A stretch of DNA of 36,778 nt, from the NCBI GenBank assembly GCA_002724245.1, contig PBOG01000147.1, positions 1 to 36,778 on the forward strand, given 5' to 3'. The notes under the pieces were generated by a model. It had not been told where the DNA came from, did not search any database, and saw nothing but the letters and a program-made list of their open reading frames with translations. This document shows, piece by piece, positions 1 through 36,778 of this stretch (position 1 is the first letter of the stretch; each line of letters starts with the position of its first letter). This stretch comes from Planctomycetaceae bacterium (GTDB lineage: Bacteria > Planctomycetota > Planctomycetia > Pirellulales > Pirellulaceae). The position numbers and the translations under genes are program-made.

Positions 1-341
1 ATCTTACTGGTCTGGGCAATGTCGGGCAGCCATTGCAGTAGATGATCAACCAGGTCCAGTGCACGGTGCGCTTTGGCCGGCGTCCCACTGGTAGTTTCCA
101 ACTCAATCGTGGCCGCAAATTCCTGGATGCGTTCGAGGGCCGCAGCCCACCTTACCGTCTCGTTTCGAAGTTGGTTGATTTCCCCATCCGTCAGGGGAGT
201 GTCGTGTGGATCTGCTGGTGCCGTGGCTGCCACGTCCGCTTGGTCAACCGCCGCACCCGCATCGGCAGGTTGTTTCGCACCGCAACCGCCACTGCACAGG
301 CAACACAACAGGAAAGCAGAAGCAATAAACCGCGTCGTCAT
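1..341 (-). CDS. Unknown lipoprotein, N-terminal part (cut by window edge)
   Basis: Reading the minus strand from the ATG at 341 gives an open frame of about 113 codons that leaves the window at base 1 without a stop. A GGGGGA Shine-Dalgarno-like stretch lies about 6 bases before the ATG. The first 20 residues are a lipoprotein signal: a basic start (MTTRF), a hydrophobic Cys-rich core, and a lipobox-like S-G-G-C with Cys20. An Ala/Asp-rich linker follows, then a probably helical region (EINQLRNETVRWAAALERI). No family is recognised. It follows the efflux protein and the His-rich protein on the same strand, so it may belong to a metal-efflux operon whose fusion-protein and RND-pump genes would lie beyond the left edge; that is inference. 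The alternative is an unrelated lipoprotein. Confidence 0.7.
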   Translation of the reverse strand, partial: MTTRFIASAFLLCCLCSGGCGAKQPADAGAAVDQADVAATAPADPHDTPLTDGEINQLRNETVRWAAALERIQEFAATIELETTSGTPAKAHRALDLVDHLLQWLPDIAQTSK

Positions 342-454
342 TACAATTCCCCCTTTCGGCACTTGGCAAATCCGCTGTCGTATTCACTCCGCATCCATCC
401 AAACGGATGTTCGTCACTGCACTGCAACTGGCAAGAACAGAGAAAAGCGACGTA

Positions 455-1003
455 TTAGAGCAGTTGCACACCGGAACGCTCTCGGCGCGCAACATCACAC
501 AGAAGAACTGCCACATCGGGTGGCGCGGTGAGTTGCCGCAGCGACACCGCACTTCTTGTCAGAGGACCGCACCACTCTGCAGGTGAAGGCAATTCCGTTC
601 GCTCCGCTTCAGAGCGAGGCGATAACACCGAGTCATCCACGCATCTGCGGAAACCAGAAAACCGGTCCTCGACAATCTCCGCCTCGTCGTGGATTGGCCA
701 ACTGAACTCGAAAGGCCCTACCAAAAGATGGATGTGGTTCACAGTGGCCAGGCGGACGCCAGCTCTCGCTACATCAAAGTGGTGACTGGCATGATGATGG
801 TCGTGGAAGTGACCATGCGAATGTGAATGGCCCGCATCGCACACCTCCTCTTCACTGGCATGCGCATGAATGCGACCAGGGGGCACAACAGCCACAAGCA
901 GCATGGCTGCCGCCAGCAGGCTCCCCGTCGTTGTTTGCAGATCAAATCTTCTCACAACCCGGAACACTCCCCTCGCACAGAACCTCACATAGAAGTCAAT
1001 CAT
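455..1003 (-). CDS. Small exported His-rich protein, putative metal binder
   Basis: A 182-residue protein using the ATG at 1003; a GTG two codons earlier at 1009 is equally open and neither has a strong ribosome site. A basic N-region and one hydrophobic segment (about residues 27-41) look like a signal peptide or anchor. Directly after it comes a His cluster, HSHSHGHFHDHHHASHH (residues about 59-75), with 10 His in 17 residues, preceded by an EEE-containing acidic stretch and a Cys. Such clusters bind Zn, Ni, Cu or Co in other proteins. The C-terminal end (LLCDVARRERSGVQLL) has no motif I can name. It sits between an outer-membrane efflux gene and a lipoprotein gene on the same strand, which suggests a periplasmic metal buffer for that efflux system. 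Function is inferred from composition and context only. Confidence 0.72.
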   Translation of the reverse strand: MIDFYVRFCARGVFRVVRRFDLQTTTGSLLAAAMLLVAVVPPGRIHAHASEEEVCDAGHSHSHGHFHDHHHASHHFDVARAGVRLATVNHIHLLVGPFEFSWPIHDEAEIVEDRFSGFRRCVDDSVLSPRSEAERTELPSPAEWCGPLTRSAVSLRQLTAPPDVAVLLCDVARRERSGVQLL

Positions 1004-1167
1004 ACGCACCGACCTGCAAACCGGTCAACGTGAATGGAATGGTAAAAGCCATCGATCGCAATCACACCTCGCTTTGTTCGATTCACTTGCCAACGTTAGC
1101 GCCCTCTGAAGACGGGTTCTGGACAGGAACTTGTGAGCAATAATTTCGCACGATCGGTTACAACACC

Positions 1168-2601
1168 TCACCTGCTCTGCTCCGTTACGCCGTCCACGGG
1201 GATTGCCAGACCATCTGTCAACAAGAGCCCGTCGATTTCCAGCCTGGCAGACCACCAGTCTCGCAACGCACCAAGGTAGTCCATTTGCGCTTGAAAGTTC
1301 GTTTTCTGGGCGATCAACAACCTGACAAAATCGATCCGCCCTTCAGTCCGATAGATCTTACTGAGCAGTTCCAACGATTCTTTGGCGGCGGGAAGAATCG
1401 ATCCTTGATAGCGATCGACTTGTATGGTTGCATTTGCATATCGTTCGAATGTCAGTGCAAATCGCCTGCGCAGATCAAGCTCAACCCGCTCGACTTCACG
1501 CTGGGCAGAAATAAATGCCGCCTGTGCTTTCATCACATTGCCCTGATTGAAATTGCGCACAGCCCAGGGCATCTCTATCTGAACATTAGCAATCGTATTA
1601 CTGGTACTGTAGTCGTACTGGACACCGGTCTGTACGTCGACGTCGGGAATGGGCTCAACGCGCATTCGCTCTACCGCGATTCGCGCCCGATCAACCTGGT
1701 AATGGGCCGCGGTGAGCTCGGGACTGGTCATTAAGATGTCCTGCAGGACTCGTTCACGATCAAGCTGTTTGTCCTGGATCACCAGTGATCCCACGAGTTT
1801 TGTCGGCATGAGGTCTGGCATGCCAATCACCGACACCATCCGCTCCCAATCCGCCTGATATCGATTGCGCGCCTGCTCGACGACAATTTCTGCATGGTAT
1901 TTTTCCACACGTGCTTGCAGTAAATCCACCCGTGTCGCTTGACCACCACTCAGCAGCGCCCCGGTGGTCTCAATACCTTGCTGACTCATCCGCAACAGTT
2001 CCTCTGCCAAGGCAATGGTCTGTTGGGCAATCAAGACGTCATAAAACGCCGTTCGAACAGCCGTTTTGACTCGGTACCGCTGGGCCGATTTCCGGTACTC
2101 TGCAGCCTGCACTGCATGTGCTGCGGCCCGTTGCTCTAACTCCCGCTTGCCACCACGTATGAACTCTTGGGCGACATACACTCCCTGCTGGCCACCGCGG
2201 CCATTATTACCAGCTTCATTGTGTTGATAGCCGAGCCTCGGATTGGGACGAAGTCCTGCCTGTATACGTGTACCTTTGTGCACATCGATACGCGCCTGTG
2301 CCTGCAGCAACGTAGGGTTGTTTGCCAAGGCAAGCTTCTCGATATCTTCCAGGGTCAATACGTTGGCTGCACCAACCAAAGCCAACAGCGTCTCGGCAGC
2401 TGGAAGATCAGCAGCACTCTCCGCGACGTTGGCATCTGCCGGCGGAACAGGTGGAGCGAACGCCTCTGCAGCCACCTCCTTCGATGGCTTGCGCGGTGGT
2501 CTGGCAGGGCCAGGGTCAAATACCGGCCTGGTGCGCGCGCAGGCTGAAAACGCCAACAACGCCAGCTCTATCATCAGGCATGTAATCGCCAGGCGATTCA
2601 T
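1168..2601 (-). CDS. TolC/CzcC-like outer membrane efflux lipoprotein
   Basis: A 477-residue protein of the outer-membrane efflux (OEP) family, the outer duct of tripartite RND or type I exporters. The chosen start is the ATG at 2601, with TAGGTG just upstream; a GTG at 2610 is also in frame. Residues 1-21 form a lipoprotein signal ending LLAFSAC (Cys21), as in CzcC/NodT-type members. A Pro/Ala-rich linker leads to two long-helix repeats: the first begins LTLEDIEKLALANNPTLLQA, and the typical GLRPNP motif follows. The later segment GGQATRVDLLQARVEKYHAE matches the helix signature of the family. Length is usual. The His-rich protein and a lipoprotein follow on the same strand, favouring heavy-metal export, but the pump itself is not in the window. 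Confidence 0.9.
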   Translation of the reverse strand: MNRLAITCLMIELALLAFSACARTRPVFDPGPARPPRKPSKEVAAEAFAPPVPPADANVAESAADLPAAETLLALVGAANVLTLEDIEKLALANNPTLLQAQARIDVHKGTRIQAGLRPNPRLGYQHNEAGNNGRGGQQGVYVAQEFIRGGKRELEQRAAAHAVQAAEYRKSAQRYRVKTAVRTAFYDVLIAQQTIALAEELLRMSQQGIETTGALLSGGQATRVDLLQARVEKYHAEIVVEQARNRYQADWERMVSVIGMPDLMPTKLVGSLVIQDKQLDRERVLQDILMTSPELTAAHYQVDRARIAVERMRVEPIPDVDVQTGVQYDYSTSNTIANVQIEMPWAVRNFNQGNVMKAQAAFISAQREVERVELDLRRRFALTFERYANATIQVDRYQGSILPAAKESLELLSKIYRTEGRIDFVRLLIAQKTNFQAQMDYLGALRDWWSARLEIDGLLLTDGLAIPVDGVTEQSR

Positions 2602-3062
2602 GATTTGCACCTACAACGAGCGCCTCCCCACAACGTACCCGCCTTGTGTCGCAGAGGATCTACAGGGATTCTGCCTGCAGTAGCGGAGGGTGTGGTTGTA
2701 TCGACTGCATCGGCAACGCGATGGATCGTCCATCAAGTCCGGCGGCGATGTTGGTATTGTGACGATCAGTAGCCGGAAGCTAGTCCGGTCAGGTCAAGTT
2801 TACGGGCTCGGGAAGACGATCAGACCCTCCAATTGCTCCGCCACTGCGCGCACGATAGAGTAGCGACAGTTCGTCGCCTCACCACTGCGTCCCAACCAGG
2901 CGATCCCGGAAGTAATCTCCATCCACAGCAAGTACGCGAACATGCCGCCGTTGCTCCTCCTGTGGCCCTGTCAACCTCTACCGGCAAGCACGTCTGACAA
3001 GCTGGCCTCAGATTACGTTTCGCGGCTCGAGCAGAACCAACCTTGACACTGCTGAGTGGAAC
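2602..3062. other. Divergent intergenic region (efflux gene / LRR gene)
   Basis: These 461 bases separate two divergent genes and must carry both promoters. No convincing coding frame is present; short frames here lack a ribosome site and recognisable protein features. I see a 15-base perfect inverted repeat at 2720-2734 and a short hairpin (CCGGA-6-TCCGG) at 2773-2788. No standard -35/-10 pair stands out, which is common for planctomycete promoters. Confidence 0.6.
2720..2734. promoter_or_regulatory. Inverted repeat, possible operator
   Basis: GATGGA-TCG-TCCATC is a perfect 6-3-6 inverted repeat about 120 bases upstream of the efflux gene start and about 330 bases upstream of the LRR gene. 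Symmetric elements of this size are typical of dimeric regulators, and a metal-responsive regulator would fit the efflux gene. No regulator gene is visible nearby, so this remains a weak inference. Confidence 0.25.
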
Positions 3063-4175
3063 ATGAAACACCTGGTTGCAAGCATTCTGTTACTGACGGG
3101 GATTGGGTGTCGCGACCCCCACGTTGCAGCATTGCAGCAATTAGGCGCCAACATCAAACACAATGCGCAAGGAGAAGTCGAGTTTGTCGATCTCAGCGGT
3201 CGGGTGAGTCTGGACGCGCAGGGTGCCTTGTCACGATCCGACTCGAGTGTCACCGACGCTGCGTTAATCCATCTCGCCAGCTTGCCCCACCTGGAAGTAC
3301 TCTGGCTGCAAAAAACACGAATCACCGACGATGGGCTCGCGCACCTTGCGCAACTGACCAGCCTCAAGGAACTCTGGATCCAGGAAACCCGCATCACTGA
3401 CAATGGCGCAGCGCAGCTGGCAGGACTCACCAGTCTCGAAGAGTTGTTGCTCCAAAAAACAAACATCAGCGATGACGGTCTGGCCCAACTGCATGCCCTC
3501 ACTGAAATGAAATCACTCGGTCTTGCCGGTACCCGCATCACCGATGCGGGCCTGGAACATCTGGCCGGCATGGACAAGCTGATCAAACTCGAACTCGACA
3601 GTACGTCTATCTCCGGCGAGGGACTCGCACACCTCCGCAACTTGAACGGACTGGAAACTCTTCTATTACACAACACCAAACTTTCTGACTCCGGAATGGT
3701 ACACCTGGCAAGACTTGCCAGTCTGCGCAAACTCGAACTCAATAGTACCCGGATCAGCAGTGCCGGACTTGTCCACCTCAAGCCATTAACCCGCTTGGAA
3801 ACGCTGAACCTTGGAGATACCAATCTCACCGATGCGGGTCTGGAACATCTGGCTGAAATGGACCGACTGGGAACACTATTTCTCAGCAAGACGCAGATCA
3901 CCGATCTCGGTCTGCAACATCTGTCAGCGCTGCCAAAGCTGTTCTGGTTGTTCTTGAGTAATACGCCGATAACCGATGACGGCCTGGTCCATCTACAAAG
4001 CATGGCCAATTTGAAATTCCTGCACCTCAACAACACCGAGATTAGTGATGCGGGATTGAAACACCTCGCAGAAGCCCGCAAACTACTGGAACTTCGAGTC
4101 TCAGGAACCCGCGTCAGCGACGCAGGTATGGCCCGGCTCAAACAAGCCTTGCCGAAATGTAAGATCTACCGCTAG
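3063..4175 (+). CDS. Leucine-rich repeat lipoprotein (12 x 24 residues)
   Basis: A 370-residue exported LRR protein. Residues 1-16 (MKHLVASILLLTGIGC) form a lipoprotein-like signal with Cys16; the -3 Gly is not ideal for a lipobox. Residues 17-73 form a cap that includes one degenerate unit (VTDAALIHLAS). From residue 74 to 361 there are exactly twelve 24-residue repeats with no insertion or deletion, consensus LxxLexLxLxxTxIsDaGLxHLax, followed by a 9-residue tail (ALPKCKIYR). LRRs of this type form a curved solenoid for protein binding and are abundant in planctomycetes. The ribosome site is weak (GAGTGGA before the ATG). The gene is divergent from the efflux operon and lies upstream of a PQQ-repeat lipoprotein on the same strand. 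Its binding partner cannot be predicted. Confidence 0.88.
   Translation: MKHLVASILLLTGIGCRDPHVAALQQLGANIKHNAQGEVEFVDLSGRVSLDAQGALSRSDSSVTDAALIHLASLPHLEVLWLQKTRITDDGLAHLAQLTSLKELWIQETRITDNGAAQLAGLTSLEELLLQKTNISDDGLAQLHALTEMKSLGLAGTRITDAGLEHLAGMDKLIKLELDSTSISGEGLAHLRNLNGLETLLLHNTKLSDSGMVHLARLASLRKLELNSTRISSAGLVHLKPLTRLETLNLGDTNLTDAGLEHLAEMDRLGTLFLSKTQITDLGLQHLSALPKLFWLFLSNTPITDDGLVHLQSMANLKFLHLNNTEISDAGLKHLAEARKLLELRVSGTRVSDAGMARLKQALPKCKIYR
3282..4145 (+). repeat. Twelve 72-bp coding repeats (LRR units)
   Basis: The LRR gene contains twelve consecutive 72-base units encoding the 24-residue repeats. The DNA copies have diverged, but short blocks recur (for example GATGCGGG followed by CTGGAACATCTGGC in more than one unit). 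The units are in perfect register from the first to the twelfth. Confidence 0.85.
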
Positions 4176-4234
4176 GCGACCCGCCCTGGTACCTCAGCAA
4201 CGTTGGCATGCGTCGCTGCGTTTAGTTGGTGACT

Positions 4235-4253
4235 GTCCCCAGGCCATGGGGAC
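4235..4253. terminator. Short GC hairpin after the LRR gene
   Basis: GTCCCC-AGGCCAT-GGGGAC forms a 6-bp stem with a 7-base loop, 60 bases after the LRR stop and about 105 bases before the next start. No T-tract follows, so it is not a textbook intrinsic terminator. It could act as a transcript-end structure or be chance. Confidence 0.22.
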
Positions 4254-4358
4254 GCAGCACAGGCCTGGAACCGTGCTGCTGGCAGGCTGGTATCCTGTGG
4301 TTTGAAATATGGTACGGTTTCGGTTTCCTCGCCAGTTTGAAACGACTGGAGTTCAATC

Positions 4359-5801
4359 ATGAATACGCTCAGATCACTCTCTGCCCGACATCTGCTGAAC
4401 CTGATCCGCACTCTCCCCTGTCTCCTGCTGACCTGTTCTCTGAGCGGATGTTTCCAGATCACACCTTCCGTCGTACCACAAACCCAGGCAGTCGCACCGC
4501 CTGACAGCACAACCCGCTCCCGCGACGCCACCACCGACACGTTACGTCCTGACGCTCCATCAGATACCCCGAAAAGCCCGGCCGACGATCGCGGAACGGG
4601 ACGAACCCGCTCCGATATTCGCACCGTCAGCGTACCCACCTCAGAAAACGCCACGTGGCCCAATTGGATGGGGCCTGATCACAACGGTATTTCCCAACAA
4701 ACCGGCTGGTCCACCCGATGGCCAGCAGGTGGCTTGCCCATTGCCTGGTCGAAACAGATCGGTATTGGATTCAGTTCTGTGGCGATTGCCGAAGGGCGAC
4801 TGTTCACGATGGGGCACACGGCTGGCAAGGAGTCGATCTACTGCCTCAATACGGGGAACGGAGAAACGGTCTGGTCGTTCTCTTACGCATCTCCACTGGT
4901 CGACAACCTGCACGACGGTGGACCAGGCGCCACACCAACGCTGGATGGAAAATTCGTGTACACGCTAGGGCGCGGCGGCCAATTGTATTGCTTGAGCGCA
5001 GAGACTGGAAAAGTGGTCTGGTCACGAATGTTACAGGAAGACCTGGATGTGGAATTGCCAGAGTGGGGATTCACTAGTTCGCCGTTGATTCTCGACAACC
5101 AGGTTGTCCTTGAGGCGGGCCGCGTTGTTTCCTACGACAAGTTGACTGGACGCAAGAACTGGCAAACAAAACGGCACGCAGCCGGTTATGGTACACCGGC
5201 CCTTCTTGAATCCGGAGGCCAACCCCTGTTGGCCACACTGGACTGCGATGGCTTAAGGATTGTCCGCTCCAGCGACGGAAAAGAAGTAGATTTTCAGTCC
5301 TGGGAATCTCCCTTTCTTACAAATTCCACAACACCGATTGTCCAGGGAGACAAGGTCTTTATCTCCACTGGCTATAACGTAGGGTGCGCGTTGTTTCGCT
5401 TCTCCGGTAGTTCATTAGAGTTGGTGTACAGCAACCGCGAAATGCGCAACCATTTCAATAACTGCATTCTGCTCGACGGACATCTCTACGGGTTCGACGG
5501 CAATTCCAACCTGGGTCGCGTCGTGCAACTGACCTGCATGAACTTTGCCACAGGGGAGGTCTTGTGGAAAAAACGCGGGCTCGGTTGCGGATCACTGATG
5601 GTCGCCAATGGAAAACTGGTGCTGCTCAGTGACAAAGGAGATCTGGTCGTAGCCAAAGCCACACCCAAGAGCTATCAGGAACTGTGTCGGTCACGTTTCC
5701 TCAGCGGACGTTGCTGGACAATGCCTGTCCTGCTCAACGGATTTGTTTACGGCCGCAGCGCCCGGGGGCAGCTGACCTGCCTCCGCCTGCCAGCGGAGTA
5801 A
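4359..5801 (+). CDS. PQQ/BamB-like beta-propeller lipoprotein
   Basis: A 480-residue protein with a clear start: CTGGAG lies 7 bases before the ATG. The signal ends in a perfect lipobox, L-S-G-C with Cys31. A low-complexity Pro/Thr/Asp linker (about residues 35-95) precedes the propeller, which opens with the planctomycete-typical NWMGPDHNGIS (variant of W-x-x-W-R-G-P-x-x-x-G). Repeats of the type GRLFTMGH...IYCLNTGNGETVWSF, FVYTLGRGGQLYCLSAETGKVVW and LTGRKNWQTK are PQQ_2/YwtD-type blades. In planctomycetes these proteins are mostly uncharacterised; BamB relatives scaffold protein complexes, while true PQQ dehydrogenases need catalytic residues that I do not see here. It ends 65 bases before the CotH gene on the same strand. 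Confidence 0.88.
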   Translation: MNTLRSLSARHLLNLIRTLPCLLLTCSLSGCFQITPSVVPQTQAVAPPDSTTRSRDATTDTLRPDAPSDTPKSPADDRGTGRTRSDIRTVSVPTSENATWPNWMGPDHNGISQQTGWSTRWPAGGLPIAWSKQIGIGFSSVAIAEGRLFTMGHTAGKESIYCLNTGNGETVWSFSYASPLVDNLHDGGPGATPTLDGKFVYTLGRGGQLYCLSAETGKVVWSRMLQEDLDVELPEWGFTSSPLILDNQVVLEAGRVVSYDKLTGRKNWQTKRHAAGYGTPALLESGGQPLLATLDCDGLRIVRSSDGKEVDFQSWESPFLTNSTTPIVQGDKVFISTGYNVGCALFRFSGSSLELVYSNREMRNHFNNCILLDGHLYGFDGNSNLGRVVQLTCMNFATGEVLWKKRGLGCGSLMVANGKLVLLSDKGDLVVAKATPKSYQELCRSRFLSGRCWTMPVLLNGFVYGRSARGQLTCLRLPAE

Positions 5802-5866
5802 CGATCGAATGCAAACCGGTGCCCGGAAGCGGGCGTCGTCAAATCCCATCAGCAAACGGCATACTG

Positions 5867-7480
5867 ATGCAACACTTCGCAGCGTTACTGCTACTCCTTG
5901 AATTGACGGGCCAGGCAGCGCCAGCGTCAACCAATCTCGTAACCGACACGTTTTACGATTCCCAGCAGGTTCAGACCATTCAGCTGCTAGTTCGGGATCC
6001 TGACCTGCAGCGTATGCAAGCTGCTCTGCCCGAGCGCATTTACGTTCCGGCCACGTTTCGCTGGGGAAAACAGACTATTGAAAATGTCGGTGTGCGGTAC
6101 AAGGGAAATAGTTCGTCACAGCCTCACCAGCAACATAAACGCAGCTTTCTGATCAAATTCAATGCGTTTGCCAAAGGCAAACATTTTCTCGGACTTAAAC
6201 GGGTTGCCTTGGATAACGGTGTGCAATTCGGCAGCCTGTTCAGCGAACCGTTGATCACAGAAATACTGCGCGATCTCAAGATACCGGCGGCGCGGTGCAA
6301 CTTTGCTAGACTGTTCTTGAACGGAAGATTTCAGGGTATTTACGTCAATGTCGAACGGATTGACCAGGCGTTTCTGGAATACCACTTTAATGATCCCAGT
6401 GGCGCACTCTACAAGGTGGATGAAGGAGGGCCAGGCTGCACACTGGCACCTGCACCACACCAATCCAGCAGCCGTCAACAGCAACGCCATGCGTTTGAAC
6501 CCAAATCGAAATCGGCCCGTCGCCACGCGCGGGATGTGTTCACACTGATTTCATATATCAACCACACTCCCGCCGCCAATTTTTCCGATACGCTTCACCA
6601 GCATCTCCACGTCGATACCTTCTTGAAAACCATGGCCGTGATGCTGTTGGCCGGCGCGTTCGATCAACTGACGGGATGGAATCCACACAATTATTACTTG
6701 TATCACCATCCCAGCGATCAGCGTTGGCACTATTTGCCCTGGGACCTGGATGTCGGGTTCGCGGACAACGCCTTTCGGCGGATTCCGGTGCTGGCTGGCT
6801 GGAATGCCGCCTGGCCCATACCCGGAGGCCCACCACGGCCGCTGATTGTGCGCATTGTCGAAAATCCAGAACTGCTGGCGCGATACCGTCAGCTGGCCGA
6901 CCGCATCCTGGAGCAACATTTCCGCCCGCAGATCCTGCTACCCCGCGTCGACCGCTTGTACGAGCAGATCAAAGACGATCTGGCACGCGATCCGTTTCCA
7001 CATCGCCGCGCCACGAACCCGGAAGATCGGGATTATGGCACCATTGTCGCCAGCATCCACGACTTTATTCGTCGACGCTACCAAACGGCGCGGTCCCAGC
7101 TGGACACTCCAGGCAATCCACCAGGCTATGTCAAACAACGCCTGCAGCCGCGCCGCGGACCGGAGCCAGGCAAGGCCTCGTCGGAGGACCCGAGCGAACT
7201 CCGCCTGGTTTCCCAGATTGCAGACCGAGTCACACTCCAATGGAACGACAATGCGGAGGGTGAAGCGGGTCATATCCTGCAACGCGCTGAGGGGCCGCAA
7301 GGAGACAATTTCCAGAACCATATTGGCAAACCAGGGACCCATGTCTCCCGCATCTCAGACCCCCGGATCGCCGCCGGAAAAACTTACCGATACCGTGTGT
7401 TTGCGGTTCACGAAAGTGCAAACGGACAGCGTGGCACGGGCGTATCCAACGTAGTTACGGTCCGGATTCCGGCCGAGTAG
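5867..7480 (+). CDS. CotH-family secreted kinase-like protein with Fn3 domain
   Basis: A 537-residue protein from the ATG at 5867. The frame is open back to 5684, overlapping the previous gene, and a GTG at 5818 is an alternative start. No strong ribosome site is visible. A short signal-like stretch (LLLLLELTGQAAPA) is followed by the CotH fold: IENVGVRYKGNSSS (about residue 71-84) is the nucleotide-contacting strand-loop, and NPHNYYLYH followed by WHYLPWDLDVGFADN (about residues 273-299) contains the metal-binding D-x-D of the family. CotH proteins are atypical protein kinases acting on secreted or surface proteins. Residues about 443-535 form a fibronectin type III domain (VTLQWNDNAEGEAG, YRYRVFAVHESANG). 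The pairing with a PQQ lipoprotein suggests an outer-envelope role; the substrate is unknown. Confidence 0.86.
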   Translation: MQHFAALLLLLELTGQAAPASTNLVTDTFYDSQQVQTIQLLVRDPDLQRMQAALPERIYVPATFRWGKQTIENVGVRYKGNSSSQPHQQHKRSFLIKFNAFAKGKHFLGLKRVALDNGVQFGSLFSEPLITEILRDLKIPAARCNFARLFLNGRFQGIYVNVERIDQAFLEYHFNDPSGALYKVDEGGPGCTLAPAPHQSSSRQQQRHAFEPKSKSARRHARDVFTLISYINHTPAANFSDTLHQHLHVDTFLKTMAVMLLAGAFDQLTGWNPHNYYLYHHPSDQRWHYLPWDLDVGFADNAFRRIPVLAGWNAAWPIPGGPPRPLIVRIVENPELLARYRQLADRILEQHFRPQILLPRVDRLYEQIKDDLARDPFPHRRATNPEDRDYGTIVASIHDFIRRRYQTARSQLDTPGNPPGYVKQRLQPRRGPEPGKASSEDPSELRLVSQIADRVTLQWNDNAEGEAGHILQRAEGPQGDNFQNHIGKPGTHVSRISDPRIAAGKTYRYRVFAVHESANGQRGTGVSNVVTVRIPAE

Positions 7481-7501
7481 ACAGTCGATCCGCTATCTGA
7501 C

Positions 7502-7521
7502 ACTCCGAACCGCGCCGGAGT
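7502..7521. terminator. Hairpin after the CotH gene
   Basis: ACTCCG-AACCGCGC-CGGAGT is a 6-bp perfect stem with an 8-base loop, 21 bases after the CotH stop codon. A T-tract is missing. The position fits an end-of-transcript structure, and the 210-base gap before the kinase gene would then hold its own promoter. Confidence 0.25.
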
Positions 7522-7690
7522 ATTGCCTGGGGTTACCCGGCAGAACCCTGCTTCCAAATTCGCGGGTGATCCCGGGTTCTGGTATTGAAACGCCCGCTTG
7601 GCGACAATGGGTGCCACGTACGTTCACGAGTTCGGCCCTGCTTCCCGTATCCCTGCCAACCCAGCCTCCTTGCAGGAGTGTATGTAGACC

Positions 7691-10510
7691 ATGGTATCCA
7701 ACCTGCCCCATCAGCGACTCGGTTCATTTGAACTTCTGGACCGCCTTGGCGCCGGCGCGATGGGCGAAGTCTACCGCGCGCGGGATACCAGACTCGGTCG
7801 CGAAGTCGCCATCAAAGTCCTCCCCGAAATTTTTGCGCAAGAGAGCGATCGACTATCTCGATTTGAACGCGAGGCGCGCGTGCTCGCTTCGCTAAACCAT
7901 CCCAACATCGCGGCGATCCACGAACTGGGACACGAAAACGATGTCCATTTTCTGGTGCTCGAATTGGTCTCGGGCCAGACACTGGACGACAAACTGAAAA
8001 ATGGACCGCTCTCTGTCACAGAGGCTGCGGCGTTATTCACACAAATCGCAGCCTCGCTCGAAAACGCGCATGAACAAGGGATCGTCCATCGCGACCTGAA
8101 GCCTGCCAACGTCATGATTACCGACGATGACCGCGTCAAAGTGCTCGATTTCGGTCTCGCCAAGGCACTCGAGAGACCGACCATTGCTACCAGCCACGAT
8201 CAGACGCTCGCGCACGATTCAGACTTTGCCGGCGTCACCGGAGAAGGAAAAATCCTCGGCACGCCGGCTTACATGGCACCCGAGCAGGCCAGCGGAAAAC
8301 CGATCGACAAACGGGCCGATATCTGGGCGTTCGGTTGCTGTCTGTACGAGGCGCTGACGGGACAACGCCCCTTTTCTGGCGACAGCGCGACCCAGCTGAT
8401 GGCCCGGATCCTGGAGCGCGAACCGGTCTGGGAAACACTTCCCGCTGCCACTCCATCGCGCATACGCCTGCTGGTCTGGCGGTGTTTGCAGAAAGACCCG
8501 CAACGTCGGCTGCGCGATATCGGTGAGGCACGCTTTGAACTGAGTGAAACTGGCTCAGATACCGCATTCGGGCTCGACGCAATCGCGTCCCCAAGTGGAC
8601 CGGTAAACGCAGCGGCAAGTGGACGGGCCAGCGAATCGGCGAGTGGATCAGGGCGACGCGTTGGCTGGGCACTGGCGGGGCTGGCGGCAGGACTGGTGGC
8701 AGGCATCGTGGCCGCCTTCATCTTTGGCAACTCGAACACCGAGACGGCTCCAGCCGGCTCGTCCGTAAATCGTACTGTAGCACCCGCCAGGCAACCTGCC
8801 AGGCAAGTGGTGCGTTCGGTCTATCACGTTCGTGATGAAAAGGTGCAAAGCCTGTACGGACTCCATGCCCTCGGCTTCAAATTTGCCTCCATCGCCTTTT
8901 CACCCGACGGCACGCGGCTGGCCTATGTCACCAAAGTAGAACAGGACCACACGCAACTCTATTTCCGCAATCTCCACCAGTTTACAGGAGTTCCCCTCCC
9001 GGAAACTGAGGGAGTCATGATGCCATTCTTCTCACCCGACGGGAACACCGTTGCGTTTTTTACTCAGAACGAGCTGAAAACTGTTTCCGTTCGAGGGGGT
9101 ACACCGCGAACGCTCTGCGAAGCCCGCAATCCCAGCGGTGGCTGCTGGGCAACGGACGGTACCATCTATTTTTGTGAAGAAGAGGGCGTGCGCATCTCCA
9201 GCGTTAAGGCCACCGGAGGTACCAAGCAACTCATACTCAGGGGCACTTCAACCTGGCTCAGCCCCAAACTGCTGCCTGGCGAAAAAGGACTCTTGCTCAG
9301 TGAGGTTTTCCAGGGAAACAGCAGCAGCTTCGATTACGGCAGAATCCTCTACCTGGAACTTGATCAGGCCGAGGGAAATCTCCAGCCCCGCGTGATCTAT
9401 GACGGGGGTTACGCGCCAGACTTTGTCGACGGGGAATACTTGACCTTCATGCGGGGGGATTCGGTGCTCGCGGTCCCCCTGGATCCCGCTGCCGTCGAAG
9501 TCAAAGACACACAACCTGTCGTGGTGCTGGATGGTGTTTTGTCACAAGACTACACCGTCTCCCGCAACGGCCATGTGGCCTACGTTCCGGGTCGCGACAA
9601 CGAAAAGAGCACCATTACCTGGATTGATCGCGAGGGCGTCGAGGAGCCGCTGCCAATCCCGGCTGACGTGTATGGGACGTTTGATCTCTCTCCGGATAAC
9701 CAGCGACTGGCGATCCAGGTCGTTGGGGTACGCGATCAGATTTACATTCACGACGTCTCCACAGGACGTGGCCAGCAATTGACCCAACGTGGGGACAGCC
9801 GCTACCCGCTCTGGGCGCCCGATGGCAAGGCCCTCGTCTTTCGCTGGTATGAAAACGAACAGGGTGGACTGGCTTGGAAAGAGGATGTGACTGCCGCCAC
9901 ACCCCACAAGGTCCTGCTGCAGATGGCAGGCAGCACTAGTCTGGCACCCTATGGATTTTCCACCGATGGAACGAAGGTTCTCTACACCTATCCGTCGACA
10001 GAGTCCGGCGGCACAGATGATATCGGCGTCTTGTCTATGCAAACCAAAGCAGAGCCCGACTCTCTCATCACCGGTGACTTCAACGAATGGTGTCCCTCGT
10101 TCTCACCCGACGGCAAGTGGATCGTCTATTGTTCCGATCAGGATGGGCAATACCAGATCTATGTACGTCCGTACCCACTGGTCGACCAGCGGTTCTGGAA
10201 AGTCTCTGACAAGATCGGAGAGGAGCCGATCTGGTCGCCCGCTGGCGACGAGCTGTTTTATCGCAGTGGCAATCGGCTGATGGTCGTCCGTTATAAGTCC
10301 GAGAAGGATTTTGTCTACGAGTTTCCGGAAATCGCCTGGGAAGGTCGTTTTCGCAATGTGTTCGGTTTCTCCTACGACATCTCCCAGGACGGCAAGCGAT
10401 TCCTGATCCTCAAACCGGCGTTTGACGACACACGGGTCGAAGAAATCCGCATCGTGGAAAACTGGTCTGCGGAAATCCAGCGCACCATGAAACCTGACGC
10501 CAGTCCCTGA
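7691..10510 (+). CDS. Membrane Ser/Thr kinase with WD40/TolB-like propeller
   Basis: A 939-residue Hanks-type kinase of the PknB kind. GCAGGAG lies about 14 bases before the ATG. The kinase domain (about residues 13-280) is complete: glycine loop GAGAMGEV (20-27), Lys42, Glu61, catalytic HRDLKPAN (133-140) and DFG (153-155), with GTPAYMAPEQ in the activation segment. A Ser/Gly/Ala-rich linker leads to a single membrane helix at about residues 324-347 (WALAGLAAGLVAGIVAAFIF). The extracytoplasmic part carries PD40/TolB-like blades, marked by repeated FSPDGTRLAYV, FSPDGNTVAFF, LSPDNQRLAI, WAPDGKALVF and FSPDGKWIVYC. This layout is common in Acidobacteria and Planctomycetes and suggests a kinase that senses an external ligand. 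All catalytic residues are present, so it should be active. Confidence 0.93.
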   Translation: MVSNLPHQRLGSFELLDRLGAGAMGEVYRARDTRLGREVAIKVLPEIFAQESDRLSRFEREARVLASLNHPNIAAIHELGHENDVHFLVLELVSGQTLDDKLKNGPLSVTEAAALFTQIAASLENAHEQGIVHRDLKPANVMITDDDRVKVLDFGLAKALERPTIATSHDQTLAHDSDFAGVTGEGKILGTPAYMAPEQASGKPIDKRADIWAFGCCLYEALTGQRPFSGDSATQLMARILEREPVWETLPAATPSRIRLLVWRCLQKDPQRRLRDIGEARFELSETGSDTAFGLDAIASPSGPVNAAASGRASESASGSGRRVGWALAGLAAGLVAGIVAAFIFGNSNTETAPAGSSVNRTVAPARQPARQVVRSVYHVRDEKVQSLYGLHALGFKFASIAFSPDGTRLAYVTKVEQDHTQLYFRNLHQFTGVPLPETEGVMMPFFSPDGNTVAFFTQNELKTVSVRGGTPRTLCEARNPSGGCWATDGTIYFCEEEGVRISSVKATGGTKQLILRGTSTWLSPKLLPGEKGLLLSEVFQGNSSSFDYGRILYLELDQAEGNLQPRVIYDGGYAPDFVDGEYLTFMRGDSVLAVPLDPAAVEVKDTQPVVVLDGVLSQDYTVSRNGHVAYVPGRDNEKSTITWIDREGVEEPLPIPADVYGTFDLSPDNQRLAIQVVGVRDQIYIHDVSTGRGQQLTQRGDSRYPLWAPDGKALVFRWYENEQGGLAWKEDVTAATPHKVLLQMAGSTSLAPYGFSTDGTKVLYTYPSTESGGTDDIGVLSMQTKAEPDSLITGDFNEWCPSFSPDGKWIVYCSDQDGQYQIYVRPYPLVDQRFWKVSDKIGEEPIWSPAGDELFYRSGNRLMVVRYKSEKDFVYEFPEIAWEGRFRNVFGFSYDISQDGKRFLILKPAFDDTRVEEIRIVENWSAEIQRTMKPDASP

Positions 10511-10606
10511 ACGCCTGGTGCACTGCAATCGGCCTCCACTGGAACCTGTTGGTGGCAGGAGGTCAGACCGCCTGGCAGTACTTGACTCTTGAACACAAGT
10601 TAACCC

Positions 10607-11041
<435 letters not shown>

Positions 11042-11298
11042 GCAAGAGGAAGCAGCGCGCCGATCAAGCCCCACTCCGGAGAACGCTGCTAGACCATTCT
11101 ACATCGCATCGGGCTGTTGCACCGTATGTGGTGCGCCGATGGATGCGGTGCCGGCAAGCACTTCTGCTATTACGAGTTTGTTGAACTTCAGAGGAAGCGG
11201 CTATACCCGCGAAGATTCCCTTGATCAGCCGCATCCCAGCGTCGGTTCATTTCTCAAAGCGCCGGGCGGCGGCAAGACCCACACCAGTCCCGAACACT

Positions 11299-14154
11299 TC
11301 AACTATGGGCGGCGTGCGCCGTTAAACGGTCGAAAGAAAACATATTTCTTCCGGCCAAGGCCGCTCTGACCGCAAAACCGTAGAGCAAGACAATGGCAAG
11401 AATACCGAGATAGCCTGTGGTGGCGTACCAGTGCTCGGAATTAGGAGTGGCGACGACCAGAAGCAGTGTACGACAAAACAGCCAGGTCACACTCATCAAG
11501 GCCCCAAAACGCAGAATGCAGTAGGCAATGCCACAGACGACCAGTGTAAAACCCAGCAAGTCAAAATATTCACGATCGGCTCCAAAGCCAATGACCATCA
11601 ACAGTACAACCAACACGCCTAACACAATCACATCTTTCTTCAGCAGGACTTTGATCAACACCATAACCGTGGTCAGGAGCAGTATGGTCATAGTCAGCGC
11701 ACCCGTCGCCGCATCAAACAAAAAAGCCAGAAAGTAGATCGCCTTGGCCTGGACTTCAATCGGCGTGGGAAGCAACGGCTTGGGAACCATGAAAGACCAG
11801 GGTGCCCACACCAGGAACTGGTCAGCCAGATGCAGGAGGACTGCCATGTGGATGCCAATCATGAGGTCGCGCCCAACCGCCGCATCTCGAAACTCTCCTT
11901 TCAGCAGACGGGTACTCGAGATCAGGTACTGGGGCCAAAAACGACGGGCAAAAGGCTCTACCGCGGCATAAGGGATCACCACCAGGAATGTCGTAAAACT
12001 GGCGCGAACCACCAGAAAAAACAGGTAACGCAATTCGCGCGGAGAGATCTCATGCGTCAGGCTGGCAAAGCCGGCAACGGCGCTGAGCAGGAAAGCAATC
12101 ACCGCCAATTTGACCAGGGTCTCTCGATCCGCTCTCCCCGACTGGATATTGCGAAAACCAAAGATCAATGCCAGGACCAGGACGCTCCCAAAGAGGGTCG
12201 TCGCCCCATCACTGGAAGACTGGCTGGGACCGACAAGCGTGTTTCCATCGCCACCCGGGTGTTGCCATTCTGGTAGCACGGCAAAGTAACAGAGTCTCCC
12301 ACTCAAGGCGCCGCATTCAACATAGATCGTGACTTCCGGATTTTCCGGGTAAACACCTTTAAAGGAGACGCGTGCATCGGTGGGCACCGGTGGAATCCAG
12401 TTTACGTTGGACTCGGTAAACAACTCACGGTCCAAACCGGCCCACTTGAAACCCAGATCCCAGAGCGGAGAAACATCGACGACGGGGGTGGTCTCGGTGA
12501 GACGTGGCAAAACGGCCAAGGAATCTTCAAACGCCTGAAACAGAACCAGACGTCCCTGCGCATCAAACTGTACGGCCTTGGTACCCCAACCAGGAAGCGG
12601 ATCGTAATGTCGTGCAATCCCCGGATTGACCGAGGAGACTCCACCAAGCAAAGACGAAGAAAAAAAATGGTTCGGATCCCGCAGGTCCTGGAATTCATTG
12701 TACCAGTTGACCACAAGTGCCGGCTGCCCCGTCTTGAGTTTCTCTCGCTGCCCCACTTTCCAATCCGCTCCCTTTTCCGCCGACGGCTCGTAGGCGTTCC
12801 AGGGGGCGCTCACATCTGCGATGCCATAATAGGAGGTCACTCCCCGGGCGTATCCCGCCACCTGCAAAAACTCACGCGCCTTGGTTTGAGTCACTTGGGG
12901 AGGGTAAACCGGATTGACCACACCGAGGCGGCTTGTCTGAGACGCCAGTGAGAGAATTCCCACCAGCGTTGCGACAAACACGATCAGCGAAGCGTAGATC
13001 CAATTCTTGTGGATCGCATCGCCGTGGTCGAATTGGGCAACTTGCTCCGGCGAAGGCAACTGCCCCATGGTCATCAGTGGATCAATAGGCGAATCGCCGG
13101 GCAATGCGCGCAACACCTCGACCAGGTTGCTGGGACGGTTTTGACTCTTCGGTGCCGTACACAATCTGATGACGTCGTCGATCACCGGATCGAGTTCGGG
13201 AACGCTACTCAAAACCGAAACCCGATTGTCACTGCTGCGGACTTCCAGGGCCTGCTTAATTGAAGTGATCTGTTCCTGCGGCTGACCAACAAACAGCTCG
13301 TACAAAATCAGGCCATAAGCGTAAATATCGGTAGAGATCGTCGCCCGTTCACCTCGCAATTGCTCGGGCGCCATGTACGCGGGCGTCCCAGCCAGCACAC
13401 CTTGGTGCCCTTCCGATTGTTGGGGGATGGCCAGACCAAAGTCCATAATCCGCACTTGCCCATTTTCGTCGAGCATGATGTTGGCGGGCTTGAGATCACG
13501 ATGCACGATGCCGTGATGGTGCGCGGCGTGCAAACCCGCACCGATCTGTTTGGCAATATCCAGTCCCTTCTCTTGCGGCAGACGACCGATGCGCCGCAAC
13601 AAAACAGACAGGTCCTCACCCGCGATGTATTCCATCGAGAGGAAAACAACGCCGGCATATTCCGCGATGTCATAAACCCGACAGACATGCGGGTGGGCAA
13701 TCTGACGTGCCAGGCGAACTTCCGCACGCAGCAGTTCGAGCTTGCGTTCGTCAGCAGACAAGCCCTCGGGAAGGAACTTCAAAGCTACCGCTTGCCCGAG
13801 CGTCAAGTCATCAGCGCGATACACCTCCCCCATCGCACCGGCACCAAGACGGGCAATAATCCGATAGCGGTCCAGAATCACGTCGCCCGGCGTAAAACGC
13901 CCGTGCTCGGAGGACGCCAACGAACTATGAACGGAATCACTCGACAACGGTGACGCGTGAGAGCGTACGGGCTTCGCACGGGCGGGTGGCGAAACCTCGA
14001 TCCCAGGCGACGAATCTGTAGTGGCCCCCGGATCCAGCGGATCGAGCGTCGCAGCCAACTCGTTCGATCCCAGCTCGGCCAACGACACCCCGCAGTTCGG
14101 ACAGAACTTGACGTCGTCGCGACTCTCGTGTGAACAACCGGGACAAATACGCAT
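11299..14154 (-). CDS. Zinc-ribbon Ser/Thr kinase with polytopic C-terminus
   Basis: A 951-residue protein from the ATG at 14154; a TTG sits one codon upstream. The N-terminus is a zinc ribbon with C4-x2-C7 and C18-x2-C21 (RICPGCSHES...KFCPNCG). After a Ser/Pro-rich linker comes a complete PknB-type kinase: GAGAMGEV (104-111), Lys126, HRDLKPAN (218-225), DFG (238-240) and GTPAYMAPEQLRG. A first membrane helix is at about 385-407 (YASLIVFVATLVGILSLAS), then an external region of about 220 residues beginning VNPVYPPQVTQTKAREFL, then roughly eight or nine more hydrophobic helices from about 650 to 945. Kinases with related tails occur in Acidobacteria. It is the last gene of the minus-strand run from the DUF1592/DUF1552 pair, so it may sense envelope changes linked to them. 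Confidence 0.9.
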   Translation of the reverse strand: MRICPGCSHESRDDVKFCPNCGVSLAELGSNELAATLDPLDPGATTDSSPGIEVSPPARAKPVRSHASPLSSDSVHSSLASSEHGRFTPGDVILDRYRIIARLGAGAMGEVYRADDLTLGQAVALKFLPEGLSADERKLELLRAEVRLARQIAHPHVCRVYDIAEYAGVVFLSMEYIAGEDLSVLLRRIGRLPQEKGLDIAKQIGAGLHAAHHHGIVHRDLKPANIMLDENGQVRIMDFGLAIPQQSEGHQGVLAGTPAYMAPEQLRGERATISTDIYAYGLILYELFVGQPQEQITSIKQALEVRSSDNRVSVLSSVPELDPVIDDVIRLCTAPKSQNRPSNLVEVLRALPGDSPIDPLMTMGQLPSPEQVAQFDHGDAIHKNWIYASLIVFVATLVGILSLASQTSRLGVVNPVYPPQVTQTKAREFLQVAGYARGVTSYYGIADVSAPWNAYEPSAEKGADWKVGQREKLKTGQPALVVNWYNEFQDLRDPNHFFSSSLLGGVSSVNPGIARHYDPLPGWGTKAVQFDAQGRLVLFQAFEDSLAVLPRLTETTPVVDVSPLWDLGFKWAGLDRELFTESNVNWIPPVPTDARVSFKGVYPENPEVTIYVECGALSGRLCYFAVLPEWQHPGGDGNTLVGPSQSSSDGATTLFGSVLVLALIFGFRNIQSGRADRETLVKLAVIAFLLSAVAGFASLTHEISPRELRYLFFLVVRASFTTFLVVIPYAAVEPFARRFWPQYLISSTRLLKGEFRDAAVGRDLMIGIHMAVLLHLADQFLVWAPWSFMVPKPLLPTPIEVQAKAIYFLAFLFDAATGALTMTILLLTTVMVLIKVLLKKDVIVLGVLVVLLMVIGFGADREYFDLLGFTLVVCGIAYCILRFGALMSVTWLFCRTLLLVVATPNSEHWYATTGYLGILAIVLLYGFAVRAALAGRNMFSFDRLTAHAAHS

Positions 14155-14274
14155 CAAACTATTTCCAAACGATTCGTAACCCTAGTGATTATAGATGAAC
14201 GACGAGGTTGGCTGTCGCTGCACCAACTGATACGCGCCAATCGTCGAGGCTCGCAGACGAATTCGACCTGCCTG

Positions 14275-15705
14275 TCAAACCAGTATCTGATCCACTAAAG
14301 CAGGCTCACGATCGACAGGACCCAGCCGCCGCTGACAGCCCATGGCCGCCAGCATGGTGTTATAGACATCCAGTCCCTCCCGGCCCACGTCCATGATCTG
14401 ACCTGTTTTAAAACGGCCCTGTGCACTGGTAATCGCGTGAAAGACTCCAGACAGCTCCCGCTTTGCATCGTTATGACGACCATCCCCTGATTCGGTAGAG
14501 ACCGTCAACAGTGAATTCTCCAGCACACTGTGGCCGTTGGCATCCGCGATCTGGTCAAGTTTTTGCAGCAGGTAGGCGACTTCACGCATTTTCATGTGTG
14601 CGTGGGCCCGTAGCTGTTCATTCTGTTTGCCTGGATTAAACTTATGCCACCACTCATGACTGCAACCCATATCACCAGAAGCATTCAAATCCCTGGCGTC
14701 ATCGAATTCGTAAATCGGACGGCCGCCGTATTCGTAGACACCCTTGACCCGGAGTCGTTCACCGGCAGCAAGAAACGTGATCGATCCAAAACGCACGCGG
14801 TCCATTTCAATCGACAGTGCGTAAAGGTCGGCCATTAAACGCCACTCGGAAACAAGATCGTCCAGCTCAATATCGATTCCTTGCCCACCTGGATCCGCGG
14901 CCCCGCCATGTTGCAGCTTTGAGGGTAGAGGTCGCCGTGGACCCGACGTGTCTTCGCCGGATCTGTCTGGGAGTGCGTACGCACGTTGCTCAAACTCACG
15001 AATTCGTTCAAGGTGATCGGTGATACGACCTCGCGAAGCAATCCCCAGTGGCGAACGGGCACCGGTGAAATAGCGGTATTCACTCAAGACCGAATCGAGC
15101 ACACTCCGTTTGATCCTCAACTGACGCGCATTCTTCACACCAGCTGGTGCAATCGCGCCAAACACACGATCGAATACGTCTCGCGGTCGCTCCTGCATGG
15201 CCGCCGCGACCGTCCCATTCGCGTTGTAGCTATGCACAAACCGGCCCACCCGGCTACGCCGAAAAAAAGTTCCGCTGACCAGAGTCGGTACCATACCCGC
15301 AGGCAATCCATCGGGGTGCCAGGTCTGTCGAACCACCTGATCGATTGAAGGGCCGCCGGCCTTCGCTTCACCGTTGGGAGCTTCCGCGGTAAACGCAGCA
15401 GTCGCGCCGTCAAAGTGCGCATTGATACCATTGGCGTCCGCGCGAATGTGATCCACATTCCGCATCACCAACAATTTTTTACTGAGCGGCTTGAGTGGCT
15501 CCAGAACACCACTAAAACCTTCGGTCTGCAGTGGCGCAGGAATGCCGAGACCGAAAAACACATTGAACGCACGGACAGGAACCGCCGCTGCAACTGGCGC
15601 AGCCCGTGTTCCGCCAGGAAGCATTTCCTCGAGTAACGGCAAACCGACGGTGACGCCGCCCAACCCTTTGAGAATCGTCCGTCGTGGTAGTTTTGGTACA
15701 GGCAT
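14275..15705 (-). CDS. DUF1552 family exported protein
   Basis: A 476-residue protein with a Tat-like signal (PRRTILKGLGGVTVGLPLLEEML, twin Arg at 8-9). The body matches DUF1552: VFFGLGIPAPL, LKPLSKKLLVMRNVDH, NAHFDGATAAFTAEAP, GPSIDQVVRQ, and near the end NSLLTVSTESGDGRHND followed by ELSGVFHA. The family is found mainly in planctomycetes, Verrucomicrobia and myxobacteria, and has no assigned activity. It is nearly always encoded beside a DUF1592/1588/1585 protein, as here: only 12 bases separate its start from the stop of the upstream gene, so the two are surely co-transcribed. Tat export suggests that it folds in the cytoplasm before export. The ribosome site is weak. Confidence 0.93.
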   Translation of the reverse strand: MPVPKLPRRTILKGLGGVTVGLPLLEEMLPGGTRAAPVAAAVPVRAFNVFFGLGIPAPLQTEGFSGVLEPLKPLSKKLLVMRNVDHIRADANGINAHFDGATAAFTAEAPNGEAKAGGPSIDQVVRQTWHPDGLPAGMVPTLVSGTFFRRSRVGRFVHSYNANGTVAAAMQERPRDVFDRVFGAIAPAGVKNARQLRIKRSVLDSVLSEYRYFTGARSPLGIASRGRITDHLERIREFEQRAYALPDRSGEDTSGPRRPLPSKLQHGGAADPGGQGIDIELDDLVSEWRLMADLYALSIEMDRVRFGSITFLAAGERLRVKGVYEYGGRPIYEFDDARDLNASGDMGCSHEWWHKFNPGKQNEQLRAHAHMKMREVAYLLQKLDQIADANGHSVLENSLLTVSTESGDGRHNDAKRELSGVFHAITSAQGRFKTGQIMDVGREGLDVYNTMLAAMGCQRRLGPVDREPALVDQILV

Positions 15706-15717
15706 GCTGTGGGCTCG

Positions 15718-18429
15718 CTATTGTTCCCCGCCAGTCCTCATTAACATCACCAATTCACTGCTGACGATGGCACCCATGGTAGCCCTGTAGGTACCACCGC
15801 GACGCTGTGCCTGGGCGTGAATTTCTTGCAACACACCTGCATCAGCCGCCGTGAGTGGACGCCCTAACGCAAATTGGGTCAACTTCCAGGTCATCGATTC
15901 CTGCACACGTTCACTACCGGCCAGCTGGTCCATAAGCTGACGCGTTGAGCGGTAAACCGTCCTTGTTGCATCACCGGGAAACAGAATCTGCCCGTTTTCA
16001 CGCAGGACGTTGCCGTGTTCATCTTTTTCATGATAGCCGCCAACTCCATCGAACTTTTCCAGACCGTAGGCAAGCGGCTCAAACCGGGCATGGCAACCTG
16101 CGCAGGTTTTGTTGGCAATGCGGGTTTCGGCAATACCGCGCTGGGAGAGGCCTGGCTTGCTCGGCACCGGGGTGGTATCAACACAAGGTGGCGGATCCTT
16201 GACAACACCCCGCAGTAACTCGTGCATCACCAGCAGACCGCGCGTCACCATGGAGGCTTCATCACCACCCACGGTCAGCAGACTCCCCTGCGTCAACAGA
16301 CCGCCGCGAGACTGCACATTTGTCAAGTCATAGCGAACCAGCGTCTCCGCATCCTGCAAGTCACCCCTGTCCTTCACAGGCAAACCGTAATGCGCGGCAA
16401 GCCGCGGCGTAAGAAATGTGACCTGGGCATTCAACAAGTCGGAGAGTGGGCGGTTTTGTCGCCAGACAACTTCTCGCACAAATGCGATTGTCTCCCGTTG
16501 CATATCGCCTGCCAGGACTGGATTCCAGGCAGGAAATTTCCCCCGATCCGGCTGTAAATAATCGAGACGAGAAAGATGCAACCAGTCTGCAAAAAAACGC
16601 TCTGCCTGGGTCATCGCACGGTCGTCCTGAAGCATGCGACTGACCTCGCTGAGAATCGACGCTGCGTCGTAGAGATCGCCCTGCGCTGCGGCTTGGAATA
16701 ACCGCGCATCGGGAGGCCCGCCCCAGATCATATAGCTCATGCGCGAAGCCAGTTCGAACTCGTCAAGAGGCTGCGCTGGTCCAGCGCCGCGCTGACGCTC
16801 CATGCGATACAAGAAACGGGGGGACTGCAACATCGCTTCGACGATCGCCGCAGTCGCTTCCCGAATACTGCTATCTTCGGTCGCAGCCAGCGTGGTCGCG
16901 ATGCCACGATAGGCAATCACTTCACGATTCTCCAAAGGACCGCGCAGAATGGTCTGCCCTATTTTCTTGATCAAGTCACCCATGTCTTTGTCGGTGAAAG
17001 TAACACGCTTCTTGAAACGGCCCCGAAAAGCCTCGATGTCAACGCGTTCGACAATGATTCCGGCAAGCTGCTGATACGCTTCGATGTGTTTGAGCTCAAC
17101 ATTCAAGTTGTAAGCGGTATTACTGAAACCGTCCGCACGAACTTCGGGCGGTAACAAGGCGCGCGCTGGTTTGCTGATATCAATCGCAAACAAGGACCGC
17201 ACGGTCTCAATGTATTCAGCGGTTGTCAGTCTGCGTAACCAATTCGCATCCGGCCGACCGCCGTGCACGTAAACCGCCGGGTCAAGCCTGCGGAGTGTCC
17301 ACACTCCACCATCATCAAGCCACTTCTGGATAATTCGCTTCTCTCGTCTGGAAAGTGGCGGCCGTTTATGTGGCATCGCGTCCTGTTCGACCAACTGCCA
17401 AAGTAAACTGTCCTTCGCACTACCAGTCATCCACGCGCGGCCCGTATCGCCACCAGCGGTGGCGGTCGATTTCCGGGAGAGGGCGAGGCCACCTTTCCGG
17501 GTGAAGGCGTCATGGCATTCAAGGCATTGATTGGCAAGAATCGGAGCTACTGCCAGCTCGAAGTGCGTTTCCCGTGGATCCCGCCTCTTGCGGACGACGC
17601 CTGGTGGCGCCAGGACACCTGCACCGGCGGCATAATTTTGCTCGACTTCGTTCGCGGAAAGTGCACGCTCGTAGATGGCGACAAGATAATACTTCCCCAG
17701 CCAGGGGCGTGATTTATTGATCTCGTTACCCAGCGCCAAATGCATCGCTCGCTGCCAATTAGAAAGTCGCCCGGAGATCTTTCCTGACGCACTGAGTTTT
17801 CCGTCCACCCAGATCCTGGACTGGCCGTCGCGATCCCTGGTGTAAACCAGATGAGCCAGTTGCGTGGTGAGACTGCCAGATTTCGCTGCCAGTGAAGGCA
17901 GGCCATTGTTACTGGTCTGGAGCGAACGCAAACGCACATCAACCTGGTTGCCATCCTGACCAAGCGTAAAATTCCGATTGGTTGAATCCTTGGAGAGCGT
18001 CACCATCCGCGCCGGCCCCGACTGGTTTTCACGACTCGGCTCCACCCACGCTTCGATCGTCAAGGCACCCGACCTTTTGATCGCCTGGATAAGGCGTCGA
18101 GGCGGATGCAAACTGGAAATCAGGGTGCTGCCGCGCACCTCCAATACACCAGAGCTGCGACGGACCTTGCCAGGATCCTCAATCGTGAGATCGATCGGGT
18201 CAGCCACGCCAGCGCGGTCGCGCACGATGATGCCCGAGGAATCCCCAAAGTCATACAACACAACGAGCCCTCTGGAGACGCGCGGGGGCGTTACCGCAGA
18301 CTGTGCTGCCAGCGACTGTGCTGCCACCGCCGGTGCTTCGCAGAACAAGAGCAGACCAACGGCGAAAACAATACCGCGCAGCAACAAGCCAGCGGGTGCC
18401 TTCTCAGCGTCTCCCGAATCATTTGGCAT
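15718..18429 (-). CDS. LamG-cytochrome-DUF1592/1588/1585 protein
   Basis: A 903-residue secreted protein. After a signal-like hydrophobic segment (residues about 15-37) the domains run in order: a LamG/concanavalin-like domain (about 45-270; IEAWVEPS, IWVDGKLSASG, IYERALSANEVEQNY), a planctomycete cytochrome C (PSCyt1) domain with CLECH at about residue 302 and ending KRPPLSRREKRIIQKWLDDGG, DUF1587 (RRLTTAEYIETVRSLF), DUF1595, DUF1592 (LQSPRFLYRMER, FADWLHLSRLD), DUF1588 with CAGCH at about 775, and DUF1585 at the C-terminus. The two CxxCH motifs predict covalent haem. The LamG part would bind a carbohydrate or protein surface. It is the partner of the DUF1552 protein just downstream. The biochemical role of this family is unknown; electron transfer coupled to polymer handling is an inference. 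Confidence 0.93.
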   Translation of the reverse strand: MPNDSGDAEKAPAGLLLRGIVFAVGLLLFCEAPAVAAQSLAAQSAVTPPRVSRGLVVLYDFGDSSGIIVRDRAGVADPIDLTIEDPGKVRRSSGVLEVRGSTLISSLHPPRRLIQAIKRSGALTIEAWVEPSRENQSGPARMVTLSKDSTNRNFTLGQDGNQVDVRLRSLQTSNNGLPSLAAKSGSLTTQLAHLVYTRDRDGQSRIWVDGKLSASGKISGRLSNWQRAMHLALGNEINKSRPWLGKYYLVAIYERALSANEVEQNYAAGAGVLAPPGVVRKRRDPRETHFELAVAPILANQCLECHDAFTRKGGLALSRKSTATAGGDTGRAWMTGSAKDSLLWQLVEQDAMPHKRPPLSRREKRIIQKWLDDGGVWTLRRLDPAVYVHGGRPDANWLRRLTTAEYIETVRSLFAIDISKPARALLPPEVRADGFSNTAYNLNVELKHIEAYQQLAGIIVERVDIEAFRGRFKKRVTFTDKDMGDLIKKIGQTILRGPLENREVIAYRGIATTLAATEDSSIREATAAIVEAMLQSPRFLYRMERQRGAGPAQPLDEFELASRMSYMIWGGPPDARLFQAAAQGDLYDAASILSEVSRMLQDDRAMTQAERFFADWLHLSRLDYLQPDRGKFPAWNPVLAGDMQRETIAFVREVVWRQNRPLSDLLNAQVTFLTPRLAAHYGLPVKDRGDLQDAETLVRYDLTNVQSRGGLLTQGSLLTVGGDEASMVTRGLLVMHELLRGVVKDPPPCVDTTPVPSKPGLSQRGIAETRIANKTCAGCHARFEPLAYGLEKFDGVGGYHEKDEHGNVLRENGQILFPGDATRTVYRSTRQLMDQLAGSERVQESMTWKLTQFALGRPLTAADAGVLQEIHAQAQRRGGTYRATMGAIVSSELVMLMRTGGEQ

Positions 18430-18545
18430 CGCATCACCCGTTCGAATCAGACACCACTCACGCTTGGATCACGACTCGCTCTGTGCCAAACGTTTCCGAG
18501 GATCTGTCCGCGCAGTACTGCTATCACGAATCGCACGTCGCTCGT

Positions 18546-21542
18546 TCACTTCAGTTGACTCAGATAGTCCAGCAAATCGGCCAGTTGCTGCGCGGTCAAA
18601 TCGCGCGTTAACAACTCCGGCATCATCGATTTCGCTTGTGCGGCCAATGTCTCGATCTGATCATGAAGTACGATGTGAACCTTGCCTTTTGCGTCCCGCA
18701 ACGAAATGGAGCGCTCGTTTTTCTTGATAATCACGCCGGACAGGATCTGACCCTCGGTCGTTTCGCAGAGGTACTGCAAATACCTGGTATCAATGGTCTT
18801 CGAAGGCTCGAGAATACTCTCCAGAATCTTGCCTCGCGTCAGCCGCATTCCCACTTTGTCCAAATCAGGCCCAACGCCCTGCCCCTTCCCGGCAACACGG
18901 TGGCAATTACGACACTGCAAACCGGCCTGTGCGAAAAACAGCTGCTCACCATTCCGCGCATCACCCGACAGTTTGAGGATGGCTGCCGCGTTCACCAGAG
19001 TTCCCAGCCGCTTGACGCGCAGCTGCTCTGGCAAATAACGCTCAAACAAATCGCGAATGTGAGGACGTTCGTGCTGTGTCGCCTGGGAAATTGCAGCCTC
19101 ACGGGACCGCGCAGCAAGCTGCTTCCGATCGATCGCATGAGCGAGGCGGGTGGCGCCTAGTGTTGAAGTGAGCAACTGACTGATCTGATCTGCAAGTTGC
19201 TCCTCGGACAAAGCCTCCTTCTGTAGTGCAGCTACTTGGTCCGCAAACAGAGAATCCGTTGTCGCAGGCTTCGCCTCAACCCCTGCACCTTCTGCAATCC
19301 ATTGATAAATCAGATCCAGCCCCTGTTGATCCACGACTCGGGAACCGAGGCGCGGCATCCGCCCTGAACCCAACGTCGCCATCCGATAGTAGATGAGCGA
19401 GCGGTATGGGTCGTGTTGGGAAACAATACGGGCTTGCGGAATGTAAAAGGACCCGTGTTTCGCTGGTGCGTTAACCATTTGTGTTGCCCGCAGATCAATC
19501 GATGCCATCACAAAGAAATCGGCGTTTCCACCCCCACCATTGCGGTGGCAATGGGCGCAATTGGCGTGCAAGTAAGATCGCGCCCGGTCGTGCAGAGGCT
19601 CGTTTGGATCGTGATAATCGACTAACCTCGGCAACGCTGGAGGGGGCTGGGGCAAGTCCGCAGCAAACAAGCCCAGGCTCTGGAAGTGGGACAACTGATT
19701 TCTATCATCCCCTTTTCCCAGCGCACGGTTCACTTGGAGTGTCTGCAAACCCAGGACATATTTTGCTGCCATAGTATGGCAAACCATACACTCCGTTCGC
19801 CCTGGAAAATGCCAGGTTTGCTGGCGCATGCCATTGGCTGCCGACTCATCCTTGATCGTAAACGTGCGATCCAGACCTCCCGGACTTTCCAGCAACAACG
19901 CATCGGTCTGCTGGTCGTTCCAAACATACGTGTAACCACGCCAATACTGATCGCCATTGGCTTCGCTGCCGGGAATGCGCTCTTGATGCAAGATCCGTGT
20001 CTCCAGACGACGTCCGCTGCGCGGATCCGCGGTATCCATTGCCAGTGTGTGGGTCTCGACGAGGACAGCACCATCGGGGAACTTCCAGCCATCTCGCCCA
20101 CCGCGATACGGAAACCGAACCGCTTCGAACTCAATGACCGCATTGCCCGGCAGCGCCACAAAACGTTGTTTCGTACTGCCATCTGTCCACTGAGGTGCAA
20201 GTACTTGATACGGCAGGACGCCAGGAGCCGGCACGTGATCCTTGGTCGAGGCAAACAAACCCGTTTCACTAAGTTTCCGGGGAAACGTGTTGGACGTGTC
20301 GGCCACCTCGTTTGGTACCAGCGAATGAATCTGACCACCAACATGGTCGACTAGATAGAGTTCACCCACACGGTCTTCCGCAAAGCCTGCAATACGCAGG
20401 GTGGAATCGCACAACTCACGATGTTCCACAATGCGGTCCTCGTCCAGACCCAACGCCCAGATCTTACCAGTATCGTAATCACCGTAAATGTACTGACCCT
20501 GCAACATCTCTTGTTGCCTGCCGCGGTAAACAAAACCACCTGTAATTGACCGGAACATCGAATGGTCATGCGCCACAACCGGTTTCAGCATCGGGGTGGG
20601 GCCACGGCGACGCTGGGGACGAAATGGTCGCCCCCCTTCATTCACACTCCAACCATAGTTTCCCGCACGCTGAACCCGGTAGACACTCTCCCACAAATCT
20701 TCACCCACATCCGCGGCCCAGAGCTCCCCTGTTTCTCGATCGAAACTCAGTTTCCACGGTTGCCGAAATCCGTAAGCCCAGATCTCAGGTCGCGCGCCGG
20801 GCGTATCACGAAACGGATTCTCCTGGGGTATCCGGTAGCCGAGATCGTCTTGACGGCGGTCGATGTCAATTCGCAGGATGGATGAGTTGAGGTAGCTGAG
20901 ATCCTGCCCTCGCTGTACCGGGTCATGCAGCCCACCCCCGTCGCCAATGCCGATATACAGGTAGCCATCCGGACCAAACTTCAAACAGCCACCATCGTGA
21001 CCAGCCGAGTGCCAGTCGATGAGTACTTCATGACTGGCGGGGTCAACTTGCCAGGGCTGGCTTGGGGAAACGCGAAATCGGGCAACCTTGGTACCACGTT
21101 TTTCCCCCGACCGACGATAGCTGATAAACACAAAACCGTTGTCAACAAATTTCGGATGAAACGCGATTCCTAACGTGCTGATTCGCTGCACCTCCAGCAC
21201 TTTGGCCAGGTCCAGAAACAACTCTTTGCCCATCACATCACGTCTCTGCTCGAACGTGTAAACTTTCCCGAAATGCTCCACCACAACCAACCGGTTGCTC
21301 CCGGGAACAAAGGTCATCGCCAGCGGCTCATCGAACTTGAGTTTCGGAAAGGCCACTTGCGTTCGATACGGCGCGGGCGGATCCGGCGAGCCCACAACCC
21401 GCGAGGTTGCCCACAACACACGTTTGGAAACCGGCTCAATCGCTACCGTCTCCTCGGCAAGCGTCGAACGGGGGGACAGCGTGACGACCGCCGCCCAACA
21501 GAGCAACGGGGACCAACAAAGCAATGGAACGTGGTTTCGCAT
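18546..21542 (-). CDS. Sugar dehydrogenase-like propeller with three CxxCH haem sites
   Basis: A 998-residue protein from the ATG at 21542, preceded by AAAGAG at 9 bases; upstream in-frame ATG codons at 21551 and 21602 would place extra residues before the signal peptide. Residues about 40-410 are a glucose/sorbosone dehydrogenase propeller (HDGGCLKFGPDGYLYIGIGDGG, YGWSVNEGGRPF), a fold that can bind PQQ. A middle region (about 410-690) resembles the conserved part found after such propellers in other bacteria and carries CMVCH (about 584) and CAHCH (about 660). The C-terminal PVC-type cytochrome domain has CRNCHRVAGKGQGVGPDLD (about 875) and ends LADLLDYLSQLK. Electrons from sugar oxidation could thus pass along three haems within one chain; PQQ use is inferred. 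The DUF1592 gene follows after 116 bases on the same strand. Confidence 0.9.
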   Translation of the reverse strand: MRNHVPLLCWSPLLCWAAVVTLSPRSTLAEETVAIEPVSKRVLWATSRVVGSPDPPAPYRTQVAFPKLKFDEPLAMTFVPGSNRLVVVEHFGKVYTFEQRRDVMGKELFLDLAKVLEVQRISTLGIAFHPKFVDNGFVFISYRRSGEKRGTKVARFRVSPSQPWQVDPASHEVLIDWHSAGHDGGCLKFGPDGYLYIGIGDGGGLHDPVQRGQDLSYLNSSILRIDIDRRQDDLGYRIPQENPFRDTPGARPEIWAYGFRQPWKLSFDRETGELWAADVGEDLWESVYRVQRAGNYGWSVNEGGRPFRPQRRRGPTPMLKPVVAHDHSMFRSITGGFVYRGRQQEMLQGQYIYGDYDTGKIWALGLDEDRIVEHRELCDSTLRIAGFAEDRVGELYLVDHVGGQIHSLVPNEVADTSNTFPRKLSETGLFASTKDHVPAPGVLPYQVLAPQWTDGSTKQRFVALPGNAVIEFEAVRFPYRGGRDGWKFPDGAVLVETHTLAMDTADPRSGRRLETRILHQERIPGSEANGDQYWRGYTYVWNDQQTDALLLESPGGLDRTFTIKDESAANGMRQQTWHFPGRTECMVCHTMAAKYVLGLQTLQVNRALGKGDDRNQLSHFQSLGLFAADLPQPPPALPRLVDYHDPNEPLHDRARSYLHANCAHCHRNGGGGNADFFVMASIDLRATQMVNAPAKHGSFYIPQARIVSQHDPYRSLIYYRMATLGSGRMPRLGSRVVDQQGLDLIYQWIAEGAGVEAKPATTDSLFADQVAALQKEALSEEQLADQISQLLTSTLGATRLAHAIDRKQLAARSREAAISQATQHERPHIRDLFERYLPEQLRVKRLGTLVNAAAILKLSGDARNGEQLFFAQAGLQCRNCHRVAGKGQGVGPDLDKVGMRLTRGKILESILEPSKTIDTRYLQYLCETTEGQILSGVIIKKNERSISLRDAKGKVHIVLHDQIETLAAQAKSMMPELLTRDLTAQQLADLLDYLSQLK

Positions 21543-21660
21543 CGAGGTCATCTCTTTCTGGCGCGCGGTCGGTCTCACCTGCCACTCACCGCCATGGGAC
21601 AAATGCTGCTCTGATGTTTACTGCCTCTGAGTTTCTTCCTGAAGTTCACAAGGAAGTTCG

Positions 21661-22602
21661 CTACAAGGTGTAGAAGGTGTAGCGGATGGACCACCGGTCT
21701 GCGTTACCCGGTTCAACCTTCAGATCGATGAATGGCTCTGGACAAATGGTAGTGTGCGGTGACCACAACTGAAGTTTGGCAAGTGGTCGGTCGGTCGCCA
21801 TCCGCACGCCGGCCTTGATTTTACGGTTTTCCAGCGAGAATCCATGATGCCGCACGTCGTCGGTTTCAAAACCACGAAACGTCGAAATCATGTAGTCGCC
21901 AGCCGGAATCTCCCGCAGGTAGACCAGGTTCTTGCCTTGTACGGCACCAAAACCACCCAGGTCGCGTTCGGCGGTCAGCTCAAAGGGAAACCCCACTACA
22001 AAATCGGGGCCCGTCGGTTGTTGATCCATCACAAAAAAGTTGTGGTTATAGACTTGCGTCTCAATCGGCACCGTACCCGTATTGTGTAAAAAATGGTCGA
22101 TCACCAACTCCGGGAGACCGGATGTCAGCGTGAGCCGTTTGACGTAGTGATAACCCGTCTCCCCATGTTTTACGACATGCTGCATCTCGATCCAGTTGCC
22201 ACCTTTTTTCACTTTCCACTGACCATGATCCACTACACGAAACGGGTGTTTTGCTGACGACTCCGCCTTGTCACAAACACCTACACCGATCCGCAAAAAT
22301 GTCTCGCCGGACCTCTGCTGCGGACCGACGCTGTAGGACTCAACCGGGCCCGTAATCCGATCGTGCAAATACGGATCCTCCGACTTCTGCCACTCACCAA
22401 AATACTCGTGGCCGTCACACTGCAAACTGTAGATCACACCTGACCAGTCAAACCGGGTACCTCGGTAGTAACCGGAGTCCGGTTGGGGCAAATACAGCCT
22501 GGCCGTGACCTGGCTATTGGCAATCGTGGCTTGCGGGTGTTCAGCACGCAGCGAAACGGAGGCACAAACGACAAGAAGCACCATTCCGAATCGAACTGCC
22601 AT
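21661..22602 (-). CDS. Secreted protein, possible mutarotase-like fold
   Basis: A 313-residue protein from the ATG at 22602, with GAGAG 7 bases upstream; the frame stays open to 22674 but those residues lie before the signal peptide. Residues 1-20 (MAVRFGMVLLVVCASVSLRA) are a good signal peptide. The mature part is rich in beta strands. The segments RGTRFDWSGVIYSLQ, MQHVVKHGETGYHYVKRLTL, LVIDHFLHNTGTVPIETQVY and NHNFFVMDQ recall galactose-mutarotase-like (aldose epimerase superfamily) sandwiches, where His and Glu residues hold a sugar. I cannot assign a named family. Its neighbours, an esterase upstream and a sugar-dehydrogenase fusion downstream on the same strand, fit a role in carbohydrate binding or conversion. 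Confidence 0.8.
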   Translation of the reverse strand: MAVRFGMVLLVVCASVSLRAEHPQATIANSQVTARLYLPQPDSGYYRGTRFDWSGVIYSLQCDGHEYFGEWQKSEDPYLHDRITGPVESYSVGPQQRSGETFLRIGVGVCDKAESSAKHPFRVVDHGQWKVKKGGNWIEMQHVVKHGETGYHYVKRLTLTSGLPELVIDHFLHNTGTVPIETQVYNHNFFVMDQQPTGPDFVVGFPFELTAERDLGGFGAVQGKNLVYLREIPAGDYMISTFRGFETDDVRHHGFSLENRKIKAGVRMATDRPLAKLQLWSPHTTICPEPFIDLKVEPGNADRWSIRYTFYTL

Positions 22603-22692
22603 AGTTATTCTCTCTTGTCTGGAGACAGCGTGCCGCCTCTCTACCAAGAAGCGACAACATCCGGCGAACGACACATTGCCAAAGAACCTGTC

Positions 22693-23148
22693 CTAGCGTC
22701 GTTGTCGTCCTAATTGTAACCCGCTCGCCAGGACGTTGGCCACATCGCGCAACCAACGCGTACTGTTTCGCGTTTCCCAGCCCCCACAGCCGGGACCGAA
22801 CTGCCCCTGAATATCGTCATCGCGACTGAAGAACATGCTCGAGTCGAAGCACCAGTTTCCATTTCGTTGGCGACAGTCCCACCACTGCCCGTCATGCGTC
22901 GACTTTGGGAACTGTGCGATGGACGCCAGGTGCCCGTCGCGACTTAACAAGAGAGTGGGAAGCCCGCGCATCTGTGATGGATCATGACTGGAGAAACATG
23001 GGCCAACGCGCCACGAACCTACCTGCTCGAAGCAGGTACCCCCCCCTCGCAAACCAAGCCCCAGTCCAGACATACCGATGCGGAGAAAACCGCGCCGCGA
23101 CAGCGCATCGCAAAACACTCCCTGGTGGCGACGAGGAATGGTCAACAC
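22693..23148 (-). pseudogene. DUF1501 gene remnant, likely frameshifted
   Basis: From the GTG at 23148 the frame starts VLTIPRRHQGVFCDALSRRG and continues FLRIGMSGLGLG. This matches the N-terminus and twin-Arg signal of DUF1501 proteins, including the intact copy at 30839 (MLTLLGNRQRKRDFCDGISR, NFLNIGGLALGG). The frame then meets a run of eight G (minus strand; eight C near 23038-23045). After it, the annotated frame gives unrelated sequence, whereas a neighbouring frame gives YLLRAGRF, like the LLRAEA that follows in DUF1501, and soon stops. The rest of the family (about 400 residues) is absent. The remaining open frame to 22693 (Trp/Cys-rich, ends LGLRGGG...GRQRR) matches nothing I know. 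It is a decayed gene, though a short novel secreted protein cannot be excluded. Confidence 0.5.
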
Positions 23149-23196
23149 CGATGCGAAACTGCCCGCACGGCACCAAAGGCACAACTCGGCTGAGAC

Positions 23197-24072
23197 CTAT
23201 TCACCACGCCACAACCAGCGCAACGAATCAGGGAGAATGGCACCACCATGGATGCCGTTGTGGCCACCAACACCATAGACAAACTTGTAATCGTAATCTT
23301 TAAATGCCAGCGACTTGGCCATTTGCTGATTCGCCAATGGCCAATTTCCGTGCGAGTTATCCAAGTCCTCGCTGCCATCCTGAAGGAAGATACGAATCGG
23401 CTTACGATCGGTTTTGCGAATCATCGCCGCATAGTGATGCCCACCGCGAATATTCACAAAGCTGCCGACATGGCTCATTACCTTGCCAAACACATCGGGC
23501 CGCTCCCAGGCAACCGTCCAGGCGCAGATGCCACCGGAACTGATCCCGCAAATCGCACGTTGACTGGCATTTTTGGTTAGCCGATAACTTTTCCCGACTT
23601 CGGGCAGGACTTCTTCGATCAGGAATCTCGCATATTGATCCGACAGCGTATCGTATTCAAAACTGCGATTGGCCGGACGTGGACGCCACCCTCTCTTTTC
23701 AGGAAGTGTCTCGCTGGTATGCCCAGGATCGATGAAAATTCCGATCGTCACCGGCATTTCACCACGATGGATGAGATTGTCCATCACCACAGTCGCCCGA
23801 AACTGTCCCGCTGGATCAACATAGGCATGCCCGTCCTGAAAGACCATTACCGCCGCTGGCCTGGCGGCATCGTATTGGGCCGGTACATAAATCGAATAGC
23901 GGCGCAGGGTGCCGTCAAACACCTTGCTCTTCCAGACGTGTTCCGTGACTTTTCCCTGTGGGACATTCGGTTGGACAAGTGAATCACCACGCAACACATA
24001 CTGGCTGTCGTCCGCCCGCAAAACCGCCGGCGCGATCGCCAGGCAGGCAATCAGGAAAAACCGCTTACACAT
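23197..24072 (-). CDS. Secreted alpha/beta-hydrolase esterase (esterase D/Fes type)
   Basis: A 291-residue protein from the ATG at 24072, which has GAAGAGG 6 bases upstream; the open frame reaches 24138 but without a better start. MCKRFFLIACLAIAPAVLRA is a signal peptide. The body is a putative esterase (PF00756-like): YSIYVPAQYDAARPAAVMVF, then the oxyanion region FQDGHAY, and the nucleophile elbow G176-I-S178-S-G180 (AICGISSGGICAW). Asp232 or Asp236 (FLQDGSEDLDN) and His271 or His275 (GVGGHNGIHGG) would complete the triad. Relatives hydrolyse feruloyl, acetyl or siderophore esters; the terminal GGHNGxHGG pattern is common in planctomycete members. It follows the 777-residue protein gene by 216 bases on the same strand; that gap shows only a 5-bp inverted repeat at 24215-24227. 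Confidence 0.9.
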   Translation of the reverse strand: MCKRFFLIACLAIAPAVLRADDSQYVLRGDSLVQPNVPQGKVTEHVWKSKVFDGTLRRYSIYVPAQYDAARPAAVMVFQDGHAYVDPAGQFRATVVMDNLIHRGEMPVTIGIFIDPGHTSETLPEKRGWRPRPANRSFEYDTLSDQYARFLIEEVLPEVGKSYRLTKNASQRAICGISSGGICAWTVAWERPDVFGKVMSHVGSFVNIRGGHHYAAMIRKTDRKPIRIFLQDGSEDLDNSHGNWPLANQQMAKSLAFKDYDYKFVYGVGGHNGIHGGAILPDSLRWLWRGE

Positions 24073-24288
24073 GGGAAACCTCTTCGATAGCGTGATTCTC
24101 TTGGCAACAACGCGCATTCTAACGACTCTGAAGCCCACCAGCTATCTGTTCGTGTTGCGCCCGCGATCTCACCGCTGCCTGGATGCCATCCACTGGTGCG
24201 GATCAGCAATCTGCCCACACTCTGTGGAGTCATGCCACGAGAAACGTCAGGGTTTGCCCCAGCAGAAACAGCGACTACAACAACACTT

Positions 24289-26622
24289 CTACGGGGCATT
24301 GAACCGGGTCGCACTCACTTCACGAAACACGACGGTCACATCGGTTTCGGAAACCGCCAGCCACTTGCCGTCCTCAAGCGCGGTCGCGCGGATCTTGAGC
24401 TTCTGCTCCGGATAGAGCCGCGGGTCTGCCATCGTCTCAACGTGAATCGTGGCTTGCCGCTTCCCGCTGGGCACGACAACTGGAGCTGCCTTGAACAGCC
24501 CACCCACATCGTCAGCGGCAACGACTTCGAGCGTCACCGCTTCGGCAAATTTGGGTCTGCGCAAAATGTCGACAGTGACCTCGAAGTTACCGCCAGGCGA
24601 AGCCGTAATTTCAGCATCCCGGCCGTCGACTTTCATCAGCGCCCCTTCCACAATCCAACACAAACGCCCGGACTTCGCCTGTACATAGCGTACGTTTCCC
24701 TGGGCGTCAGCCATTTTTGCCATGGCCAGAACCACCATCCGGGAGGTGCGAAATGTCTCTAGCCACTCTGGAATGAACACTGGGTAGAGAATTCGATCAA
24801 CACCACGGGGAACCTTCATGATCGGCCCAGTAATCCCCTGACGGTGGCGTGATTGCTTCGAATGGGGCATCAGCCAAATCTCACCGTCGTAACCCTCTTG
24901 CCGCTTGATTTCGAGCTCTGCTGGGAAAGTGCTACCCCGGGGACGCTCATGCTGTGTCTCTCTCAGGACCCAGGCGATCGTAATCGGAACCTTGCTGATA
25001 ATTGGGGTCAACAGCACGGAGGTGAGGAGTCCTGTATCGGTCACGGCCACACGAGTCAAGGAAACATCACCACGCTTCCCAGTCCCCACGACACGGACGT
25101 ACCCAGTGGTCGCACTGCAATCGGCGGCGGCAGTCAACTCGAACTTGAGTTCGGCCTTGCCAGCCGGAACCACAAGATCCGCAGGCACGCTCACGCCTTG
25201 GGGAAGTCCCTCGATCCCAATCGCGACGTCACCATCGTACCCATGGAGCCGGGCCAACTTGACTGTGACGCTGGTCTTGCCGCCAGGCTCAAAATTCAAG
25301 GTCTGCGGCACCGAGAGGGAAAAATCTGCGAGCGGTGGAACCGTGACAACCAGGCGGTAAACCGAAAGGGGAGTCCCCACTTGAGCGGAAATGTCACTGA
25401 CGACAATCGTGTGCGGACCAGCGGCGGTCGACTTGAACGTCAGCGTACAATCTCCCGGCTTATCGTCCTTCACGATTTCGGTGCCATCCGGAGCAAGCAC
25501 CCTTAAAGTTGGATCGAGCGGAGACCCCAGTGACGCTGCCTCGACGGCGATTTCCCAACTGTCTCCCGCCTGCATCTTCACCGTGTAACGATCCTCCGCA
25601 CCGACTTCCCCGAGCGTTCCATTGATCACTACGGGACCAACGATCTCCGTACGTTCCTGCTCGACGACCTCGTCGGTATCGCGCAGGGGAAATCGAACCA
25701 GCGCGGTGCCTGCTGCTGTGTCCAAGCTATACGAAAACGTGGCCACCTCCTGGTTCGGAAAATCAACCTTCCTGGTGATCGTTTGGAGCGCGGGCGAATC
25801 GCCCTGAAGGCCGTAACCGATGAACTCGACGTCGCAGGAATGCCCTCGTCGGCCAGTGACTGGTCGGGTCATAATGACACGTGGACCGAGTGAAAGGCGC
25901 AGCGCATAGACGAAGGCCTGGTTACCACGAAATTGAACATCAAACACCTTCAGAGAATAGACTTTGCCGGCCTTCACTGCGAAAGTTAGCGCAATATCTT
26001 TTCCCTCCAAGTCCACCGCGTCACCAAGTCGCCGATCTCCGCCACTCTCATTGACTTCGATAGCACCTGTCATCAAAGATCCAATTTGATGGGTGATCAG
26101 TTCCGCAGTGACAAAACCTTCCTGCGCGGCAACAAACTGATATTCATCGATCTCGGCGATCTTCCCGAGTCGTGCCGCGACGGTAACAGGTAGCGTGTCC
26201 AGCGTCTGAGGGGAATCGCGCCGTCGTTTTTCGACCACGATGTTGCCCGCTTCGACCAGGAAAGGAACGCAACGGCTCGCGCCACCCGCATTGGCAACCT
26301 GCCAATAGGCACTGCCGGATAAGTTGCCAGGGGCGACATGGATCTGCGCTGGCACCTCCCGTGGAATCGGGAACGCGGCCCGCATCGACTTTTGTCCAAA
26401 CCAATAGGGTGGCGGGGCTACAACAAATTTGCCCGGTGGGCCCATTTTCGTGATCGTCACCTGCGGATCGGGAGAAAAGAACTCCACATCGGGTGTGAAC
26501 TCGTAACCACCGAGCTGCACTTCTGTCACAACACCCGCGGGCACCACCGGCGGATACATGTAACCGGCAGAGGGCGCCTCACCCAACAGCGCGCAGGCCA
26601 GCGTAATGACGGTCAAATTCAT
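24289..26622 (-). CDS. Large secreted beta-sandwich protein (PPC-like domains)
   Basis: A 777-residue protein whose ATG overlaps the stop of the preceding DUF1501 gene by four bases (ATGA), so translation is probably coupled. MNLTVITLACALLGEAPSAG is a signal peptide. The chain is a series of beta-sandwich domains: a first domain with GYEFTPDVEFFSPDPQVTI, then PPC-like (pre-peptidase C-terminal) units, the clearest at about residues 340-430 (GTLGEVGAEDRYTVKMQAGD, SPLDPTLRVLAPDGTEIVKD, AGPHTIVVSD), then Ig-like segments (about 450-770; LARLHGYDGDVAIGIEGLPQ). No protease or other catalytic domain is present. PPC domains usually accompany secreted enzymes, but planctomycetes encode long enzyme-free versions beside DUF1501 genes. 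A binding or scaffold role outside the cytoplasm is inferred. Confidence 0.87.
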   Translation of the reverse strand: MNLTVITLACALLGEAPSAGYMYPPVVPAGVVTEVQLGGYEFTPDVEFFSPDPQVTITKMGPPGKFVVAPPPYWFGQKSMRAAFPIPREVPAQIHVAPGNLSGSAYWQVANAGGASRCVPFLVEAGNIVVEKRRRDSPQTLDTLPVTVAARLGKIAEIDEYQFVAAQEGFVTAELITHQIGSLMTGAIEVNESGGDRRLGDAVDLEGKDIALTFAVKAGKVYSLKVFDVQFRGNQAFVYALRLSLGPRVIMTRPVTGRRGHSCDVEFIGYGLQGDSPALQTITRKVDFPNQEVATFSYSLDTAAGTALVRFPLRDTDEVVEQERTEIVGPVVINGTLGEVGAEDRYTVKMQAGDSWEIAVEAASLGSPLDPTLRVLAPDGTEIVKDDKPGDCTLTFKSTAAGPHTIVVSDISAQVGTPLSVYRLVVTVPPLADFSLSVPQTLNFEPGGKTSVTVKLARLHGYDGDVAIGIEGLPQGVSVPADLVVPAGKAELKFELTAAADCSATTGYVRVVGTGKRGDVSLTRVAVTDTGLLTSVLLTPIISKVPITIAWVLRETQHERPRGSTFPAELEIKRQEGYDGEIWLMPHSKQSRHRQGITGPIMKVPRGVDRILYPVFIPEWLETFRTSRMVVLAMAKMADAQGNVRYVQAKSGRLCWIVEGALMKVDGRDAEITASPGGNFEVTVDILRRPKFAEAVTLEVVAADDVGGLFKAAPVVVPSGKRQATIHVETMADPRLYPEQKLKIRATALEDGKWLAVSETDVTVVFREVSATRFNAP

Positions 26623-27986
26623 ACCAGCAGCTCTTCAAACACCTGCCCACCGTTAACAATCGACACAGGTCGCCCAACGTCGGTGTAGACAAGTTTGTTG
26701 TAGTCGATTCCCATGAGATGAAAGATTGTTCCCAGAAAACTCTGGTTCGTCATCGGAGTTGTTGTCGGCGCCGCAGCCGTCGCGTCCGACCCACCAATCA
26801 AAGCACCTCGCTTGACGCCACCGCCGGCAAAGATCGCAGTCTGCAGGATGTGGTGGTCACGGCCAGCGTTCTTGTTGATTTTCGGAGTTCGTCCCATTTC
26901 GCCCACCATGACGACCAGCGTATCGTCAAGCATGCCGCGTTCATCAAGATCCGTCACGAGCGTAGCCAACGCGCTGTCTGCGCTCGGCGCCAATACCTCG
27001 TGGCCAGTGAAATTATCGAAATGGGTATCCCAACTGCCGTGCTCCACACTGATAAAACGACACCCGGCCTCCACAAGGCGACGGGCCAGCAAGGCGCATT
27101 GGCCAAGCTGGTGGTATCCGTAACGCTCTCGCAACGCTTCAGGCTCTTCGTGGATATTGAACGCCTTCTTGGCCTGCGGCGAGGTGACCATACTGAAGGC
27201 CTTCTCATAATACGTCGACATGATCGCCGAACGTCCCGACAACCCAGGAGCGTTTTTGCCACCGGCCAAGAGCCCCTTAGAGCCGAGCTGGTCGATCCGT
27301 TGAAGCATGCGACGCCGTCGATCAAACCGCTTCTCATCAATCGCCGTCTTGGCCAGATTCAGGTCGCGGACCTCAAAATCAGGCTCCACCGGATCGGTTT
27401 CAATCACAAAGGGTGCATACGACGGACCATAAAAACCTGGCCCTCCCGCAACCGACTGATTCGGCACACAGATGTAAGGAGGTACCGCGCCTCGCGGCCC
27501 AAGCTCGCGCGAAATCACTGAACCGAGAGAGGGATAGAGTTCATTGGCGGGGGTCTTCTTGGCTTGTCCATCTGCGAAGTTAGGCGGATAGCCAGTCAGT
27601 AGCCAATGGACACCGGTCTGGTGCGCGCCATCACCCAATGTGGCACTGCGAACCATCGTGAACTTGTCCGCCACTTTTGCACAGCGTGGCATCAGTTCGC
27701 CAATCAGCGTGCCAGGTACGTTAGTCGAAATGGGATTGAAAGGCCCACGAATTTCACTGGGCGCATTCGGTTTAAGATCCCACATATCGATGTGGCTCGG
27801 ACCTCCTTCAAGCAGCAGAAAGATACAGGCCTTGGCCTTGCCCGGCAGCGCCGCCGGAGCCTGATCGGCCATCGCCAACAAGTGTGGCAGCGAGAGCCCT
27901 CCCAGCATACCGGTTCCACCGATCTTGATGGCCCGTCTACGTGAGATACCGTCGCAGTACCCAGATCCCGAGCTGGCTGTACTCAT
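26619..27986 (-). CDS. DUF1501 family exported protein
   Basis: A 455-residue protein from the ATG at 27986; AAAGGGAG lies 9 bases upstream, and a TTG at 27995 is the alternative. The N-terminus has a Tat signal, CDGISRRRAIKIGGTGMLGG, followed by the family motifs LLLEGGPSHIDMWDLKP, NAPSEIRGPFNPIST, FISVEHGSWDTHFDNFTGHE and GEMGRTPKINKNAGRDHH. DUF1501 proteins belong to the alkaline phosphatase/sulfatase-like superfamily; the Asp, His and Glu residues in these motifs may hold metal ions, but no activity is proven for the family. The DUF1549/1553 gene lies upstream on the same strand, the usual planctomycete pair, and the PPC-like protein gene overlaps its stop. The region before the start carries a 16-bp tandem repeat and a small upstream frame. 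Confidence 0.94.
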   Translation of the reverse strand: MSTASSGSGYCDGISRRRAIKIGGTGMLGGLSLPHLLAMADQAPAALPGKAKACIFLLLEGGPSHIDMWDLKPNAPSEIRGPFNPISTNVPGTLIGELMPRCAKVADKFTMVRSATLGDGAHQTGVHWLLTGYPPNFADGQAKKTPANELYPSLGSVISRELGPRGAVPPYICVPNQSVAGGPGFYGPSYAPFVIETDPVEPDFEVRDLNLAKTAIDEKRFDRRRRMLQRIDQLGSKGLLAGGKNAPGLSGRSAIMSTYYEKAFSMVTSPQAKKAFNIHEEPEALRERYGYHQLGQCALLARRLVEAGCRFISVEHGSWDTHFDNFTGHEVLAPSADSALATLVTDLDERGMLDDTLVVMVGEMGRTPKINKNAGRDHHILQTAIFAGGGVKRGALIGGSDATAAAPTTTPMTNQSFLGTIFHLMGIDYNKLVYTDVGRPVSIVNGGQVFEELLV

Positions 27987-28051
27987 CGTTCCCAACTCCC
28001 TTTCTCAATTAATCGGCATCGCCCTTTAGTGGCATCGCCCTTTAGTGGCAT
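27983..28051 (-). other. 22-codon upstream ORF ending on the DUF1501 start codon
   Basis: An ATG inside the third repeat unit opens a frame MPLKGDATKGRC followed by RLIEKGSWER, and its TGA overlaps the DUF1501 ATG as ATGA. It has AAAGGG in front, though only two bases from the ATG, which is close for a ribosome site. The other repeat units start frames of 13, 7 and 4 codons that stop inside the region. It could be a leader frame that couples translation, or a by-product of the repeat. Confidence 0.3.
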
Positions 28052-28078
28052 CGCCCTTTAGTGGCATCGTCGTTTAGT
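28015..28078 (-). repeat. 16-bp tandem repeat, four units
   Basis: Three identical copies of GGCATCGCCCTTTAGT (plus strand; 28015-28030, 28031-28046, 28047-28062) are followed by a fourth with two changes (GGCATCGTCGTTTAGT, 28063-28078). The last unit reaches into the stop codon and final His codon of the DUF1549/1553 gene, so the array probably grew from that gene end. On the minus strand each unit reads ACTAAAGGGCGATGCC and so holds a stop (TAA), a purine-rich AAAGGG and an ATG. Confidence 0.95.
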
Positions 28079-30500
28079 GAACGTACAGGAACCGCTTCGA
28101 ATTGAGCAGCGTCCAGAGAACGTCTTCTGTTGCCGTCCTGCGATCCTGTTGCGTGAACACCGGAAGCAATGAATCCTGCTCTGCAGCGCTTGGAAAACGA
28201 GACAGCGTCGCGAGGAAAACTTCCGTGATGATCTGTTGAGGAGTCTTACTGGAATTGGCCAAAGAACGAGCAAATCCGTGACGATGGCCAATCTTCCTGG
28301 CAAACTCCGGCGAGTTCATTACGTACAGCGCCTGCGCAATACTCGGTTCGGTACCACGCTCACATTCACAAACGCTCAGTCGCGCGGGACGACCGAAAAT
28401 ATCGAAAAAGTAGGAAGGGACATGGTTATCCCACAATTGGATCGCGCGATATCCCACAGGCCAGCCATTAAACTTCTCCGGCACCCGTGTTACCTGGCAG
28501 ATCGCATCGAGGAGCACTTCCGCTGGCATCGGCTTGTAGCTGGCATGTGAGTAATTCTGCTGGTCACGGACATTTGATTCATTGGGCACCGAACTCAGCG
28601 CATACGCACCCGACAACAGCAGCGTGCGCGTAAAAGCCTTGATGTCATAGTCCAGGTCACGCAGATGTGCTGCCAGTGCATTGAGCAGAGGCTCATTGGT
28701 CGGTGGGTTCGTCTCGCGCTGATCATCGATATCCACAAAAATGCCGCGACCAAAATAGTGTGCCCAGAGTCGATTTACGATGAGCCGCGCGAACAGCGGA
28801 TTGTCCGGAGCGGTCATCCAATCGACGAGGACCTCGCGGCGGTCCAGCGTGCTGCTGAAATCCGCCGGTGCGGCACCCAAGGCAGCCGCTGGTACGGTTT
28901 CCTTTTCGCCCGTCGTCAAGAATTGGTTTTCGAGATCTTTTCCCGCAACCGGTACCAGGTTGGGGCCTTGGGTCGCGACGCCAGTGAAAAAACCACCGAA
29001 GGCGTAGAAATCACGCGGATTCCAGCGTTCCGATGGGTGCTGGTGGCACTTCGCGCAGCCGAGACGGACTCCCAGAAACAATTGGCTCACCGCAGGGCCG
29101 AGCTCCTCACCCAGCGCCTGGTAAACGGGTACCGCGCTGGCAGCGGCGATCGTCCCCTTGGCAGTCAATATATTGCGTACGAATTGGTCATAGGGCACAT
29201 TCGCACTGAACTGTTGCCGCAACCACCGACTAATCGCGACCGCATTTTGGGGGCCGATACGTGCCGAGTCGACTTTGAGAATATCGGCCCAGCGCATCGC
29301 CCAGTAGACTGCATACTCGTCTCTTTGAAGCAGTCGGTCTACCAGCAGCTCGCGTTTCTTCTCGGCGGTATCCTGGAGGTAGGCGCGCGATTCCTGGGCA
29401 GTGGGCAAGGTCCCGATCGTGTCGAGGAAGACCCTCCGCAAAAACATGCCGTCATCGGCAGGACCACTGGCGGCAATGCCGAGGCGCTCCAGTTTGTCCC
29501 AGACCAGCTTGTCCACAAAACCGTTTTCAGGCGGTCGCTGGAAGGCGGTACCGGGTTGCGGCACCGTCACACGGCAAACGGAAACGTGCCCCATATACTT
29601 CACCAGAATGGCAGCCTCACCTGGGACATCCGACGAATCAACACGTCCCATGGGTTCCACACCGGCAACTTGCGGCACATTCGATTCGTAGACGGCGTCC
29701 ACGGTCACGCAGCGACGATCACCATCACGATCGACTGCGGTGACGCGTAGTTGCTGCGTTTGCTGGAAAGAAAGCACCACATCTTTCGGCTCGATTTCGA
29801 TGCGTACGACTGGTGGTGGAGACACGCCTTCGTAACTGGCACCTTCGCGGATCCAACGGGCGATCAGGTTGTAACCCGCGCTTCCCGGCTGAATTCGCGG
29901 ACCTCCGCTATGCGGAACAATTCCCGCCGCTTTGCGGAGAAAGAGACTGTCCAACGGACGGGCAATCGCCACGCGCCGCCCACGCGCCCCCTTCACGATT
30001 GCTTCGTAATCTCCCACCGGGTCAAAGTTGAACACACTCAACTGAAAACCATTCTGCCCGCCCTGCTTTCCGTGGCAGGAAGAAGACATACAACCGGCCT
30101 TGTTGAGGACAGGTAACACCTCGTCGCGAAAAGAGACGAGCGGTGGACTGGTATAACGTGTCACATCTACTGGAATCTCAACCCGGTCTTCACCGTCAAC
30201 AACGACGATACGGGTTTGGCCGTCTCCTCGCGGCGCCACGACGCCGCGTTCGTCGACGACGGCGACGGCCGGATCGAGGGACTGGAATTGAACGTCATGC
30301 GTCCGATCTATCAGAAGCTCCCCCTGGGCAGCACGGCTCACGAGAAGCTGCGTGGACGAATTGGGATGATCAAAAGTCACCGCGTCCGGGCGCACCACCA
30401 GCGCAGCACCGAAACTCACTGTACCGGCCAGGGAGACCCCCACCGCAACTGCGATACAGAGCAAATTACAACGGGCCGCGTTGTTCCAATGGATGTTCAT
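28074..30500 (-). CDS. DUF1549/DUF1553 cytochrome-like secreted protein
   Basis: An 808-residue protein with an ATG at 30500 and a signal peptide (NLLCIAVAVGVSLAGTVSFG). Residues about 32-110 form an Ig-like (BIG2 type) domain. A haem-type motif C-M-S-S-S-C-H-G (about 136) has three residues between the cysteines instead of two. A second Ig-like domain (about 240-330) follows, then DUF1549 (about 340-540; FVDKLVWDKLERLGI, RRVFLDTIGTLPT, RWADILKVDSAR) with CAKCHQHP at about 480, and DUF1553 (REVLVDWMTAPDNPLFARLI, NRLWAHYFGRGIF) to the C-terminus. These proteins are hallmark planctomycete secreted proteins of unknown function. The DUF1501 gene follows 87 bases downstream. A perfect 13-base inverted repeat lies before its start, in the region shared with the divergent DUF1501 gene. 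Confidence 0.93.
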   Translation of the reverse strand: MNIHWNNAARCNLLCIAVAVGVSLAGTVSFGAALVVRPDAVTFDHPNSSTQLLVSRAAQGELLIDRTHDVQFQSLDPAVAVVDERGVVAPRGDGQTRIVVVDGEDRVEIPVDVTRYTSPPLVSFRDEVLPVLNKAGCMSSSCHGKQGGQNGFQLSVFNFDPVGDYEAIVKGARGRRVAIARPLDSLFLRKAAGIVPHSGGPRIQPGSAGYNLIARWIREGASYEGVSPPPVVRIEIEPKDVVLSFQQTQQLRVTAVDRDGDRRCVTVDAVYESNVPQVAGVEPMGRVDSSDVPGEAAILVKYMGHVSVCRVTVPQPGTAFQRPPENGFVDKLVWDKLERLGIAASGPADDGMFLRRVFLDTIGTLPTAQESRAYLQDTAEKKRELLVDRLLQRDEYAVYWAMRWADILKVDSARIGPQNAVAISRWLRQQFSANVPYDQFVRNILTAKGTIAAASAVPVYQALGEELGPAVSQLFLGVRLGCAKCHQHPSERWNPRDFYAFGGFFTGVATQGPNLVPVAGKDLENQFLTTGEKETVPAAALGAAPADFSSTLDRREVLVDWMTAPDNPLFARLIVNRLWAHYFGRGIFVDIDDQRETNPPTNEPLLNALAAHLRDLDYDIKAFTRTLLLSGAYALSSVPNESNVRDQQNYSHASYKPMPAEVLLDAICQVTRVPEKFNGWPVGYRAIQLWDNHVPSYFFDIFGRPARLSVCECERGTEPSIAQALYVMNSPEFARKIGHRHGFARSLANSSKTPQQIITEVFLATLSRFPSAAEQDSLLPVFTQQDRRTATEDVLWTLLNSKRFLYVH

Positions 30501-30838
30501 AGTCTGTTGTATCGTAGTTTCGGCGAAACGGCTCTGTCAAATGCAGTTACCCGGTAGGCAAAAAGGTGATTGGCATCCCCCGATACGTGTTCCCCAAAAA
30601 GCAGAAAAATCGCTATTTCGCCTGATTTACTGGCCACAACGCCTCGGTTTCCGGCCCACACCGGCAGCCGGACTGGTCGTTGGCTTTGGGTGGCGTGCCA
30701 CTCCCGCCCAAATGTCATCTCCGGAAACACTCATCGAACCATCGTCAGCTCTTGGCGCGGCCGCACGAAACTGCCGATAATAACGCCTTGGGGAATGCGA
30801 GAAATGCTTGACCAACGCCCTGCAAAAGGACCTGTCCC
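30501..30838. other. Divergent intergenic region with inverted repeat
   Basis: These 338 bases lie between the DUF1549/1553 gene (minus) and a DUF1501 gene (plus). GTTTC-GGC-GAAAC, a perfect 5-3-5 inverted repeat at 30517-30529, is 17 bases upstream of the DUF1549 ATG and would fold in its 5' leader. A relatively A/T-rich stretch lies at about 30590-30635. AAAGGA before the DUF1501 ATG at 30839 is its ribosome site. I see no credible gene. Confidence 0.6.
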
Positions 30839-32188
30839 ATGTTGACGCTCCTCGGCAATCGTCAGCGCAAGCGAGACTTCTGCGATGGCATCTCGCGGCG
30901 CAACTTCCTCAACATCGGTGGCCTGGCCCTCGGCGGATTCAGTTTGCCACAGATGCTGCGGGCCGAAGCAGCGGCGGGGGTACGTGCCCCACACAAGGGT
31001 GTCATTATGGTCTTCCTGGCAGGCGGCCCGCCCCACCAGGAAATGTGGGAAGTCAAGACCGAGGCCCCCAGCGAAATCCGCGGGGAGTTCAACCCCATTT
31101 CAACCCGTGTCCCCGGCCTCCAGATTTGTGAGCTGTTTCCGCAAATCGCCGCGCGAATGGATCGAGTCTCCGTCATCCGGTCGCTGGTCGGCGCATTGAA
31201 CGAGCACTCGCCGTACATGTGCTACAGCGGTTACTCAGAACGTGATTTTCGCACACGTCATCGACCCTGCCTGGGCTCGTTCCTGTCCAAAGTCCAGGGT
31301 CCCGTTGACCAGTCAGTACCCCCGTTTGTAAGTCTGGCGCTGAAGACGCTCCACGCGCCCTGGGCGAACCCGGGTGAGCCGGGATTCCTGGGGCGTTCTT
31401 ATGCACCTTTCCAGCCCGACGGCGCAGGTGCCGCGAATATGAAACTCAATGGCATCACGCTGGATCGGCTGGGAGATCGCCGTGGGTTGCTGGCCAGTGT
31501 GGATCGTTTTCGCCGTGACATCGACAGACTGGGAGAACTTTCCAGTGTGGACGAATTCACCGCCCAGGCATTGGGTGTCCTCACATCGAGTAAACTCGTC
31601 CACGCACTCGACCTGGAACAGGAAGAGCCGGGCATCCGAGACAAATATGGTCGTGGCAAACCGATCTTCAAGAGTTCAACCCATCCGGCGAATTGGCATA
31701 CGGAACAGTTTCTGGTGGCACGACGGTTAATCCAGGCAGGTGTGCGCTGCGTAACGCTGAACTTTGGCACCTGGGATTCACACAACAAAAATTCGGAACG
31801 CATGCGACATAACTCACCGCATGTCGATTTGGGAGTCTCCGCACTAGTCGACGACCTGCATGAGCAGGGCATGCTGGATGACGTTGCCGTGGTGGTCTGG
31901 GGCGAGTTTGGCCGCACTCCCAAGATCAACAAAACGGGGGGCCGAGATCACTGGCCGCAAGTGTCGTGTGCATTATTGGCCGGTGGTGGACTGCGGCCCG
32001 GCCAGGCGATCGGCAGTACAAACCGCCTGGGTGAAGTGCCACAGGAACGACCGGTCCATTACCAGGACGTCTTCGCGACGCTGTACCGGCAGCTCGGAAT
32101 CGACGTCAGCCGCGTGACCGTCCCCGATCCTCAGGGACGCCCGCAATACTTGCTGGACCGACACGAGGTCATCTCCGAACTGGTGTAA
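30839..32188 (+). CDS. DUF1501 family exported protein (second intact copy)
   Basis: A 449-residue protein; the ATG at 30839 has AAAGGA 8 bases upstream. The N-terminus reads MLTLLGNRQRKRDFCDGISR and continues RNFLNIGGLALGGFSLPQML, a twin-Arg export signal typical of the family. The conserved blocks are FLAGGPPHQEMWEVK, APSEIRGEFNPIST, CVTLNFGTWDSHNKNSERM, WGEFGRTPKINKTGGRDHW and the terminal DPQGRPQYLLDRHEVISELV. It is transcribed away from the DUF1549/1553 gene and is therefore not in the usual tandem order; its regular partner would be another cytochrome-type gene, possibly the convergent one at 32204. It differs clearly from the 26619 copy and is not a recent duplicate. Function is unproven. 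Confidence 0.94.
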   Translation: MLTLLGNRQRKRDFCDGISRRNFLNIGGLALGGFSLPQMLRAEAAAGVRAPHKGVIMVFLAGGPPHQEMWEVKTEAPSEIRGEFNPISTRVPGLQICELFPQIAARMDRVSVIRSLVGALNEHSPYMCYSGYSERDFRTRHRPCLGSFLSKVQGPVDQSVPPFVSLALKTLHAPWANPGEPGFLGRSYAPFQPDGAGAANMKLNGITLDRLGDRRGLLASVDRFRRDIDRLGELSSVDEFTAQALGVLTSSKLVHALDLEQEEPGIRDKYGRGKPIFKSSTHPANWHTEQFLVARRLIQAGVRCVTLNFGTWDSHNKNSERMRHNSPHVDLGVSALVDDLHEQGMLDDVAVVVWGEFGRTPKINKTGGRDHWPQVSCALLAGGGLRPGQAIGSTNRLGEVPQERPVHYQDVFATLYRQLGIDVSRVTVPDPQGRPQYLLDRHEVISELV

Positions 32189-32205
32189 AACATCCAACAC
32201 CAGTT
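32178..32205. terminator. 9-bp hairpin spanning both convergent stop codons
   Basis: AACTGGTGT (32178-32186), a 10-base loop, and ACACCAGTT (32197-32205) form a perfect 9-bp stem. The left arm includes the start of the DUF1501 TAA (32186-32188); the right arm includes most of the TAA of the minus-strand gene (32204-32206). It would form in both transcripts. No T-tract flanks it, so termination would not be by the simple intrinsic route. Confidence 0.45.
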
Positions 32206-35200
32206 ACCGGAGGGAATGCAAAAACGCGATCAGGTTCTTGATTTCTTCGTCGGAAAAGCGGCTCAACAAACGGCTGGGCATAAGCGACACGTTTTGCACT
32301 TTGATTTCGTCGACCTCGCTGCGCGGCAGCCGCGTTACCTTATTCTTAAGGTCGGTAATCGAAACAAAGTCCGCGCTCTGTTCCGTAATGAATCCCTGTA
32401 GCGCCTGACCGTCATTGGTGATGAGTATACTCGCCTTGAAACGCTCGACGACCTGCTTGGACGGATACACGATCGCATCCGCCAGCTCGGTGCGTTTCAG
32501 CCGCAATGTGACCCCATTGAGTGCGGGCCCAAAAATCGTCGTCTGGCGATTTTTGATACCCCCGTGGCAAGCATAGCAACCGGCCTTCAAATACGCAGCA
32601 CGACCGGCCACAACGTCGCCCGCAATCTCGGTAATTCCTAGCACCACACGATGCAGTTCTGCGTCACCGCGCTGAGCCACGTTCTCAGTCCGAGCCACAA
32701 ACGCCTCACCGAATTCGTGGAGGTACCATTTGTGCCAGTATTCCTGACTCGCCAGATCGGGGGCGTCCACCGTACTGCCCGTAAACGCCCGCCACGCGTC
32801 CGCGGCATTTTTCGTCGGCTCAGTGACATCAACGCTCAACGACCAGCTCCCCGTGGCACTCCCGCGAGTGGACCAGTTCGCCGGCGGCTGGCGTGAAAAC
32901 AGCCACGTTGGATTGGTGGCAATGCCTGCGCGCCGACCGCTGGGCAACGTCCACTGGATTGATGCAACCAGCCCCGCCGGCCCTCCCTGGTTGCGAGCTT
33001 CAATGGCGACCAGATTACTGCCGGCATGCAGCACGCCATCCAAGGCCACGCGCAGTGGCTTGGTCCAGTCCGAACTGGCAGCGACCCGTTTGCCATTCAC
33101 ATGCGCGATGAACTCATTATCGCAGGTGATGATCATTTCACCGCGTTGCACGCCCTGGGGCAGGCTGAATTCTCTGACAAACCAGGCCGCATCGCCATTC
33201 CGCTGCGCCGTGGATGACCAGATAACGCGGGGGCGGCGATACGAACCGGTCGCCTGCTGACCACTGAGAACCACCAATGCTTGTTCCAGCGGCACTGTCT
33301 GCTGTGGATGCAAGACCATCAGCTCCAACAACCGAAAGTAAACCGCTTGAATCCCTTTCAGCTTGCCCACTGTCATGTCAGACGCGATTGCGATTTCTTG
33401 GACGCGCAGGTTGGCTGCAAATAATCCGTTGGCACACGCGCGGATTACCTCGGCATCGGCAAACTCGAATAACGCGCTCACAAAGATGTCCGCCAGACGG
33501 CCAGCGCGGGCATGCGCACTGAGGGCCAGCACAACGGACCGACGCAGTTCTGGGTCCTCGACACGCGCGAATTGATCGGCCAAAAAGCTGGCAGCCTTGG
33601 CGGTCCGGATACGTCCCAGCAGAGTTACGATATTCTGACGTGACGCAGGCGTTTGGGTCAGATGGAAACGTTCAATCAGTAATTTATCCGCATCCGGAAT
33701 AGCACCCACCTTGGCAAACACGATTTGTGCCAATTGGCTGTCCGGATCGAGCTGCTCAAACTGCGTGGCCAGTCGGTCCGCGTGATGCTGGCCCAATTTA
33801 TTGAGCACCGTTGCCCAAAACTGCGGGAACTGCAGGCCTTTGCCGGCAAACTCGGTGAACCAGCCTGCCTGCGTCGTCAGCAACCAATCGCAAAGTCGTG
33901 TTTGGGCAGCCTGCTCCCAGCCTGCAGACGGCCGGGGAATTTCAGCGATTGCCGATGCCAGATGAAACTGAGTGACATAGTCTTTTTCCTGGACCAGCTC
34001 ATGAACCAGTGTTGTAAAAGCTTCCACAGTTTTGAACTCACCCAACAGGCGGGCCTGTTCCCAGCGAATCATGCGGTCGCGGTGTGGAAAACCACCCCGG
34101 ATCCATGACGTCGCCACATCGCGCAGCTCACGGGAACTCTCGATCTCCCGGCGGTAAAGACTGAGTATCCGCAGACAATTCAGGCGGTCCTCGTCAGCCA
34201 GCTTTGTTCGCTGGAGCAAGCGGTGCACCAGTTGTCTCACGACTTCGACAGGCGGACGCTCGTTACGGAAGTGCGCTGCGACCAGGGTCCGCATGAGAAT
34301 CTGCGGTGATTCCGATCGAGTTGCCACGTGCAGGAACTCGACTGTCGGACGATGTGACAAGGCAATGGTTGCGGCATGTCGGATAGACCGACTTTTGTCT
34401 GCCATGGATTCGGCGAGCCTGGGAATGGCGTCGGTAGAAGGACTTCGTGACAACGCCTCGGCGGCGCGGCGGCGGACAAACGGATCCTCGTCGGCGAGCA
34501 GGTCAATCGACAGTCTAGTTTCATTGGCGCGGCCACGGATTCCGACAAGCCAGGCCGCCTGCGCGCGGATTTCTGCTTCCTCCATTTGACCTAACGTTTC
34601 CAGAAAGGAACTCGGGAGTGTGGCAAAGTCGGCTGCCAGCAGACGCAAGGCACGCAGACGTCGTCGCACGGGCAGATCGTCTCGGCCCACCGCACGCATT
34701 AATTGAGTAGTGGCATCCTGGCCGAGCTCGGCGCGCAACTTGAGTTCACGCTGACGGCTCCAGGCGGCCGCGGGTTGAGGGAGTGTTAACAACTGCTGCA
34801 GTAAGGTATCGGCAGCCGCACCTGGCAAGGTTGGCACCATTGGTGGAATGCGCGGCGGATCGGACATGTCGTAAAAGATCCGCCAGACCCCCTGATTGTG
34901 GTCGGTCAGCAACAGGCTGCCGTCCGGGGCGACATCAATGTCAACCAGAGCGAAATTGACTGGCTTACCCTGCGCATCTTTGGCACCCGGTTTGGCAGTC
35001 GCCAATTCAGAGAATTCCGCCTGCCAGTCCGCAGCGTCACGTTTCAGATGAAAGGCGACCAGTCGCCCGGACGTGGAGTAACGCCCCGACGTCGCCGACT
35101 TCCAACGGTAATCACACACCAAAAAAGCATCCCGATACCTTTTCGGTAATTGCGTGTGCTCATAGACAATCCCCCAATTCGGTGAACCACGACCAATGTC

Positions 35201-36007
35201 GAGAATGCCCGGTAACGTATCGATGTACCAGGGCGGATGGGCACCCACCTGTTGCCAGCCCAGATCAACTCCGGTCAACCAATGGTTGAGTCGCACCGGT
35301 CGATAAAACGGCACGTCAACATGAAACTCCATATCACTGTCGAAACTAAAAAACTCACCCAGGTAGTTCATACCCAGACTAGGAGGATTCCTCCCTCCTG
35401 ACGCGATGCACTCCCATTGCTGCCCGCTGGGGTCCAAGCGAAAAACGGAAGCTGCACGCTCCACGTGATTGGGTGAGCTGGCTTGCGTGATATGTCGGCG
35501 ATCGCGTGTGCCACCGCCATCACCCGTTACCAGATAAACATATCCGTCCAAGCCCCGCAGTACGGTATGGGCCGTATGGTCACCACCCGTGTTAAAAGGT
35601 TGCCCAAGCCGGCGTTCAAACTTCAACCGTCCCGCGCCCTGGGCTCCGCTGAACAGCTGCAAGCCATCACCGGCAACCACATAGAGATGATCGCCGTAGA
35701 CCAGCAATCCCTGCGGACCACGGCCGGCGACCGCGGGACCGTCCGCGATCGTCTGCTGGGTGTCAAAAACACCGTCCCCATCGGTATCGGCGAGCCTGCG
35801 CACCGCCTTACCGTCACCAACCAGCAAGCGGCCGCGGCCATCGAACACAAGGTCATACGACCCTCCCGTCAACTGCGCCTGGGCAGCACGATAGATGTGA
35901 AACCCGGGAGGCAACGTGAACTGGTCATCAAGCAGTACCGGTTCGATCGCCCACACAGAACAGGTGCATAGCAATTGGGTCAGGCAGGCGGTGGTCAAGC
36001 TACGCAT
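32204..36007 (-). CDS. Giant propeller-HEAT-cytochrome PVC protein
   Basis: A 1267-residue protein from the ATG at 36007 (a TTG at 36034 is also in frame). MRSLTTACLTQLLCTCSVWA is a signal peptide. Residues about 30-390 form a membrane-bound-dehydrogenase-type propeller (YDLVFDGRGRLLVGDGKAVR, RRLADTDGDGVFDT, VDIDVAPDGSLLLTDHNQG). Helical HEAT-like repeats follow to about 830 (RRRAAEALSRSPSTDAIPRL, IRHAATIALSHR). A beta-sandwich at about 915-1070 (EFIAHVNGKRVAASSDWTK) resembles carbohydrate-binding domains. The C-terminal PVC-type haem domain has CYACHGG at about 1142 and ends DEEIKNLIAFLHSLR. This is a known planctomycete layout. It is convergent with the DUF1501 gene with a 15-base gap. The substrate is unknown; extracellular oxidation with haem electron transfer is inferred. 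Confidence 0.92.
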   Translation of the reverse strand: MRSLTTACLTQLLCTCSVWAIEPVLLDDQFTLPPGFHIYRAAQAQLTGGSYDLVFDGRGRLLVGDGKAVRRLADTDGDGVFDTQQTIADGPAVAGRGPQGLLVYGDHLYVVAGDGLQLFSGAQGAGRLKFERRLGQPFNTGGDHTAHTVLRGLDGYVYLVTGDGGGTRDRRHITQASSPNHVERAASVFRLDPSGQQWECIASGGRNPPSLGMNYLGEFFSFDSDMEFHVDVPFYRPVRLNHWLTGVDLGWQQVGAHPPWYIDTLPGILDIGRGSPNWGIVYEHTQLPKRYRDAFLVCDYRWKSATSGRYSTSGRLVAFHLKRDAADWQAEFSELATAKPGAKDAQGKPVNFALVDIDVAPDGSLLLTDHNQGVWRIFYDMSDPPRIPPMVPTLPGAAADTLLQQLLTLPQPAAAWSRQRELKLRAELGQDATTQLMRAVGRDDLPVRRRLRALRLLAADFATLPSSFLETLGQMEEAEIRAQAAWLVGIRGRANETRLSIDLLADEDPFVRRRAAEALSRSPSTDAIPRLAESMADKSRSIRHAATIALSHRPTVEFLHVATRSESPQILMRTLVAAHFRNERPPVEVVRQLVHRLLQRTKLADEDRLNCLRILSLYRREIESSRELRDVATSWIRGGFPHRDRMIRWEQARLLGEFKTVEAFTTLVHELVQEKDYVTQFHLASAIAEIPRPSAGWEQAAQTRLCDWLLTTQAGWFTEFAGKGLQFPQFWATVLNKLGQHHADRLATQFEQLDPDSQLAQIVFAKVGAIPDADKLLIERFHLTQTPASRQNIVTLLGRIRTAKAASFLADQFARVEDPELRRSVVLALSAHARAGRLADIFVSALFEFADAEVIRACANGLFAANLRVQEIAIASDMTVGKLKGIQAVYFRLLELMVLHPQQTVPLEQALVVLSGQQATGSYRRPRVIWSSTAQRNGDAAWFVREFSLPQGVQRGEMIITCDNEFIAHVNGKRVAASSDWTKPLRVALDGVLHAGSNLVAIEARNQGGPAGLVASIQWTLPSGRRAGIATNPTWLFSRQPPANWSTRGSATGSWSLSVDVTEPTKNAADAWRAFTGSTVDAPDLASQEYWHKWYLHEFGEAFVARTENVAQRGDAELHRVVLGITEIAGDVVAGRAAYLKAGCYACHGGIKNRQTTIFGPALNGVTLRLKRTELADAIVYPSKQVVERFKASILITNDGQALQGFITEQSADFVSITDLKNKVTRLPRSEVDEIKVQNVSLMPSRLLSRFSDEEIKNLIAFLHSLR

Positions 36008-36596
36008 GGTCTTTCGATCATCCTTCCACAACAATCTGGAGCCACAGATGGGGAGACAATTTTCGCAATGGCAATCTTAACATGTGCCGCGACAGAGAGG
36101 GCGCCCGGCTACTTGCTTCGGCAACCACGTCCAATGGTTCGAAAAGAGCGGTACCGGCCGGACCACTGGCTCCGGCTCCGGGTACCAGGTGGGGGCCAAT
36201 ACCGTGCCGCGAAAACCTGCGCTGCGATCACGCAGTCAGTGCGCAGCGCAACAACCGACCTCTGCAACTCCACCAGAAATGCGGCGGGCCGTTTGCCAAC
36301 CACAACTCATCCAGAAGTTCTCGCGTGTTTGCTAACAGACTCCTGGATAGACTACAGTTGTGGCGCCTTCAGCGTAGGCACCCCATGAGCCATGGATGCT
36401 ACATCATGCGGTATCCCCGCAGAACTGCACCTTGGTCGAAGACCGCTCTTCTACAAAACAGCGCCGCGGAGACGAACTGTGTCACACTGAAATCAAGGCG
36501 TGAGCCCTCGCCACATCCCGTCCCATCAACCCGACAGAACCATGGAATCGAACGGTCAGAAATTGAACCACGATTTCAGCAAACAGGCAGATCGAG
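36008..36596. other. Divergent intergenic region at the right side
   Basis: These 589 bases separate the giant cytochrome gene (minus) from the partial gene at 36597 (plus). A frame of 179 codons runs through 36082-36621 on the plus strand, but it lacks a ribosome site, is Arg/Pro/Ser-rich without protein-like features and overlaps the better-supported start at 36597, so it is left out. A perfect 9-bp hairpin lies at 36218-36250. No clear -35/-10 pair was found. Confidence 0.55.
36218..36250. other. 9-bp GC-rich hairpin in intergenic DNA
   Basis: TGCGCTGCG (36218-36226), a 15-base loop and CGCAGCGCA (36242-36250) make a perfect 9-bp stem, seven pairs of which are G-C. It is about 210 bases upstream of one gene and 350 upstream of the other. 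It may be a leader structure, an operator or part of an unannotated RNA; no T-tract follows on either strand. Confidence 0.35.
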
Positions 36597-36778
36597 ATGG
36601 CTAGATCCAGAGTATTGCTAACCAGCATTCTCGTCGTGACAACACTCAATGTCGGGTTTGTCTGCGGGCAATCCAAGCACACAATCCAACTGAAACTTCG
36701 TTCCAGAGAAGAGACTGCAGTGGGCAGTGGCTACTTTCACGTCGTCGAACGGCAGGTCCAATGGGACCTCAAACGCAC
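36597..36778 (+). CDS. Secreted protein, N-terminal part (possibly isochorismatase-like)
   Basis: From the ATG at 36597 the frame is open for 60 codons to the window end. It starts MARSRVLLTSILVVTTLNVG, continuing FVCGQ, a good signal peptide, and then HTIQLKLRSREETAVGSGYF followed by HVVERQVQWDLKRT. In planctomycete secreted cysteine hydrolases of the isochorismatase/nicotinamidase group, a similar segment (SG.....V....WDP.KTA) comes just before the catalytic Asp motif; that memory is the only basis for the suggested family. The catalytic residues would lie beyond the edge. AGG is found about 9 bases before the ATG. It is divergent from the giant cytochrome gene. Confidence 0.6.
   Translation, partial: MARSRVLLTSILVVTTLNVGFVCGQSKHTIQLKLRSREETAVGSGYFHVVERQVQWDLKR

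Follow-up and report, generated by a model that had tools for sequence, protein, structure and literature searches.

The 16-bp tandem array that separates a DUF1549/DUF1553 gene from a DUF1501 gene in the window, by which we mean the whole stretch of 36,778 nucleotides of planctomycete DNA analyzed here, is very probably a private intergenic minisatellite that arose by slippage or tandem duplication and has no selected role, with the short upstream reading frame (uORF) that it completes a by-product. The original prediction had offered two readings, a neutral slippage product and a device that tunes translation of the DUF1501 gene relative to its partner; the evidence favors the first and leaves the second unsupported.

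Results and Discussion

The upstream gene (28074..30500, minus strand) encodes 808 aa with PSCyt2 (DUF1549) and PSD1 (DUF1553) domains and has the C-terminus ...VH*, with its stop at 28076-28074, while the DUF1501 gene (26619..27986, minus strand; 455 aa) starts with an ATG at 27986-27984, leaving a spacer of 87 nt between the two. An alternative in-frame TTG is found at 27995, 9 nt before this ATG, and if it were the true DUF1501 start then the ATGA overlap discussed below would be meaningless. Downstream of the DUF1501 gene a 777-aa reading frame (24289-26622, minus strand) gave no Pfam match at E 0.001. The DUF1549-DUF1501 gene pair is widespread in relatives, and the DUF1501 family is very large in the host genome, with at least 127 matches when 127 of 361 first-look candidates were scored; because the window's own DUF1501 gene is absent from the 127 listed, the family must be larger still.

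TRF places a period-16 tandem array at 28015-28079, with 4.1 copies, 95% matches and a score of 116 that is the highest among the 16 rows obtained for the window. On the minus strand unit 1 (28064..28079) reads CACTAAACGACGATGC, with two differences from the remaining units, which are three exact 16-bp copies of CACTAAAGGGCGATGC (28016..28063; units 2, 3 and 4 at 28048-28063, 28032-28047 and 28016-28031, respectively). The unit matches the window 4 times at up to 3 mismatches versus 0.28 expected, and none of 100 shuffled windows reached 4 matches, which puts the array far above chance expectation. Four units between the two genes had been predicted and four are indeed present, but the first straddles the stop of the upstream gene, so that what the array takes in of that gene is one sense codon, the last (CAC, His), and the stop, rather than several codons; the rest of the array is outside both annotated frames. 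In the same manner, the ATG predicted for each unit is found in all four, but the AAAGGG motif is present in only three, unit 1 reading AAACGACG instead. Between the array and the DUF1501 start there remain 28 nt of spacer (27987..28014, minus strand), including a GGAG that begins 13 nt before the ATG.

The four ATGs start at 28067, 28051, 28035 and 28019 and open frames of 13, 22, 8 and 4 codons, respectively. The second of these frames (27983..28051, minus strand), for which we have computed background rates, ends in a TGA at 27985-27983 that overlaps the DUF1501 ATG as ATGA, confirming the predicted overlap. The associated claim that at least three units are needed holds in silico, as modelled arrays of 1 or 2 units have no ATGA-ending uORF and those of 3 to 8 units give an identical 22-codon uORF. 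Since a period of 16 puts a unit ATG into all three frames, one of them always matches the TGA frame of the ATGA. When the array was kept and the 28-nt tail shuffled, an ATGA-ending uORF was obtained in 37% of trials, random tails of 26-31 nt gave 53-56%, and the rate fell to 9% when the array was shuffled as well. The array raises the chance of a uORF, yet no selection is needed for that, and in the presence of such an array the uORF is not very surprising and can be regarded as a frequent by-product.

It is very unlikely that the array instead builds a regulatory uORF, such that ribosomes start in unit 2, terminate at the ATGA and re-initiate on the DUF1501 gene, with three or more units turning the system on and fewer turning it off. 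The frame is present as described, three units are required for it, and coupled translation is known to operate through ATGA overlaps (PMC6728339, PMC10666635). However, units beyond three leave the frame unchanged, and a ribosome-binding motif at normal spacing was not found before the unit-2 ATG. An AAGG begins 7 nt upstream of it, whereas the Shine-Dalgarno (SD)-like tetramers of 111 host DUF1501 genes mostly begin 10-14 nt before the ATG, with distances of 5, 6 or 7 nt in 0 of these 111 sampled genes. The GGAG before the DUF1501 ATG, at 13 nt, is within the usual range, so this start can recruit ribosomes by itself. A GGAG, GAGG or AGGA at -18 to -5 is found in 35 of the 111 DUF1501 genes (background 8), and starts lacking an SD motif are thus common in the host genome. 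Judging from these signals, the 22-codon frame is probably not translated efficiently; it is probably not a functional gene.

Nor is there a link of such features with DUF1501 genes in the host sample, a set of 1.19 Mb made up of 65 stretches (1.16 Mb, L146-L210) picked around DUF1501 genes plus the window, in which gene calls and starts are rule-based. Of 111 DUF1501 genes, 2 (the window gene included) have an array within 200 nt before the start (at least 3 copies, period 7-30, score of at least 80), versus 6 of 515 other genes, and lowering the score threshold to 40 gives 3 DUF1501 genes versus 10 others. An ATG uORF of at least 8 codons that ends on ATGA precedes 9 of 109 DUF1501 genes (again including that of the window) versus 35 of 485 others, so that these frames are no commoner before DUF1501 than before other genes. 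A 14-bp repeat of 4.9 copies is found at positions 10-78 of a stretch at a contig end (L172, host contig C89), some 80 nt upstream of another DUF1501 gene.

Conservation is lacking as well. A dimer of the unit, searched with up to 3 mismatches in 395 genomes, was found in one only, the host itself, and was absent from the other 394. Within the host genome the unit (up to 2 mismatches) occurs as the four array units and as one single site on contig C235; at 3 mismatches there are 47 further sites, and because a reversed control pattern gave 112 matches the sites at 2-3 mismatches outside the array are to be taken as background. The suggestion that the same array might precede other DUF1501 genes of the host was checked and not borne out, the array being confined to one place in the genome.

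We have also compared 84 related loci (L039-L095, L097, L120-L145), of which 45 distinct ones were kept, each with a DUF1549 gene followed by a DUF1501 relative that is at least 55% identical; the remainder were dropped as duplicates (21), for low identity or a late N-terminal match (10), for want of an upstream DUF1549 gene (7) or of an ATG (1). The best ortholog outside the host genome is 66% identical and the best within the genus 61%. Orthologous spacers range from 8 to 443 nt with a median of 48 (n = 45, with fewer than 45 independent spacers as near-identical pairs such as L064/L066 and L056/L063 are included), and 0 of the 45 contain an ATG uORF of at least 8 codons ending on ATGA. The missing uORF is weak evidence, since only 4 of the 45 relatives have an ATGA start. 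Other, unrelated tandem repeats are carried by 3 of the 45 spacers. In two loci, L041 (17 bp × 1.9) and L076 (15 bp × 1.9), tandem duplications extend across the stop of the orthologous DUF1549 gene, with units that resemble neither one another nor that of the window, and in L093, from another planctomycete MAG, three unrelated heptamer arrays with the units GTTTTCG, GGCAGTG and GAGAGTA lie side by side and fill the 128-nt spacer. With the array in 1 of 395 genomes, the uORF in 0 of 45 spacers, no enrichment at DUF1501 genes and a misplaced SD motif, the proposal of translational tuning is not supported. We consider it very unlikely, too, that slippage of the array, with a period not divisible by three, makes and removes a coupling uORF or a relay of start codons and in this way provides a switchable dose of DUF1501 versus its partner.

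Spacers with direct repeats can look like operator arrays, and the repeat could in principle be an array of protein- or RNA-binding sites that controls the operon internally. Such a role is highly improbable here. Apart from the lone site on C235 the unit, at up to 2 mismatches, is restricted to this array, and the other non-coding arrays in the host sample have different units, as judged by eye. A search against Rfam gave no match, no promoter- or terminator-like site was found, and the RNA fold is ordinary, being no better than that of shuffled sequences (z -0.99).

A stepping-stone relay, in which ribosomes leaving the upstream gene re-initiate at ATG1 and then at ATG4 and so reach the neighborhood of the DUF1501 start, has less still to recommend it and can be given hardly any credence. 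The positions permit it, as ATG1 is 6 nt past the upstream stop, its frame ends at 28028-28026 and ATG4 is 6 nt further. PMC10666635 reports, for six gene pairs, that coupled re-initiation drops steeply as genes move apart and that ∼20 nt almost abolished it; since very short distances are needed, a relay could bridge the 87-nt spacer. However, the last hop would be 18 nt, and the spacers of relatives are often more than 20 nt long without any array.

Tandem repeats are plentiful in the host genome. With a score of at least 80, at least 3 copies and a period of up to 60, the 1.19 Mb of host sequence contains 23 arrays, of which 15 are mainly non-coding with periods of 11-21 and units that differ from one another by eye. 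Two genomes of the same genus show similar densities, with 6 non-coding arrays in 0.33 Mb and 5 in 0.39 Mb, while of four smaller samples taken in other genera only one (G014, 4 in 0.10 Mb) has any non-coding array and the other three have none; plentiful arrays are thus not a feature of the whole order. Among 636 sampled host genes 9 have a tandem repeat (period 10-60) across the stop codon, the array of the window being the highest-scoring of the nine, as do 4 of 602 genes from these six other genomes. By distance from the stop, the number of host genes covered by a repeat is 0-2 at each coding position sampled (-280 to -20), reaches 9-11 between the stop and +60, and is 0-7 farther downstream; because this profile is uncorrected for the non-coding share at each distance, the increase past the stop is evidence of tolerance and not of a special mechanism.

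Arrays also accumulate where contigs end. In the host sample, whose stretches often begin or end at contig ends, 9 of 61 contig termini carry an array within 130 bases, versus 2 of 1300 random internal stretches; eight of these nine arrays have periods of 12-21 and one a period of 39, and at least one is in coding sequence. The results suggest that the host assembly breaks at arrays, in particular longer ones. An assembly error in the unit number, either a longer array that was collapsed or copies that were added, might be suspected from these figures, but with an array that is short (65 bp) and inside its contig this has next to no likelihood.

Our explanation remains that of a private minisatellite generated by mutation. 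We infer that a tandem duplication of 16 bp across the DUF1549/1553 stop codon was followed by further copying, with slippage during replication or unequal recombination the probable cause, and that the array grew toward the DUF1501 gene. The extra copies would add 48 nt to a spacer otherwise of 39 nt, a length inside the range of the relatives, and would land between the stop and the region where ribosomes bind ahead of DUF1501, so that both proteins are left intact and the array can be tolerated, presumably as neutral sequence. A duplication that contains a stop adds copies after the stop, and the pile-up of repeats just past stop codons is what tolerance predicts. The 22-codon frame would follow from a period of 16, with ATGs in all frames, in front of a gene that starts with ATGA, and is probably little used or unused. 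The presence of three exact units beside a diverged one could alternatively reflect recent selection for the copies.

The array can be compared with known systems. Minisatellites are defined in PMC6749651 as head-to-tail units of 10-200 nt in at least four copies, and the array of the window, with a 16-nt unit in 4.1 head-to-tail copies, falls within this definition; it is non-coding as well, except where it covers the final sense codon of the upstream gene and the stop that follows. It resembles the prokaryotic satellites and minisatellites with repeats of 10-30 nt described there both in these respects and in that its unit was not found as an array elsewhere. It differs from what the survey describes in barely reaching the minimum of four repeats, in straddling a stop codon and in happening to complete a uORF; array counts given here rest on other criteria than those of the survey, so that the numbers are not comparable. 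In Salmonella, according to PMC8092293, a translation-aborting ORF located ahead of the gene for a Mg2+ transporter controls that gene, and the window likewise has a short frame between two co-directed genes, although this frame is without conservation and its translation and effect are hypothetical. Finally, the uORF and the gene after it overlap stop to start in a -4 nt arrangement, as in the ATGA termination-reinitiation pairs covered in PMC10666635, but the partner is a repeat-made frame of 22 codons that has no well-placed ribosome-binding motif, rather than an established gene.

Concluding Remarks

As a regulatory element the array probably matters little. When the period of an array is not divisible by three, start codons are supplied in all frames, and a uORF that ends on a downstream start is then likely and not remarkable. 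Private tandem repeats of the host genome gather immediately past stop codons and at contig ends, which cautions against reading regulatory meaning into such repeats, and these arrays would be ready markers for strain typing if their unit number varies.
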